From Anaerotignum propionicum DSM 1682 (GTDB taxonomy: Bacteria; Bacillota; Clostridia; Lachnospirales; Anaerotignaceae), in assembly GCF_001561955.1 (NCBI RefSeq), contig NZ_CP014223.1:682001-746000 (forward strand): a stretch of DNA of 64,000 nucleotides. The letters are read 5' to 3'. Both the position numbers and the translations under genes were made by a program. The notes below the pieces were generated by a model that did no database searches, was not told where the DNA came from, and saw nothing but the letters and a program-made list of their open reading frames with translations. Positions 1-64,000 of the stretch are shown piece by piece. How positions within the stretch are numbered: the stretch's first letter is position 1; every line of letters starts with the position of its first letter.

Positions 1-594
1 AGCGGTATGGATCAGCCGTTGGGGATGAATATTGGCAATAGCTTGGAAGTAATAGAAGCAATTGAGGTTTTAAAAGGAAATGTTGGCGGTGATTTGTTAG
101 AGGTATCCCTTACTTTGGGCGCTTATATGATTCTGATGGCAGGGCGAGTAAATAGCTTAGAACAAGGGAAATATTTATTACAACACCACATTAAAAATGG
201 CATGGGACTGGATAAGTTTCGTGAGCTTTTGGTACAGCAAGGCGGAAATCCTGTTATCATTGATGACTATTCATTATTACCTTTAGCGCCATGTAAAGTG
301 ACTGTTTTTGCACAAAAAGAGGGCTATTTAAATCATATGAACACTGCATTAATTGGAAGAGCTTCCTTAGAGACAGGGGCAGGGCGTGCCTATAAGGAGC
401 AGCCTTTGGATTTTGGTGCAGGGATTGTTATGAAGAAGCGCTTAGGGGATACGGTAAAAGAGGGAGACCCCTTGGCGGAGATTTTTGCAGCTAGTGATGA
501 AAAGTGTGAAAATGCAGCGAAATATTTACAACAGGCAATTACAATTGGGATACAAAGGCAACCTTTGCCTCCATTGATTTTGAAAACAATTTGA
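1..594 (+). CDS. pdp: Pyrimidine-nucleoside phosphorylase, C-terminal part (cut by window start)
   Basis: The frame is open from base 1 and reads SG-MDQPLG, so the true start lies upstream. The fragment covers the last ~197 residues. It contains the conserved MDQPLG...GNSLEV segment of the thymidine/pyrimidine phosphorylase family, and the C-terminal alpha/beta domain with [13 protein letters not shown] near residues 120-135. The family splits thymidine, deoxyuridine or uridine with phosphate into base and (deoxy)ribose-1-phosphate in the cytoplasm. The stop overlaps the leader of deoB, whose mutase handles the sugar phosphate released here, so the two form one salvage operon. Choosing between DeoA and Pdp needs the missing N-terminus. 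Confidence 0.93.
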
Positions 595-614
595 GTATGG
601 AAAGGACGATGCTT

Positions 615-1793
615 ATGAAGAGAGCGATTATTGTTGTGTTAGATAGTGTGGGAATTGGTGAATTACCTGATGCCAAGGATTTTGGTGATGTTGGCAGTAA
701 TACATTGGTTAATATTAAGAAAGTACGCCCACAAACAGAATTGAAAAATATGAGTGCTCTGGGTTTGGGCAATATTCAAGGAGAGGACATTTACCTTTTA
801 GGTAAAACGGATGCACCTCAAGGGGCATTTGGCAAAATGGCTGAAAAATCTATCGGGAAAGATACCACTACAGGGCATTGGGAAATGGCGGGAATCATTA
901 CAGCAAAGCCATTCCCTACATTTACAAAAACTGGTTTCCCTAAAGAGGTAATGGATGCTTTTGAGCAGGCCATCGGAACAAAAACACTGGGGAACATAGC
1001 GGCATCCGGTACTCAAATTATTCAGGATTTAGGTGCTGAGCATGTAAAGACGGGCTATCCTATTGTTTATACCTCTGCGGACAGTGTTTTTCAAATTGCG
1101 GCTCATGAGGCAGTAATTTCCATTGAAAAGCTTTATGAGATGTGCCAAAAAGCAAGGGAAATCTTGACAGGAGAGTATGGCGTTGCCCGTGTGATTGCCC
1201 GTCCTTTTGTGGGAGAGAACGGCAACTATACGAGAACCAAAAACAGAAGAGACTTTTCTTTGCCTCCTACAGGGACTACAATTTTGGACTTGGCCAAGGA
1301 AAAGGGTTTAAATGTAACTGCTGTTGGAAAAATAGAGGATATTTTTGAGCACAGAGGCATTACTCGTGCTGACCATACCACAAATAATAATGAGGGTATT
1401 GAAAAGACTATTTTCTATGCGAAAGAAGAATTTGAAGGAATTCTCTTTACTAATTTGGTGGATACCGATATGATATATGGCCACCGCAATGATGTGGAAG
1501 GGTATGCAGGTGCTTTGGAGTATTTTGACAGCAAACTGCCAGAAATTATTGCACAAATGAAGGATGAGGATATTCTCTTTATAACAGCTGACCATGGATG
1601 TGATCCCACTACCCCCAGCACAGACCATTCCAGAGAGTATGTGCCCTTGCTGGTTTATGGGAAAAAGGTTAAAGCGGGTGTGGATTTAGGCGTACGTAAA
1701 TCCTTTGCTGATTTAGGTCAGACAATTTCTGATTATTTAGGGCTTAATGCAAGATTTGAAGCAGAGAGCTTTTTAAATGAGATTTTGATGTAA
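615..1793 (+). CDS. deoB: Phosphopentomutase
   Basis: Interconverts (deoxy)ribose-1-phosphate and -5-phosphate, feeding nucleoside sugars into the pentose phosphate pathway. The 393-residue product has the family's usual length. It shows the alkaline-phosphatase-fold metal sites: Asp in [14 protein letters not shown] near the N-terminus, the TTTGHWEM segment near residues 83-91 that carries the phosphoacceptor Thr, and [16 protein letters not shown] near the C-terminus. ATG 615 is preferred because GGAAAGGA sits about 9 bases upstream; in-frame starts at 591, 597 and 609 are worse spaced. It directly follows pdp, and a hairpin terminator at 1811-1840 ends the unit. Confidence 0.96.
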
Positions 1794-1810
1794 ATGCATT
1801 GGATGAAAAG

Positions 1811-1840
1811 GGCGGGTCTTAGGAACCGCCTTATTTTTTT
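1811..1840 (+). terminator. Terminator after deoB
   Basis: GGCGG (1811) pairs with CCGCC (ending 1830) around a short loop, followed by TTATTTTTTT. Confidence 0.8.
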
Positions 1841-1961
1841 GTATGCTTTATTTATAATTGTAATAACTAATATTAATCTTTTTTAATTATGACGATAAAA
1901 ATTTGGTGACAATTGGTTCATATGGGTGTACAATCAAAAAAACAACGGAAGGATGACAAAA

Positions 1962-2519
1962 ATGGATAAAAAAATCACTCTTCGACTGGCTTCTGCATCA
2001 GATGCAGAAAGGATTTTAGCTATATATGCCCCTTATGTTACTGATACGACAGTTACCTTTGAGTATGAAGTACCGTCGGTGCAGGAATTTGCTTTTCGCA
2101 TTGTTAATATACTGCAAAAATACCCTTATTATGTAGCTTTAGTGGATGGCGTAATCGCTGGGTATTGTTATGCTGCTCCTTTTCGTGGACGTGCAGCATA
2201 TGATTGGTCAGTAGAAACAACGATTTATATTAAACAGGATTTTCGTGGCTACGGCATTGGCTCTATGCTTTATTCTGCACTGGAGGCGACTCTGAAAACC
2301 CAAGGTGTTTTGACTATGATTTCCTGTATTGCTTATCCAAATCCTCCCAGCAATGCGTTTCACGAAAAAATGGGCTTTCGCAAGGTGGGGCATTTTTCCC
2401 AGAGTGGTTATAAACTGGGTCAATGGGTAGACATTGTTTGGCTGGAGAAACATATAGGAGAACATGATACAATTCCTTCACCAGTCACCCCTTTTTCAAT
2501 CTTGGGTAATAATAAATAA
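1962..2519 (+). CDS. GNAT-family N-acetyltransferase, phosphinothricin acetyltransferase-like
   Basis: A 185-residue single-domain acetyltransferase that uses acetyl-CoA on an amine. LRLASASDAERILAIYAPYV at the N-terminus and the later FRGYGIGSMLYSAL segment (acetyl-CoA pyrophosphate loop, pattern R-G-x-G-I/G-S) match the PAT/Bar branch, as do AYPNPPSNAFHEKMGF and KLGQWVDIVWLEK. The exact substrate (phosphinothricin, methionine sulfone or another small amine) cannot be read from the sequence. ATG 1962 is chosen because GGAAGG lies 9 bases upstream; GTG 1926 and ATG 1953 lack such spacing. It is monocistronic, between two hairpin terminators. Confidence 0.85.
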   Translation: MDKKITLRLASASDAERILAIYAPYVTDTTVTFEYEVPSVQEFAFRIVNILQKYPYYVALVDGVIAGYCYAAPFRGRAAYDWSVETTIYIKQDFRGYGIGSMLYSALEATLKTQGVLTMISCIAYPNPPSNAFHEKMGFRKVGHFSQSGYKLGQWVDIVWLEKHIGEHDTIPSPVTPFSILGNNK

Positions 2520-2604
2520 AATTTTTCTTTGAATGATGTATTTATAAAAAAATAAAAGCAATGTTTCTCTTCTCAGTTTAAAATAGAAACAGCATACATA
2601 AACG

Positions 2605-2640
2605 AAACGTCCTGCAATTTACAGGACGTTTAAATTTTAT
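2605..2640. terminator. Bidirectional hairpin between converging genes
   Basis: Ten-base perfect arms AAACGTCCTG (2605-2614) and CAGGACGTTT (2622-2631) are followed by an AT-rich tail. The hairpin lies between the acetyltransferase (+) and pncB (-). Confidence 0.75.
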
Positions 2641-2680
2641 AACGATTCTATACATAAAAATAAAGAGCTTCCTAATGAAA

Positions 2681-4135
2681 TTAATTTGTGCTCATTTCAT
2701 CGATCAAGCGATTCTTTAATTGTGATAATTTTTCCGACAAATCAACAGGTACAATGTGGGGATTATTTAAGCGCAAATGCTCGTCCCAAAGAGATTTCTT
2801 TTCACTATTGCAGAATGCTTGAATGTCCATGGTTTGGGGTGATTCATATACTTGCTTACCATCTATAAAAATTGGTACCAAAAGTTCTTTTACATAAAAA
2901 GTACCAGCTTCTAATTCCATTTTACGCCATTTGGCATTACTATCACGAATAACCATATCTTGACTCTCATCTACGGTTTCATGTTCCAATGCAATTAAAT
3001 CAGCCTTGATTTTATCTGTGTTTTTATCGTAAAAACGGAAGACTTTTTTAATTCCAGGATTGGTTACCTTACCAGGATTATTGGACAGCTTAATTTTAGG
3101 GACAAATGTACCATTTTCATCTTCCTCGGCTGCCAGCTTGTACACCCCTCCAAATGCAGGACAGTCGTCACTGGTGATGAGCTTTGTTCCTACGCCCCAA
3201 AGGTTGATTTTTGCACCTTGGGATTTTAAACTGGCAATCAGGTTTTCGTCCAAATCGCTGGAGGCACTAATGATTGCATCTCCAAAGCCTGCTTCCTCCA
3301 GCATAACCTTTGCACATTTTGAAAGGTACGCCAAGTCACCGCTGTCTAATCGAATGCCGTATTTTCCCTTAAGCATTCCTGCTGCCTTCATTTCCTGAAA
3401 TACTTTAATGGCATTGGGAACGCCGCTTTTTAAGGTATTATAAGTGTCTACCAACAGCAGGCAGTTATCTGGGAATAGCTTTGCATATGCACGAAATGCA
3501 GTGATTTCATTGGGAAAACTCATAACCCAGCTATGGGCATGAGTGCCCTTTACGGGTACATCAAACAGTTTTCCAGTCAATACGTTGCTCGTTCCGCAGC
3601 ATCCACCAATGACAGCCGCTCTGGCGCCTAAAACACCGGCATCAGGCCCTTGGGCACGGCGCAAGCCAAACTCCATAACTGGGTCGCCTTGGGCAGCCCA
3701 AACAACACGAGAGGCCTTTGTAGCAATGAGACTTTGGTGGTTTATAATATTTAACAGTGCAGTTTCAAGAAGTTGCGCTTCAACAATAGGCGCTTTCACA
3801 CGCAATAATGGTTCATGGGGAAACACAACCGTTCCTTCGGGAATTGCATAAATCTCTCCTGAAAAACGGAAGTCTTTCAAAAAATCAATAAAGTCCTCTG
3901 AAAACAAGTTAAGGCTTGTTAAATAATCAATGTCATCCTTTGTAAATCGCAGCCCATTGATATACTCGATAACCTGCTGTAAACCTGCGGTTACGGCATA
4001 TCCATTTCCGCTTGGGTTTTTTCTGTAATAAAGATCGAACACTACTTTTTTGTTGTAGGCTCCAGTTGTAAAATATCCCTGCATCATAGTCAATTCATAC
4101 AGGTCAGTTAACAGAGCCAAATCTCGTCCTTTCAT
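2681..4135 (-). CDS. pncB: Nicotinate phosphoribosyltransferase
   Basis: Makes nicotinate mononucleotide from nicotinate and PRPP with ATP, the entry step of NAD salvage. The 484-residue product matches the Gram-positive PncB length. Recognisable pieces are LLTDLYELTMMQGYF at the N-terminus, GLRRAQGPDAG, GTHAHSWVMSFPNE around the phosphorylated-histidine region, and IRLDSGDLAYLS in the PRPP-binding barrel. The start has AAAGGAG about 9 bases upstream. A sigma-A-like promoter (TTGCTT, 17 bases, TATAAT) lies at 4191-4219. No neighbouring NAD genes are seen, so it stands alone. Confidence 0.95.
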   Translation of the reverse strand: MKGRDLALLTDLYELTMMQGYFTTGAYNKKVVFDLYYRKNPSGNGYAVTAGLQQVIEYINGLRFTKDDIDYLTSLNLFSEDFIDFLKDFRFSGEIYAIPEGTVVFPHEPLLRVKAPIVEAQLLETALLNIINHQSLIATKASRVVWAAQGDPVMEFGLRRAQGPDAGVLGARAAVIGGCCGTSNVLTGKLFDVPVKGTHAHSWVMSFPNEITAFRAYAKLFPDNCLLLVDTYNTLKSGVPNAIKVFQEMKAAGMLKGKYGIRLDSGDLAYLSKCAKVMLEEAGFGDAIISASSDLDENLIASLKSQGAKINLWGVGTKLITSDDCPAFGGVYKLAAEEDENGTFVPKIKLSNNPGKVTNPGIKKVFRFYDKNTDKIKADLIALEHETVDESQDMVIRDSNAKWRKMELEAGTFYVKELLVPIFIDGKQVYESPQTMDIQAFCNSEKKSLWDEHLRLNNPHIVPVDLSEKLSQLKNRLIDEMSTN

Positions 4136-4190
4136 AGCTGATTTCTCCTTTATTTTTTCCTATCTGCAGGAACAATTAATAAACACTTGT

Positions 4191-4219
4191 ATTATACACA
4201 ATTTAAAGTAATAAAGCAA
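4191..4219 (-). promoter_or_regulatory. Promoter of pncB
   Basis: Read on the minus strand: TTGCTT, a 17-base spacer, then TATAAT, about 55 bases upstream of the pncB start. No NiaR-type operator could be assigned. Confidence 0.6.
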
Positions 4220-4503
4220 ATTTTTCCACACATCGGTTCTTTATACAATATTTCTAATGATTTGTCTATGATGAACAAATTATACACACTAATTTAATGC
4301 AATGTGCTTAAATACATTTGTTTTTTCATAATTATTTTTATGATAAAATACAGTGTATCATTTTTCAGGGAAAGTATTATTATTTTTTTATGACTCAAGC
4401 TTTGACGCATATTCGGAGAAGATGTGCTTTTCTAAAAAGTTGTATACTGTACCGATGTACACAACATACTTGCTAAAAACAAAGAAAAAACTGCAAAAAA
4501 CCC

Positions 4504-4532
4504 TTTACTTCTTTTTAGGCACAATGTATAAT
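4504..4532 (+). promoter_or_regulatory. Promoter of the T-box/ileS unit
   Basis: TTTACT (4504-4509), 17 bases, then TATAAT (4527-4532), placing the transcript start just before the T-box leader. Confidence 0.65.
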
Positions 4533-4559
4533 GCTAACGTATAAGAAAAAACACAATGA

Positions 4560-4812
4560 AGGAGACAGTATATATTTTCAATATGATTACAGAGAGTCGG
4601 GGCTTGGTGGGATCCCTTCGTCATAGAAAATATAGAAAATCACTCCGGAGTGGCAGTCCAAACGGTTTTTTTACCCAGTAGGCGCTGTCGTTTGCCCGCG
4701 TTAAGGGTCGGCGTCATTAAATTGTGATGCTTAGAGTGGATGGCAAAATTGCTGTCAAATCAGGTGGTACCGCGAACCCTTTCGTCCTGTGTTGGATGAA
4801 AGGGTCTTTTTT
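4560..4812 (+). ncRNA. T-box leader, isoleucine-specific by context
   Basis: A tRNA-sensing leader before ileS. The hallmark T-box AGGTGGTACCGCG is at 4762-4774. It is directly followed by a 12-base-pair terminator stem (4776-4787 with 4794-4805, one G-U pair) and a T-run. A Stem I-like stretch begins with AGAGAGTCGGGG near 4590. The likely specifier is ATC at 4639-4641, in the GAAAATCAC context usual for the specifier loop; it codes Ile and agrees with the downstream gene. Uncharged tRNA-Ile should stabilise the antiterminator and let transcription reach ileS. The specifier position is inferred by eye. Confidence 0.9.
4776..4812 (+). terminator. Regulated terminator of the ileS T-box
   Basis: ACCCTTTCGTCC pairs with GGATGAAAGGGT and is followed by CTTTTTT. 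The 5' arm overlaps the antiterminator bulge region, as T-boxes require. Confidence 0.88.
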
Positions 4813-4996
4813 CGTTTCAGGCAATGGCAAAAATACAGGTTTTGCAATACTTTTTCCAAATTTTCTAAAAAAATGAATGGACCTTTAGAAACCAGTCAAA
4901 AATGGAAGAGTATTTGTATTTTTATGCTGAATGCAATCACCACCCTTTTCATTTGAAAAATAGTGTATTTATAAATGAAGTTAAGGAGGAATTCAT

Positions 4997-7900
4997 ATGT
5001 ATGACAAAGTGCCAACCAATATGAACTTCGTGGAAAGAGAAGTTCAAGTAGAAAAATTTTGGAAGGAAAATGATATCTTTGGAAAGAGCATCAAAGCTAG
5101 AGAGGGTGCTCCCGTTTTTACTTTTTATGATGGCCCCCCTACGGCAAACGGAAAGCCTCATATCGGCCATATCATCACCAGAGCGGTAAAGGATTTGATT
5201 CCTCGTTATAAAACCATGAAGGGCTACAAGGTTTTGAGAAAAGCAGGTTGGGATACCCATGGACTGCCTGTTGAGTTGGAAGTGGAAAAGGCTTTGGGCT
5301 TAGATGGCAAGCCACAAATTGAAAAATACGGCGTAGAACCTTTCATTGCAAAATGTAAAGAAAGCGTTTGGACATACGAGAAGGAATGGCGCTCAATGAG
5401 TGACCGTGTTGGCTTCTGGGCAGATATGGACCATCCATATGTAACCTATCATAATGAATATATCGAGTCTGAATGGTGGGCGTTAAAGAAAATTTGGGAT
5501 AAAGGTTTGCTTTACAAAGGTCATAAGGTCGTTCCTTATTGCCCTCGTTGCGGTACTGCTCTTTCTTCCCACGAGGTTGCTCAGGGCTATAAAGACGTAA
5601 AAGAAACCTCTGCTATCGCAAAATTCAAGGTGGAAGGTAAGGATAATGAGTATTTCTTAGCTTGGACAACAACCCCTTGGACATTGCCTTCTAACATTGC
5701 ATTAACGGTAAATGCGAAGGAAACCTATGCAAGAGTAAAATATCAGGACTTTATTGCAATCATGGCAGAAGCCCTTCTGAATGACGTTTTGGGTGAAGGT
5801 AACTATGAAGTTTTGGAGACCATGAAAGGTCAGGCATTGGAATATATGCGTTATGAGCCTTTATTCAGCTTCTTGGAGAATGATCCCAAGGCGTTTATCG
5901 TAACCTGCGATCCTTATGTAACCTTAACAGATGGTACTGGTATTGTTCACTCCGCAGGTGCATTTGGTGAGGACGATGCTCGTGTTTGCCAGAAATATGG
6001 CGTACCTTTCCGTCAGTATGTTGACAGCCAAGGCCTTATGACAGAGGAAACAGGCCCCTTTGCAGGATTGTTTGTGAAGGATGCCGATGCAAAGGTAATT
6101 GAACAGATGGAGCAGGACGGCTCTTTGTTTGCCGCAATTCCTTTTGAGCATAATTATCCTTTCTGCTGGAGATGTGATACACCTCTCATCTACTATGCAA
6201 GAAGCACATGGTTTATCAAAATGACAGCTTTAAAGGATCAATTGGTAGCAAATAACCGTACCATCAATTGGTATCCAGATAATATCAAGGAAGGCCGTTT
6301 TGGTAATTTCTTGGAAAACGTAATCGATTGGGGTCTTTCTCGTGAACGTTACTGGGGCACACCATTGCCCATCTGGGAATGTGAATGTGGACATAGACAC
6401 ACCATCGGCAGTATTGCTGAATTGAAGGAAATGTCCCCCGATTGCCCTGAAAATATAGAGTTGCATAAGCCTTTTATTGACGCAGTGCATATTGTTTGCC
6501 CTGAATGTGGTAAGCAGATGACCCGAGTTTCCGAAGTAATCGACTGTTGGTTCGATAGTGGTGCGATGCCCTTTGCACAGTGGCATTATCCATTTGAAAA
6601 TAAAGAAGTTTTTGAAGAAAATTTCCCTGCTGACTTTATCAGTGAGGCGGTTGACCAGACCCGTGGCTGGTTCTATACTTTGCTAGCAGTAAGTACACTG
6701 TTGTTTGATTGTGCTTCCTTTAAAAACTGTATCGTGCTTGGACATGTTCAGGATAAGAATGGTCAGAAAATGAGTAAGCATAAAGGCAATGTTGTTGACC
6801 CTTGGGAAGCATTGAATAAGCAGGGCGCTGATGCTGTTCGCTGGTATTTCTATGCAAATAGTGCACCTTGGCTCCCCAGCCGTTATTATGATGAAGCGGT
6901 AAGCGAAATGCAGAGAAAATTCATGGGTACTCTTTGGAATACCTATGCATTCTATATCCTTTATGCAAATATTGACCAGTTCAACCCAACCAACTATCAG
7001 TTGGAATATGACAAACTGCTTCCTATGGATAAATGGATTTTGTCAAAGCTGCAAACATTAAATAAGTTTGTGGATGAAAGCTTAGAGGGTTACAAACTGA
7101 CAGAGCCTGCAAGAGCTATGGCTGAATTCGTAGATGCCCTTTCCAATTGGTATGTAAGAAGAAGCCGCGAACGCTTCTGGGCAGAAGGTATGGAGCAGGA
7201 TAAGATTAATGCATATATGACCCTGTATACCGTACTTGAAACCATGTGTAAGCTTGCTTCACCATTTACACCTTTCATCACCGAAGAGATCTATGGCAAC
7301 CTTGTGAAAAAGGCAGATCCTACAGCACCTGAAAGTGTTCACCTTTGCGATTGGCCAGAATATCATGCAGATTGGGTAGACACTGATTTGGAAAGCAATA
7401 TGGATTTTGTATTGAAGGTTGTAGTGGAAGGCCGTGCGGCAAGAAATACGGCGAACATGAAGAACCGTCAGCCTTTGGCTATGATGTATGTAAAATCTGA
7501 AAAAGAATTGCCAGAGCTTTACCGCAACATCATCACAGAAGAATTGAATGTAAAAGGATTGACTTTTACAGATAATGTGGAAGACTTTACTGCATATACC
7601 TTCAAGCCTCAGCTAAGAACTTTGGGTAAAAAATACGGCAAGCTGGTACCTGCAATCAGCACTGCTTTGAAGGAAGTTGAAGGGGCTGAGTTTATGGCCA
7701 CCCTGCGTGCAGAAGGAAAGGCGACCCTTACTGTAGAAGGGGAAGAAGTTATTCTGGAAATGGATGATGTTTTGGTGGATACTTCCGAAAAAGGCGGCTT
7801 CGTTTCCAGCGGTGACAATAATTTGACAGTAGTTTTGGATACAAACATGACACCTGAATTGGTTGAGGAAGGCTTTGTTCGTGAAGTTGTAAGTAAAATT

Positions 7901-8110
7901 CAGACCATGCGTAAGGAAGCGAACTTTAATGTAACTGATCGTATTCGTGTATTCCACAGCGGCAATGATAAAATTGCTGAAATTCTGAAAAATAACGATG
8001 TTTCCGTTGACGTTTTGGCGGAAGAGGTAGTTGCAAAAGAAGGCGGGGAGCTGTCTAAGGAATGGAATATCAACGGTGAGGTTGTAACCTTAGGTGTTTC
8101 CAGAGTATAA
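4997..8110 (+). CDS. ileS: Isoleucyl-tRNA synthetase
   Basis: Charges tRNA-Ile with isoleucine in the cytoplasm. The class I signatures are present: PHIGHI (HIGH at residues 55-58) and KMSKH (591-595). Between them lies the editing domain, with AWTTTPWTLPSN and SAGAFGEDD. A DALSNWYVRRSRERFW anticodon-domain segment follows. At 1037 residues, and with a KMSKH motif, it resembles the long eukaryote-like type of IleS common in Clostridia, which family knowledge links to reduced mupirocin sensitivity. AAGGAGG sits 8 bases before ATG 4997. Expression is controlled by the T-box upstream, and a hairpin terminator follows. Confidence 0.98.
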   Translation: MYDKVPTNMNFVEREVQVEKFWKENDIFGKSIKAREGAPVFTFYDGPPTANGKPHIGHIITRAVKDLIPRYKTMKGYKVLRKAGWDTHGLPVELEVEKALGLDGKPQIEKYGVEPFIAKCKESVWTYEKEWRSMSDRVGFWADMDHPYVTYHNEYIESEWWALKKIWDKGLLYKGHKVVPYCPRCGTALSSHEVAQGYKDVKETSAIAKFKVEGKDNEYFLAWTTTPWTLPSNIALTVNAKETYARVKYQDFIAIMAEALLNDVLGEGNYEVLETMKGQALEYMRYEPLFSFLENDPKAFIVTCDPYVTLTDGTGIVHSAGAFGEDDARVCQKYGVPFRQYVDSQGLMTEETGPFAGLFVKDADAKVIEQMEQDGSLFAAIPFEHNYPFCWRCDTPLIYYARSTWFIKMTALKDQLVANNRTINWYPDNIKEGRFGNFLENVIDWGLSRERYWGTPLPIWECECGHRHTIGSIAELKEMSPDCPENIELHKPFIDAVHIVCPECGKQMTRVSEVIDCWFDSGAMPFAQWHYPFENKEVFEENFPADFISEAVDQTRGWFYTLLAVSTLLFDCASFKNCIVLGHVQDKNGQKMSKHKGNVVDPWEALNKQGADAVRWYFYANSAPWLPSRYYDEAVSEMQRKFMGTLWNTYAFYILYANIDQFNPTNYQLEYDKLLPMDKWILSKLQTLNKFVDESLEGYKLTEPARAMAEFVDALSNWYVRRSRERFWAEGMEQDKINAYMTLYTVLETMCKLASPFTPFITEEIYGNLVKKADPTAPESVHLCDWPEYHADWVDTDLESNMDFVLKVVVEGRAARNTANMKNRQPLAMMYVKSEKELPELYRNIITEELNVKGLTFTDNVEDFTAYTFKPQLRTLGKKYGKLVPAISTALKEVEGAEFMATLRAEGKATLTVEGEEVILEMDDVLVDTSEKGGFVSSGDNNLTVVLDTNMTPELVEEGFVREVVSKIQTMRKEANFNVTDRIRVFHSGNDKIAEILKNNDVSVDVLAEEVVAKEGGELSKEWNINGEVVTLGVSRV

Positions 8111-8187
8111 GTAAATTGTGCCCTTAATATTTGTAGCATGACAAAGAAATGTTACAATAAACAGAATACTTTTTATATTTAGATTTT

Positions 8188-8219
8188 AAGAGGTATCCGT
8201 TTTTACGGATGCCTCTTTT
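8188..8219 (+). terminator. Terminator after ileS
   Basis: AGAGGTATCCGT (8188-8199) pairs with ACGGATGCCTCT (8204-8215) with one G-U pair, followed by TTTTA. Confidence 0.85.
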
Positions 8220-8242
8220 ATTGTTCGCTTTAGCTTGATAAA

Positions 8243-8263
8243 ACCACCTGCTCTGCAGGTGGT
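8243..8263. repeat. Perfect 9-bp hairpin flanked by CTTTAGCT copies
   Basis: ACCACCTGC and GCAGGTGGT are separated by three bases, with no T-run. CTTTAGCT occurs on both sides (about 8228 and 8278). The shape recalls REP-like or IS200/IS605-end hairpins, but no transposase is nearby. It may be a remnant or a dispersed repeat. Confidence 0.4.
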
Positions 8264-8400
8264 AAGAATGGTTTTTGCTTTAGCTGTAAGACTTTTGTTT
8301 TTCCAATAATAAAGGGGCTTATACAAAATATAATAATTTAAAACCGTTTTAACGGTAGCGGGGCGAATATTGCATAAGAAATATTTTTTCAATACGTCCA

Positions 8401-8463
8401 CGGGTGTTGCCAGTACCAGCCCCTTATAAAGGTAGGACAGACCACCAGCTGAGCTAGTCGTCC
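8401..8463 (-). other. tRNA-like remnant or structured RNA of unknown type
   Basis: On the minus strand the segment starts GGACGAC-TA, then shows AGCTCAGCTGG, typical of a tRNA D-arm (8445-8455). About 16 bases later it has CC-TTTATAA-GG, an anticodon-loop-like element. No TTCGA T-arm, matching acceptor 3' strand or proper D-stem closure is visible, so it is not a functional canonical tRNA. On the plus strand AGGAC-A-GAC pairs with GTC-GTCCT as a bulged stem. The same stretch can be read as an open frame on the minus strand without a start. Its role is unknown. Confidence 0.25.
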
Positions 8464-8563
8464 TGATTAATCCAGAATATAGAGGGTGATTAAATCACTT
8501 TACAGCATCTCTCTTTTCGGATATAGTTAATTATGTATACATAAATAGGAAAGGAGTTGCAAT

Positions 8564-9862
8564 ATGGGCTTTTCACTGGATATGAGTGTACCGATTCTTA
8601 CGGTATTTTTTCAAGGGTTGGTTAGCTTTTTCTCCCCTTGTGTTTTGCCTTTGGTTCCTCTGTATGTCAGTTATTTATCCGGAGGAGCAAAGACGGTTTC
8701 TGCAGACGGAACCATTCAGTACCCCAGAAAGCAGGTGATGATAAATACAATTTTCTTTGTTTTGGGCATCAGCTTTGCATTTTTTGTACTGGGCCTTGGG
8801 GTTACTTCGCTGGGTAATTTTTTTAATGATAAACGATTAATGTTTGCAAAAATCAGCGGTGTCATCATGGTCTTTTTTGGACTGTATCAATTGGGACTTT
8901 TTGGTCGTTCCGGAACGATTGAAAAAGAGCATCGAATACCTTTACGCCTTGAGCGATGGACTATGGGGCCTTTGTCAGCTTTGCTTTTGGGCTTTACCTT
9001 TAGTTTTGCATGGACGCCTTGCGTAGGCCCTGTGTTAGGCAGCGTCTTGCTTATGGCGGCTTCGGGTTCCTCTGGGACAGGATTTGCTCTGATAGGGGTG
9101 TTTACCATTGGATTTATTTTGCCATTTCTGGCAGTGGGACTATTTACCCAAAAGGTTCTGGGCTTTTTCAAAGAGCATCAGTCTGTGGTTCGTTATACGG
9201 TGAAAATTGGCGCCGTGCTAATGCTTGTAATGGGCGTTATGACCTTTACGGGATTTATGAATGGATTTACAAGCTATCTATCAGGAAACGCCGCTACGAA
9301 TGAACAGAGCGCAACGCCGGATGGGTCTTCTCAGCCTGTGGAGCAGGGTGAAACCTCTGATAAGCCATCCCAACCTGCCGAACAGGAGCAGGAAATAATA
9401 ACTGCGCCTGATTTTACATTGAAAGATCAATTTGGGAATATCCATACACTTTCTGAATATAAAGGAAAAACAGTTTTTCTAAACTTTTGGGCAACTTGGT
9501 GCCCTCCATGTCGTGGAGAAATGCCCCATATTCAAGAACTGTATGAAGAGTATGGCCTGAATCAGGAGGATGTTATTATTCTTGGTGTGGCGGCGCCTAA
9601 TGTGGGAAGGGAAGGCAGTAAGGAGGATATTATTTCTTTCTTAGATAAAAACGGATATACTTTCCCTGTTGTAATGGATGAAAGCAGTGAGGTTTTTGAT
9701 CAATATGGAATCAGGGCATTTCCAACTACTTTTATGATTGATGAAAGTGGCGTAATTTATGGTTATGTGGAGAGTGCCATGGAAAAGGCGACTATGAAGC
9801 GTATTATAGTAGAAACGAAGGAGAATGGACAGAGCAGTACTGAATCCAGTCAGAAAGAATAG
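8564..9862 (+). CDS. CcdA-type membrane electron carrier fused to a TlpA/ResA-like thioredoxin domain
   Basis: Predicted to move reducing power across the membrane and use it on extracytoplasmic disulfides. Residues ~8-245 form a six-helix CcdA/DsbD-like unit with the two conserved cysteines in FFSPCVLP (C26) and TPCVGP (C153). A Gln/Glu/Ser/Pro-rich linker (~250-280) follows. Then comes a thioredoxin-fold domain with WCPPC (C313, C316) and a cis-Pro region in RAFPTTFMID. In many genomes these are two genes; here they are one 432-residue chain. AAAGGAG lies 7 bases before ATG. No cytochrome c maturation genes are near, so a general thiol-repair or peroxide-related role is as likely. Confidence 0.9.
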   Translation: MGFSLDMSVPILTVFFQGLVSFFSPCVLPLVPLYVSYLSGGAKTVSADGTIQYPRKQVMINTIFFVLGISFAFFVLGLGVTSLGNFFNDKRLMFAKISGVIMVFFGLYQLGLFGRSGTIEKEHRIPLRLERWTMGPLSALLLGFTFSFAWTPCVGPVLGSVLLMAASGSSGTGFALIGVFTIGFILPFLAVGLFTQKVLGFFKEHQSVVRYTVKIGAVLMLVMGVMTFTGFMNGFTSYLSGNAATNEQSATPDGSSQPVEQGETSDKPSQPAEQEQEIITAPDFTLKDQFGNIHTLSEYKGKTVFLNFWATWCPPCRGEMPHIQELYEEYGLNQEDVIILGVAAPNVGREGSKEDIISFLDKNGYTFPVVMDESSEVFDQYGIRAFPTTFMIDESGVIYGYVESAMEKATMKRIIVETKENGQSSTESSQKE

Positions 9863-9882
9863 AAAATGATATAAATTGATAG

Positions 9883-9927
9883 AAAAGGGTATTCCGTGTG
9901 TCTAGGACGATTGGAATATCCTTTTTT
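9883..9927 (+). terminator. Terminator after the CcdA-thioredoxin gene
   Basis: AAAAGGGTATTCC (9883-9895) pairs with GGAATATCCTTTT (9913-9925) around a 17-base loop; the arm runs into T6. Confidence 0.78.
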
Positions 9928-10207
9928 GATTTGAAGAAAGGAAAAAGCTAGCACAGTGTTAGATGGCAAATAAGTGTATGTAAGAAAGCATCATTCATAC
10001 GTGGGTTAAAAAGACCAGTAAAAGTCAGTGCATTTATATGGAGCTAGAGAAATAAAGTGAAATGCAGTTCAAATGATTCAAATCCAGAGGTGAAATTTTT
10101 ACATGAAAGCCCTTGGACTGAGGTACTATTGCTATGTAGTATCTTAACAGAGGCGTATTTTCCAGACCGTCCACATTCTACATCCAATTACAATTCCACA
10201 GTGTAAA
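9928..10207. other. Spacer without a convincing gene
   Basis: The frames are broken by stops. The longest piece on the plus strand (about 10050-10205, possible start GTG) encodes under 50 residues with no recognised motif and no ribosome site. It may be decayed coding sequence. Confidence 0.4.
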
Positions 10208-10237
10208 ATAAAAACGCCACCGGAAATCGGTGACGTC
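10208..10237 (-). terminator. Terminator after the APC permease
   Basis: On the minus strand GACGTCACCG pairs with CGGTGGCGT (one mismatch) and is followed by TTTTTATTTT. Confidence 0.8.
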
Positions 10238-10277
10238 TTTAGAGGGATTTTAAATTATAATTTGAGAAGGAGCTAGA

Positions 10278-11717
10278 CTACATCTTTCCATCTTCCTTCA
10301 TTTTTGTGTACAAAATTTGTTCTACGGAAATACCTTGCCACTGTCCATAAATATAGCGTTTTCTGATGGAGAGATAGAAAACGATTCCGATTGCAGCCCA
10401 AATTCCTAAGATGATAAAGGATGGAATGGATAAGAAACCAGGCATACCTGGAACGAAAGTAATGATTAAAAAGATGGAAGAAACAGCAACGCCTAATATG
10501 CTAATCCACATTTGTGCTTTATCACCATCTCTTTTTGCAACCTTAGCGGCAGAAGCGCAAGTATATGTAAAGCCCATTGCAGCGCCCACACAGGTCATAT
10601 CAACAATCCAAGCCAATACCTGACGGCCGAACCAAGGTGCAATCAGCGCCAGAAGCATCATGAAAAGAATACTGTTTTTCGGTGTGCCCTGAGGTGTCAG
10701 GTGGGCAAATCTCTTGGGAAGTGCATCTGCATAAGCCATGGAGTATAAAAGACGGCTGGAAGCAATATAAAATCCGTTCATACCAGATACTACAGCACAA
10801 AACATTGCAATACCGATGAAGAATACACCGATGTAGCCAATTGCCTTCATAACCATTTCACCGGTTGCCCAATCGGGATTGGATGCCAGCATGGGAGCCC
10901 AAGGATTTACAACTGAGGTAATGAAAACAACAGCTGAATAAATAATACCACCAACCAAAATTGCCCCAACCATTAAACCCAATGCAGCTTTATGAGAAAA
11001 GCTATATTCTTCGGCCGCCTGAGGGATACAGTCAAAGCCAACAAAACAATAGGGTGCGAAGGCTAAAACTGCCAGTACAGAAGAAAATTTCGATTGTCCT
11101 TCCAAAAAGAAAGGTTTCAGATTATTAAAATCGGGTTTTGTGAGCAATACGCCAATTAATGCAAACATTACAGATGCGAACAGGGCAACTGCCACTAGAG
11201 TCTGGAACCAGCCAGCACTTTTGACACCACGCATATTTACAATGCCTAACCCAATTATAAATGCATATGCCAAGGCGATTTCTCCAAGATACACGTCCCA
11301 GCCTGCAATGGTATAAAGATAGCCGATCTGCAAGGGGGAACCTGGTAAAATATAACGAGAAATCATTGCCAATGCAGTAGAGTTCAAAGGAATCAGTGAC
11401 CAGTAGGCCAGAACAATGAACCAGCCGCATATAAAAGCATGTTTTTTACCGAAAGCGGTATCGGCATACACGAATTCTCCTCCAGAGAGGGGGAATTTTC
11501 GAATCATATAACCATAACTGAAACAAATAATACACATGATAACTGCGCCTAGCATTAAACCTAAAATAGAGCCAATGGGTCCCGCCTTAGGTAGGAAGGA
11601 CGTTCCAGGCATTACGAAACATCCCCATCCGATAATTGCCCCCAAAGCCAATGACCAAATGTCAATTTTACGCAAATCTTTTTTAAATGCACCTTCTTGC
11701 TGTTGGTTTTTTGACAT
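10278..11717 (-). CDS. APC-superfamily amino acid permease
   Basis: A 479-residue polytopic inner-membrane protein with about 12 hydrophobic segments. The N-terminal helix carries GAIIGWGCFVMPG, the conserved substrate-binding break of APC transporters. FPLSGGEFVYADTAFGKKHAF follows in the position of the family's GG(E/L)xxY motif, and CFVGFDCIPQAAEE lies in the middle. It probably imports an amino acid by cation symport. Its position next to an acyl-CoA ammonia-lyase and CoA-transferase suggests beta-alanine or a similar beta-amino acid, but this is inference from context only. GGAGG precedes the ATG, it has its own terminator, and it is transcribed separately from the enzymes upstream. Confidence 0.88.
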   Translation of the reverse strand: MSKNQQQEGAFKKDLRKIDIWSLALGAIIGWGCFVMPGTSFLPKAGPIGSILGLMLGAVIMCIICFSYGYMIRKFPLSGGEFVYADTAFGKKHAFICGWFIVLAYWSLIPLNSTALAMISRYILPGSPLQIGYLYTIAGWDVYLGEIALAYAFIIGLGIVNMRGVKSAGWFQTLVAVALFASVMFALIGVLLTKPDFNNLKPFFLEGQSKFSSVLAVLAFAPYCFVGFDCIPQAAEEYSFSHKAALGLMVGAILVGGIIYSAVVFITSVVNPWAPMLASNPDWATGEMVMKAIGYIGVFFIGIAMFCAVVSGMNGFYIASSRLLYSMAYADALPKRFAHLTPQGTPKNSILFMMLLALIAPWFGRQVLAWIVDMTCVGAAMGFTYTCASAAKVAKRDGDKAQMWISILGVAVSSIFLIITFVPGMPGFLSIPSFIILGIWAAIGIVFYLSIRKRYIYGQWQGISVEQILYTKMKEDGKM

Positions 11718-11795
11718 ATACCTAACCTCCTTAAATGTAATAAATTGTACTACGCATAAATACTACAAATAATTGCTTTTACGGTGATTTTTAAA

Positions 11796-11871
11796 GTGAA
11801 ATGAAGCCGCATGCGAATTCGAGAATCAGGTTGCCAGACAACGGCTTTTTGAGAAAGAGGTTTCATTTTAC
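11796..11871 (+). other. Long imperfect inverted repeat with possible inner hairpin
   Basis: GTGAAATGAAGCC (11796-11808) and GGTTTCATTTTAC (11859-11871) pair over all 13 positions, with two G-U pairs, if read as plus-strand RNA. Read as minus-strand RNA there are two A-C mismatches. Inside is TTG-CCAGA-CAA next to GCCG and CGGC, and CTAGCTTTTTC follows. It could be a small RNA or terminator on the plus strand, or part of the permease leader. Confidence 0.35.
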
Positions 11872-11920
11872 CTAGCTTTTTCAAATCAGCCTTTATCAGG
11901 ACTTATTTATAGAATTTCAC

Positions 11921-11948
11921 TATAATGTATCCGCGAATATACATTATA
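11921..11948. promoter_or_regulatory. Perfect 10-bp dyad, candidate operator upstream of the permease
   Basis: TATAATGTAT (11921-11930) and ATACATTATA (11939-11948) flank the GC-rich centre CCGCGAAT. It lies about 200 bases before the permease start and carries -10-like TATAAT on both strands. Confidence 0.45.
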
Positions 11949-12603
11949 TTATCAAATATTAAAAATATTATATAAAAATTGCAATTTGACATTTGATTTT
12001 TTGGTGATATCCTATAATCTAATTATAATATAGTCTATTCAGTAAAGGTATAGTCAATCTTTTTTTTAGGAAAATATATGCTTCTTTCTCTTTTTTTTAG
12101 AAAAAAGTATCCACTAGGAAGAGTGTTTTTGAAACTGCAAAAAATAATATTATGGCAGTCATTTGGTGGTTTTTTGCAGAAATACATGCAAAATAATCTT
12201 TTTTATACACTTCAATATAGTTTTTTTGTGTTTTCGCATAAAAATGTTGTCCCTAAATTGGTAAATTTAATACTCCTAAATTTTTTTACTTAGATCGAAT
12301 TTTATTTTTTTTTAACAGAAAAACCATCTATTTCATAAGGAATTTGAAGCTTTTCGAGTAGAAAAATAAGGGATTAGTAAAAAATTTCCATTAAGTCTGT
12401 ATTAACGCTAAGATCTTTTTTAAGTAGAAATGTTTCTTTCAATGCCAAATTGAAAAGGGAAATGTACGAACTAATAAAGATAAGTGGATTTTGATTAACA
12501 ACGTTACAGCATGTTTTGGCGGACAACGTTGGTACTAAATTTAAAGATCACAAATAATATATCAACGATACCATGAAATTTATTATGATGTGGAAATGTG
12601 CAA

Positions 12604-12642
12604 CAAAAAAAGACCACTGCGAATTATTATTCCGCTTTGGCC
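12604..12642 (-). terminator. Terminator after merR
   Basis: On the minus strand GGCCA-AA-GCGGAA pairs with TTCGC-AG-TGGTC across a short AT loop, followed by seven T. Confidence 0.7.
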
Positions 12643-12663
12643 TTTTCTTTTATACTTGAAATA

Positions 12664-13521
12664 TCAGCTTATGGGTATCATTACCTTTGTAATATGGTTT
12701 TCCTCATTATTTATATCAACAGGAGAGATAATGTATTCTTCCGAAATAGGGCCGGCAACAGTATATCCTTGTTGGTTTAACCATTTTATTGCTTTGATGT
12801 GTGTCTGTATTATCTCATCATTACGCCCAATATGTAGCGCGGTAACGGCCTTGTAGCCGCCAAACTGCTTAAACTCTGGCAGGTCAGGACGGAATTCATT
12901 AATTGGAATACAGATTTCCAAGTCGCAGTCTGTTTTAAAAAATTGCTCCAAAGGATTGTTATGATAAGTTAGAATGACAGAGCCTACCATCCGCAGTTTC
13001 TGTTGGGAAACCATTTCAAATAATTCAAACCATCGATCCACAGAGACGTCACTATTTTTATAATTCTTTTTAATACGCCTTGTAAACAATACGTTGCCTG
13101 GGGGAATATCCTCAACTCGTATACCTTCCGTAGCCCAGTTGGATTGCTCGGTTTCGAGAATATTATGCCCTTTTTCAAGACGTTCAAGTAAAAGCTGCCC
13201 CTCCGCATACTGGTTGTTCAGAGAATCTATTGCATTGCTGATTTCATACAATCTCTCTCGGATGCAAGCACCCATGGCAGATGCGTTTTTTTTGCAAACA
13301 ATTTGACTGATATCTTTTAAAGGAATCCCCAAATGCTTTAACTTACGGATAATGAATAAAGTCAAAATTTGATCCTGGGTATAATAGCGATAGTTGCTGT
13401 CACATTTTCGATACTCCGGAACCAATAGACCGATTTTATCATAATACCGTAATGTTTTAATGGGAACATTACAGAGTGTTGAGACTTTGCCGATCGAATA
13501 GTAGTTTTTTCCATCGGACAT
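12664..13521 (-). CDS. MerR-family transcriptional regulator with GyrI-like effector domain
   Basis: The N-terminal ~70 residues form the MerR winged helix: YSIGKVSTLCNVPIKTLRYYDKIGLLVP, then YRYYTQDQILTLFIIRKLKHLGIPL. A coiled-coil dimer helix follows (residues ~75-120). The last ~150 residues match the BmrR/GyrI effector-binding fold (GGYKAVTALHIGRNDEI and WLNQQGYTVAGPISEEY). ATG 13521 is chosen because GGAGG lies 9 bases upstream; the same frame is open further upstream into the spacer. Lying directly after the CoA-transferase, it likely senses a pathway compound and controls this cluster. Its target site and ligand are unknown. Confidence 0.88.
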   Translation of the reverse strand: MSDGKNYYSIGKVSTLCNVPIKTLRYYDKIGLLVPEYRKCDSNYRYYTQDQILTLFIIRKLKHLGIPLKDISQIVCKKNASAMGACIRERLYEISNAIDSLNNQYAEGQLLLERLEKGHNILETEQSNWATEGIRVEDIPPGNVLFTRRIKKNYKNSDVSVDRWFELFEMVSQQKLRMVGSVILTYHNNPLEQFFKTDCDLEICIPINEFRPDLPEFKQFGGYKAVTALHIGRNDEIIQTHIKAIKWLNQQGYTVAGPISEEYIISPVDINNEENHITKVMIPIS

Positions 13522-13636
13522 ATGATCGCCCCTCCTTGCATCTGTGTCATGATATATACTGTCCCAATCAGTATACCACAACCCAAAAGAGGACTCAACC
13601 GAAAAAGAGGGTTCAGTATTTACTTTTTTTGCAGCC

Positions 13637-14830
13637 TTAGATGACATTTTTCTCTTCCAGTGATTTAATTTCTTCTACTGAGAGACCTAAAATTTCTGCG
13701 TAGACAGCAAAATTGTCTTCTCCCAGAATAGGGGCACCTTTCTGAGCCTTATCTTCTTCACCGTGGATTTTAATAGGGGAGCCGGGAATGCGAATTGTTC
13801 TATCCATGCCAGGCTGATAAACTTCCCAAAGCATATTTCTTTCTTTTGTTAAGGAATGCTCAGAAATCTCGGGAATCGTGAGGATTGGGCCGAAGGGAAT
13901 GGAAAGTCCGCAGATGATTTCCTCTAACTCTGCAACGGTCTTTGTTTGGGTCCATTCTTCGATGATTGGCTTTAAGTCATTTAAATAGTTATCACAACGA
14001 TTCAGGTTTGTATTGAAACGAGGATCATCAATCAAATCCTCTCTGCCCATTGCTTTACATAGTCCTGCAAACATTTTGTTTGTGCCACACCCCATTACAA
14101 AATCCGAATCTTTTGCCCTAAAGGAGTCAAAAGGGGCAATACTTGGATCTTGATTGCCTGCACGGTGGGGATGCTTACCAGCAATGGTGTATTCAACAAC
14201 AAAGTTTTCCATTGTAGAGAACAGGGTATCTACCATTCCCACATCGATACGGCGGCCAACGCCTGTTTTTTCTCTTTCGTATAATGCCATCAAAACACCC
14301 ATGCACAAATATGCACCAGTATAGCTATCTCCTACAGAAGGGCCGATTTTGCAGGGAGGACCGTCTGCAAAGCCGGTTACACTCATCATTCCGCTCATTG
14401 CTTGAGCGACGATATCATAGCAGGGGCGGGAGGACAATTCACCTGTTAATCCAAAACCGCTGATGGAGCCATAAATGATGCGGGGGTTGAGTTCTTTTAA
14501 GACCTCATAGGAAAAGCCTAATTTTTCTAAAACACCAACCTTATAGTTTTCGCAAATCACATCGGCAGATTTAACCAATTCGGCAAAAACTTTCTTTCCT
14601 TCTTCGGAAGCAAGATTTAAGGTGATTCCTTTTTTATTACGGTTAATGTAAGCATAGTAGCCACTGTAGTCATTTTCCATAGGCCCCCAACCTCTTGTTT
14701 GATCTCCACTGCCGGGGCGCTCAATTTTAATAACCTCAGCACCATGATCAGCAAGATTCATTGTACAAAAGGGGCCACTGTAAGCCTGTGTTAAATCAAG
14801 TACACGAATACCTTCCAAGGGTCTTTTCAT
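13637..14830 (-). CDS. Type III (CaiB/BaiF) CoA-transferase
   Basis: Transfers CoA between acyl groups through an aspartyl-CoA thioester intermediate. The 397-residue chain has the family's interlocked-dimer pattern: GIRVLDLTQAYSGPFCTMNLADHGAEVIKIE, RNKKGITLNL, NPRIIYGSISGFG, and VGDSYTGAY with D168 at the position of the catalytic Asp169 of formyl-CoA transferase. GAGGAT precedes the ATG. It follows the ammonia-lyase gene on the same strand, separated by an attenuator-like hairpin, so it probably activates the amino acid or its product. C. propionicum is known to use a type I propionate CoA-transferase for beta-alanine, so the exact partner here is unknown. Confidence 0.9.
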   Translation of the reverse strand: MKRPLEGIRVLDLTQAYSGPFCTMNLADHGAEVIKIERPGSGDQTRGWGPMENDYSGYYAYINRNKKGITLNLASEEGKKVFAELVKSADVICENYKVGVLEKLGFSYEVLKELNPRIIYGSISGFGLTGELSSRPCYDIVAQAMSGMMSVTGFADGPPCKIGPSVGDSYTGAYLCMGVLMALYEREKTGVGRRIDVGMVDTLFSTMENFVVEYTIAGKHPHRAGNQDPSIAPFDSFRAKDSDFVMGCGTNKMFAGLCKAMGREDLIDDPRFNTNLNRCDNYLNDLKPIIEEWTQTKTVAELEEIICGLSIPFGPILTIPEISEHSLTKERNMLWEVYQPGMDRTIRIPGSPIKIHGEEDKAQKGAPILGEDNFAVYAEILGLSVEEIKSLEEKNVI

Positions 14831-14890
14831 GATAATTCATCCTCTCTGTTTACAAGATTAACGTTTCTCTTACATAAATCGTCAATTTTG

Positions 14891-14924
14891 GTGAAAAAGA
14901 AAGAGCGGATTGATATATCCGCTC
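14891..14924 (-). terminator. Intercistronic terminator between ammonia-lyase and CoA-transferase
   Basis: On the minus strand GAGCGGAT pairs with ATCCGCTC around six bases and is followed by TTTCTTTTTC. Partial read-through would give more lyase than transferase. Confidence 0.75.
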
Positions 14925-14945
14925 CTTCGAAAATGTCACCAAAAA

Positions 14946-15380
14946 TTATTGAGGGTGCTTTGCATCCTTGAAGGAAGATTCCTGAGGACCTCTCTGATTA
15001 TCCTTTGCGATGAAAAGGCTGCCTGTTGCAGTACCACAAAGTACCGGAGGTTCACAAGCTGTTGCACGTGTATCCTGTGGATTTGTGATATCAACCATCT
15101 TTGCTACTTTCCATGCTTCAAATTTACATGTATAGGACTGGTTGCCAACTTTTTCAATCCAGCCGTGGTATTCCATAAAATCACCAACATATACAGGAGC
15201 TGTGAATTCGATATCTTTGTAGCCCAAGAATAAGCTGATGTCACCATCAACATAAACCATTAATTCTGTACCTACGTCGCCCCACTGATTCACGATTCTA
15301 GCGCCGTTTACTAAGTTACCAGTATAGTGAGCGTCTTTTGCGCTCATCATTAAATGATGTACAACCTTTTTACCTACCAT
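14946..15380 (-). CDS. acl: Beta-alanyl-CoA ammonia-lyase (3-aminoacyl-CoA lyase family)
   Basis: Removes ammonia from a 3-aminoacyl-CoA to give an enoyl-CoA; for beta-alanyl-CoA the product is acryloyl-CoA. The 144-residue hotdog-fold chain has the family signature SAKDAHYTGNLVNGARI, then GDVGTELMVYVDGD, YKDIEFTAPVYVGDFMEY and CEPPVLCGTATGSLFI. From memory it is nearly identical to the C. propionicum Acl proteins and more distant from lysine-pathway 3-aminobutyryl-CoA lyase (Kal), the main alternative. No kamA, kdd or kce genes are nearby, which favours Acl. AAAGGAGG precedes the ATG. A dyad (15427-15445) lies in its promoter region. Confidence 0.88.
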   Translation of the reverse strand: MVGKKVVHHLMMSAKDAHYTGNLVNGARIVNQWGDVGTELMVYVDGDISLFLGYKDIEFTAPVYVGDFMEYHGWIEKVGNQSYTCKFEAWKVAKMVDITNPQDTRATACEPPVLCGTATGSLFIAKDNQRGPQESSFKDAKHPQ

Positions 15381-15426
15381 TGAGAATTCCTCCTTTAATC
15401 TTTTATAATGATTTGATATTGAGTTC

Positions 15427-15445
15427 GTTAAGCGGTTTCCTTAAC
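15427..15445. promoter_or_regulatory. Dyad in the acl promoter region, candidate operator
   Basis: GTTAAG and CTTAAC flank seven bases. On the minus strand the dyad overlaps TTAACG, followed 17 bases later by TTATAA, a weak promoter about 30 bases before the acl ribosome site. The local MerR protein is the obvious candidate binder, by position only. Confidence 0.45.
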
Positions 15446-15954
15446 CTTGACTTAAGTTTAGCTGGTACAGCCAATGGAAAGTCAACAGGTTATCAAAAAA
15501 AAATTTGAAGAATAAAAAAGCAAATTATGAAAAGAGTCTACTTGGAGGATAGTTTTTAACAGATTTATCAATCCTCTGGAAATGGCTGTTTTTCAAGGGT
15601 TTTGAGACTTAAAAATGATGATTAAACTTTTTTCCTTGGGAAATAGATGAAAATGAGGTGGAGAGTTTTTTTGAAAAAAACTTGAAATTTCTCTTGAAGA
15701 AGAACAGTAATTCTTCGTGGATATAGTAGCTTTTTGGCTTTTCGCCATTGGCAATGAAAAAAGAAATCAATGGTGTTAGCAGTATAATGTTTTTTGTGTG
15801 AGAATGTTTCGCCTTTTTTCCTGAAATCATTGGAAAAGAAAAAAGAAAGGGAGAGTTTTTGTGAGAACGCTTATTTATGAAATGCGATATCCCCCATTTT
15901 CAGGTATTGAAATGAGGGATATTTTTAATAATGCATACATTCATAAAGCTTTTT
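15446..15954. other. Spacer with one hairpin
   Basis: No gene is seen; frames are short and Lys/Phe-rich. A stem-loop at 15887-15922 (ATATCCC-C-CATTT with AAATG-A-GGGATAT) is followed by TTTTTA on the plus strand. It lies just beyond the end of the minus-strand lipoprotein gene. Confidence 0.5.
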
Positions 15955-16800
15955 TTATTTTTTTGTTTCTAGGATTTCCTTAGGAATATCAAAATCTTTT
16001 ACGGAATTAAATTCGCTGCACGTCATGGTGATGGTTGCGTCTTCAACGGATAAACTGTTACCATTTTTTGTGCTATCTATACCCATTAATGCAAGGGTTT
16101 TTTCCATAATTACCTGCATCAGCTTAGAAATATCGGTTTTATATTGATAAACCAGACCATCTTCGCCAATCCATAGTGTAATGGGCAGGCCGCCTGTTTC
16201 ATCATAGATTTTTTGCAAATCCTCTTCGGAGATGCCCATGCTGGTGGCAGAGGATAGGATTCCAGATTCTTCTACGATTTTTTTCACAACTTCACCCTTG
16301 AGCGTGCCTTCTAACCGTTGGGTTGAAATGTTACCTATTTTCTCTGTCCCCTTGTTCACAGGATTTTCTATTGCAGAAAGATAGCTTAAGATATTATCGT
16401 AGACTTCAAATTGTCCAAGCTTCTCTTTATCACCTTGAGTGTGAAACCAACCGGTTCCTGCATTGGTATATAAATCAATGGTACTATTGTTTTCTTGAAG
16501 ATACATTTCCATGACAGTATCCTTTGCGGTACTGCTTTCCATGCGTGAAGCAATCTCTATCTTCATTTTCAAAGGCTTTATGAAAGCGGTGATATCCGCT
16601 GTTGTTGCAGTTGCTACTTTTTCAGTGCCCATGGTCATGTTTACGACCATATTCATTTTAGCCTGAAGGCTGGTGATTTGGGACATGTTCGTCTGTGCTG
16701 TTTCTATCAAGGTCCCTGTGTTTTGCTGTTTACTGCTGCAGCCCGTTATGGCAACTAATAGGGTGAGGGCAAATAGGAAATATTGCAGTCTATGTTTCAT
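15955..16800 (-). CDS. Lipoprotein of unknown function (DUF6612/LppX-like)
   Basis: The 281-residue chain starts MKHRLQYFLFALTLLVAITGCSS, a signal peptide with lipobox AITGC, so it should be lipid-anchored on the outer face of the membrane. The rest is rich in alternating beta-strand patterns: METSTAKDT-like repeats, a TNAGTGWFHTQGDKEK segment and ITLWIGEDGLVYQYKTD. Together these recall the LolA/LppX-type lipoproteins of Gram-positives that bind hydrophobic ligands. ATG 16800 is preferred because GGAGG lies 8 bases upstream; ATG 16830 has none. It lies just downstream of nth on the same strand. No ligand can be named. Confidence 0.75.
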   Translation of the reverse strand: MKHRLQYFLFALTLLVAITGCSSKQQNTGTLIETAQTNMSQITSLQAKMNMVVNMTMGTEKVATATTADITAFIKPLKMKIEIASRMESSTAKDTVMEMYLQENNSTIDLYTNAGTGWFHTQGDKEKLGQFEVYDNILSYLSAIENPVNKGTEKIGNISTQRLEGTLKGEVVKKIVEESGILSSATSMGISEEDLQKIYDETGGLPITLWIGEDGLVYQYKTDISKLMQVIMEKTLALMGIDSTKNGNSLSVEDATITMTCSEFNSVKDFDIPKEILETKK

Positions 16801-16848
16801 TCTAGAATCCTCCAATTCATTGTCTATCAATGTATTGTATCCAAAATT

Positions 16849-17499
16849 TTAAATTATTTTACCTTTTTGTAATTTTTGACCACCGGTGCAGTATGTGAGT
16901 AAAAAGCACTCGTTGCATTTTGGCCTTCTTGCAATACAGATTTTCCTGCCATGGGCGATGAGCTGAGTATTAATGTCAATCCATTTATCTTCGGGGATAA
17001 TTTTCATTAAATCAAATTCTATTTTAACAGGATCCTGATTTTTTGTGAGGCCAAGTAAGTTGGAAAGTCTTTTTACATGGGTATCTACCACGATGCTTGG
17101 GATACCATACCAATTTCCCCGCACCACGTTGGCAGTTTTTCGGCCGACTCCTGCCAAGGATGTCAATGCCTCCAAATCGGACGGTACCTCACCATTGTGC
17201 TCGGCCAATAATTTTTGACAGCAGGCGATGATATTTTTTGCTTTGTTATGGTAAAAACCTGTTGAGTGAATATCTTTTTCCAGCTCCTTTAAATCCGCTT
17301 CGGCAAAATCCTTTACGGATTTATATTTTTGAAATAAATCCTTCGTGACAATATTTACCCGATCATCTGTGCATTGTGCTGATAAAATTGTGGCGACGAG
17401 CAGTTGCCAAGGTGTTTCATGATCCAAATAGCATCTTGTAGGACCATATTGTTCCCTTAATAGTAGTAAAATTTGATCTATCTTTTCTTTTTTTGTCAT
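16849..17499 (-). CDS. nth: Endonuclease III
   Basis: A bifunctional DNA glycosylase/AP lyase that removes oxidised pyrimidines. The 216-residue protein has the helix-hairpin-helix SLAGVGRKTANVV with catalytic K121, VVDTHVKRL with D139, and the 4Fe-4S loop C188-x6-C195-x2-C198-x5-C204. All key residues are present. GGGAGG precedes the ATG. Two small hairpins built on ATTTCCCGA-type repeats lie 27-63 bases upstream of the start. Confidence 0.96.
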   Translation of the reverse strand: MTKKEKIDQILLLLREQYGPTRCYLDHETPWQLLVATILSAQCTDDRVNIVTKDLFQKYKSVKDFAEADLKELEKDIHSTGFYHNKAKNIIACCQKLLAEHNGEVPSDLEALTSLAGVGRKTANVVRGNWYGIPSIVVDTHVKRLSNLLGLTKNQDPVKIEFDLMKIIPEDKWIDINTQLIAHGRKICIARRPKCNECFLLTYCTGGQKLQKGKII

Positions 17500-17525
17500 T
17501 TTTCTATACTCCCTCCCGAAAGAAG

Positions 17526-17562
17526 GGTATTTCCCGAAAATACCGAAGATTTCCCGAGAAAT
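17526..17562. promoter_or_regulatory. Two adjacent small dyads upstream of nth
   Basis: GGTATTT/AAATACC (17526-17544) and ATTTC/GAAAT (17549-17562) share the core TTCCCGA. They lie in the leader or promoter of nth and may be an operator pair. No regulator is identified. Confidence 0.3.
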
Positions 17563-17926
17563 ATTTCCCTTTTTCTTTTAAACTGTAAAACAAATAGTTT
17601 TGCCGTAGTTTTTTCATTGTTTTTATTTTATGGGTAGATAGTTGATATTTTTAAACAGAATTATTTGTTTGAGATTTTATTACTATATCATATAACAAGC
17701 TGCGTGGAAATGCAAAAGTACTGTGTATGCTTAGATTAAAATAACAGTATTATTTTTTTGGGAAAATAATATCCGTTGTAAAAATGGGATACTTTTTGCA
17801 TATTTTTTAGAAAAAAATTCTTCAAAAACATAGGAACAAATTCTTAAAAATTACGTCATATATTAAAAATGGCGTAATTTAGGGGTTTTAGCCATAGATT
17901 GGAAGGGTATTGGAGCCGCCCTTTCC
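17563..17926. other. AT-rich spacer without a gene
   Basis: Between divergent nth (-) and the 17999 gene (+). ACGTCATATATTAAAAATGGCGTAAT near 17855 is a loose inverted repeat. Nothing else is supported. Confidence 0.4.
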
Positions 17927-17955
17927 TTGCATCATATTATAAATTGTAGTATAAT
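17927..17955 (+). promoter_or_regulatory. Promoter of the 17999-20987 gene group
   Basis: TTGCAT (17927-17932), 17 bases, TATAAT (17950-17955), about 45 bases before the first start codon. Confidence 0.7.
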
Positions 17956-17998
17956 TTTAATAATAATAGACTAGCTTTGCTTATTGAAGGAGAAGAAT

Positions 17999-18415
17999 AT
18001 GGACGAAACCGTAATTGTGATAATGCTTAAAGATAATAATACGGGATTTTTGGAAAAAGAGTTAGGAAGCTATTCTCTTTCGGAAAATGCAGGAATGATT
18101 TACAATATTTATGGAGAAGACACGGAGGACGGCAGAAGGGTAGTTTTGCGTCTAACCTGTGACAAGGAAGTTGAAGATTGGGAATACGATGCGATTTTTG
18201 ATTATTATGAAACGGAAGCTTTGGCTGGGGTTACTACCCATGTAGCAGAAGAAGACGGACATTTTAATCCAATATGGGTTGTTCAATTTCCCTATTCTGA
18301 TGTACATGAAGAAATGGAGAACGCAATTACTAATATATTAGAGATTCATAAAAAGGAACTGCTTTCGGTTTACGATGCTATAGCGGACAAAAAGGATGAT
18401 TATAGTGAAGAATAA
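17999..18415 (+). CDS. Small acidic protein of unknown function (DUF6762-like)
   Basis: A 138-residue soluble, Glu/Asp-rich protein. MDETVIVIMLKDNNTGFLEKELGSYSLSE at the start and WEYDAIFDYYETEALAG in the middle recall an uncharacterised Clostridia family I know as DUF6762; the match is from memory. No catalytic motif is visible. ATG 17999 has AAGGAG 6 bases upstream. It is first of four co-directional genes and its end overlaps the start of the next. Confidence 0.65.
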   Translation: MDETVIVIMLKDNNTGFLEKELGSYSLSENAGMIYNIYGEDTEDGRRVVLRLTCDKEVEDWEYDAIFDYYETEALAGVTTHVAEEDGHFNPIWVVQFPYSDVHEEMENAITNILEIHKKELLSVYDAIADKKDDYSEE

Positions 18416-19640
18416 AAAGTGGAAAAATGCCTTTATTTTGATAGGTATTTTGCTTTTCTTATGTTGTGCTTGTGCATTGAGAAAAGTTGAGGTGGAAACC
18501 TCCTTGCCGGGAGCGGAGCAGAACAATGAGAAGGATCCTCTTGAGGTACCTCCTGCGAAGGAAAATACAGAAGAGCCTTCTATAGAGCCGGAAAAACCCC
18601 CCGCCAAAGAGGAAAATAACGTAAAAATTGAGCCGGAAAAGACACAGCCTGCTAGCACGAAACCATTTTGGGTGAGTGAAACAACCAGACTGACAAATAA
18701 CATCATTGCCATTGCTACAGCAGGACAGGCTGATTATAAGGCAAACGGTTCCCAAAAGGGCTGGATGAGCAAAAACGGCGAACTTTACAATTATTATGAA
18801 AGGAAATACATAACAACAGATACGTTGGTGGCGGATGGATATTTGGAGAGCGGTCTAACAGCCTCTGCATATAAAATTCTGCTAATCAATGGGAGTGATT
18901 TGGCAGCCTTGGAGGGGACTTCTGTTCCATCTAGCAGTATGGAGTTTCAAGTATTTGCTGCTGTGAAGCAATCAGGAAAATATATGATTGCCTCTTCTGA
19001 CGGAAAAGTTGGAACAATCAGTGAGGATAGTTTTCATAACCTTTTGGTGAAATATAATCAAAATAACGGAAAGGTCTTAAGACTCTCTTCTGCATCTGCG
19101 GAGTATGAGCGTATATTGAATTATATCAGCCTTTTTGAAGGCCGTTTTGATGAGTATTATGTACGAGAAATTCGTTTAGATGAAAGATATGCTGTAGTTG
19201 TTTTTTCAAACCGAAGAAATACTGCTGATATTAAGGAATATATTCTGGAGAATGAGAATAATTTCTGGGAGGTTGTCTTGCCAAATGCCCAGACTGAATA
19301 TTATCCGATAACGTCAATCAACCGTTTTCTGCCTAATTTTAATCTGGAGTTATTGCCAGCATATACACTTGCCTCTTGGAGAGGAAGTATTGTATCTACT
19401 CAAGGCGGTGTTGAAGCGGCACTCTTTAGTGCCAATGCAATTACAAGTTCCAGCGAAATTGCATATCAATGTGGCACCTCTGCTTGTGCTTATGCCATTT
19501 TAACGAATGGAAATCGTTATGTTTGCTACAGTGAAGGTGGTATTTGGAAGGCTGAATTTGTGACATCAGATATTGCGGCGAAAAACTTCCTTTTGAAAAA
19601 AACGGGAATCAATTATGGGTTCTTAATTTTGGATGATTAA
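18405..19640 (+). CDS. Predicted lipoprotein/secreted protein of unknown function
   Basis: A ~411-residue protein. The N-terminus is basic, then hydrophobic (FILIGILLFLCCAC), ending in a lipobox-like LCCAC, so membrane anchoring outside the cell is likely. A low-complexity Glu/Pro/Lys spacer (residues ~20-85) leads to a globular part with no family I recognise. GTG 18405 is preferred, with AAAGGA 8 bases upstream; ATG 18396 has almost no spacing. Both overlap the preceding gene. The overlap and shared promoter suggest co-regulation with the 17999 protein and the OGG-type glycosylase downstream. Confidence 0.7.
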   Translation: MKNKKWKNAFILIGILLFLCCACALRKVEVETSLPGAEQNNEKDPLEVPPAKENTEEPSIEPEKPPAKEENNVKIEPEKTQPASTKPFWVSETTRLTNNIIAIATAGQADYKANGSQKGWMSKNGELYNYYERKYITTDTLVADGYLESGLTASAYKILLINGSDLAALEGTSVPSSSMEFQVFAAVKQSGKYMIASSDGKVGTISEDSFHNLLVKYNQNNGKVLRLSSASAEYERILNYISLFEGRFDEYYVREIRLDERYAVVVFSNRRNTADIKEYILENENNFWEVVLPNAQTEYYPITSINRFLPNFNLELLPAYTLASWRGSIVSTQGGVEAALFSANAITSSSEIAYQCGTSACAYAILTNGNRYVCYSEGGIWKAEFVTSDIAAKNFLLKKTGINYGFLILDD

Positions 19641-19662
19641 TGGGAATAGGGTGTGAATGTAA

Positions 19663-20502
19663 ATGGAGAAAGTTTTTTGGGATTGTCCCGACTTTTCTCT
19701 GTCACAAACCTTAGAATGCGGACAATGCTTCCGTTATGAAAAAAAAGAGGATGATTGCTATACTGTCATCTCCGGCCAAAAGGTGATTACCCTTGGGCAG
19801 GTGGGTGACAGTATTGTTTTTTATGGTGACAATGATATTCCTTTTTGGAAAGGTTTTTTTGATGGAGAAAGAGATTATAATGAAATTAAACAGCGGCTAA
19901 AAGAGAATGACCCCATCATGGCGGAAGCAATTTCTTTTGCTCCGGGTATTCGAATATTAAAACAAGAGTTTTTTGAAATGCTGATGTCCTTTATCATATC
20001 TCAAAATAATCATATCCCTAGGATAAGAGGGTTAATTCAGAGACTCTCTCAAGAATACGGGATGCCTTTGGAGGGAGGCTTTTACAGCTTTCCTACTCCA
20101 CAACAGCTGTCAGATGTTACTGAAGAAGCCTATCGTAGCCTAGGCTGTGGATTTCGGGGAAGATATTTGGAGGATGCAGTGAAGAATGTGCTTTCAGGGA
20201 ATTTTGAAGTGGAGAAATTGGAAATGCTGCCTACGGAGGAGCTTCGACAGAGGTTAATGTCAATTTGCGGTGTCGGGCAAAAGGTAGCAGATTGTATCTT
20301 GTTATTTTCTTTTGGCAGATATGAGGTATTTCCAACAGATGTGTGGATTAATCGTGTTTATAGCCATGCTTACTTTGAAGGGAAAAAGCTACTGGCAAAG
20401 GAATTGCAAGTGTCTGCCGCAGAAAAATTCGGCAACAATGCGGGCTTCGCTCAGCAGTATTTGTTTTATTATGGTAGGGAACGGAAAATTGGAAAGGGGT
20501 AA
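19663..20502 (+). CDS. 8-oxoguanine DNA glycosylase (OGG1-type)
   Basis: Removes oxidised guanine and cuts the abasic site by lyase chemistry. The 279-residue chain has the N-terminal OGG domain (FSLSQTLECGQCFRYE), then SQNNHIPRI and the HhH-GPD element ICGVGQKVADCILLFSFGRYEVFPTDVW with catalytic K207 and D226. Fully conserved catalytic residues suggest activity. It lies 22 bases after the lipoprotein gene and just before ybaK. Alkylbase glycosylase activity (AlkA-like) is a less likely alternative. Confidence 0.9.
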   Translation: MEKVFWDCPDFSLSQTLECGQCFRYEKKEDDCYTVISGQKVITLGQVGDSIVFYGDNDIPFWKGFFDGERDYNEIKQRLKENDPIMAEAISFAPGIRILKQEFFEMLMSFIISQNNHIPRIRGLIQRLSQEYGMPLEGGFYSFPTPQQLSDVTEEAYRSLGCGFRGRYLEDAVKNVLSGNFEVEKLEMLPTEELRQRLMSICGVGQKVADCILLFSFGRYEVFPTDVWINRVYSHAYFEGKKLLAKELQVSAAEKFGNNAGFAQQYLFYYGRERKIGKG

Positions 20503-20507
20503 GAAAA

Positions 20508-20987
20508 ATGGTAAAAACCAACGTAATGCGGCTTTTAGAAACGGCAGGAATTTCTTACCGCACCGCAGAGTATGAATATGATGAAAATAATCTTTCAGGA
20601 TTGAATGCCGCAGAGAAGATAGGGATTCCCGCAGAACAGGTTTTTAAAACATTGGTAACCAGAGGGGATAAAACCGGAATATTAGTTTTTTGTGTCCCTG
20701 TAAATATGGAGCTGGATTTAAAAAAAGCTGCAGCGGTTTCAGGAAACAAAAAATTAGAGATGACCCATGTAAAGGAGCTTTTAGCTCTAACGGGTTATAT
20801 TCGTGGGGGATGCTCTCCTGTGGGGATGAAAAAAAAGTATCCCACTTATATAGATGAAACGGCAATATTGTTTGATGAAATTGCGGTAAGCGCAGGAGTT
20901 CGTGGGGAACAGGTTATCCTGAAGCCTGATGATCTCATTGCATTTGTGGAAGGGATTGAAGCAGATATCACCAAGGAACTGAGCTAG
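20508..20987 (+). CDS. ybaK: Cys-tRNA(Pro)/Cys-tRNA(Cys) deacylase, YbaK type
   Basis: Hydrolyses mischarged Cys-tRNA(Pro), a trans-editing step in translation. The 159-residue protein has the expected length and motifs: KTNVMRLLETAGISYRTAEYEYDE, the central VFKTLVTRGD with the conserved Lys, LDLKKAAAVSGNKKLEM, and GGCSPVGMKKKYPTYIDE. It starts 6 bases after the glycosylase with AGGGGTAAG upstream. The unit ends at the strong hairpin 21168-21208. Confidence 0.93.
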   Translation: MVKTNVMRLLETAGISYRTAEYEYDENNLSGLNAAEKIGIPAEQVFKTLVTRGDKTGILVFCVPVNMELDLKKAAAVSGNKKLEMTHVKELLALTGYIRGGCSPVGMKKKYPTYIDETAILFDEIAVSAGVRGEQVILKPDDLIAFVEGIEADITKELS

Positions 20988-21167
20988 GGCTAAGCTTTAT
21001 TCATATACAATTTGTTTGCTTTTTCTCCTATGGGTTCTATGCTTTAGATACGTAATGGCATGTTTCATTAATTGGTGCCCATAGTATATTATAAAGAATG
21101 GAAGAATGTTTTTTCAGTGAGAATATGATAAATGATGATTGCATGAAGAATTTAATGAGTTAAAAAG

Positions 21168-21208
21168 AAGTGCATCATCCCTTGTAAGGGATGATGCACT
21201 TTGTTTTT
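21168..21208. terminator. Bidirectional terminator, 16-bp perfect stem
   Basis: Arms 21168-21183 and 21186-21201 are perfectly complementary around a two-base loop, with T-rich tails on both strands. It serves ybaK (+) and the protease (-). Confidence 0.92.
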
Positions 21209-21212
21209 TCAA

Positions 21213-22472
21213 CTAATACATAGATATTTCCATAGGTATTGTTGTTTCGGTTTCAACGCCGTTTCTTACGGTTGAAACCTTAATGTAAACAGTGGAATTG
21301 TTGGCTGTAGAAATACCGAAGCATTGTGGAAATCCCCAATACCAAATGTCACCGCCCAACGCTTTATTTTGCAATTTCGTATATTTGGCGTTTTTAGAGT
21401 ATGCAATGTATACATAGTAATAATCAGCATCATAAACCGGTGACCAGGTTACATTGGCATAGCCGTCTTCAATCCAGTAGCGCAGATTTTTTGGTGCAGT
21501 TGGTGTATAGGTATAATTTTTCATTTGCCGAAGGGGAATAGACAGGGTTTTAGGTACCTTCGTGATTTCTCCCATTGGGATAGCAAAATATTGATTCTCG
21601 CTGTAAGAGGAAGTCATACCAATGACTTTTCCTTTGCTGTTAAACAATGCCCCGCCGCTGCTGCCGTGATCAATAAAGGCACTGCTGGAGATAATATCTT
21701 GGTTAAAGTCTTTTATCTGTCCTTCTGATAAAGTATTCCGATTTCCGTTAGGTGCCCCCACTGCTACTACGGCTTCCCCTTTGGTGAGTAGAGTTTCAAT
21801 AGGTGCAGGAATTAAGTTTTTCTTATCAATTTGAATGATTGCAATATCTTTTTGCTGGTCTAATCCCACAATGGTTGCGTTTCCTTGATAAATGGATTCA
21901 TCTGGAAATACCATTTGAAGCATGGATGCATTTTCTACCACATGATAGTTAGTCACAATCAAACCGTCAGAGGAGAGCACAATTCCACTGCCCTGAATTT
22001 TATTTGTTTGGATATAGACCACAGAATCGGTCAATTGGCCCTTCTTTACTTGGGTTGTGGTGATATAAATTGTATAGGTAGCTGGATCCCATTCAACGGT
22101 GGCACCGCTATGTTCAGCAACAAAACGTAAAGGAACCATAGTGGTGTTCTTTGATAGGGTGGCAGCCGCATCTAAAACAACAGACTTTTGATTTACGATT
22201 GCAACAGGGTCATCGATGGTAAGAAATAGGTGTGTCTCCTCTTTTTTTGCCTCAACACTATGGCTATCTGAATGCCATATTACGGTATAGCCCAGAGATT
22301 CCATAACGCTTCGCATAGGAACCAAAACTCGATCGTTTTGTACGACCGCCGGTGCAGAAAGGGGGAGCGGGTATCCATCAAGGTTTACTATAATATTTTT
22401 TGCCGAAGCCGGCACCACTGTGCATAAACAAATTATAAAAAAGAGAAAAAATCCTCTTAACTTTCGGTTCAT
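21213..22472 (-). CDS. Secreted trypsin-like serine protease with copper-amine-oxidase-type N-domain
   Basis: The 419-residue protein begins with a signal peptide (residues 1-24, ending ASA). Residues ~27-138 are two halves of a copper amine oxidase N-terminal-like repeat (VPMRSVMESLGYTVIW and VPLRFVAEHSGATVEWD), a common surface module in Clostridia. The S1 protease domain has H177 (TNYHVV), D209 (KDIAIIQID) and S272 (HGSSGGAL), an intact triad. A C-terminal FN3-like domain (~315-410) follows. There is no PDZ domain, unlike HtrA. Its substrate is unknown. GGAAG precedes the ATG. Confidence 0.88.
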   Translation of the reverse strand: MNRKLRGFFLFFIICLCTVVPASAKNIIVNLDGYPLPLSAPAVVQNDRVLVPMRSVMESLGYTVIWHSDSHSVEAKKEETHLFLTIDDPVAIVNQKSVVLDAAATLSKNTTMVPLRFVAEHSGATVEWDPATYTIYITTTQVKKGQLTDSVVYIQTNKIQGSGIVLSSDGLIVTNYHVVENASMLQMVFPDESIYQGNATIVGLDQQKDIAIIQIDKKNLIPAPIETLLTKGEAVVAVGAPNGNRNTLSEGQIKDFNQDIISSSAFIDHGSSGGALFNSKGKVIGMTSSYSENQYFAIPMGEITKVPKTLSIPLRQMKNYTYTPTAPKNLRYWIEDGYANVTWSPVYDADYYYVYIAYSKNAKYTKLQNKALGGDIWYWGFPQCFGISTANNSTVYIKVSTVRNGVETETTIPMEISMY

Positions 22473-22609
22473 TCTTTCACTTCCTTTTCAGACTGAGTAT
22501 AGCATAGTTTTCCATAAATAGCTACCCAAAATATATGGTACTCTTTGGAAATATTAAGGATTTTTGCATTATTTGGGAATCATTTGCATAGATATGAAAG
22601 GGAATAAGA

Positions 22610-22846
22610 ATGAAGACAAGTTTGAATCATTTGGAAAAAGGCGAGTGTGGGAGGGTGATTGCTTTAACCTGCCAAAAGGCAACAGCTCGAAGGCTTTTGG
22701 AATTAGGAGTAACGCCAAATACTCGTATATATTGTATCCGATGGGCGCCGATGCATGGGGCAATAGAGGTGAAAATTCGGGGGTATCTATTGGCTGTAGG
22801 ATACAACGACGCCGCATCAATTTTAATAGAGAAAGAAGGAGGATAA
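22610..22846 (+). CDS. feoA: Ferrous iron transport protein A
   Basis: A 78-residue SH3-like cytoplasmic partner of FeoB. LEKGECGRVIALTCQKATARRLLELGVTP and the IRGYLLAVGYNDAASILIE end match the family. GGGAA lies just before the ATG. It ends one base before feoB, so the two are translationally coupled. No clear Fur box was found upstream; TTTGCAT occurs twice in the promoter region. Confidence 0.9.
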   Translation: MKTSLNHLEKGECGRVIALTCQKATARRLLELGVTPNTRIYCIRWAPMHGAIEVKIRGYLLAVGYNDAASILIEKEGG

Positions 22847-22847
22847 A

Positions 22848-24767
22848 GTGAAGAAGCTGGGTCTGGTTGGAAACCCAAATTGCGGAAAAAGTGCATTGTT
22901 TAATACCTTAACAGGAAGTGATGCCCGAGTGGGGAATTGGCCCGGTGTAACGGTGGAACGCAAAGAGGGGATATGGAAAAAAGAGGATTTTCTTTGCATT
23001 GATTTGCCGGGAGTTTACGCTCTTTCGCCGTATACTCCGGAAGAGCGGGTTGCCGTTCAGTTTATTCTGGAGGAAAAGCCGGATATTATTTTACAAGTGG
23101 TTGACAGCACTGTGCTTGAGCGGAGCTTATTTTTAACCACACAGCTGTTGGAGTTGGATATCCCGCTGGTATTGGCATTTAATATGATGGATAAGGCTAG
23201 GGAACAAGGAATAGACATTGATATTTCAAAGCTTTCAAAACTGCTGGAAGTCCCTATTGTTGAAATTTCTGCAATTACCGGAGCGGGTCAGGAAGATATG
23301 GCAAAATGTCTAAATATGGCCATGGAAAAGGGGCGAAAAGGAGAAACTGTACTTCAAAGGGACAAGCTATGGCAAAGGATTGAACCCTTGTTGCAACCTT
23401 TTTTGAAACGCAAACAAGGTCTTTTTTTGGGAATGCGCTGGCTGGAGCAACAGGAGGAGCTTGATTGGGAAGGAGAAATCGCCGCTGGCCGCTATGCATT
23501 TTCTGTTTTTTACTGCCAACAAGTGATAACACAGAGACAGAAAAAAAGGGATTTTACTGAAAAATTGGACAAAATTTTTCTGCATCACTTCTTTGGGATT
23601 CCTATTTTTTTACTATGCATGGCTTTTATTTTCCATGTGACCTTTTCTCTTTCTTTTTTAGGGACAGGCCTTCCATCCCTTGGTGTTTTTTTAAAGGATG
23701 GTGCAACCTATGGTATAGAAGCGTTGAGAGATGTGGTAGCTCATTTTTTTCCGCAAATGCCCTATTGGGGGAGGGCATTTCTTATGGAAGGGATATTTGG
23801 CGGAGTGGGCAAGGCGGTATCATTTTTGCCTCAAATTTTATGTTTGTTTTTCTGGCTTACTTTTTTAGAGGATAGTGGATATATGGCGAGAGTTGCTTTT
23901 TTATTAAATAAGCCCATGGGGGAGTTGGGAGTATCCGGCAGAGCTTTTTTACCCCTTCTTACAGGCTTTGGATGCTCTGTACCTGCCATGCTCAGTGTGA
24001 GAACTTTAGAGCGTGAGGATAGCAGACGCATTACAAGATTGATTCTTCCCTTTTTCTCGTGTGGGGCGAAGCTTCCCCTTTACATCCTTTTGGTTGGGTT
24101 ATTGTTTCCCAAAAACGGAGGATTGGTTATTTTTTCTTTGTATGTGGGTGGAATTCTCATTGCTTTTCTTTGGGCTATTTTTTTAAAAAAAAAATATTGC
24201 AAGGAGGAGGCTCCTTTTATAATGGAAATGCCATCTTATCATTTGCCCAGATGGAATAATTTATCAAGAACACTTTACAGAAGAGGAAAAGAATATCTGA
24301 CAAAGGCGGCAACGGTGATTCTTGGGGCAAGCATCATCATTTGGTTGTCCGCCCACGTTACGCCGCATTTACATATGACACTAGACTCGTCTACAAGTAT
24401 TTTGGCTTTTCTTGGGAAAGGATTGAATCCCTTTTTTATACCCCTCGGTTTTGGGGGAGGGGAAGATGGCTGGAAGGCTTCGGCGGCAATATTATCCGGT
24501 GTGGCGGCTAAGGAGGCAGTGGTATCATCCTTAGGTGTTTTAGGTGGCGTGGAGGGGTTATTTACCCCAATATCGGCGATATCTTTTATGGTGTTTCATC
24601 TTTTGAGCATACCATGTGTAGCGGCGGTCTCTGCTTATTGGTATGAAGAGAAAGGTTGGAGAAAATTAGTATTTGCACTTTTACTTTGGTTATCAACTGC
24701 TTGGATTACTTCTTTTTTTGTATATCAAATTGGAAGCTTGGTATTTGCTTTTTTTAGTCGTTTATAG
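22848..24767 (+). CDS. feoB: Ferrous iron transporter B
   Basis: A membrane Fe(II) uptake protein with an N-terminal G-protein domain: P-loop GNPNCGKS (residues 8-15), switch region NWPGVTVERKEG, DLPG, and NMMD for guanine binding. About eight membrane segments follow, with the Gate motifs GCSVPAMLSVRTLE and, later, GVAAKEAVVSSLGVL. The 639-residue length is at the short end of the family and the cytoplasmic loops look trimmed, but no frame break is seen. It starts at GTG, one base after feoA. Confidence 0.95.
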   Translation: MKKLGLVGNPNCGKSALFNTLTGSDARVGNWPGVTVERKEGIWKKEDFLCIDLPGVYALSPYTPEERVAVQFILEEKPDIILQVVDSTVLERSLFLTTQLLELDIPLVLAFNMMDKAREQGIDIDISKLSKLLEVPIVEISAITGAGQEDMAKCLNMAMEKGRKGETVLQRDKLWQRIEPLLQPFLKRKQGLFLGMRWLEQQEELDWEGEIAAGRYAFSVFYCQQVITQRQKKRDFTEKLDKIFLHHFFGIPIFLLCMAFIFHVTFSLSFLGTGLPSLGVFLKDGATYGIEALRDVVAHFFPQMPYWGRAFLMEGIFGGVGKAVSFLPQILCLFFWLTFLEDSGYMARVAFLLNKPMGELGVSGRAFLPLLTGFGCSVPAMLSVRTLEREDSRRITRLILPFFSCGAKLPLYILLVGLLFPKNGGLVIFSLYVGGILIAFLWAIFLKKKYCKEEAPFIMEMPSYHLPRWNNLSRTLYRRGKEYLTKAATVILGASIIIWLSAHVTPHLHMTLDSSTSILAFLGKGLNPFFIPLGFGGGEDGWKASAAILSGVAAKEAVVSSLGVLGGVEGLFTPISAISFMVFHLLSIPCVAAVSAYWYEEKGWRKLVFALLLWLSTAWITSFFVYQIGSLVFAFFSRL

Positions 24768-24786
24768 TATCCTTTGGAGCAGGGAG

Positions 24787-25320
24787 ATGAAAAGGATGCT
24801 AGAAAGAATTACAAAGGATACATTTGACGAAATATACCCAATTTTTGAGGAGGCTTTTCCTGTTGAGGAGTTGCGAGAAAAGGAAAGACAAAAGGCTCTT
24901 TTGGATAGACCTCAGTACCAACTATACGGAATTAGAAATGAATGGGGAATCCTGCAAGGAGCAATGGCGATGTGGGATTTTAAGGATTTTATTTATATTG
25001 AGCATTTTGCTATAAAACCTGCTTATCGCAATGGGGGTTTTGGTGGAAAAAAGCTGAAGGAGATTATGGCATGGGCAGGCAGACCTGTTGTTTTGGAGGT
25101 GGAGGTTCCCAAAGATGAGATGACAAAAAGGCGGATAGGGTTTTATGAAAGACACGGGTTTTTCTTCAACGATTATCCCTATTTACAGCCACCTATGAGA
25201 ATGGGACAAAAAATGTTACCATTACGATTTATGACCATGCCGGAAAAAATATCAAAGGATGTTTATGAAAGATACAAAAGAATGATCCACAGAATTGTTT
25301 ATAACTTCGAGGAGGAATAA
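24787..25320 (+). CDS. GNAT-family N-acetyltransferase
   Basis: A 178-residue acetyltransferase-like protein: IYIEHFAIKPAYRNGGFGGKKLKEIM supplies strand 4 and the acetyl-CoA loop (RNGGFGG), and RRIGFYERHGFFF is the usual strand 5-6 region. The substrate is unknown. ATG 24787 follows GGAG by about 7 bases; ATG 24796 is an alternative. It lies 19 bases after feoB and two bases before glk, so probably within the same transcript. Confidence 0.85.
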   Translation: MKRMLERITKDTFDEIYPIFEEAFPVEELREKERQKALLDRPQYQLYGIRNEWGILQGAMAMWDFKDFIYIEHFAIKPAYRNGGFGGKKLKEIMAWAGRPVVLEVEVPKDEMTKRRIGFYERHGFFFNDYPYLQPPMRMGQKMLPLRFMTMPEKISKDVYERYKRMIHRIVYNFEEE

Positions 25321-25321
25321 C

Positions 25322-26269
25322 ATGGAGTATTGCTTTGGGGTGGATATTGGTGGAACCACAGTGAAAATCGGTTTATTTTCACGCAAGAAAGGTCTGTTGG
25401 AGAAATGGGAAATTCCCACCAGAAAAGGCACAGAGCCAACGCCATTGTTAAAAGACATTAAATATGAAATTGAAGAATGCTTAAATAGAAATGATCTAAA
25501 GAAAGAGCATCTAGCTGGAATTGGTATGGCGGCACCGGGCCCGGTGACGGAGGATGGATGCTTGCGAGGTACGGTTAACATCGGTTGGGGAGATGTATTT
25601 CTTGGCAATGAGGCGGAGGACTTGATTAGCGTTTCTCCTATTTTCATTGGAAATGATGCAAGGGTTGCCGCTTTGGGAGAATATACCTTTGGCGCCGGCA
25701 AAGAGGTAAACAGTCTCCTTATGGTAACATTGGGAACCGGGGTTGGCGGTGGAGTTATTCTAAATGGAAAAATTCTTGCGGGTGTTTCGGGAACGGCAGG
25801 AGAAATTGGTCATATGACCATGAATCCTTATGAGGAAGAGCAATGCAACTGTGGGAAAAAAGGGTGTTTGGAGCAGTATGCCTCTGCACAAGGCATGGTT
25901 CGGGTTGCACGCAAGGTTCTTGTGAATACAGATAAACCATCTGTTCTCAGAGAGATGGATGTTCTTACTGCTAAGAAATTGTGGGATGCTGGAAAAATTG
26001 GTGATGCGTTGGCACTGGAGCTGACGGAATATATAAGCAGAATGCTAGGGATGGCCATTGCCAATGCATGCTATATTGTCGACCCTGAAATGGTTGTTCT
26101 TGGCGGCGGTGTATCACAAGCAGGAGAATTTTTGTTGGATATGGTTCAGAGGGCCTACGCAGAAAACGTGTTTCCCCATTGCAGAGATAAAAAGTTTGCC
26201 TTGGCAAAACTCCGTAACGATGCGGGGATTTTTGGGGCTGCGGCATTGGTCTTTCAGTCTGTAAATTAG
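25322..26269 (+). CDS. glk: ROK-family glucokinase
   Basis: Phosphorylates glucose (or a related hexose) with ATP at the entry of glycolysis. The 315-residue chain has the phosphate motif VDIGGTTVKIGLF at the N-terminus, GTGVGGGVILNGKIL, the ROK sugar-binding segment GEIGHM with the zinc site CNCGKKGCLEQYAS, and PEMVVLGGGVS. The zinc cysteines are intact. GAGGAGG lies 7 bases before ATG 25322, which is favoured over 25295. ROK kinases for fructose or N-acetylmannosamine look similar. Confidence 0.9.
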   Translation: MEYCFGVDIGGTTVKIGLFSRKKGLLEKWEIPTRKGTEPTPLLKDIKYEIEECLNRNDLKKEHLAGIGMAAPGPVTEDGCLRGTVNIGWGDVFLGNEAEDLISVSPIFIGNDARVAALGEYTFGAGKEVNSLLMVTLGTGVGGGVILNGKILAGVSGTAGEIGHMTMNPYEEEQCNCGKKGCLEQYASAQGMVRVARKVLVNTDKPSVLREMDVLTAKKLWDAGKIGDALALELTEYISRMLGMAIANACYIVDPEMVVLGGGVSQAGEFLLDMVQRAYAENVFPHCRDKKFALAKLRNDAGIFGAAALVFQSVN

Positions 26270-26491
26270 TAAATAGGCACAAAATATTTATAAAATATAT
26301 GTTAAATAGATGAAGTTATTGTGAAAATAGCTGATTATATTGATTTATAGGAAAATCATTGAAAATTAAGAGGATTTCTTAGGAATTTGGAGAATACTAA
26401 TAGCAAACAAATAGATTTTTCTATTTGGAATTTAAAACTTAATAATTTACAAATCCAGAGGTATATCACCAGTATAAAGGGGGAGATTGCA

Positions 26492-26908
26492 ATGGTTCAG
26501 ATTCTTGCAGGCGAAAAAGGTGTAGGTAAAACGAAACGACTCATCGCGATGGCTAATGAGGCAAGCAAGGAAGCAAACGGTTGCGTTGTGTTTGTAGATG
26601 ATGACAACAGCCGCATGTATGATCTTCATTATAGTGTACGGTTTGTAGATACGCCAAAATTCATCATGGAAAATACGCAGGTTTTCCGGGGTTTTGTGTA
26701 CGGTATCCTCTCTCAAAACAGTGATATAGAAAAAATTTATATTGATGGATTAAACCATATTATGGAAAAAGTGGACGATAAGGATTTTATTACATTCATT
26801 AATCATTTGGAGTCCATTTCAAAGGAATCTGAAACGGATTTTACAATGATTATAAGCCGAAAAGAGGAGGAACTTCCAAAGGAAGTTCAACCGTATCTGG
26901 TAAAATAA
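26492..26908 (+). CDS. Small P-loop ATPase-like protein of unknown function
   Basis: A 138-residue protein starting MVQILAGEKGVGKTK, with a clean Walker A motif at residues 7-14. A possible Walker B-like strand is KIYIDGLNHIM. It is too short for a complete AAA+ or kinase fold and has no lid or sensor motif. The family is conserved among Clostridia as hypothetical proteins, as far as I recall. ATG 26492 has GGGGGAG 7 bases upstream; the longer frame from TTG 26387 is not supported. It is alone between glk and a terminator. Confidence 0.7.
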   Translation: MVQILAGEKGVGKTKRLIAMANEASKEANGCVVFVDDDNSRMYDLHYSVRFVDTPKFIMENTQVFRGFVYGILSQNSDIEKIYIDGLNHIMEKVDDKDFITFINHLESISKESETDFTMIISRKEEELPKEVQPYLVK

Positions 26909-26923
26909 AATAAGAATATTGAG

Positions 26924-26963
26924 CGGTCAGCCATTTCCAAAAGGAATGTGTTGGCCGTTTTTT
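26924..26963 (+). terminator. Terminator after the P-loop gene
   Basis: CGGTCAGCCATTTCC pairs imperfectly with GGAATGTGTTGGCCG and is followed by TTTTTT. Confidence 0.82.
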
Positions 26964-27334
26964 GATTGCGCAATAATTCGTTTTAGTATTTTGAAGGATT
27001 GTTGTATGACAAGATTTTGGTTTCCATAATATTTTTATAAGTTAAAATAATATTGGATTTCATTGATTTTTTGTGTAATCGGTTTACAAAAAAATAAAAT
27101 CTTTTCCCAGTGATATATGAAAAAAACCAAATAATTGTAAAAATATTAGTGCATATGTCATTATTTTTTGTACAATTTAAAGAACATTATCTGTTTTGCC
27201 TTTACGAGGGCTACGGCATATGCTAAAATACAGGGGAAGAAAAGTATTTTGTATTCAAATGTGGGAATTTTACCTTTATAATTGTGCAGATTGCTTAGCA
27301 AAACAGAGAGAGTTAAGGGGAAAGGTGAGATAGT
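26964..27334 (+). promoter_or_regulatory. Spacer with promoter of the type I CoA-transferase
   Basis: No gene is seen. TTTACG (27201-27206), 17 bases, TAAAAT (27224-27229) is the best promoter, giving a leader of about 100 bases. No clear operator was found. Confidence 0.5.
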
Positions 27335-28642
27335 ATGAATAAATTTCGTGAAATGTATCTGGCGAAAAAAATGACTCCAGAAGGAGTAGCTAAATTTGTA
27401 AAATCAGGAGACGTTTGTGCCGCACCAACAGGGTTAGAGGCGCCAACAGCAATTTGTGAGGCGATAGGAAAAAGAGCGGCAAACGGTGAATTGACAGGTG
27501 TAACCCATCATCAAACTTTATGTGCGGAATCAGGTGCTTATTTAAACTATGACTTAAAGGGAAAATATGACTATGTTTCTTGGTTTACCGGTGCAGCCGG
27601 CAGAAAAGGAATTCAGGATGGTTACTACACTTATATTCCCAATAACTACAGCACGATTCCCGGCTACTGGAAAAATGTTCAGCCTAGACTGGATGTTTTT
27701 TATGCAGAGGTTTCACCAATGGATGACCATGGTTATTTTAGCTGTGGCATGGCAGGTGCAGAAGTTGTAGCAATGCGTGACAAAGCCAAAATTATTCTTT
27801 TGGATGTAAATGATAAAATGCCACGTGTTTTGGGTAATAACCAGATTCATATTTCTCAGGTTACAGCTCTTTGTGAATCCTCAAGAGCGCTTTCTATTTT
27901 ACCTAATGCGCCTTTGACCGATGTAGATAGAAAAATTGGACAGATGATCGCTGATGAAGTAATCAATGGATCCACATTGCAGCTGGGCATTGGAGGTATT
28001 CCCAATGCTGTTGGTGTCCTATTGAAGGACAAAACTGACTTGGGTATTCATACAGAAATGTTTACTGACAGCATGGTGGACTTAATTGAATGCGGCGCAG
28101 TAACAAATATGAATAAGCCAATTAATGTGGGTAAAACAGTTGCCACATTGGCATGGGGTTCCCAGAAGATGTATGATTTTATGGACAACAACCCTGCTTT
28201 TGAAATGCATCCTGTTGACTACACAAACAATCCTTATATCATTGGTCAGCATGATAATTTTGTTTCTGTAAATGCTTGCGTTGAAATTGACTTATTTGGA
28301 CAGGTTTGTGCTGAAAGCCTTGGAACAAAGCATTACAGCGGTTCCGGCGGTCAGGTGGATTTTGTTCGTGGTGCAAATTTATCTAAGGGCGGTAAAGGCT
28401 TTATCGCAATGACCTCTACCACTAAGGGTGGCACAATTTCTAAAATTAAGCCAACTTTGACACCTGGTTCTATTGTAACTACCTCCAAAAACGAAGTGGA
28501 CTTTTTGGTAACGGAAAATAACATAGTACGTCTGAAAGGTCAGACAGCAAGCGACAGAGCGAAAATGATTATTTCTCTTGCTGCACCTCAGTTCCAAGAA
28601 GAATTGGAATTTGAAGCAAGAAAAATGAACCTGATTGTTTAA
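27335..28642 (+). CDS. Type I CoA-transferase, 4-hydroxybutyrate/acetyl-CoA hydrolase family
   Basis: Moves CoA between acetyl-CoA and another carboxylate through a glutamyl-CoA intermediate. The 435-residue chain has the two-domain layout of Cat2/AbfT-type enzymes: LGIGGIPNAVGVLL (residues ~217-230), then LGIHTEMFTDSMVDL with E241 at the catalytic position, and the C-terminal GSGGQVDFVRGA and TTKGGTISKIKPTL. Candidates are 4-hydroxybutyrate, butyrate or propionate as acceptor. The sequence alone does not decide, and it is not the short-chain propionate CoA-transferase fold. AAAGGTGAG precedes the ATG, and a terminator follows. Confidence 0.9.
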   Translation: MNKFREMYLAKKMTPEGVAKFVKSGDVCAAPTGLEAPTAICEAIGKRAANGELTGVTHHQTLCAESGAYLNYDLKGKYDYVSWFTGAAGRKGIQDGYYTYIPNNYSTIPGYWKNVQPRLDVFYAEVSPMDDHGYFSCGMAGAEVVAMRDKAKIILLDVNDKMPRVLGNNQIHISQVTALCESSRALSILPNAPLTDVDRKIGQMIADEVINGSTLQLGIGGIPNAVGVLLKDKTDLGIHTEMFTDSMVDLIECGAVTNMNKPINVGKTVATLAWGSQKMYDFMDNNPAFEMHPVDYTNNPYIIGQHDNFVSVNACVEIDLFGQVCAESLGTKHYSGSGGQVDFVRGANLSKGGKGFIAMTSTTKGGTISKIKPTLTPGSIVTTSKNEVDFLVTENNIVRLKGQTASDRAKMIISLAAPQFQEELEFEARKMNLIV

Positions 28643-28691
28643 GAATCTGTGAATTATTTGCCCTTGAAGGGTAGGAATATTTAAGAATGAT

Positions 28692-28737
28692 AAAACCTTT
28701 TCCTGAAATGAAAGTTGTTTTGGGAAAAGGTTTTTTT
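28692..28737 (+). terminator. Terminator after the CoA-transferase
   Basis: AAAACCTTTTCC (28692-28703) pairs with the GGAAAAGGTTTT beginning at 28723, running into T7. It shows that the open frame upstream of ATG 28798 is not coding. Confidence 0.88.
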
Positions 28738-28797
28738 AGAATTCAAATTTTGACAAATTCTAAAAGTTGTGCTATTTTTGAAAAAACAAGTAGGGGG

Positions 28798-29253
28798 ATG
28801 GAAGCATTGAGAGCTAGTTGGGATGAGTACTTTATGCAGATTGCAGAAATTGTAAAAACCAGATCAACCTGTTTACGCCGACAAGTTGGAGCTGTAATTG
28901 TAAAAGATAACAGAATTATCACCACTGGGTATAATGGTGCACCATCAGGTTTGATGCACTGTACAGAGCTTGGCGGTTGCGAAAGAGAACGATTAGGGAT
29001 TCCATCTGGTCAGCGTCATGAGCTGTGTCGTGCGTTGCATGCAGAGCAAAATGCAATTATTCAGGCGGCAAATCTAGGAATTTCCACGGATGATGGAACC
29101 ATTTATATTACCTTGCAACCTTGTGTTATTTGTGCCAAGATGCTGATTAATGCGGGGATTAAGCGCATTGTTCATAAGGGGGAGTATCCTGATGAGCTAT
29201 CCAGAAGAATTTTGGAAGAGGCAAAGATAGAAATTACCATTATGGCGGAATAA
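28798..29253 (+). CDS. comEB: dCMP deaminase family protein
   Basis: Deaminates dCMP to dUMP for thymidylate synthesis. It has the zinc-dependent signature ALHAEQNAI (His and Glu) and [11 protein letters not shown] (two Cys), plus TGYNGAPSG and the extra [12 protein letters not shown] cysteine cluster usual in bacterial dCMP deaminases. The start is uncertain: ATG 28798 has no spacing from GGGGG, while TTG 28807 lies 9 bases after it and gives the typical MRASWDEYF start. Length is about 150 residues, normal for the family. Confidence 0.92.
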
Positions 29254-29625
29254 AAAAGATTACGTTCAAGATGATTAGTTTTTTGTGGTATTTTGTTCGA
29301 ATTTACATACAATATGTTACAATATTTTATCGAAGCATGGAAACAGATGGGCGGAATACAAAAAAAGCATTGGTCTCATGGAGTGATAAAGGCACCAATG
29401 CTTTTTTACTTCACTGTTATGTATGGAAAATCAGCATTTAGGGTTTGGTTTGAGGCAGGTTTCGTGTAGCTTTTGAACCTAGAATATTTAAAGGTTGAAG
29501 AAACTTGCTTCTGCTTAAGAGTAGGCAACGTGTTTTTTCGAATCCTTTGCTTTTAAATAAAATTCGGAGAAACTATTTTATTTTGTTTGATAAAGGATGG
29601 ATTAAATTATATTTTTATTTGTCGT
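29254..29625. other. Spacer with one terminator and no gene
   Basis: The hairpin at 29361-29407 is described separately. The remaining ~220 bases up to the def stop show no open frame with a ribosome site. Confidence 0.5.
29361..29407 (+). terminator. Hairpin terminator downstream of comEB
   Basis: AAAAAAGCATTGGT (29361-29374) pairs with ACCAATGCTTTTTT (29394-29407), a perfect 14-base stem. Confidence 0.88.
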
Positions 29626-30120
29626 TTAAGATTTCTGGAGTGTTTCTTTCCAGAAAAAGGACTGATTATTAATACTGCGCATGACTGCCAAAATACCATC
29701 TAGATGGTCAAATTCGTGCTGTAATAACTCGGCTAGGTCACCACTTAACTCCATTTTGCATGGACGTTGTTCCATATCAGTATAGTGAATGATGCAGTGT
29801 CGATAGCGCATTACCTTAACCAAGAGATTTGGGAAGGACATGCAGTCGTCTAACACTTCCATCTGCTCCTCATCGGGAAATTCTAAACGGGGATTGAGAA
29901 ATACCACAGGGTGATCGATATGCATATATAAAATTCTTTTTGGTACTCCAATTTGAGGTGCGGCGATGGCACGTCCGGCGCCATATTTTTTGCGAAATGC
30001 CATGAGTGTATCATGTAAATCCTCTACGATTTTGGGGAGATTGGGATAGTCTTCTTTTGTTACGGGAGTAGAAACTTGATACAGTGCGGGATTGCCTAAG
30101 AGTAAAATTTTTTGCTCCAT
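29626..30120 (-). CDS. def: Peptide deformylase-like protein with variant motifs
   Basis: Peptide deformylase removes the formyl group from nascent proteins with an Fe/Zn centre. The 164-residue protein keeps the metal ligands: Cys in DDCMSFP and both His in LLQHEFDHLDG. Motif 1 reads GRAIAAPQIG instead of GxGLAAPQ, and motif 2 is DDCMS instead of EGCLS. This is a divergent clostridial subgroup that may have an altered substrate or act as a second deformylase. AAGGAGTGA precedes the ATG. Confidence 0.85.
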   Translation of the reverse strand: MEQKILLLGNPALYQVSTPVTKEDYPNLPKIVEDLHDTLMAFRKKYGAGRAIAAPQIGVPKRILYMHIDHPVVFLNPRLEFPDEEQMEVLDDCMSFPNLLVKVMRYRHCIIHYTDMEQRPCKMELSGDLAELLQHEFDHLDGILAVMRSINNQSFFWKETLQKS

Positions 30121-30207
30121 TTACGTCACTCCTTTTTTTATTAGTATACACCCCTTTTTTTGTAGGAACAATGGCGAACATAGTTTCTTTTTTTTGTGTG
30201 GTTTGGG

Positions 30208-30236
30208 TTGCTCTTTCGATGTTTGTCCAGTATAAT
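30208..30236 (+). promoter_or_regulatory. Promoter of ruvAB
   Basis: TTGCTC (30208-30213), 17 bases, TATAAT (30231-30236), about 30 bases before ATG. Confidence 0.7.
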
Positions 30237-30265
30237 AATTCCATAGAGAAAGAGAGGGGAAGGGT

Positions 30266-30865
30266 ATGATCTCTTATATTAAGGGTACCTTGGCGCATCG
30301 AGGCGAAAGCTTTATCATTTTGGAAAATGGTGGAATGGGATATCAGATTTTTGTTTCTGCCGGATTCCTCTCCAGAATGCCTGAGGTGGGCAAGGATATA
30401 AAGGTTTTCACATATATGAGTGTGAAAGAGGACGGAATCTCTCTCTTTGGTTTTTCATCAAAAGAAGAGCAAGAAATGTTTCTGAAATTATTAACCGTCG
30501 GTGGCGTTGGGCCTAAGGGGGCATTGGGATTTTTATCACAGCTGACGCCTCAGGAAATTGTCATGGCGATTTTATCCGCGGATGCGAAAACCCTTTCAAA
30601 AGCCCCCGGTGTGGGAAAAAAGACAGCGCAACGGGTTATTTTGGAATTAAAGGATAAATGCACAACGGAGGATGCTATTGCAATCCCCATGGAGATGGTG
30701 GACGGAGACTCTGTTGGTGGTGCAAAATTTGAAGCAATCGAAGCCATGACGGCGTTGGGATACAGCCGCAGTGAGGCCGCTAAGGCGGTGGGATTGGTGG
30801 CTGCCGAAGGCATGACTACGGAAGATATTTTAAAAGCGGCATTAAAAAAGATGATTACATATTAA
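30266..30865 (+). CDS. ruvA: Holliday junction branch migration protein RuvA
   Basis: Binds the four-way junction and recruits RuvB during recombination. The 199-residue protein has the N-terminal OB fold (MISYIKGTLAHRGESFIILENGGMGY), two helix-hairpin-helix elements (LLTVGGVGPKGALGFLS and LSKAPGVGKKTAQRVILELKDK), and the C-terminal UBA-like domain that touches RuvB (EAIEAMTALGYSRSEA). AGGGT precedes the ATG. It is followed 10-19 bases later by ruvB in the usual order; ruvC is not adjacent, as is common in Firmicutes. Confidence 0.97.
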   Translation: MISYIKGTLAHRGESFIILENGGMGYQIFVSAGFLSRMPEVGKDIKVFTYMSVKEDGISLFGFSSKEEQEMFLKLLTVGGVGPKGALGFLSQLTPQEIVMAILSADAKTLSKAPGVGKKTAQRVILELKDKCTTEDAIAIPMEMVDGDSVGGAKFEAIEAMTALGYSRSEAAKAVGLVAAEGMTTEDILKAALKKMITY

Positions 30866-30884
30866 ATAAAAGCAGGTGTTACTA

Positions 30885-31889
30885 TTGGAAAATCGGCGAA
30901 TACTAACAGCGGCGTTTGGTGAGGAGGATAAAGAATTTGAACCCAAGCTCAGACCCCAGCAGTTAGACAGCTATATTGGACAGGAAAGTGTAAAAGAAAA
31001 TTTAAAGGTGTTTATTCAAGCGGCTCAGCAAAGGGGAGAAGCCTTGGATCATGTTTTGCTATATGGTCCTCCCGGATTGGGAAAGACTACTTTATCCAAT
31101 ATTATTGCCAAAGAGATGGGGGTTCATATCAAAACCACATCAGGCCCTGCCATTGAGCGTGCGGGGGATATGGCGGCTGTTTTAAACAGCTTAAGCGAAG
31201 GGGATATTCTTTTTATTGACGAAATCCATCGATTAAACCGTATGATTGAGGAAATACTGTATCCTGCTATGGAGGATTATGTCATAGATATCATGATTGG
31301 CAAGGGGCCGGGGGCAAGATCTGTTAGATTGGATTTGCCTAAGTTTACGCTGATTGGGGCTACCACCAGAATTGGCCTTCTTACGGCGCCCTTAAGGGAT
31401 CGATTTGGTGTTGTGCAACGCCTAGAACCTTACGATATCCATAGCCTGAAGACGATTATTTGTCGTTCTGCTGATGTTTTGCAGGTTGAAATAGATGAAG
31501 ACGGTGCAGAGGAAATTGCCCGTCGTTCAAGGGGAACTCCCCGAATTGCTAATCGTCTTTTAAAAAGAGTAAGAGATTTTGCCCAGGTGCGCTATGAAGG
31601 AGCAATCAATGGTGAGGTCGCTCGTTTTGCTTTGGATTTATTAGAGGTTGATAAAATGGGGCTGGATTTGATTGACCGTAAAATGCTATTGATGATGATA
31701 GAGAAGTTTGATGGTAAGCCTGTAGGGCTTGATACCCTAGCAGCTTCTATTGGAGAAGAATCGGAGACCATTGAGGATGTGTATGAGCCATATCTGCTAC
31801 AGTTGGGCTATATACAACGTACCCCCAGAGGAAGAGTCGTGACGGGAGCCGGATATGCTCATTTTGGGCTAAAAGCGAAAGAGGTTTGA
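30885..31889 (+). CDS. ruvB: Holliday junction DNA helicase RuvB
   Basis: The AAA+ motor that drives branch migration on RuvA-bound junctions. Walker A is [10 protein letters not shown], Walker B is FIDEIHRL, sensor 1 is LIGATTRIG, and the arginine finger follows in APLRDRFGV. The C-terminal winged helix ends with TPRGRVVT. Family starts read MENR, so TTG 30885 is preferred, with AGGTG 6 bases upstream; GTG 30876 adds three residues. Length is 334 residues, as usual. Confidence 0.97.
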
Positions 31890-31947
31890 AGAAGTAGGCA
31901 GTTTTTCATTATATGAAAGAAAGAATCGAATTGAGAAGGAGATATCT

Positions 31948-32211
31948 ATGAAATTAGGGATTGAGGAATTGATTGAAAATGTAAAGGATGAACTGCTTTG
32001 CTATGAGGATATGGAGCAGGCTACCCAGAAATGGGAAAAGGAGTTTCGTCTTTGGATTGATAAAAACAAAGGGAAAAACAAAGATATTTTGGTAGAACAA
32101 AATCAAGTATTTTTTAAAATAAAGGATGAGGAAGAAATTTTTGAAATTGCAAACTCCTATATGGATGCCATTGATGAAGGAAGCATAAAGCAATATTGGG
32201 AGAAGTTTTAA
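31948..32211 (+). CDS. Small hypothetical protein
   Basis: 87 residues, acidic and Lys-rich, with no membrane segment or known motif. A good ribosome site (AAGGAG, 7 bases) precedes the ATG, and codon use resembles neighbouring genes, so it is probably expressed. It lies 58 bases after ruvB. Function unknown. Confidence 0.65.
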   Translation: MKLGIEELIENVKDELLCYEDMEQATQKWEKEFRLWIDKNKGKNKDILVEQNQVFFKIKDEEEIFEIANSYMDAIDEGSIKQYWEKF

Positions 32212-32313
32212 TTTTGAGATTTTATGAAAATTGGAAATCTTTCCTGCTAATCTGCTTTAAAGGCAAAACTGCCAATTACAGTTAACAAAAAGGGGTTGAG
32301 GGAGTTGATGAGA

Positions 32314-32532
32314 ATGAACGTTGTAATGTTATTGGGCATTTTTGTGCTATTTTTTTTATTTGGTGGTATGATTTTAGCGGGGTTTGCTATTTGGGCTCTG
32401 GCAACAAAAAAAGATACCTTGCCTCAGTGGGCAAAAGTTGTACTTTGGCTGTTTGTTGCTTTAGCGGCGGTTTTACTGGTTGCAGTAATTTTTGGTATTA
32501 TAGCATTCTTCGGAAACGTTGTGATGCATTAA
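32314..32532 (+). CDS. Small two-helix membrane protein
   Basis: A ~72-residue product with two hydrophobic segments (residues ~4-28 and ~42-65) separated by a short charged loop KKDTLPQWAK. ATG 32314 is chosen, with GGGAG 9 bases upstream; ATG 32308 and TTG 32296 are in frame. No family was recognised. It resembles the small membrane proteins often found near stress genes, here next to rubrerythrin, but no link is shown. Confidence 0.6.
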   Translation: MNVVMLLGIFVLFFLFGGMILAGFAIWALATKKDTLPQWAKVVLWLFVALAAVLLVAVIFGIIAFFGNVVMH

Positions 32533-32668
32533 GGTTCGGCTAATAATGCACAGATATGGTAAGACATTATAATTGTGGTAATATTGGTTGAAAAGGCCTA
32601 TTCTAAGGTATTTTTTTCTTCGGTTGGGGAAAACTGAGAGTAAAATATTATCTTAGGAGGGATTTTAA

Positions 32669-33202
32669 ATGGAATTAAAGGGCAGTAAGACGGAAAAGAA
32701 TCTCCTTTCCGCTTTTATGGGAGAGGCGATGGCAGCGGTTCGGTATAAGTTGTATGCAGAAAAGGCTCATGAAGAAGGTTATGAGCAGATAAAAGGTATT
32801 TTTGATGAAACCTCGGATAATGAGATTCAGCATGCAAAGCGTATTTTGGATTTTTCCAAGGGCATTGGCAATACCGAAGCGAATCTGAAGGCAGGTGCCT
32901 ATGGCGAGCATGAGGAATGGTCAGATATTTATAAAGAAATGGAAGCAACTGCCAGAGAGGAAAACTTTGTTGAAATTGCAAATTTCTTTAAGCATGTTGC
33001 TTCTGTGGAAAAGGAACATGAAGAGCGTTATCAATCTTTGCTGAAATTATTGGAAGAGCAAAAGGTTTTTCAGGGAGATGAAAGCACTGTTTGGGTGTGC
33101 AAAAACTGCGGCTATGTTCATGTAGGAAAACAGCCACCTCAAAAATGCCCTGTATGTCAGTATCCACAGGCATATTATGAAAGAAAGGCAAACAATTATT
33201 AA
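32669..33202 (+). CDS. rbr: Rubrerythrin
   Basis: A cytoplasmic di-iron peroxidase that reduces hydrogen peroxide in anaerobes, taking electrons through its own rubredoxin domain. The first ~135 residues are a four-helix ferritin-like bundle with Glu/His ligands (FMGEAMAAVRY, ETSDNEIQHA, VEKEHEERY). The C-terminal rubredoxin-like knot has CKNCGY and CPVCQYPQ. All four cysteines are present. TAGGAGG precedes the ATG. The electron donor is not encoded nearby. Confidence 0.96.
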   Translation: MELKGSKTEKNLLSAFMGEAMAAVRYKLYAEKAHEEGYEQIKGIFDETSDNEIQHAKRILDFSKGIGNTEANLKAGAYGEHEEWSDIYKEMEATAREENFVEIANFFKHVASVEKEHEERYQSLLKLLEEQKVFQGDESTVWVCKNCGYVHVGKQPPQKCPVCQYPQAYYERKANNY

Positions 33203-33390
33203 ATAAAATAGGGAGGTTTCCTTCGTCCCCAGTGTATACGAAGAGGTAGTATGCTTATCTGTTGAAATGACTGATTGAATAACTGATTTTATAAAGTTTT
33301 GACTTTGTATACAGAATAAAAGGAGGACTCCCTCCTGATACATAAATGTTTTATTTAGAAATGTATTTTATAATAGATGGGGTTAAAAGA

Positions 33391-34089
33391 ATGATTTATA
33401 AGAACATGAAGGAAGCCGTTTTTATAAAGCGAACCAATCGCTTTTTTGCTTTTGTAAGCATAGACGGAGTGGAAACGCCGGTTCATGTAAAAAACACAGG
33501 TCGATGCAAGGAGTTGCTGCAAGAAGGTGCTAGGGTATTTTTGGAGCCCGCAGAGAATCCTTTGAGAAAAACAAAATATTCTCTGATTTCCGTTTATAAA
33601 GGAGACACCTTGGTAAATATGGATTCTCAAGCGCCAAATCAGGTTGTAGCAGAGGCGTTATTGGAAGGTAGAATTCCGGAAATTGGTGAAGTTTCTGTTT
33701 TGCGCAGAGAAGTTGTTTATGGAAATTCTCGTTTTGACTTATATTTTGAAGTAGGAGATCGCCGTGGATACATTGAGGTTAAGGGTGCTACCTTAGAGGA
33801 AGATGGGATTTGTAAATTTCCTGACGCACCCACTAGTCGAGGCAGAAAACATATTTTAGAATTAATTCAGGCGGTTCAGGATGGATTTGAGGCATATATT
33901 TTGTTTGTAATCCAAATGGAAGGTACAAAGGCCTTTTTTCCCCATTGGGAGCGAGATGCTGCATTTTCCAAGGCGTTGGTTGAGGCAGAGCAAGCCGGTG
34001 TAAAAGTTTTGGCCTATGATTGTAAAGTAAGCATAGATGCATTAGAACTCTCACAAAAAGTTTTCTCTTCTTTAGAACAGCGGAGATAG
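33391..34089 (+). CDS. sfsA: SfsA family DNA-binding/nuclease-like protein
   Basis: The 232-residue protein has the family's full length and landmarks: RTNRFFAFVSIDG, HVKNTGRCKELL, FDLYFEV, YIEVKGATLEEDG with the PD-(D/E)xK-like Glu-Val-Lys, FPDAPTSRGRKHILEL and LFVIQM. In E. coli SfsA was named for a role in maltose gene regulation, while its fold suggests a nuclease. The cellular role here is unknown. ATG 33391 follows GGGG by ~8 bases and matches the usual start; ATG 33346 is upstream but unsupported. Confidence 0.92.
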   Translation: MIYKNMKEAVFIKRTNRFFAFVSIDGVETPVHVKNTGRCKELLQEGARVFLEPAENPLRKTKYSLISVYKGDTLVNMDSQAPNQVVAEALLEGRIPEIGEVSVLRREVVYGNSRFDLYFEVGDRRGYIEVKGATLEEDGICKFPDAPTSRGRKHILELIQAVQDGFEAYILFVIQMEGTKAFFPHWERDAAFSKALVEAEQAGVKVLAYDCKVSIDALELSQKVFSSLEQRR

Positions 34090-34152
34090 GGCATATCTAT
34101 TCTCTTTAGGACATAGACTGATAAAGAATATAGTCTTTGGGGAGGAACGTGC

Positions 34153-35316
34153 ATGAAAAAAAAGATATTGGCGGCAGTGACAGCATTTTTCTGTTTTCTG
34201 GCGCCCTTTTCTGTTTGTGCGGAAGAAGGCGACAACAGCAGTTTGCAACTGCAGTCAAAAAGCGCTGTTTTGATGGATCAGGCGACGGGTACGGTGGTAT
34301 ATGAAAAAAATAGCCATGAGGCGATGCCCCTTGCCAGTGTAACAAAAGTTATGACATTACTGCTGATTTATGAGGCCCAGGCAGACGGAAAGTTTGCATG
34401 GACTGATACGGTACAGGTAAGTGACCATGCGGCGGCGATGGGGGGGTCTCAGGTGTTTTTAGAACCGGGAGAAACCCAGACGGCGGCAGATATGACAAAA
34501 TGCATTGCCATTGCATCTGCAAATGATGCCGCTGTGGCAATGGCTGAGTTTGTAGCAGGGAGCGAGGAAGCATTTGTTGAAAAAATGAACCAAAGGGCGA
34601 AAGAATTGGGTATGAAAGATACCGTTTTTGTAAATGCCTGTGGGTTGGATGCAGACGGTCACGTTTCCAGTGCATATGATATTGCGTTAATGAGTCGGGA
34701 GTTAATGAGAAAATTCCCAGAAATCAAGGAATATACAACCACTTGGATGGACACCATCACCCACAAAACCAGAAAAGGAGAAACAGAGTTTGGGCTAACC
34801 AATACCAATAAGCTGATTAAATGGTACGAGGGCGCAACAGGTTTGAAAACAGGTTCAACAGGTAAGGCTCTCTATTGTTTATCGGGTACAGCTGAACGAA
34901 ATGGTTTCGCATTGGTTGGCGTTGTTATGGCGGCTCCTGATTTCAAGGTTCGTTTTCAAGAAGTTATGAAGCTTCTGGATTTTGGTTTTGCAAATTATAC
35001 AATAGAAAAGGGATATCCCGTTGGTCAGGATATGGGAATGATTCCTGTGGAAAAGGGTATGAAGGAAGGCATTAATGCGGTGGTAAAGGATGAAATTTCT
35101 GTGCTGATGAGTAAAGGCAGCAAAGGACAATGGGAAACGAAAACGGAACTTATGCCCAATGTTAAGGCACCCATAGCCCAAGGCTCCAAGGTTGGCGAAA
35201 TGGTTTATACGCTAGATGGTAAGGAAGTAGGTAAAACAGATTTAATTGCTGCAGAGGCAGTAGAAAAGGCCAGCATACATATGATGCTTCAGCGGATGAT
35301 GAAACAGTGGTGCTAG
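34153..35316 (+). CDS. D-alanyl-D-alanine carboxypeptidase (low-molecular-weight PBP)
   Basis: Trims the terminal D-Ala from peptidoglycan stem peptides outside the membrane. A signal peptide spans residues 1-23 (VCA). The serine-peptidase triad motifs are S62-V-T-K65, S122-A-N124 and K232-T-G234. A PBP5-type C-terminal beta domain and a hydrophobic/amphipathic tail (IHMMLQRMMKQW) follow, probably for membrane association. It is of the DacA/DacF type; spore-cortex and vegetative roles cannot be separated. GGGGAGG precedes the ATG. Confidence 0.94.
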   Translation: MKKKILAAVTAFFCFLAPFSVCAEEGDNSSLQLQSKSAVLMDQATGTVVYEKNSHEAMPLASVTKVMTLLLIYEAQADGKFAWTDTVQVSDHAAAMGGSQVFLEPGETQTAADMTKCIAIASANDAAVAMAEFVAGSEEAFVEKMNQRAKELGMKDTVFVNACGLDADGHVSSAYDIALMSRELMRKFPEIKEYTTTWMDTITHKTRKGETEFGLTNTNKLIKWYEGATGLKTGSTGKALYCLSGTAERNGFALVGVVMAAPDFKVRFQEVMKLLDFGFANYTIEKGYPVGQDMGMIPVEKGMKEGINAVVKDEISVLMSKGSKGQWETKTELMPNVKAPIAQGSKVGEMVYTLDGKEVGKTDLIAAEAVEKASIHMMLQRMMKQWC

Positions 35317-35365
35317 GGAAAGAATCTGAATTTTTCTTGGGATCAACAAAATTAAAGTTACAAAC

Positions 35366-35409
35366 AAGGGGCACCCTTTTTGATAGATTATCATTGGGTG
35401 CCTTTTATT
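35366..35409 (+). terminator. Terminator after the carboxypeptidase
   Basis: GGCACCC (35369-35375) pairs with GGGTGCC (35396-35402) and is followed by TTTTATTT. The GGDEF gene converges from the other side. Confidence 0.75.
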
Positions 35410-35432
35410 TGGTAGAGAAGAAAGAGTGGAAA

Positions 35433-36590
35433 TCATGGGATTGAGTGAAAGCTTGCCATAGACTCATTTTCACATATTGTTTTCTTCTGCTCCTCTTTAT
35501 TCCAATACATCTTTTTATCTGCAGATTGTATCAGGCTTTCTATGGTGTTTGCGTTCTCTTCCCCATAGACGGAATATCCCACGCTTAAGGAAATGTTGTA
35601 TGGCAAAGATGCGGAAAGAGTAACCAAAGAGGCATCCACTTTTTTTAGATAGGATAAAATTTCTGGTTCTTCTTTTTTTAGAATGACTGCAAATTCATCT
35701 CCACCATACCTAGCAATAAAAGCTTTTGTATTTGAAAATGCCGCATTTAATATCTGGGCAATCATAACTAAAGCCCGATCTCCTTCCACATGTCCGAAGG
35801 TATCATTAATACTTTTAAAGTCATTGATATCAAAGAAAATTAGGAAAACATCTTCTTTTCTTATCGTTTTCGTCACTGTTACTAAATGGCGTTGAAACTC
35901 TCTGCGATTATTCAGCTTTGTTAAGGGATCTTGAAAAATTTCCTTTTTCATAAGATTAAGATATTGCATTACAATAGAAATCACAAGGAAAGGAAGTATG
36001 GAATTGAGATTTGGAAAGACGACGTCAATTCCCATTCCCAACAGAGGCAGCAAGGAAAACAGACATAGAAAAAAGCAGTTTTTTTGTTGTGCATATCTTT
36101 TTTCTTTTATATATTTTATAAAGGAGATAGATGCCCCAGCAAAAAGGTATCCGAAAATCAGAAGATATTGAAAAATGCATAAGTACCCTTGTAGGTACTG
36201 ATTTTTTTCATCATAATAAAATATCCCACAGCTAATAAGCAAAGTACATTGAAAAATCAGTGGAAGGATATAAAAATTTTTCAGAGAAGGATTGCAGTGT
36301 AAATTATCTTCTGTCTCATGAAGAACAAAAATAAACCATGAATAAGCACTAATTGCTCCAAAAACATGGAACGCTATCATCATAAAATGGCTGAAAAGAA
36401 CAAATCCTTTTAACGTTGCGCCTTCCGTGAAATAATAAAAACTGCCTGCTGTCAAGGTCAAAATAAAGAAAACTATGACTCTATAAAAGAGTTTGAAATT
36501 TTTTTGTCCTTGTACCGCGGTTTTGCCGATGAGAATAATTAACGCAAGCAGAATGATTACGAATATGTTAATATCTGCACCGATTTTCAT
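35433..36590 (-). CDS. Membrane-bound diguanylate cyclase (GGDEF)
   Basis: Makes cyclic di-GMP from GTP. About seven hydrophobic segments fill residues 5-220, forming a membrane sensor of unknown ligand. A GGDEF domain follows, starting DPLTKLNNRREFQRHL and containing FFDINDFKSINDTFGHVEGD and the intact active site RYGGDEFAV. No EAL or HD-GYP domain is present and no RxxD inhibitory site is obvious. ATG 36590 has GGGGGAG 7 bases upstream; the frame also extends to 36605. No target effector is nearby. Confidence 0.92.
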   Translation of the reverse strand: MKIGADINIFVIILLALIILIGKTAVQGQKNFKLFYRVIVFFILTLTAGSFYYFTEGATLKGFVLFSHFMMIAFHVFGAISAYSWFIFVLHETEDNLHCNPSLKNFYILPLIFQCTLLISCGIFYYDEKNQYLQGYLCIFQYLLIFGYLFAGASISFIKYIKEKRYAQQKNCFFLCLFSLLPLLGMGIDVVFPNLNSILPFLVISIVMQYLNLMKKEIFQDPLTKLNNRREFQRHLVTVTKTIRKEDVFLIFFDINDFKSINDTFGHVEGDRALVMIAQILNAAFSNTKAFIARYGGDEFAVILKKEEPEILSYLKKVDASLVTLSASLPYNISLSVGYSVYGEENANTIESLIQSADKKMYWNKEEQKKTICENESMASFHSIP

Positions 36591-36879
36591 GGTTCTCCCC
36601 CTCAATACGTACGTTTGGAGTTTCAGAATAATATGTAATGGTTATTGGACAGGAAGGGATTATTATAAGCGATTAGTCTTAAATAGTATTTGATGTAGCA
36701 AAAGTTTTCTTTGTACTACTTAAATGACTAGGTTGCAGAAGAAAAATGATTGACTTTTTGTATTAAAACAAGTACAATAAATTAAATTTGAATGCAATTG
36801 ATTAAAAGGAAAAATCATTTGTGAATAAATTTTTGGATTTTACAACAATACAAAAGATAACGTTATGGGGGTTTTTAAA

Positions 36880-37461
36880 GTGTTTCATTGGCTAAATTTT
36901 TTAACGTATGCGGTAATAACAACAGCAACGCCGGGTCCCAATAATATCATGTCTATGTCTAATGCAGGACGGGTAGGACTAAAGAAGTCATATCCCTTTA
37001 ATATGGGGATTTGGGTTGGATTTATGGCAGTTATGATTATATGTACAGTATTAAGCAGTGTTTTAAATGCGGTGATGCCCATAATAAAAACACCTATGCT
37101 CATTGCGGGAGCGGCATATATGCTGTATTTGGCATATAAAACATTAAAAAGAACGGGAGAAATTTCAGAAAAGCAGGTGAAAAACGGGTTTCTTTCCGGC
37201 TTGTTTCTGCAATTTATCAATCCTAAAATCTATATTTATGGTATGGTTTCCATGGAATCTTACATATTACCTTATTTTCATGACAGCCCAGTAAAGCTTT
37301 TGGGCTTTGCAATATTATTAGCCACAATAGGATGTTTTTTTAATCTGTGTTGGGCGGCTTTTGGCTCTGTATTCAGAATTTTATTTTCTCATCATGCAAG
37401 AGTGACCAATACGGTAATGGCATTGCTTTTGGTTTACTGTGCAATTGCTTTATTTTTATAG
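36880..37461 (+). CDS. LysE/RhtB-family amino acid exporter
   Basis: A ~193-residue inner-membrane protein with about six hydrophobic segments. The signature TATPGPNNIMSMSNAGRVGLKKS near the N-terminus and LFLQFINPKIYIYG in the middle are typical. The family exports amino acids such as lysine, threonine or homoserine, but the substrate is not predictable here. GTG 36880 is preferred because GGGGG lies 8 bases upstream and it gives the usual MFHWLNFLTY start; ATG 36865 has no ribosome site. It has no neighbour regulator of the LysG type. Confidence 0.88.
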   Translation: MFHWLNFLTYAVITTATPGPNNIMSMSNAGRVGLKKSYPFNMGIWVGFMAVMIICTVLSSVLNAVMPIIKTPMLIAGAAYMLYLAYKTLKRTGEISEKQVKNGFLSGLFLQFINPKIYIYGMVSMESYILPYFHDSPVKLLGFAILLATIGCFFNLCWAAFGSVFRILFSHHARVTNTVMALLLVYCAIALFL

Positions 37462-37713
37462 AGAACTTTGTTTTTGTAAAGTTTATTTTATAATGAAGCA
37501 TTTATATTCCTTCTTTTCCTTAGATAAGGCTGCTTTTTTAATTCCTAGGTATTTTTGAGCATGAGGATATGAATAAAAACAGAATGCTTTACCATATAAA
37601 TGTACTTTATTATATGCAGAGGCTACGGAACTGTTAAGCATGATTGTGAATGAAGGATAGTCGGATTTTTAAAATGACCGCAAGATGGAAATTGGAGATT
37701 GAATGAAAATATG
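37462..37713. other. Spacer without a gene
   Basis: About 250 AT-rich bases with no open frame supported by a ribosome site. It leads into the bidirectional terminator at 37714. Confidence 0.45.
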
Positions 37714-37754
37714 AAAAAGAGTCTGAAGTAAATTTACTTCAGACTCTTTTTTTG
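37714..37754. terminator. Bidirectional terminator, 19-bp perfect palindrome
   Basis: Arms 37714-37732 and 37733-37751 are perfectly complementary, with A/T runs at both ends. It separates the LysE gene (+) from the spore protein gene (-). Confidence 0.92.
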
Positions 37755-37834
37755 CCTCAGACAAAGTCTAAAGAGACAATATCAAAGCTGTTACTTGCTA
37801 ATTATTTATAATCAGCGAAATACTTTATCAGAGA

Positions 37835-38059
37835 TTAGCCCTGAGTTTTGCCGGCCATTGCTCTTTCCTGAGCTTCGATCATTTTCTTTACCATATAGCC
37901 ACCAACATAGCCGTTCTGTGCGGATGTTAAGTCTCCGTTGTAGCCCTTTTTCAAAGGTACGCCAATTTCATTTGCTACTTCGTATTTGAACTGTTCCATA
38001 GCTGCTCTAGCCTCGGGTACGTTCATCTTATTGCTTGTGCTGTTATTTGTTCCACTCAT
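37835..38059 (-). CDS. Alpha/beta-type small acid-soluble spore protein
   Basis: Coats and protects DNA in the dormant spore and is degraded at germination. The 74-residue protein has both family signatures: KYEVANEIGVPL, containing the germination-protease cleavage site, and LTSAQNGYVGGYMVKKMIEAQE. An AAGGAGG ribosome site precedes the ATG. Sigma-G control is expected, but a confident promoter was not found. This is direct evidence that the organism forms spores. Confidence 0.96.
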   Translation of the reverse strand: MSGTNNSTSNKMNVPEARAAMEQFKYEVANEIGVPLKKGYNGDLTSAQNGYVGGYMVKKMIEAQERAMAGKTQG

Positions 38060-38206
38060 TTTGATTACCTCCTTAAAAAGTAACTGTGTTTTTGTGTTAC
38101 ACTGATATTATTACACAGTCATTTATTATTATGTAGGAACATTTTGGAACGAATTTGGAATAACACAGCGGTGAGTTTATTTGGGATCTTTTTCATATAA
38201 ACATTT

Positions 38207-38878
38207 TTAATTTGTTGGGTTGTCTTTTAAATGAAATGAATTTTTATAATATGTTAAGTAATTCTCTTGTTGCAGTTTAGAAAGCTCAAGAGACATAGCA
38301 CTGCGGTCTACTGCCAAATATTCAGCAAGCTGTTGTCGGTTAAATGGAATTTGGAATACAGGCGAACCTGCCTTAATTGATTCCGCAGAAAGATAAGATA
38401 AAAGCTTTTCTCTGGTTGTTCTTTTTGTAATATGCTCAATTTTACCTGTGAGCATGATATTTTTATCCGCCAAAACGGAAAGCAAATTTCGAATTATACG
38501 GGAATGATATATGCAGGAAGTAGAACAGGAATTTAGAATTTGTTTTATATCCAAAAATAAAACGATGGTTGGTTCTACAGCAAGGGCACTAACAGTGATG
38601 CTTTGGGTGTGTGCACAAGCAAATGATTCTCCAAACATTTGGGAAGGTGAGATATCACTTAGTATGATGCGATTGCCCCAAAAATCTTCTTTTAAAATAT
38701 GAATGCGTCCTGATAAAACAAGGCCCATGGCATTTACTGTTTCTCCCTGCCGAAAAACCAATTCATTTTTATTAAATTTTTTTTCGTTGGAAGTCAGACA
38801 GCCAAGCATAGTTTGTATTTCCTCTGTCTTTATTCCAAAGAAAAGGGGTGAATTTTTCAAAACAGAAATATATTTCAT
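38207..38878 (-). CDS. Crp/Fnr-family transcriptional regulator
   Basis: The 223-residue protein has an N-terminal cyclic-nucleotide-binding-like beta roll (NELVFRQGETVNAMGLVLSGRIHILKED and PSQMFGESFACA), a dimer helix, and a C-terminal winged helix (FNRQQLAEYLAVDRSAMSLELSKLQQENYL). It lacks the N-terminal cysteine cluster of Fnr, so an effector other than a 4Fe-4S centre is likely. It faces the ferredoxin gene, and the perfect palindrome GTTGTAATTACAAC between them is a plausible site for it. GAGGTGA precedes the ATG. Confidence 0.9.
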   Translation of the reverse strand: MKYISVLKNSPLFFGIKTEEIQTMLGCLTSNEKKFNKNELVFRQGETVNAMGLVLSGRIHILKEDFWGNRIILSDISPSQMFGESFACAHTQSITVSALAVEPTIVLFLDIKQILNSCSTSCIYHSRIIRNLLSVLADKNIMLTGKIEHITKRTTREKLLSYLSAESIKAGSPVFQIPFNRQQLAEYLAVDRSAMSLELSKLQQENYLTYYKNSFHLKDNPTN

Positions 38879-38893
38879 TTAAGTCACCTCTTT

Positions 38894-38907
38894 GTTGTAA
38901 TTACAAC
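38894..38907. promoter_or_regulatory. Perfect 14-bp palindrome between Crp/Fnr gene and ferredoxin gene
   Basis: GTTGTAATTACAAC lies 16 bases from the regulator start and about 85 from the ferredoxin start. It is the size and shape of a Crp/Fnr half-site pair and may give autoregulation plus control of the ferredoxin. Confidence 0.55.
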
Positions 38908-38991
38908 GGAATTTATAAGATCATTATAGTATACTCTACCCATAAAGACAAGAAAAATTAAATTTTTGATAATATATTGGAGGGAAAAATA

Positions 38992-39477
38992 ATGATTAGA
39001 AGAATTATTGAAATAGATGAACAAAAATGTAATGGTTGTGGATTATGCGCATCTGCTTGTCATGAGGGCGCAATTGCCATGGTAGATGGAAAAGCAAAGC
39101 TGATTCGTGATGATTATTGTGACGGGCTTGGTGATTGCTTGCCAACCTGTCCGACGGGAGCCATTCAATTTGTTGAAAGGGAAGCACTAGCTTATGATGA
39201 AGAGGCGGTTAAGAAAAAAATGGCAGAAAAAGCCCATGCATTTAGATGCCCGGGAAGTCGCCCACAGATGTTCCAACCAAGTACTCATAATGTTACTGAT
39301 GAAACAGAACAGACTGTAACTGGAACGGTAAAATCTCAGCTTCGTCAGTGGCCAGTTCAAATTCAGCTGGCACCCATTCAGGCACCTTATTTTGACGGTG
39401 CAAACCTATTGATTGCCGCGGATTGTTCAGCTTATGCTTATGGAGATTTTCATAATAAATTTATAAAAATAAGGTGA
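38992..39477 (+). CDS. Ferredoxin-domain protein, N-terminal part of a frameshifted gene
   Basis: Encodes CNGCGLCASACHEGA, a full 4Fe-4S motif, and CDGLGDCLPTCPTGA, a second motif in which one cysteine of the standard CxxCxxC pattern is replaced. This variant is normal for the family as I know it. A Cys-poor segment follows, then YFDGANLLIAADCSAYAYGDFHNKF. Frame 1 then ends at TGA 39475. The family continues with a NK-xTLIGCPKLD segment, which is present in the next frame. GGAGG lies 7 bases before ATG. Probable electron-transfer or redox-sensing role, unproven. Confidence 0.85.
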   Translation: MIRRIIEIDEQKCNGCGLCASACHEGAIAMVDGKAKLIRDDYCDGLGDCLPTCPTGAIQFVEREALAYDEEAVKKKMAEKAHAFRCPGSRPQMFQPSTHNVTDETEQTVTGTVKSQLRQWPVQIQLAPIQAPYFDGANLLIAADCSAYAYGDFHNKFIKIR

Positions 39478-39695
39478 CTTTAATTGGTTGTCCCAAGCTG
39501 GATGCAGTGGAGTATTCTCAAAAATTACAGCAGATTATCATGCATAACGATATCAAAAGTGTAACTGTTGTAAGAATGCAGGTGCCCTGCTGTGGCGGAA
39601 TCGAAATGGCTGTTAAGACTGCATTGCAAAATAGCGGGAAATTTCTTCCTTGGCAGGTAGTTACCATTTCCAATCAGGGGGAAATCTTAGAGTAA
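39474..39695 (+). pseudogene. C-terminal part of the frameshifted ferredoxin-domain gene
   Basis: Carries TLIGCPKLDAVEYSQKL, RMQVPCCGGIEMAVKTALQNSGK and PWQVVTISNQG, the second half of the same protein in a frame shifted by -1. One extra A in the five-A run at 39465-39469 would join both parts with the family-typical residues between them. No independent ribosome site is seen. Confidence 0.8.
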
Positions 39696-39728
39696 TGTTT
39701 TTCATATTTTAAGAAAATAACAGATAAT

Positions 39729-39787
39729 TAAAAAAGGCTCTATTGCGGTTGCAAGATATTTTGTAATCTACGCCATAGGGCTTTTTT
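39729..39787 (+). terminator. Terminator after the ferredoxin gene
   Basis: AAAAAAGGCTCTATTGCG pairs imperfectly with CGCCATAGGGCTTTTTT. Confidence 0.7.
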
Positions 39788-40187
39788 ATTTGCAATAATA
39801 AAATAAAACTTCTTTCCCAGAGAGCTATCTTCGTTTGTCATTGGGTGTGTTAAGCTTTATCTTAACAGTACTGTTTAGTACAATTGCATATTGACAAATA
39901 ATTAAGGTGTTTAGCCGGTCGGAAAAAGGCGTAAATATACGGATAAAAAACAATAGCTTCGTGCTTGAAAAAAACAGTTGAACAATTTATCTTTAAGAAT
40001 TAAAAAGAGATTAGAAATTTTAAAAAAGTAACGAAAGTTTTTAAATTAAAGCCAATTTTTTTCTAATTCATCTAAGAATCCTTAACTTGAAACATAAAAA
40101 TTTGAAGCATATAATTTCCCATAATTGGTGAGAAATAGAATATATGAAAATGATATGCAAAAGAATATAGAGGGGAGATGAGATGAT
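39788..40187 (+). promoter_or_regulatory. Spacer before the antiporter with dyads
   Basis: No gene is seen. TGTTAAG and CTTAACA (39848-39867) flank CTTTAT, overlapping the palindrome ACAGTACTGT (39865-39874). TTGACA follows at 39891-39896 but has no good -10 at 17 bases. The region is likely the antiporter's control region. Confidence 0.4.
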
Positions 40188-41381
40188 ATGGAGTCCTATG
40201 AATTTTTGTTAGTGCTTTCATTAATACTATTTTTTACAAAAATATGCGGATTAATGACGGAAAAGATAAACCTGCCTCAGGTTCTGGGGGCGTTGGTTGC
40301 AGGAGTTGTCTTAGGTCCAAGTGCTCTTGGTATCATAGAGGAAACGGATTTTTTAATGACTGCATCAGAAATTGGCGTAATCATGTTAATGTTTAGTGCG
40401 GGTTTGGAAACAGATATGAAAGAGCTGAAAAGAGCAGGAGGGCCGGCGTGTTTTGTGGCAGCACTGGGGGTTATATTACCGATCCTTTTTTGCGGTGGAC
40501 TGTACTATTTCTTTTTTTCGGATAGTTTTACCTATATGAACTTTTTAAAATCAGTTTTTGTTGGAGTGGTTTTCTCGGCAACTTCCGTTAGCATTACCGT
40601 TGAAACTTTAAGTGAGATGGGAAAAATCAAAACGAAGGTGGGCACAATTATTATTGGAGCAGCAATTATTGATGACATCATAGGCATTATTGTATTATCT
40701 GTTATATCAGGCTTAAGCGAAGGTGCAACAGGAAGCCCTATTATGGTAATGGGAAAGATCATTAGCTTTTTTGGTTTTGTAGCAGTAGTGGGATTTGTGG
40801 TAAATAATTTATTTAAAAAACTAGATAGACACCATGGGAAAAGTAAGCGTGTTGTTGTGTGGTCCCTTGCATTTTGCTTTTTAATGGCATATATTGCAGA
40901 GAAGTATTTTGGCATTGCAGATATTACAGGTGCGTATTTTGCAGGTTTGACACTTTGTAATATTACAAAAACCCGTAGTTTTGTGGGGGACAAAATTTCT
41001 ATTGTATCCTATATTTTCTTCTCTCCTGTTTTTTTTGCCAGCATCGGAATCAACACAAACATTACTGGGCTAGATTCGAATACTCTGTTATTTGCACTAC
41101 TTCTTTTTTTAATCGCTGTCCTGACAAAAGTCATCGGATGTGGCGGTGGTGCAAGACTCTTTAAAATGACAAAGCAACAATCCTTGGGAATAGGCATTGG
41201 GATGATTTCCAGGGGAGAGGTAGCACTGATGGTGGCGCAAAAGGGGTTATTATTGCATATGGTTGATGCCAAAATTTTTCCGGCTCTAGTCTTAGCCATT
41301 GTTGCTACGGTTTTTATTACTCCGATTTTATTAAACATGGTTATGAAAAATTACAGTGAATCAAAACAAGTGTCAGTTTAG
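40188..41381 (+). CDS. CPA2-family cation/proton antiporter
   Basis: A 397-residue membrane protein with about 12 hydrophobic segments. LPQVLGALVAGVVLGPSALGII and IGVIMLMFSAGLETDMKEL are typical of the NapA/KefB branch. AAIIDDIIGIIVL carries the paired Asp of electrogenic Na+/H+ exchangers, which favours NapA-type sodium export over KefB-type potassium efflux. No TrkA-N (NAD-binding) domain is attached. GGGGAG lies before the ATG. With the sodium-type V-ATPase at the window end, it fits a cell that manages a sodium gradient. Confidence 0.88.
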   Translation: MESYEFLLVLSLILFFTKICGLMTEKINLPQVLGALVAGVVLGPSALGIIEETDFLMTASEIGVIMLMFSAGLETDMKELKRAGGPACFVAALGVILPILFCGGLYYFFFSDSFTYMNFLKSVFVGVVFSATSVSITVETLSEMGKIKTKVGTIIIGAAIIDDIIGIIVLSVISGLSEGATGSPIMVMGKIISFFGFVAVVGFVVNNLFKKLDRHHGKSKRVVVWSLAFCFLMAYIAEKYFGIADITGAYFAGLTLCNITKTRSFVGDKISIVSYIFFSPVFFASIGINTNITGLDSNTLLFALLLFLIAVLTKVIGCGGGARLFKMTKQQSLGIGIGMISRGEVALMVAQKGLLLHMVDAKIFPALVLAIVATVFITPILLNMVMKNYSESKQVSV

Positions 41382-41414
41382 GGTGTTAAGATGTGATAAA
41401 TAGACAATGTGTTT

Positions 41415-41450
41415 GGGTATCTGTGATTGCCGTATGCAGGTACCCCTTTT
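41415..41450 (+). terminator. Terminator after the antiporter
   Basis: GGGTA-T-CTG (41415-41423) pairs with CAG-G-TACCC (41437-41445), then CTTTT. Confidence 0.6.
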
Positions 41451-41624
41451 CATGGGTATACTGAAACCTGTAAAAAATGAAGCAACAGGAGGAATATTTA
41501 GGAATATAAGAGTTTACCGGATTTTCCTTTAATTGTTATGTTCGTTGGAAAGTAACGACGAAAGGTACTATGGTTTTTGGGCTCTTTGAAATGCCAAGAA
41601 AGAGCATTGGAGTAGATTTATAGA

Positions 41625-41678
41625 TTTAAAAAGTAGAATTTACTTTCTATAATTGGAAAAATTTTAGAACTAATGTTT
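41625..41678 (+). promoter_or_regulatory. Possible uvrBA promoter with SOS-box-like site
   Basis: TTTAAA (41625), 17 bases, TATAAT (41648-41653), then GAAC-TAAT-GTTT (41667-41678), which fits the Gram-positive LexA half-sites GAAC-N4-GTTY. A second TATAAT lies at 41713-41718. The leader to uvrB is about 200 bases and its frames are not coding. Confidence 0.4.
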
Positions 41679-41874
41679 GTGTTTTGAGCTGTACTTTTTA
41701 GAGTATATGTGCTATAATTTGTTGAGATTTGCACGAAAAGATATTTGTTTTTACCATGAGATACTAATTTACAAGTTGTATTTAAAAGGAACGATAGTTA
41801 GATTCATTCATAAGATGAATCTTCTTCGTATTTATATAAGCGAACCTTTTTTCGGGTTTTACGGAGGTGAGGAA

Positions 41875-43848
41875 ATGGAATTTAAGGTTCATTCTCAATA
41901 TAAGCCCACCGGGGATCAGCCGGAGGCAATTGAAAAGCTTGCCAGAGGATTTCAAGAAGGGAAAAAATTTCAAACGCTTTTAGGGGTTACAGGTAGCGGC
42001 AAAACCTTTACTATGGCAAATATTATTGAAAAACTGCAAAAGCCTACTTTGGTAATTGCCCATAATAAGACCCTTGCTGCCCAGCTTTATAATGAGCTGC
42101 GGGAGTTTTTTCCCGAAAATGCAGTGGAGTATTTTGTTTCTTATTACGATTATTATCAGCCTGAGGCGTATGTACCCAGTACAGATACCTATATCGAAAA
42201 GGATTCTTCTGTGAATGATGAAATTGATAAGTTGCGCCATTCAGCAACGGCGGCCTTGGTAGAGCGGGAAGACGTTATTGTCGTTGCCAGTGTTTCTTGC
42301 ATTTACGGATTGGGTGACCCTGAGGAATACTATGGGATGATGCTTTCTTTGCGCCCGGGAATGGAAAAGGATCGGGATGAGGTACTGCGAAGCTTATTGG
42401 AAATGCAGTATGACCGTAATGATATGAATTTTGAGAGAGGCTCCTTCCGTGTGCGGGGGGATGTAGTTGAAATTTTTCCCGTTGGCTCCTCGGAGCATGC
42501 GGTAAGGGTAGAGTTTTTTGGTGATGAAGTGGAGAGAATCACGGAAATTGATGTTCTCACCGGAGAAATTTTGGGAACAAGGGCTCATATTTCCATTTTT
42601 CCTGCTTCTCATTATGTGACATCCCCAGAAAAGCTTCGGGTATCCGTTGAGCACATTGAAGCAGAGCTCAAGGAGCGTTTAGACCAGCTGCGCAGAGAGG
42701 ACAAGCTTTTAGAGGCTCAGCGATTGGAACAGAGAACTAATTATGATATTGAAATGATGCGGGAAATGGGTTTTTGCACGGGAATTGAAAACTATTCTCG
42801 TCACCTATCTTTAAGGGAACCCGGGAGTACACCTTTTACACTGATTGACTTCTTCCCTGACGACTTTTTGATGATAGCCGATGAATCCCATGTCTCTATA
42901 CCCCAAATCCGAGGGATGTATGAGGGTGACAGATCCAGAAAAACCACGTTGGTGGATTTTGGTTTCCGATTACCTTCCGCTTTAGATAACCGTCCGTTAA
43001 AATTTGTGGAGTTTGAAGAAAAAATTAATCAGCTTTTGTTTGTTTCTGCAACCCCTTCTGTTTATGAAAAAGAGCATGCTGAGGAAATTGCTGAGCAGAT
43101 TATTCGACCTACCGGGCTATTAGACCCTGAAATTTCTGTTCGACCTATTGAAGGGCAGATTGATGATTTATTATCGGAAGTGAAGAAAACAACCTCTGTT
43201 GGGCAAAAGGTTTTGGTAACAACACTGACCAAAAAAATGGCGGAACGACTGACGGATTATATGCGTGAAGCTGGGGTTCGGGTACGTTATCTCCATTCAG
43301 ATATTGATACATTAGAGCGGTTGGAAATTATTCGTGATTTACGTATGGATGTTTTTGATGTATTAGTTGGAATCAATCTTCTGCGTGAAGGTTTGGATAT
43401 TCCTGAAGTAAGTCTGGTTGCGATTTTAGATGCTGATAAGGAAGGCTTTTTACGTTCGGAAACCTCTCTGATACAGACTGTGGGGCGTGCGGCGAGAAAC
43501 AAGGATGGTCGGGTTATCATGTATGCAAATGTGATGACAGAAAGCATGAATAAGGCCATTCGAGAAACCAACCGCCGTCGAGGCATTCAGGAAGCCTATA
43601 ATGAGTTGCATGGAATTACGCCTCAGACCATTCAAAAGAAGGTTCATGATATTATACAGATTAGTAAAACGGCTACGGAAAAGCAGAAATTTGGCTTAGA
43701 TAAGGATCCTGAATCTATGAGTAAGGATGAATTGAAAAAGTTGATTCAGAAGATGGATAAAGAAATGAAGCAGGCGGCATTGGAGTTGCAATTTGAACGT
43801 GCTGCAGAGCTGAGAGATAAGATTTTAGAGCTAAAAAAGATGTTATAA
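41875..43848 (+). CDS. uvrB: UvrABC system protein B
   Basis: The damage-loading helicase-like subunit of nucleotide excision repair. Walker A is GVTGSGKT at residues 38-45. The beta-hairpin region [21 protein letters not shown] follows, then DESHVSIPQ (Walker B-like) and the helicase motif [31 protein letters not shown]. The C-terminal UvrC-interacting coiled coil ([19 protein letters not shown]) is intact. ATG 41875 with GGAGGTGAGG is chosen; the frame extends upstream to 41677 with no family match. Length is 657 residues, normal. uvrA follows 30 bases later. Confidence 0.97.
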
Positions 43849-43878
43849 AAGCAATTATTTCCACTGTAAGGAGGAACT

Positions 43879-46712
43879 ATGAAGGATAAAATTGTAATTC
43901 GGGGAGCGAGGGAGCACAATTTAAAAAATGTGGACCTTACTATCCCAAGAGATAAACTTGTTGTTTTCACTGGGGTCAGCGGTTCGGGAAAAAGCTCCTT
44001 GGCCTTTGATACCCTTTATGCAGAAGGGCAGAGACGGTATGTTGAGTCTCTGTCCTCTTATGCACGGCAATTTTTAGGGCAGATGGAAAAACCTGATGTT
44101 GATTTGATTGAAGGGCTTTCTCCTGCCATTTCAATAGACCAAAAGACCACGAGTCATAACCCCCGTTCTACTGTGGGGACCGTAACTGAGATTTATGATT
44201 ATTTGCGTTTGCTTTATGCAAGAATTGGTATACCTCATTGCCCGAAGTGTGGAAAAGAGGTTAAAAAGCAGACCATTGACCAGATCGTAGACCGTATTTT
44301 AGAATTGCCGGAACGGTCGAAGCTACAGCTTCTTGCCCCTGTTGTGCGTGGACGCAAGGGGGAGCACGTAAAGCTTTTAGAGGATGCTAAAAAAAGTGGA
44401 TATGTGCGTGTGCGTGTGGATGGCAACCTATATGACCTTTCGGAAAAACTTGAGCTTGAGAAAAATAAAAAACATACCATAGAAATTGTGGTTGACCGTT
44501 TAGTGGTAAAAGAAGGTATACAGAAGCGTTTGACAGAATCCATTGAGACAGTAACCAGTTTGACAGGGGGACTTTTGGTCGTGGACGTAAATCAAGGAGA
44601 AGAGGAATTGGTGTTTAGCCAAAACTTTTCATGCCCTGACTGCGGCATAGATTTAATGGAGATTGAACCACGATTATTTTCCTTTAATAATCCCAGTGGT
44701 GCATGCCCCACTTGTACCGGCTTAGGCATGCAAATGAAATTTGATGAAAACCTGATTGTGCCCAATGACAGCCTTAGTATCTTAAAAGGAGCCATTGTTG
44801 CCCCAGGATATAATTCTATTTCTGCAAAGGACAGCATGAGTCGTGTTTTGTTTGAAGCTTTGGCAGAGCGTTATAACTTCTCTCTGGAAACACCCTTTAA
44901 AGACCTTCCAGAAAAGATTAAAAAAATAATTTTTATGGTACTGGCGGTGAAAAGCTTCGCATTACCTATACAAACTATCGGGGAACAGGTACTTATGATT
45001 ACGAATACGACGGTCTGATTAACAATTTACAGCGCAGATATAACGAGACCTCAGAGGGGATGCGGGGAGAATATGAGGAATATATGACCAATATTCAGTG
45101 CCCAGATTGCCATGGGCAACGTTTGCGTCCCGAGGTTCTTGCCATCACTGTAGGGGGAAAGAATATTTCTCAATTGACAAAGCTTTCTGTAGCAGAGATA
45201 CAAACGTTTTTCAGAGAGCTTGTTTTAAGTGGACGAGAAGAAATGATCGGCCAGCGTATTTTAAAGGAAGTCAATGCCAGAATTGGATTTTTGATGGACG
45301 TAGGTCTGGAGTATCTTACCCTTTCCCGGGCGGCAGGTACCCTCTCCGGCGGTGAAGCACAGAGGATTCGTCTTGCTACCCAAATTGGTTCGGGCTTGGT
45401 TGGTGTTGTATATATTTTGGACGAGCCAAGCATTGGATTACATCAAAGGGACAACGATAAACTCTTAAAATCTCTACAACACCTTCGGGATATTGGAAAT
45501 TCTTTAATTGTTGTTGAGCATGATGAGGATACTATGTATGCGGCAGATTGCATTGTGGACATTGGCCCCGGTGCCGGTAAAGATGGCGGAGAGGTAATTT
45601 GTGTAGGCAGTGTTGAAGAAATTAAGGCGTGTGAGCGTTCGGTTACGGGGGACTATCTCAGCGGCAGGAGAAGAATCGAAGTGCCAAAAACACGAAGAAA
45701 ATTCGAATCAGAGCATGTGATTCAAATTAGAGGTGCTGGGGAAAACAATTTGAAAAATATTGATGTTGACATTCCATTGGGCATATTCACCTGTGTAACA
45801 GGAGTCAGCGGTTCAGGGAAAAGCTCATTGGTCAATGAAATATTATATAAGCGTTTGGCGAGAGATTTAAACCGCGCTAAGCTTCGTCCCGGTGTCCATG
45901 AAGAAATGATTGGTCATGAGGTGCTGGATAAAGTAATAGACATTGACCAATCACCCATTGGGCGTACGCCAAGAAGCAATCCTGCAACTTATACAGGCGT
46001 TTTCGATTTAATCCGTGATGTATTTACCCAAACCACTGAGGCAAAAATGAGAGGGTATCAAAAGGGTCGATTCAGTTTTAATGTGAAGGGTGGACGTTGC
46101 GAGGCGTGCGCCGGAGATGGAATTATTAAAATAGAAATGCATTTTTTACCCGATATTTATGTGCCTTGCGAGGTTTGCCAAGGAAAGCGATATAACCGTG
46201 AAACTTTAGAGGTAAAGTATAAAGGAAAAAGCATTTCCGATGTGCTGGAAATGACAGTGGAAGAAGCTTTGGCATTTTTTGAAAACATCCCTCGCATTAA
46301 ATCGAAGCTTCAGACCCTTAATGATGTTGGCTTATCCTATGTTCGGTTGGGGCAGTCTTCCACAACCCTTTCCGGTGGTGAAGCCCAAAGGGTAAAGCTT
46401 GCCACGGAGCTAAGCAAGAAAAGCACCGGGCGTACCATGTATATTTTAGATGAACCTACAACAGGCCTGCATACTGCGGATGTGCACAAATTAGTACAAA
46501 TTCTTCAACAGTTAGCCGAAGGCGGTAACACAGTTGTAGTCATTGAGCACAACCTTGATGTGATTAAAACGGCGGATTACATTATTGACTTGGGGCCAGA
46601 GGGTGGCGATAAAGGCGGAATGGTGATTGCCAAGGGTACCCCTGAGGATATATGCAAGGTTGCCAAATCTTATACAGGAAAGTATTTGAAGAGTTTTATA
46701 GAGAAGGGTTAA
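43879..46712 (+). pseudogene. uvrA: UvrABC system protein A, one frame break
   Basis: The damage-sensing ABC ATPase of excision repair. The first frame (43879-45018) has Walker [10 protein letters not shown] (residues 32-39), the Zn cysteine pair CPKCGKEV and the CPDCGIDL insertion. The second frame has CPDCHGQRL, the signature [23 protein letters not shown], a second Walker [19 protein letters not shown], and [11 protein letters not shown] with LDEPTTGLH. The frame changes near 44920-44934. Adding one base to the A7 or T5 run restores [18 protein letters not shown], the family-typical join, and a 944-residue protein. AAGGAGG precedes the ATG. It is either a sequencing error or a recent mutation. 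Confidence 0.92.
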
Positions 46713-46724
46713 AGAGCATAAATC

Positions 46725-46764
46725 GGTAGGAAAATCAGATTATTTGATTTTTCCTGCCTTTTTT
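46725..46764 (+). terminator. Terminator after uvrA
   Basis: GGTAGGAAAATCA pairs with TGATTTTTCCTGCC with one bulge, followed by TTTTTTG. Confidence 0.82.
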
Positions 46765-46809
46765 GTTATAATTCGGAAAAAAGGTTTATGTACAAAAGAA
46801 ATGTTTATA

Positions 46810-46838
46810 TTGACAAGTTGTTTAGAAATCATTACCAT
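46810..46838 (+). promoter_or_regulatory. Promoter of the 46874 gene
   Basis: TTGACA (46810-46815), 17 bases, TACCAT (46833-46838). Confidence 0.6.
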
Positions 46839-46873
46839 AAGATTATAAGATTTTTGGGTGAGTGGAGGAAGAT

Positions 46874-47179
46874 ATGGCTAAGGGAAAAGAACCGGTACAG
46901 GGTTTTGTACAGGCAAGTAAAAGAGTAACAGATTTATTTGGCTGCGAGGGCGATTTCTTTTTAAAGCCTCTTTTAGATATTGAGTGGACGGTGCGTCGAG
47001 ATGATGATTTTTACTTCCTCTGTTATTGGTTAGAAAACGGCAAAAAGGTTGAAGCGGTAATCGTGAAGAAAAACGGGGAGCCGTTGATATATAAAACGAA
47101 AGATTACTCTATGGTCGTAGCGATTGATTGTGTTAAAATTGGGTTTGTTTTTAGTAATGATAAAAACATTTCCCAATAA
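46874..47179 (+). CDS. Small hypothetical protein
   Basis: A 101-residue soluble protein, MAKGKEPVQGFVQASKRVTDLFGCEG at the start, then alternating hydrophobic and charged residues (WTVRRDDDFYFLCYWLENGKKVEAVIVKKNGEP) suggesting a small beta-rich fold. No family was recognised. GGAGG lies 5 bases before ATG 46874. It shares direction with the SSB-like gene, but a 150-base gap lies between. Confidence 0.65.
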   Translation: MAKGKEPVQGFVQASKRVTDLFGCEGDFFLKPLLDIEWTVRRDDDFYFLCYWLENGKKVEAVIVKKNGEPLIYKTKDYSMVVAIDCVKIGFVFSNDKNISQ

Positions 47180-47330
47180 TAATGGCTAGGATATCAGCGA
47201 ACGTACCTGAAGGAGGCCTTGAAGAGTTTTTTTTTATATGGACTTCTAAAGGTTTGTTTTTTTGCGTAAACTGAAATACAGAAGGAAGCAATGTCGATGC
47301 AAAAATCGGCATAGAAAAGGGGAGAAAGCG

Positions 47331-47996
47331 ATGCATATGGATGGATTGCCGGAAAACAACAGTGTTGCCATTGCCGGTAAAATCGTGGAGGAATGTGTCT
47401 TTAGCCACGAGGTTTATGGAGAGGGCTTCTATACGTTTAAGATAGCATCTGAGCGTCTTAGTGATCAGGCTGACATCCTTCCGATCACCGTCTCGGAAAG
47501 GTTGATAGATAAAGAACAGCTGAAAGCAGGCACTTGCGTAGATGTGATGGGACAACTTCGCAGCTATAATAATTATAACAGCAAAAAGAACAGGCTTGTG
47601 CTTACTATTTTTGCCAGAGAAATTCGTCTGATGTCTGAGGAAGAAAAAAAGAATGAAAATCAAATTTTTTTGAATGGTTTTATCTGTAAAGAGCCAATTT
47701 ATAGAAAGACACCTTTTGGTCGGGAAATTTCAGATATTTTGGTTGCTGTAAACCGTGCATACAATAAGTCTGACTATATTCCCTGCATTGTTTGGGGGCG
47801 TAATGCAAGATATATGGCAAATTTAAAGGTAGGAGAAAATATCAAGGTTTGGGGTAGAGTGCAAAGCAGAAGTTATCAGAAAAAAACGGGCGATTTGATT
47901 GAAGAGAGAGTTGCCTATGAAGTTTCAGTTTCAAAAATTGAGATTCCCCATACGGATGAGAAAACAAAAACAGTTGAAGATACTACCGAAGAATAG
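47331..47996 (+). CDS. ssb: SSB-like protein with two OB folds
   Basis: A 221-residue protein that appears to hold two single-strand-binding OB domains. Domain 1 spans ~1-105 (NNSVAIAGKIVEECVFSHEVYGEGFYTFKIASERLS). Domain 2 spans ~110-205 (NQIFLNGFICKEPIYRKTPFGREISDILVAVNRAYNKSDYIPCIVWGRNARYMANLKVGENIKVWGRVQSR). The second domain is the closer match to ordinary SSB. There is no acidic DDDIPF-type tail, so a specialised rather than general SSB is likely. GGGGAG lies 6 bases before ATG 47331. The stop lies 17 bases before the next gene. Confidence 0.8.
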   Translation: MHMDGLPENNSVAIAGKIVEECVFSHEVYGEGFYTFKIASERLSDQADILPITVSERLIDKEQLKAGTCVDVMGQLRSYNNYNSKKNRLVLTIFAREIRLMSEEEKKNENQIFLNGFICKEPIYRKTPFGREISDILVAVNRAYNKSDYIPCIVWGRNARYMANLKVGENIKVWGRVQSRSYQKKTGDLIEERVAYEVSVSKIEIPHTDEKTKTVEDTTEE

Positions 47997-48013
47997 CAGG
48001 AGTTGAATATTAA

Positions 48014-48499
48014 GTGAGACGTGGACAGATTTGCGTTTATTATGGCGCGGGCAAAGGAAAAACCTGTGTGGCTGTTGGCAGAGGGCTAAGAGCGATTGGG
48101 GACGATTTGCGTGTTGTGATGATACAATTTATGGATTATCATAATAGCAAGGAAATAGAGTTGCTGAAAAAGCTTGAGCCTGATTTTCGTATTTTTCGAT
48201 TTGAGAAAAATCGTGAAGAGCAGGAGTTTGATGAAACCGTTCGCAAGGAAATTAGCGGGGAAATAAAAAATGCTTTCAATTTTGCAAGAAAAATTGTAGA
48301 TACAGGGGAATGCGAGATGCTTCTGCTGGATGGCATTTTGGAGTGCATAAGAGAGGGTTTTTTGTCTGCTGAGCAATTGGACGAATTGTTGAATCGACGC
48401 CCTGATTACATGGATATTATTTTGACCGGGGACGCTTTGCCGCCAACCATAGCGGAGCGAGTAGATTGCATTTATCAGCTGAAGACTGAGAAACAGTAA
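48014..48499 (+). CDS. CobA/CobO-like P-loop adenosyltransferase, variant
   Basis: A 161-residue protein like corrinoid adenosyltransferase CobO/BtuR, which makes adenosylcobalamin from ATP. The P-loop GAGKGKT (residues 11-17) and RRPDYMDIILTGDALPPTIAERVD are conserved. Two positions differ: the usual Walker B LLLDE reads LLLDG, and TGR reads TGD. The active-site Glu loss may reduce activity or signal another job. It starts at GTG 48014 with AGGAG about 11 bases upstream and is likely co-transcribed with the SSB-like gene. Confidence 0.75.
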   Translation: MRRGQICVYYGAGKGKTCVAVGRGLRAIGDDLRVVMIQFMDYHNSKEIELLKKLEPDFRIFRFEKNREEQEFDETVRKEISGEIKNAFNFARKIVDTGECEMLLLDGILECIREGFLSAEQLDELLNRRPDYMDIILTGDALPPTIAERVDCIYQLKTEKQ

Positions 48500-48606
48500 G
48501 ACTTCCTCTAGGGCTTTATCTTTTGTATGGGTCAGGATAGACTCAATAGAAAAATCACTTTTAAAAGATGTTCTGTGTTTAAATTTAAATTTTTGGCAGT
48601 AAAATC

Positions 48607-48642
48607 ACCATCAAAATGTGTATACTTTTGGTGGTTTTTTTA
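48607..48642 (+). terminator. Terminator after the CobA-like gene
   Basis: ACCA-T-CAAAA (48607-48616) pairs with TTTTG-G-TGGT (48626-48635), then TTTTTT. Confidence 0.75.
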
Positions 48643-48885
48643 TGTTGTTTCGGATAAGAAGGAAAGAAATTCTTATATTGTGGTTTATCTGTAGCAAACT
48701 AAGAGATATAGAGTAACTGCGATTTTCTTAAGTTTATTAATCCTAACTATTATATGAGATATTTGTAATTCAAAATGATGGTGATTTTTAAACATATGTA
48801 GTGAAATCTATGAGAAACCTGTGTATAAGGTTTGACATCATGAACATTGGAGAATCAATACAGGAATATAAAATTTATTTGTGTG

Positions 48886-48944
48886 TTGACATATGAAAAT
48901 ATATATAATAATATATTAAATAGTTATATTTAGTATAACTATTT
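48886..48944 (+). promoter_or_regulatory. Strong -35 promoter overlapped by an 11-bp perfect dyad
   Basis: TTGACA (48886-48891), 17 bases, TAATAT (48909-48914). AAATAGTTATA (48918-48928) and TATAACTATTT (48934-48944) form a perfect dyad around five bases at the expected transcription start, a typical repressor-site position. Confidence 0.6.
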
Positions 48945-49481
48945 ATCGATGTGCGCATGTCTCTTGCAGTCGGAACCAGTAGGTGGTGATGTGAAAAAAA
49001 TAAATTGACGGAGAAAGAAATGGGGTTTAGTAAGAAGAAATGGATTTGATGCTGCCATTCTATGTCGAATTCTTCAATTTATAAAAAGGAAATGCAGAAG
49101 GTTAGCTGAGAGGCATAGGGATAGGACAAATGAAAGTACGGATGATATTAGAAAGCAATTTATTTTGTCCTTATCTGTTTTAATATTTTTTTGCCAAAAT
49201 TTCACATAATCTTTTAGATTGGCATTATTTTAAACAGATATAGACAGTAGATCATTATTCAAAATGATTGATATATCCTGATTTCTCTATATTGCTAAAC
49301 GATACATAACCAATGTGCTTAAATCAACTAAATTAAGAAAGTTGCTTAAAACGCGAAGAAATAACAAGTGAGATGATTCATTTGGAGTGGCAACAGTAAC
49401 TTAAGTATGATTTTATGATGCAACAACAAAAGAATGAAGATTGAGTGCCAACAGCTGCACGATATCAGGGGAAAAATAGGG

Positions 49482-49525
49482 ACAGTGCCAGTGCTTTGGG
49501 ATGATGTGACTGACACTGTTTTTAT
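49482..49525 (+). terminator. Terminator of an unassigned transcript
   Basis: ACAGTG-C-CAGT (49482-49492) pairs with ACTG-A-CACTGT (49509-49519), followed by TTTTTA. No gene lies upstream within 980 bases. Confidence 0.72.
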
Positions 49526-49646
49526 TTATAGTAATAATCAACTGAGATATTTCAATCTGTTTCTGCTATTTCAGGTATGTAATATAGAATTTGAAATATA
49601 TGGACTTTAATGTATTGATGTTTATTGAATTGGATGCATAGCCAAT

Positions 49647-49686
49647 TAAAAAAAGCCCTTTTGTTATCTTAATAGGGGCTTTTTGT
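49647..49686 (-). terminator. Terminator of the asd-dapA-dapB operon
   Basis: On the minus strand AAAAAGCCCC pairs with GGGCTTTTT around an AT-rich loop, followed by a T7 run. Confidence 0.8.
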
Positions 49687-49691
49687 TTATA

Positions 49692-50444
49692 TTAAGCTAA
49701 GACATCTTTCATAGAATAAAGTCCGGGGCATTGTGAAGCCAAAAATTTTGCGGCTTTTACGGCACCAACTGCAAAAACCTCCCGGGAGGTGGCTTTATGG
49801 GTTAATTCAATTACTTCGTCTCTGCCCGCGAAAATAACGTCGTGGTCACCCACAATATTTCCACCTCGCACAGCGTGAATTCCGATTTCTTTACGGTCTC
49901 TTTTTTCATTTGTTTGAGAACGATCATAAACATAATGGAATTGTTGCTCCATTGCCTCGTTTATTGCATCAGCCAAAGCCATGGCAGTTCCACTGGGAGC
50001 ATCAATTTTTTGGTTATGATGCTTTTCAACGATTTCAATATCGAAATTTGCGTCATACAAAGCTTTTGCAGCCTTTTGAACTAACCCTATAAGCAAGTTT
50101 ATACCGATGGACATATTTGCTGATTTTAACACGGCAACGCTTTTTGAAGTTTCCTTTAGCAATTCCATAGTTTCGTCACTGAGAGCAGTGGTGCAGGCGA
50201 CAACAGGTATTTTTTTTGCTTTTGCAAACTCCAGTAGTGCTGGTACAGCCACTGCTGTAGAAAAGTCAATGATTACGTCGGCTTCAATATTACAGTCAGC
50301 AGGCGTTGGGAAAACAGGAAAATCAGCCTCAGGCACTCTGGGGTCAATACCTGCAACAATTTGGCAGTTGGCATCATTTGCTACGATTTCTGCCACAACC
50401 TGTCCCATTTTACCACCACAGCCATGCATGATAATATTAATCAT
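49692..50444 (-). CDS. dapB: 4-hydroxy-tetrahydrodipicolinate reductase
   Basis: Third enzyme of the lysine/diaminopimelate branch, reducing hydroxytetrahydrodipicolinate with NAD(P)H. The 250-residue protein has the nucleotide-binding HGCGGKMGQVVAEIV at the N-terminus, SANMSIGINL, the catalytic EKHHNQKIDAPSGTAMAL and a C-terminal GRDEVIELTHKATSREVFA. ATG 50444 has AAGGAG 8 bases upstream; an upstream GTG gives three more residues. It is last in the operon. The 200-base gap to dapA contains a hairpin that may reduce its transcription. Confidence 0.96.
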   Translation of the reverse strand: MINIIMHGCGGKMGQVVAEIVANDANCQIVAGIDPRVPEADFPVFPTPADCNIEADVIIDFSTAVAVPALLEFAKAKKIPVVACTTALSDETMELLKETSKSVAVLKSANMSIGINLLIGLVQKAAKALYDANFDIEIVEKHHNQKIDAPSGTAMALADAINEAMEQQFHYVYDRSQTNEKRDRKEIGIHAVRGGNIVGDHDVIFAGRDEVIELTHKATSREVFAVGAVKAAKFLASQCPGLYSMKDVLA

Positions 50445-50618
50445 ATAGTACACTCCTTTAAAATCAAACCTTATCCTGCTTTTTGAATGATATCCTTTTA
50501 TTAAGGAAATGAATCATTCTAAAGCTTGTCTTTTTCACTGACTAATGTCAGCGTCCATTGTAATATAACAATTTCCAAACCTACGTCTTGTCAGCATCTT
50601 ATGCACAAGGAAATCTGT

Positions 50619-50649
50619 TAAAATGCGGCAAAGAGATATCTTTGCCGCA
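50619..50649 (-). terminator. Attenuator-like hairpin between dapA and dapB
   Basis: TGCGGCAAAGA (50624-50634) and TCTTTGCCGCA (50639-50649) form a perfect 11-base stem, followed on the minus strand by TTTT. Confidence 0.7.
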
Positions 50650-50656
50650 AACGTCA

Positions 50657-51541
50657 TTATGAAATCAAACCGTAGTTTTTCATTGCTTTTTTTAATGTTT
50701 CCAGATTTTTGTCTTCCATAGCACAAAGAGGCATACGGCAAGGGCCTACCTCGTAACCCATTAAATCCAATGCTGTTTTTACAGGAATAGGATTTACCTC
50801 ACAGAACAGGGCAGAAATCAGCTCGATTGCACCCAATTGCAATGCGATGGAACCCTTTAGATCACCCTCGAAGAATTTAACAACCATATCATGGGTTTCT
50901 TTTGGAGCAATGTTAGACAAAACAGAAATGACACCTTTACCGCCTAAAGAGAGGATAGGGAGGATTTGATCATCATTACCGCTGTAAATATCAAAGTCAG
51001 GACCAACAAGAGCTGCAATTTCAGCTACTTGAGACAGGTTGCCGCTTGCTTCTTTTACTGCCACAATATTTTTTACCTTGGACAGTTCTAACACTGTTTT
51101 AGGAGTGATATTGCAACCTGTACGCCCGGGAACATTATACAGAATGATGGGGATAGATAAACTTTCCGCAACAGCAGTATAATGGAGAATCAGACCTTTC
51201 TGGGTAGCCTTATTGTAATAAGGGGTTACCAATAAAACCGCATCAGCCCCTGCAGTTTCGCAACCTTTTGCCAATTCGATGCAGTGTGCTGTGTCGTTAC
51301 TGCCTGCACCTGCAATAACAGGGACTCTGCCTTTTACAACCTCAACTGCGTAGCGTACGCATTCAATTTGTACTTCATCGGAAAGAGTGGATGCTTCACC
51401 TGTTGTTCCGCAAATAATCAAGGCATCGGTGTCGTTGGCAAGCTGGAACTCAATTAATTCTTTCATTTTTTCGAAATTAACAGTACCGTCGGGAAATGTA
51501 GGCGTAACCAAAGCAACACCTGCGCCTGTAAAAATTGACAT
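50657..51541 (-). CDS. dapA: 4-hydroxy-tetrahydrodipicolinate synthase
   Basis: Condenses pyruvate and aspartate semialdehyde, committing carbon to lysine and cell-wall diaminopimelate. The 294-residue TIM-barrel shows the Schiff-base lysine K163 in AVKEASGN, Y135 in LYNVPGRTG, and CGTTGEASTL near the N-terminus. GGAGG lies 10 bases before the ATG. It is co-transcribed with asd upstream and is controlled by the lysine riboswitch. Confidence 0.97.
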   Translation of the reverse strand: MSIFTGAGVALVTPTFPDGTVNFEKMKELIEFQLANDTDALIICGTTGEASTLSDEVQIECVRYAVEVVKGRVPVIAGAGSNDTAHCIELAKGCETAGADAVLLVTPYYNKATQKGLILHYTAVAESLSIPIILYNVPGRTGCNITPKTVLELSKVKNIVAVKEASGNLSQVAEIAALVGPDFDIYSGNDDQILPILSLGGKGVISVLSNIAPKETHDMVVKFFEGDLKGSIALQLGAIELISALFCEVNPIPVKTALDLMGYEVGPCRMPLCAMEDKNLETLKKAMKNYGLIS

Positions 51542-51578
51542 AATGCAAGCACCTCCAAAATTTTAAATAGGATATTAG

Positions 51579-52577
51579 TTAAGCGTTCATGTTTTTAATA
51601 ATTTCCTCTGCAATTTGAACTGCATTTGTAGCCGCACCCTTGCGGATATTATCTGCAACCACCCAGAGGTTTACTCCGTTTTCTACACTGTCGTCACGAC
51701 GAACACGACCGATAAAAACTTCATCATGTCCCGTTGCACTTTGTGCTAAAGGATATTCATTATTCATAGAATCATTCATCATAACGATGCCGGGAGCATT
51801 TTTTAATGTTTCAATCAGTTCAGCTAAATCGAAAGGATTTTCCAATTCTACATTTATAGATTCGCTGTGTGAATTGAAAACTGGTACACGTACTGTTGTA
51901 GCTGTTACTTTCAGGTTGTCATTATGAAGCATTTTTCTGGTTTCGTTTACCATTTTCATTTCTTCTTTTGTATATCCATTATCTAAGAATACATCAATAT
52001 GGGGTAAGCAGTTGTTTGCAATAGGATGGGGGAATTTCTGTGGTGCTTCTCCCTTTATGCCATTTTCAAGATCCATCCAACCTGCAAGCCCTGCACCGCT
52101 AACTGCCTGATAGGTTGAGTATACAACACGCTTAATTTTATATTTTTCATCTAAGGGCTTTAATGCAACCACTGCTTGAATGGTAGAACAGTTTGGATTT
52201 GCAATTATATTTTTGTGCCAAGAGATATCCTCAGCATTCACCTCAGGTACAATAAGAGGAACTTCCGGATCCATTCGCCACTGAGAGCTGTTATCAATTA
52301 CAATACAACCATGAGCCGCAGCAATGGGTGCAAATTTTTCGCTGGTACTGCCACCTGCGGAAAACAGCGCAATGTCAATGGGTTTATCAAAGGAATTTTC
52401 CGTTAACTCCTCAACAATATAATCTTTTCCATTGAAAGTTATTGTTTTTCCTGCGGAACGGCTGGAGGCCATAACATAGAAATTTTCAATGGGAAGCTGT
52501 CTTTCCTCCAAAACTTTTAAAAATGTTCGACCGACCATTCCTGTCGCGCCAACAACTGCTAGATTAATTTTTTTCAT
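51579..52577 (-). CDS. asd: Aspartate-semialdehyde dehydrogenase
   Basis: Reduces aspartyl phosphate to aspartate semialdehyde, the branch point for lysine, threonine and methionine. The 332-residue chain has VGATGMVGRTFLKVLEER for NADP binding, NSSQWRMDPEVPLIVPEVN, the catalytic C130 in ANPNCSTIQ, and SGAGLAGWMDLENG. GGAAG precedes the ATG. It is first in the operon and lies about 290 bases after the riboswitch terminator, so the leader is long. Confidence 0.96.
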   Translation of the reverse strand: MKKINLAVVGATGMVGRTFLKVLEERQLPIENFYVMASSRSAGKTITFNGKDYIVEELTENSFDKPIDIALFSAGGSTSEKFAPIAAAHGCIVIDNSSQWRMDPEVPLIVPEVNAEDISWHKNIIANPNCSTIQAVVALKPLDEKYKIKRVVYSTYQAVSGAGLAGWMDLENGIKGEAPQKFPHPIANNCLPHIDVFLDNGYTKEEMKMVNETRKMLHNDNLKVTATTVRVPVFNSHSESINVELENPFDLAELIETLKNAPGIVMMNDSMNNEYPLAQSATGHDEVFIGRVRRDDSVENGVNLWVVADNIRKGAATNAVQIAEEIIKNMNA

Positions 52578-52871
52578 TTCAAACTTCCTTCTTTCTTTAT
52601 TATAATAATGTAAAATATGTGAGTATGTGCGAAGAAACGAAAACTTTCAAATAGAATACCTAATAGCTTTGACAAATCATCCAATCATGTTAGCAAAAAT
52701 TCTTATTCTTCTAGAGATAAGGTATGTATTTTCCATGCAATTGCAATAAAGCAGTATGCAATGGAATATGAAGGTTGATTGGAGTGCCTTTTGATCAGTA
52801 TCACTATTTTAAAGTGTTATGCCCAAATTCTTCGCTTTTGCGGTATTTGTTCTAAAGTCAAGTTTTGCCGG
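52578..52871 (-). other. Leader between riboswitch terminator and asd
   Basis: Read-through from the lysine riboswitch must cross this region. No gene or second regulatory element was recognised. Confidence 0.5.
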
Positions 52872-52901
52872 AAAAACAAAAAGAGCCGGCAAGCGCCGAC
52901 T
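52872..52901 (-). terminator. Lysine-riboswitch terminator
   Basis: On the minus strand AGTCGGC pairs with GCCGGCT (one T-G pair) around GCTT, followed by CTTTTTGTTTTT. Confidence 0.85.
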
Positions 52902-52949
52902 TTTAAATTTTGCATACAACAAAAAAATGATAATGCAAAAAAGAAAGTT

Positions 52950-53118
52950 TCGTAGCGCTCCACTGGTGATACCAATGACAGTTGGACGGCTATTAACCGG
53001 ACAACCAGAGAAAAAAAGATAAGGCATCTTCTCTCTTCGGCGTTTACCCCTTTCGGCGGACGGCCTTTATCCCTTATGATATTCGCCCGTGTACTCATGA
53101 AAAACGCACCTCTACTTT
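52950..53118 (-). ncRNA. Lysine riboswitch (L-box) of the asd-dapA-dapB operon
   Basis: On the minus strand the hallmark blocks appear in order: AGAGGTGCG at ~53105-53113, then ATGAGTA, GAAAGGGG...GCCGAAG, CTGGTT, AACTGTCATTGG, and the closing GGAGCGCTAC. These match the conserved core of L-box RNAs. Lysine binding should favour the terminator at 52872-52901 and switch the operon off. The promoter at 53141-53169 lies just upstream. Confidence 0.93.
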
Positions 53119-53140
53119 TAGAACTATTTACTTAATCCAT

Positions 53141-53169
53141 AGTCTACCATCAGAAAGGGAATCTGTCAA
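53141..53169 (-). promoter_or_regulatory. Promoter of the lysine riboswitch/asd operon
   Basis: On the minus strand: TTGACA, 17 bases, TAGACT, with the start expected about 15 bases before the riboswitch. Confidence 0.8.
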
Positions 53170-53269
53170 ATGATTTTCGTTCATGGACAATATTTTTTTT
53201 CACAGGGACATAGGTTGTAAAAAAAATAAAAAATGGGCAATACTGAAAAAAAGAAGGGAGTTTTATAAA

Positions 53270-53491
53270 ATGGGACAGAAGAAAGAATTGACAGAAGAAC
53301 AAAAACGAGACATTGCCATGAAGTATGAAATAGCAGAAGAACTGGGGCTCATGGAAAAGGTGGAGAAGGTGGGCTGGAAAGGGCTTACCGCCAGAGAAAG
53401 TGGTCGTATAGGTGGCATTATGGGAAAGAAGAAAAGAGATGCTGCGGCTAAAGGGAAAAATTCTTGCAATACATCAGAGGAAAAGCTATAA
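53270..53491 (+). CDS. SspF-like minor alpha/beta small acid-soluble spore protein
   Basis: 73 residues with KYEIAEELGLMEKVEKVGW and LTARESGRIGGIMGKKKRDA, which match the order of SspF of Bacillus (ELAKDLGFYDTV, GW, ARDAGNMVKR). It should bind DNA in spores. GGGAG lies ~9 bases before ATG 53270; the frame is also open from 53183 without support. It diverges from the lysine operon. Confidence 0.82.
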   Translation: MGQKKELTEEQKRDIAMKYEIAEELGLMEKVEKVGWKGLTARESGRIGGIMGKKKRDAAAKGKNSCNTSEEKL

Positions 53492-53539
53492 TATATAAAT
53501 TGTTGGATTTTGAATGATAATGGTATGGGAGAAACGAGA

Positions 53540-54307
53540 ATGGAAGCTTATGAGGGCTTTGCCTCTTTATATGATGTATTTATGGAAGAAATTGATTATC
53601 CTGCTTGGGTGAAATATATTATTGAATCATGGAAGAAGCTTGGTAAAAATCCAGAAAATGTGATTGATTTAGGCTGTGGAACGGGGAACATCACGATTCC
53701 TTTGGCAAAGACGGGATGCACCATTATAGGGGTGGATATTTCCCAGGAAATGCTGGCTGAGGCACAAAGAAAAGCAATTTCTGAAGGGGTTTCCATACCT
53801 TTTTTTTGTCAGGATATGGTGGAACTGGAGTTACCATATCAGGTAGATTGCGTTTTAAGCCTTTGTGATTCTTTGAATTATTTAACAGAGGAGGGTGAGC
53901 TTTCAGCTGCCTTTTCTGCCATTAATAAACACTTGAACCCCCAGGGGTTGTTTCTTTTTGATATGAATACGGAGTATAAGTTTAAAGAGGCTTTGGGGGA
54001 CAAGACCTACGCAGCTATGACAGAGGATGCCGCTTATTTTTGGGAGAATTCCTTTGATGAAGAGGAAGGAATCAATGAATATTATGTGAGCTTTTTTAAG
54101 AAGCAGAAAAATAAGGATACCTATGAGCGTATTGAAGAGTACCATTATGAAAAGGCTTTCAGCATAGAGGAAGTAGAGAGCTGTCTTGAAGAAAATGGCT
54201 TTGTACTTTTAAATGTGTATGATGGATATAGTTTTGAGCGAGCAAAAGGAGATAGCCAACGCTATTTTTTTGTGGCGCAGCTAAAGGAGGAAAAATTTAA
54301 TGGGTGA
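53540..54307 (+). CDS. Class I SAM-dependent methyltransferase
   Basis: A 255-residue cytoplasmic methyltransferase of unknown target. The Rossmann motif VIDLGCGTGNITIPLAKTG (motif I) and IIGVDISQEMLAEAQRKA (motif II) bind SAM, and SLCDSLNYL and LFLFDMNTEYKF follow. The later region (FFKKQKNKDTYERIEEYHYE) is typical of the CrmG/YodH-like small-molecule group. ATG 53540 has GGAG 8 bases upstream. It overlaps hslO by 8 bases, so the two are coupled. Confidence 0.85.
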   Translation: MEAYEGFASLYDVFMEEIDYPAWVKYIIESWKKLGKNPENVIDLGCGTGNITIPLAKTGCTIIGVDISQEMLAEAQRKAISEGVSIPFFCQDMVELELPYQVDCVLSLCDSLNYLTEEGELSAAFSAINKHLNPQGLFLFDMNTEYKFKEALGDKTYAAMTEDAAYFWENSFDEEEGINEYYVSFFKKQKNKDTYERIEEYHYEKAFSIEEVESCLEENGFVLLNVYDGYSFERAKGDSQRYFFVAQLKEEKFNG

Positions 54308-55178
54308 TTATATTGTTAGAGCAACAGCAGGAGGCGGCAGTATACGTGCCTTTGCGGCAACTACAGGAGAAATGGTTCAGCATGCAAGGCAAGTGCACCA
54401 TACCTCACCTGTGGCCTCGGCAGCTCTGGGCAGAATGATGACAGCAGCAGCAATGATGGGAAGTATGTTAAAAGGGGAAAAGGATTTGGTTACCCTTCAG
54501 ATCAGAGGCTTAGGGCCACTTAAAGGAGCAGTTGTAACCTCAGATAGTCAATGCAGAGTAAAAGGCTATGTTTTTCATCCTAATATAGAGGTTCCTTCTA
54601 AATATCCCGGGAAGCTGGATGTAAGTGCAGCAATTGGCCAAGGGTATATGAGTGTAATAAAAGACATTGGATTAAAAGAGCCTTATGCAGGGCGCATTCA
54701 ATTGGTCTCAGGAGAAATTGCTGAGGACTTAACTTATTACTATGCTCAATCCGAACAAACACCATCGGCAATCGGCTTGGGTGTTTTGGTCGATACAGAT
54801 ACCTCTATTCGTTGTGCAGGCGGATTTATGATTCAGCTCATGCCAGATGCATCCGAAGAGGTGATCTCTCAACTGGAGACCAGATTGAATACCATTCCAT
54901 ACATTACTGACTTGTTGGATATGGGACAAACTCCCGAGGGGATTTTGGAAATCATTCTTCAAGGGATGGATATGAAGATTCTTGATAAAGTGCCGACAGA
55001 GTTTTATTGTAATTGTACCAAGGAGCGGGTAGAAAAAGCTTTGATTAGTATCGGCAAGGAAGAACTGGAGAAAATTGCGAGAGAGGACAAAAAAGCCAAT
55101 CTACATTGCCATTTTTGTGGTAAAGAATACGATTTCTCAGAGGAAGAGATTTTAAAGATTTTGGAATCAGCAAAATAA
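54300..55178 (+). CDS. hslO: Redox-regulated chaperone Hsp33
   Basis: A chaperone switched on by oxidation through a zinc centre. The 292-residue protein starts with DYIVRATAGGGSIRAFAATT and has IRGLGPLKGAVVTSDSQCRVKGYV. The C-terminal zinc motif C237-x-C239 and C270-x2-C273 is complete. AAGGAGG lies before ATG, which overlaps the methyltransferase end by 8 bases. It fits with rubrerythrin as oxidative-stress defence. Confidence 0.96.
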   Translation: MGDYIVRATAGGGSIRAFAATTGEMVQHARQVHHTSPVASAALGRMMTAAAMMGSMLKGEKDLVTLQIRGLGPLKGAVVTSDSQCRVKGYVFHPNIEVPSKYPGKLDVSAAIGQGYMSVIKDIGLKEPYAGRIQLVSGEIAEDLTYYYAQSEQTPSAIGLGVLVDTDTSIRCAGGFMIQLMPDASEEVISQLETRLNTIPYITDLLDMGQTPEGILEIILQGMDMKILDKVPTEFYCNCTKERVEKALISIGKEELEKIAREDKKANLHCHFCGKEYDFSEEEILKILESAK

Positions 55179-55215
55179 TGACTGCTATTTAAGAAGAGAG
55201 GAAGGAGGTGACCCT

Positions 55216-55659
55216 ATGAAAAGAGACTTTGCAATTGCTGTAAAAGCAGTTATTGTGAAAGATGAGAAAGTTTTAGTTTTATCCAGATCTCAGGACGAGA
55301 TGAATTGCAGTTACATGAATAACAAGCAAAAATGGGATTTACCTGGGGGCGGACTGCACTTCTACGAGCATGCTCAAGATGGTCTGTGCCGAGAAATTAA
55401 AGAGGAAACCAACTTAGAGGTTTTTGTGGGGGAGCCTGTTTCTCTTTTTGATGTGATTAAAAATCATATCCATTTATGCATTTTTACATATGCCTGTCGC
55501 TGGAAAGGGGGTAGTGTTGCATTAAGTGAAGAGCATGATGCTTTTGTTTGGATGACTAAGGAGGAAGTGACTTTAAGCGCACTACCTAATTGGATGAAAA
55601 GAGATTTGCTTCGGGCTTTGGATAGAGATAAAAATGTACAAAAGGGAGAGATTGAGTAG
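55216..55659 (+). CDS. Nudix hydrolase
   Basis: A 147-residue hydrolase of nucleoside diphosphate-linked compounds. The Nudix box runs from GGGLHFYEHAQDGLC to REIKEETNLEV; the usual final Gly is Asn, while the Glu/Glu metal ligands remain. The substrate is unknown. AGGAGGTGA precedes the ATG. Confidence 0.88.
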   Translation: MKRDFAIAVKAVIVKDEKVLVLSRSQDEMNCSYMNNKQKWDLPGGGLHFYEHAQDGLCREIKEETNLEVFVGEPVSLFDVIKNHIHLCIFTYACRWKGGSVALSEEHDAFVWMTKEEVTLSALPNWMKRDLLRALDRDKNVQKGEIE

Positions 55660-56316
55660 GCTTAGCGGGGGTGTCTGGGCTTATTTTTTTACAGCTAGAC
55701 AAGTTCAATGATGAAAATTTAAGATTCTTTAGAATTGAATGAAATATATTTCATTGTCTGACTGTCAAAAAGACGAAAAAAAATAAAAAAATATAGATTT
55801 TTGCACAAAAAAAGTTCGATTTGTATGTTAAAAAGTCACAATACCCTGAATTTACCAGTGTTAAAAATGCCAATTAAAAACTTTGGGTACTAATAAATTG
55901 CATGCAAACTACCGTTCGCAAAGCCTGTAAAACTCAACACGAGGGTATAAAATGAAAAAAGATACTGATTTTAATTTAACAATTATTAAAAGCCACGATA
56001 AAATATTACTGTATTGTCGAGATGTAATGGGTTATTGACAATACAAGGCAAATAATTTATTATTTACACTGAGGTATGTTTTAGATTTAATACATACTAA
56101 GTGAAACCATAAAAACTTTGTAATTTGGTGTGTTTCCGCTCATGAAAAGGTCTGTTTTTCATATTTTTATGAAAAATAGGTCTGAAATTTTAGGTAGAAC
56201 TTCTTCTTTTTTTGTATTAAGTAGTGTTATAACTTTAACAAAAGAGGTTCGCTTCCTAACAGAAATGCATACTATACAATTTGCATGGCGAATTGTAAAC
56301 AAGAGAGGTGATGGTA
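55660..56316 (+). other. Gene-free leader region of the V-ATPase operon
   Basis: A 28-codon frame at 55952-56038 after CGAGGG is probably not a gene. The promoter is at 56035-56063. The leader is about 250 bases with AGGTCTG twice around a hairpin TTTTTCAT/ATGAAAAA (near 56153-56180). Confidence 0.5.
56035..56063 (+). promoter_or_regulatory. Promoter of the V-ATPase operon
   Basis: TTGACA (56035-56040), 17 bases, TATTAT (56058-56063), close to consensus. Confidence 0.82.
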
Positions 56317-56629
56317 ATGGCTCATGAGATCCTGAGGAGCATCGTAGAGGCTGAAGAACGAGCTGGTCAGATCGTAACGCAGGCCACAGAAGACGCGGAA
56401 GCTTTGAAAAAGGATGCGCAGAAACAAAGAGAAGTGCTATTGCAGCAGGTTCAGCAGCAAGGAAAAGAACTGATGCAGCTTGTTGCGAAACAAGCAGAGG
56501 ATGAAAGTCGCGTCGAAATCCAGAACATTCAAAAGAATACGGAAACAGTTTGTTTGCAAATTAAAGAGCAGGCAGCACAAAAGAAAGAAGAAGCTGTTCA
56601 AGCGGTAATTGGAAGGGTTGTGGGAGTGT

Positions 56630-56643
<14 letters not shown>
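56317..56643 (+). CDS. ntpF: V-type ATPase subunit G/H-type stalk protein
   Basis: The 108-residue protein is almost all helical coiled coil (EEAGQIV, EDAEALKKDAQKQREVLLQQVQQQGKEL, and a Gln-rich middle). It would form the peripheral stalk with subunit E. It is first in the operon, where E. hirae has ntpF. ATG 56317 lies after AGAGGTG; GTG 56308 and ATG 56311 are also in frame. It overlaps the next gene. Confidence 0.85.
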
Positions 56644-59102
<2,459 letters not shown>

Positions 59103-59132
59103 TAAACTTGAAAGAAAAGGAGGCGCACTCCT

Positions 59133-59693
59133 ATGAATGACGGTAAAATTATCATCGATAAAATCATAGAGAAGGCAGAAGCGGAAGCAACGGCAATCAA
59201 AGAGAAAGCCAATTTGGAAGTGGAAGCAATTTTAAAGGCAGCAGAAGAAAAAGCAAAGCGTGAAAGCGATATTTTGAAAAAAAATGCAGAGACTGAGGCA
59301 GAAAAGATAAAGGCAAAGGCTATTTCGGGTGCAGAGCTGCAAGGGAAAATTACAGTTTTGCAGGAAAAGCAAGGTATTATTGAGGACATTATTGCTGAAG
59401 CCAAGAAGAGGTTGGAAACTTTACCAGATGCCCAGTACGCAGAAACAGTAGGCAATATGCTTGCCAAATTAGATAAGGAAATCGGTAAAGAAATTATTGT
59501 TTCGAAAGGGGATAGAGAGCGCTTAGCCTCTGTTATTGAGGAAAAAGGATTTGTCCTTTCTGAACAAAGCAGGGAACTTGACGGTGGGTTTATTGTGAGA
59601 AATGGAGATATTGAATATAATTATTCTTTTGAGTCCATTATCACGGTGGAGCAAGAAGAGATTAGACAAATAGCAGCAAAAATTTTGTTTTAA
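59133..59693 (+). CDS. ntpE: V-type ATPase subunit E
   Basis: A peripheral stalk subunit. The first ~90 residues are a helical coiled coil rich in Glu, Ala and Lys (IEKAEAEATAIKEKANLEVEAIL, AEEKAKRES). The C-terminal globular part has ELDGGFIVRNGDIEYNYSFESII, a family landmark. Length is 186 residues. A good AAGGAGG precedes the ATG. Confidence 0.94.
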   Translation: MNDGKIIIDKIIEKAEAEATAIKEKANLEVEAILKAAEEKAKRESDILKKNAETEAEKIKAKAISGAELQGKITVLQEKQGIIEDIIAEAKKRLETLPDAQYAETVGNMLAKLDKEIGKEIIVSKGDRERLASVIEEKGFVLSEQSRELDGGFIVRNGDIEYNYSFESIITVEQEEIRQIAAKILF

Positions 59694-59708
59694 GGAGGGG
59701 GATTCTTG

Positions 59709-60686
59709 ATGTCAAAAAATAAGATTTACCCTTTCGCTGTGGCTAGTGTCCGTTCTATGGAAAACTCCTTGATGACAAAGCAAAAGCTAATGCAGATGGC
59801 AGATGCAAAAACTGCCGAAGAGGCCCTTCGCATATTGTCTGACAGCGCTTACGGAAAAACGCAGATTAAAGGCGTTTACGAATTTGAAAAAATGATTGGA
59901 AATCATCTAGAGGAAACCTATCAGGCTGTAGCCGGTTTAATTCCTCAGGAAACATTGATTGATATTTTCCTTTATAAAAATGACTACCATAATATCAAGG
60001 TTCTTTTGAAGGAAGAGGTTTCCAAGGTAAGTGGCAAGAAGTTTTTAATTTTGGGCGGAACGATCCCTATAGAAACACTGCGTAAGAATTTGCGGGAAAG
60101 AAACTATACGGAGCTGCCCAACATAAACGGGGAGGCTGTAGAAGAGGCTATTAGTATGTATGCCAAAACCCGTAACGGAAGATATATTGACACCATTCTG
60201 GATAGGGCTTGCTTTTCTACTATGGAAAAAGCAGCAGCGAAACTTGGTAATATCTATGTTTCCAAATATGTTCAGATGCTGGCAGATATCACAAATTTGA
60301 AAACCCTTTATCGGGTGAAAAAAATGGATAGAGAGTTTCAAGTTTTAGAGGAAAGCTTTGTACCCGGGGGGAGTATAAGCTTAGAGCTGATTTCCAGAGC
60401 ATTCCGTAGTGATTCTTTGGTGGCAGTTTTAAAGGAGACGCCGTATGGCTTGCTCTGTGAGAAGTATATGGATCAAGGGTTTACGGCTTTTGAAAAAGCT
60501 TGTGATGATTACCTGATGGAGTATATTAAGGATGCAAAATATAAGACCTTGACTCCTGAACCGGTTATGGCGTTTATATTGGCGAAAGAAACCGAAGCGA
60601 AATGTATTCGTATCATCATGACTTGTAAGATGCATAGCATTGATCCGGCCATTATTAAAGAAAGGGTGAGAGAGACTTATGTCTAA
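59709..60686 (+). CDS. ntpC: V-type ATPase subunit C
   Basis: The d-like subunit that links the central stalk to the membrane rotor. The 325-residue all-helical protein begins YPFAVASVRSMENSLM, has IDIFLYKNDYHNIKVLLKEE and ends with MAFILAKETEAKCIRIIMTCK, as in NtpC. ATG 59709 is preferred over TTG 59706, with AAGGAGGGGG upstream. It overlaps the next gene by 8 bases. Confidence 0.94.
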   Translation: MSKNKIYPFAVASVRSMENSLMTKQKLMQMADAKTAEEALRILSDSAYGKTQIKGVYEFEKMIGNHLEETYQAVAGLIPQETLIDIFLYKNDYHNIKVLLKEEVSKVSGKKFLILGGTIPIETLRKNLRERNYTELPNINGEAVEEAISMYAKTRNGRYIDTILDRACFSTMEKAAAKLGNIYVSKYVQMLADITNLKTLYRVKKMDREFQVLEESFVPGGSISLELISRAFRSDSLVAVLKETPYGLLCEKYMDQGFTAFEKACDDYLMEYIKDAKYKTLTPEPVMAFILAKETEAKCIRIIMTCKMHSIDPAIIKERVRETYV

Positions 60687-60996
60687 AGTTGGAATTATTG
60701 GCGATAAGGACAGCATTTTGGGCTTTCTCGCTCTTGGAATTGACATTTTCCCTGCTTACAATGCAGAGGAGGTAAAAAAGACAATTCATAAACTGGCAGA
60801 AAAGGACTATGCGATTATTTATATCACAGAGCAGGCTAGTTTAATGGCGAAGGAAAGCATTGCAAAGTACAAGGATTTTGAATTACCCGCCATAATTGTG
60901 ATTCCGGGTGTTGGTGGAAGCATGGGTCTGGGTATGAACGAAGTAAGAGAATCGGCAAAACGTGCGATTGGTGCGGATATATTGTTTAGTGAATAA
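60679..60996 (+). CDS. ntpG: V-type ATPase subunit F
   Basis: The 105-residue central-stalk regulatory subunit (NtpG in Enterococcus). KVGIIGDKDSILGFLALGIDIFP at the start, YAIIYITEQ in the middle and LPAIIVIPGVGG near the end are typical of the CheY-like fold. Good ribosome sequence GGTGAGAGA precedes the ATG. Confidence 0.94.
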   Translation: MSKVGIIGDKDSILGFLALGIDIFPAYNAEEVKKTIHKLAEKDYAIIYITEQASLMAKESIAKYKDFELPAIIVIPGVGGSMGLGMNEVRESAKRAIGADILFSE

Positions 60997-61020
60997 ATAC
61001 GATTGTAGGTGAATGAGCAT

Positions 61021-62796
61021 ATGAAAACAGGCACGATAGTAAAGGTGTCGGGTCCGTTGGTAATAGCGGAGGGCATGAGAGACGCCAATATGTTTGACGT
61101 GGTGCGTGTATCAGAGAAACACCTTATTGGTGAAATTATCGAAATGCACGGAGATAAAGCATCCATACAGGTTTACGAGGAAACATCAGGTCTTGGACCT
61201 GGCGAGGAAGTTGTATCTACAGGGATGCCAATGAGCGTTGAATTGGGCCCCGGCTTGATTTCCACCATTTATGACGGAATTCAGCGTCCTCTGGAAAAGC
61301 TGTTTGAAGCCAGCGGAACAAACATTCAAAAGGGCATTGAAGTTAAGTCCTTAGATCGCGATAAAAAATGGAAGTTTGAGCCAACAGCGCAAAACGGCGA
61401 AGCAGTTGAAGCTGGCGATGTGATTGGTATTGTGAATGAAACAGCGGTTGTAGTTTGTAAAATTATGGTTCCTTTTGGTTTGAAGGGAACAATTAAAGAA
61501 ATTTATGTAGGCGAATTTACGGTGGAAGAGACCGTTTGCATTATTACCGATGAAAAAGGTAAGGATGTTTCCGTAAGCATGATGCAAAAATGGCCCGTTC
61601 GTCGTGAAAGACCATATAAAGTGAAAAAATCTCCTGATTCCTTGTTGGTAACAGGACAGCGTGTTGTAGATACATTTTTCCCTATCACAAAGGGTGGAGT
61701 TGCTGCAATTCCCGGGCCTTTCGGCAGCGGTAAAACAGTTACACAGCATCAGCTGGCAAAATGGGCGGATGCAGACATCGTTGTTTATATCGGCTGCGGC
61801 GAGCGTGGTAACGAAATGACTGACGTTTTATGTGAGTTTCCTGAGCTGAAAGATCCCCGTACGGGTGAATCCTTGATGCAAAGAACCGTTTTGATTGCGA
61901 ATACCTCCGATATGCCTGTTGCGGCTCGTGAGGCTTCCATTTATACAGGAATTACCATTGCGGAATTCTTCCGCGATATGGGTTATAACGTTGCACTGAT
62001 GGCGGACTCCACTTCTCGTTGGGCGGAAGCACTGCGTGAAATGAGCGGTCGTTTGGAAGAAATGCCAGGTGAAGAAGGCTACCCTGCTTACTTGGGTTCT
62101 CGTTTGGCGCAGTTCTATGAAAGAGCGGGCCGCGTTGTATCCTTGGGTAAGGAAGAAAGAATTGGTACACTGACAGCAATCGGTGCAGTATCCCCTCCCG
62201 GTGGTGATACTTCCGAACCTGTATCTCAGGCTACCTTACGTATTGTTAAGGTGTTCTGGGGTCTTGATGCATCCTTGGCCTATAAGCGCCATTTCCCTGC
62301 AATTAACTGGTTATCAAGCTACTCCTTGTATCAGGACAGAGTGGACGAATGGGCAGATATCAATGTACATCCCGATTTTTCTGAGCATCGCACCGAAGCG
62401 ATGAGACTTTTGCAAACAGAGGCTGAATTACAGGAAATCGTTCAGCTGGTTGGCGTTGACTCCTTGTCTCACGGTGATAGATTGATTCTGGAAACAGCTC
62501 GTTCTATCCGCGAGGACTTCTTGCATCAAAACTCTTTCCATGAGGTAGATACCTATACATCTTTGCATAAGCAGTATAGAATGTTAAAATTGATTTTGAC
62601 CTTCTATCACGAAGCACAGGCTGCAATTAAGGCGGGTGTTCATATTCAGAAAATCACAAAGCTGAATGTAATTGAGCGTATCGGCCGTGCAAAGTATACG
62701 GAAGAAGTAAACGTAGATAAGAGCTACGATGAAATCGAAAATGATATTAAAGCCGAAATCAATGATTTAATCAGTAAGGGGGCAGATGAATTATGA
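61021..62796 (+). CDS. ntpA: V-type ATPase catalytic subunit A
   Basis: The catalytic ATPase subunit. GPFGSGKT (residues 232-239) is the P-loop. The non-homologous insert lies before it (~110-190), [14 protein letters not shown] carries the catalytic Glu, and [27 protein letters not shown] follows. Length is 591 residues. ATG 61021 has AGGTGA about 9 bases upstream; GTG 61009 is in frame. Its stop overlaps the start of subunit B (ATGA). Confidence 0.97.
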
Positions 62797-64000
62797 TAAA
62801 GGAATATAGATCGATTCAAGAAGTTGCCGGTCCCCTTATGCTCGTAACAGGTGTTGATGGCGTAAAATATGATGAGTTAGGCGAAATCGAATTATCAAGC
62901 GGTGAAGTTAGAAGATGTAAGGTTCTGGAAGTAAACGGTGATACAGCGCTGGTACAGTTATTCGAGAGTGCTACGGGAATTAATCTTGCGGAAAGCAAGG
63001 TGCGTTTCTTAGGCAAAAGTTTGGATTTTGGCGTATCCCCCGATATCTTAGGGCGCGTATTCAGCGGTATGGGTAAACCTATTGATGGCGGCCCTCAAAT
63101 TATCCCAGAAAAACGTTTGGATATTAACGGTGCACCTATTAATCCTGCAGCAAGAGAGTATCCAGCGGAATTTATTCAAACTGGTGTTTCTGCTATTGAC
63201 GGTTTGAACACTTTGGTTCGTGGTCAAAAGCTTCCCATTTTCTCCGGTTCAGGCTTGCCACATGCCAACTTGGCGGTTCAAATTGCTCGTCAGGCAAAGG
63301 TTCGTGGTACAGATTCCAAGTTCGCCGTAGTATTTGCGGCTATTGGTATTACCTTTGAGGATGCAGAATTCTTTATCAATGACTTTAAGGCAACTGGTGC
63401 AATTGATCGTTCTGTTGTATTTGTAAACCTTGCAAATGACCCTGCGGTTGAACGTGTTTGTACCCCTCGTATGGCATTAACTGCTGCGGAATATTTGGCT
63501 TTTGAACAAGGGATGCACGTTTTGGTTATCTTAACGGATATTACAAACTATGCAGAGGCTCTTCGTGAAGTATCTGCGGCAAAGAAGGAAGTTCCCGGTC
63601 GTCGTGGTTACCCGGGCTACCTATATACTGACCTTGCAACCATGTATGAACGTGCTGGGCGTATGAAGGGAAAAGAAGGATCTATTACAATGATCCCTAT
63701 TTTGACCATGCCTGAAGATGATAAGACCCATCCTATCCCTGACTTAACAGGATATATTACGGAAGGTCAGATTATCTTAAGCCGTGATCTTTATAAAAAA
63801 GGCATTCAGCCTCCAATCAACGTTTTGCCATCCCTTTCTCGTTTGAAGGATAAGGGTATTGGTAAAGGCAAAACAAGAGAGGATCATGCCGATACCATGA
63901 ACCAGTTGTTTGCGGCTTACTCTCGTGGTAAGGATGCAAAAGAACTGATGGCAATTTTGGGTGAATCTGCATTGTCCGATACAGACTTGATTTATGCTAA
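62793..64000 (+). CDS. ntpB: V-type ATPase subunit B, cut by window end
   Basis: The noncatalytic nucleotide-binding partner of subunit A. The frame is open from ATG 62793 to the window end: 402 codons of an expected ~460. [17 protein letters not shown] replaces the P-loop, as is normal for B subunits, and [49 protein letters not shown] and [12 protein letters not shown] are conserved. Subunit D should follow outside the window. Confidence 0.97.

What the first reader, a model, noticed from the sequence alone, without database searches (positions are those of the whole stretch)
48886..49525. Orphan promoter-operator and terminator with no intact gene between
A TTGACA promoter, an 11-bp perfect dyad at the start site, a ribosome-site-like AGGTGG with GTG and a stop after five codons, and a strong terminator 600 bases on. 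Either a recently lost regulated gene or a regulated non-coding RNA.
Basis: seen in the sequence. Interest (0 to 1): 0.6.

Follow-up and report, generated by a model that had tools for sequence, protein, structure and literature searches.

The report
Leftover of a lost gene
Between two ordinary metabolic genes of an anaerobic bacterium lies the wreck of a small membrane-protein gene, apparently with its old start and stop signals still around it; it is an ordinary case of gene decay in a stretch where related species carry different genes or none.

Summary
The signals are real, with corrections: a TTGACA-17-TAATAT promoter (48886-48914), a perfect dyad of 12 bp rather than 11 (48917-48945), AGGTGG with GTG and a stop after five codons, and a terminator-like hairpin (49474-49527). 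Promoter and dyad within 50 bases occurred in 0 of 2000 shuffles. But the space between holds a gene remnant: 49225-49368 matches the 3' half of a 111-aa membrane-protein gene of Anaerotignum neopropionicum (DNA 77% over about 80 bases, protein 42-45%), here with stops. A frame-tolerant alignment scored 106 against at most 58 in 300 shuffles; only the C-terminal half is demonstrable. Its intact relatives follow a gene for a secreted protein, which was not found in this genome. The btuR-dapB gap is a variable spot: 232-395 bp in three genus-mates, 2.4 kb with a homocysteine methyltransferase in one, 3.4 kb with an ArdA-like fragment in another. The dyad core has no second copy in this genome or 39 relatives, so no regulon is seen. 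Best reading: a decayed accessory gene with leftover expression signals. 'Lost gene' is supported; 'recent' and 'regulated' are not shown; a non-coding RNA is not excluded. Ordinary, low interest.

The parts
48014..48499 (+). Upstream flank: btuR/cobO-type corrinoid adenosyltransferase, 161 aa, intact
   Evidence: ORF; Pfam PF02572 E 5.2e-31; found in 8 of 8 genus genomes, own included
48600..48642 (+). Terminator hairpin behind btuR
   Evidence: fold -12.9 kcal/mol, z -3.6; a similar hairpin seen by eye in the spacer of G002
48886..48914 (+). Promoter-like TTGACA-17-TAATAT
   Evidence: such a promoter alone arises in 301 of 2000 shuffles
48917..48945 (.). Perfect 12-bp dyad, 5-base spacer, over the expected start site
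   Evidence: 11 of 2000 shuffles; no other copy of its core (up to 1 mismatch) in own genome or 39 relatives
48981..49008 (+). AGGTGG, then GTG-AAA-AAA-ATA-AAT-TGA: a five-codon reading frame
   Evidence: sequence
49225..49368 (+). Decayed 3' half of a gene like the 111-aa membrane-protein gene of Anaerotignum neopropionicum (residues 56-106), with in-frame stops
   Evidence: (DNA 77% over 49288-49366, E 1.8e-6 in that genome)
49474..49527 (+). Terminator-like hairpin, T-rich 3' arm
   Evidence: fold -19.4 kcal/mol, z -3.8; not listed by the strict scan
49650..49690 (.). Hairpin at the 3' end of dapB, possibly a two-way terminator
   Evidence: fold of both strands, z -2.1 (+) and -1.1 (-); not listed by the strict scan
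49692..50453 (-). Downstream flank: dapB, dihydrodipicolinate reductase, 253 aa, intact
   Evidence: ORF; Pfam DapB_N and DapB_C; found in 8 of 8 genus genomes, own included

Best explanation
The roughly 1-kb stretch between the btuR and dapB terminators is accessory DNA in a spot where Anaerotignum species carry different cargo or none. Here the cargo was a gene for a small membrane protein with two hydrophobic stretches, the type that in relatives follows a gene for a secreted protein. The gene has decayed (stops shown within its last ~50 codons; frameshifts inferred from the alignment). The secreted partner was not found in this genome. The promoter, dyad and terminator-like hairpin are most simply the leftover expression signals of that unit (inferred). 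If still transcribed, the RNA would start inside the dyad's left arm, could code at best for short peptides, and would end near 49527 (inferred). Whether the dyad was an operator or a 5' hairpin is undecided.
For: DNA search of 60 genomes (own plus 59): window 49288-49366 is 77% identical to the 3' end of a 111-aa gene in G007, E 1.8e-6; that contig is A. neopropionicum DSM 3847. Protein search of 58 family genomes finds this place in the window's own genome, E 9.3e-4, 42% identity, 1 TGA and 1 TAA inside; local tblastn 45% over 47 columns. Frame-tolerant alignment scores 106; 0 of 300 shuffles reach it (max 58), and the locus is the best of 490 half-overlapping stretches (both strands) of the window. 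DNA alignment 412 versus a maximum of 316 in 1000 shuffles. Over the 16 best-aligned codons 9 are identical, 4 synonymous, 3 non-synonymous; 6 of 10 mismatches are at third positions, as expected of coding descent. btuR-dapB spacers: 232, 256 and 395 bp (too short for more than a small gene), 2406 bp with a homocysteine S-methyltransferase, 3362 bp with an ArdA-like fragment and a 549-aa ORF, 1192 bp here.
Against: The N-terminal half is not recognisable: alone it scores 27, reached by 144 of 200 shuffles, and its DNA score is reached by 382 of 1000. So the link between promoter/dyad and remnant, some 280 bases apart, rests on position and strand only. A four-row profile of the family finds no match in the window's own genome at E 0.01; the homology rests on the one closest relative. 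No trace of the secreted partner in the locus. Another place in the window scores 79 (44721, minus strand), others 64 and 61, and the reverse strand of the locus itself scores 64 against a shuffle maximum of 63 of 100, so the natural background is heavier than shuffles suggest. The same protein query also gives a second place in the own genome at E 0.0013, close to the E-value of the remnant; I read that one as chance.
Confidence: 0.7

Rival explanations
1. A regulated non-coding RNA of about 600 bases is made from the promoter, controlled at the dyad, ending at the hairpin.
For: Promoter plus dyad in register (0 of 2000 shuffles) and a stable 3' hairpin are kept although no gene is intact.
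Against: No Rfam family at gathering score; no convincing relative of the stretch outside the remnant in 59 relatives: besides the own locus and G007, one search lists 26 matches, 17 over the AT-rich promoter and dyad (one of them the dyad matching itself) and 9 scattered, all with E of 1.1e-4 or worse; the dyad core is unique; part of the supposed RNA is a decayed reading frame.
Confidence: 0.13
2. Promoter and dyad have nothing to do with the remnant: they are separate relics, or serve a short leader peptide, and the gene fragment arrived or decayed independently.
For: The 49009-49203 reading frame has no Pfam or NCBIfam match; the N-terminal half of the 111-aa protein does not align above chance; AT-rich DNA gives such promoters often (301 of 2000).
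Against: Order and strand (promoter, dyad, remnant, hairpin) fit one unit; intact family members are only 18-24% identical to the 111-aa protein over their length, so failure of one half to align is weak evidence.
Confidence: 0.15

Closest known systems
111-aa membrane-protein gene of Anaerotignum neopropionicum DSM 3847 (L022:3318-3653, minus strand), second gene after a 289-aa secreted-type protein
   Same: 77% DNA identity over about 80 bases, 42-45% protein identity over the last ~50 residues
   Different: Open reading frame there, beside an AgrD-like peptide gene and a partner gene; here alone, broken, and between btuR and dapB
Small membrane-protein genes behind secreted-protein genes in G001, G016 and G030 (122, 112 and 95 aa)
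   Same: Same two-gene order; 18-24% identity to the 111-aa protein. They were grouped by that order and then aligned; the profile was built from them, so its finding them is no test
   Different: No significant similarity to the window remnant (122-aa protein: score 32, reached by 54 of 100 shuffles; profile finds nothing in the own genome)
Pseudogenes in variable intergenic spots of bacterial genomes (general knowledge)
   Same: Conserved flanks, cargo differing between species, broken reading frame, leftover signals
   Different: Nothing unusual apart from the well-kept promoter-dyad

Membership tests
Pseudogene of the 111-aa membrane-protein gene | Sequence homology above chance to an intact gene | tested here: met
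   C-terminal half only
Pseudogene of the 111-aa membrane-protein gene | Reading frame broken | tested here: met
   1 TGA and 1 TAA within the match; no + strand ORF of 50 aa or more overlaps 49225-49368
Pseudogene of the 111-aa membrane-protein gene | Homology reaches the start of the gene | tested here: not met
   N-terminal half at chance level
Two-gene secreted protein / membrane protein cassette | Secreted-protein gene upstream | tested here: not met
   289-aa and 320-aa proteins at 48500-49080: scores 37 and 33, reached by 27 and 51 of 60 shuffles; no match in own genome at E 0.01 or, by profile, 0.001
Operator of a known regulon | Further copies of the site in the genome or in relatives | tested here: not met
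   no further copy with up to 1 mismatch in own genome and 39 relatives; the backward control pattern hit 2 of the 40 genomes
Known structured RNA | Match to an Rfam family at gathering score | tested here: not met
   8 matches up to E 10 in 46000-52000, each below its gathering score
Transcribed non-coding RNA | A transcript from this promoter | not testable with these tools
   no RNA data at hand

The most novel reading that the evidence does not exclude
The remnant is an orphaned partner gene of an uncharacterised two-gene system of Anaerotignum and relatives (secreted protein plus small membrane protein, perhaps toxin and immunity or signal and receptor), in which the membrane partner outlives the secreted one. 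Beside rpsL-type genes in A. neopropionicum a membrane-protein gene 70% identical to that of G001 has upstream only three short ORFs (100-105 aa); the two compared, the two farthest upstream, have no significant similarity to the secreted proteins, where G001 has the 320-aa secreted-protein gene.
Probability: 0.2. Interest if true: 0.4.

Novelty: new member of a known kind. Interest (0 to 1): 0.2.

Why it matters
It explains the apparent orphan signals as most likely belonging to a decayed gene, and marks the btuR-dapB gap as a variable spot in Anaerotignum. It also points to a small gene pair (secreted protein plus membrane protein) of which the four proteins scanned (111, 289, 320, 122 aa) reached no curated cut-off in Pfam or NCBIfam and nothing better than E 0.008 in PHROGs; it may deserve study where it is intact.

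Tried and rejected
Non-coding RNA family: Rfam gave only matches below gathering score. Regulon: the dyad pattern search gave no second copy. Secreted partner inside the locus: 289-aa and 320-aa proteins at chance level. A second place in the own genome, C1:1604795-1604980 (E 0.0013), overlaps a long intact ORF on the same strand in another frame or its surroundings (L032; genes there look like rseP, dxr and ispG, names recalled); taken as chance. I first read the frame-tolerant alignment as covering the whole 111-aa protein from its first residue; the split test showed the N-terminal half not above chance, so that claim was dropped. Phages and plasmids: no match to the 111-aa protein. Other DNA matches in G050, G051 and G034: short, AT-rich or inside a long unrelated ORF; taken as chance; the rest were not followed one by one. 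Fold of the 289-aa partner without alignment: mean pLDDT 34, useless; no fold search was made. Pfam and NCBIfam scans of four short reading frames of the locus: one weak Pfam match, GST_N_2, E 0.11, below cut-off, taken as chance. Papers: for A. propionicum plus transcriptome only the search listing of 8 papers was read, so RNA data may exist there unseen; of PMC5903667 one passage was read, which mentions an inversion signature near a chemotaxis gene in A. propionicum and was not tied to this locus.

Full report
Setting. The window is 682001-746000 of a single 3,120,417-base contig. A genus-mate, G007, carries the 111-aa gene discussed below on a 99,893-base contig that a scan of named genomes identifies as Anaerotignum neopropionicum DSM 3847. 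The window's own species may be A. propionicum, whose published genome is one circular chromosome of 3.1 Mb (PMC4832176, whole text read); that is inference from genus and size only. The locus lies between btuR (48014-48499, +) and dapB (49692-50453, -), each found in 8 of 8 genus genomes, own included.

Observation. In 2000 dinucleotide shuffles of 48500-49690 a perfect dyad of at least 12 bp with a spacer of 0-10 arose in 11, a TTGACA promoter with 10 or more of 12 matches in 301, and both within 50 bases in none. The region has 30% G+C against 39% for the window.

A gene remnant. A DNA search of 60 genomes (own plus 59 relatives) gave matches at E up to 0.01 in 19, own included. Of its 28 listed matches one is the locus itself; one joins window 49288-49366 to the 3' end of a 111-aa gene in G007 at 77% identity, E 1.8e-6; 17 lie over the AT-rich promoter and dyad, one of them the dyad of the own genome matching its other strand; and 9 are scattered, all these 26 with E of 1.1e-4 or worse. 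Three of the scattered ones were looked at and read as chance.

Searching 58 family genomes with the 111-aa protein gives four genomes with E up to 0.01: G007 itself; the window's own genome at this very place (E 9.3e-4, residues 56-106, 42%, 1 TGA and 1 TAA inside) and at a second place (E 0.0013) that I take as chance; and weak matches in G012 and G034. In 392 genomes of the order at E up to 0.001 only G007 and the window's place remain. A profile of four members finds no match in the own genome at E 0.01, so the homology rests on the closest relative.

A frame-tolerant alignment scores 106 against a shuffle mean of 33.8, sd 5.9, maximum 58 of 300. Split tests put the signal in the C-terminal half (86 against a maximum of 46 of 200); the N-terminal half scores 27, reached by 144 of 200. 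Among 490 half-overlapping stretches of both strands of the window the locus is top (106 and, in the overlapping stretch, 105), the next unrelated place scoring 79. The reverse strand of the locus scored 64, shuffle maximum 63 of 100, a reminder that a hydrophobic query on AT-rich DNA has a heavy background. At DNA level the whole gene scores 412 against a maximum of 316 in 1000 shuffles, the first half alone 136, reached by 382 of 1000. Over 16 codons (49303-49350) 9 are identical, 4 synonymous and 3 non-synonymous, and 6 of 10 mismatches fall on third positions. I read this as descent from a coding gene that later broke.

What the gene was. In G007 the 111-aa gene follows a 289-aa protein gene that lies behind an AgrD-like peptide gene (TIGR04223 at 17.7 bits, just under its cut-off of 19). 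In G001 a 320-aa relative of the 289-aa protein (27% identity) with a signal-peptide-like start (by eye) is followed by a 122-aa membrane-type protein, and shorter relatives in G016 and G030 by 112-aa and 95-aa proteins. Of the other matches, the 261-aa relative at G007:C1 is not followed by such a gene, and in G002 the locus as held ends inside the gene. By hydropathy three of five such membrane proteins have two 19-residue stretches above 1.4, one has three and the 95-aa form one. The four proteins scanned (111, 289, 320, 122 aa) reached no curated cut-off in Pfam or NCBIfam, and in PHROGs nothing better than E 0.008. Function is unknown; a secreted protein with a small membrane partner recalls toxin and immunity pairs, but that is recall, not a test.

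The spot. Between btuR and dapB, G002, G005 and G004 have 232, 256 and 395 bp; G003 has 2406 bp with a homocysteine S-methyltransferase (NCBIfam PRK09485); G007 has 3362 bp with a 112-aa ORF holding the end of an ArdA domain (Pfam E 5.2e-9) and a 549-aa ORF; the window has 1192 bp. In G001 the two genes lie on different contigs, and in G006 they are about 0.23 Mb apart, so these two of the eight genomes were not counted. The spot thus takes accessory genes.

Regulation. The dyad core (18 fixed bases, up to 1 mismatch) has no second copy in the window's genome or in 39 relatives; the backward control pattern hit 2 of those 40 genomes. Of five upstream regions of related secreted-protein genes, two held perfect dyads of 9 bp or more, and those were unlike this one. 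So a regulon is not supported. The dyad could be an operator of a lost local regulator or a 5' hairpin; the data do not decide.

Verdict. An accessory gene decayed in place, leaving recognisable expression signals. The idea of a lost gene is supported, its recency and its regulation are not, and a non-coding RNA is possible but without positive evidence.

Noticed in passing
L069:1438-3122 (G007:C6): Beside rpsL/rpsG-type genes (names recalled), a 143-aa relative (70% identity) of the 122-aa membrane protein is open, while upstream there are only three short ORFs (105, 100 and 105 aa); the two farther ones, one with a signal-peptide-like start, have no significant similarity to the 289-aa or 320-aa proteins.
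   Followed up: partly
L022:3671-4600, minus strand: The 289-aa secreted-type protein of A. neopropionicum has a stop codon directly upstream in the same frame, within what looks like its signal peptide, so this copy may itself be broken or start late.
   Followed up: no
L022:3056-3127 and 4656-4799, minus strand: An AgrD-like peptide gene and, about 1.6 kb further on, a near-identical copy (by eye) of its 3' end, on either side of the two-gene cassette.
   Followed up: no
48601-48613 and 48776-48788: A perfect 13-bp inverted repeat, 162 bases apart; one arm is also part of the btuR terminator, so the other may be a relic of a duplicated terminator arm.
   Followed up: no
37714-37751: A perfect 19-bp inverted repeat without spacer, the longest fully complementary one among the 25 shown for nearby arms in the window.
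   Followed up: no
L054:1447-1785: End of an ArdA-type antirestriction domain in the btuR-dapB spot of A. neopropionicum, suggesting mobile-element cargo there.
   Followed up: no
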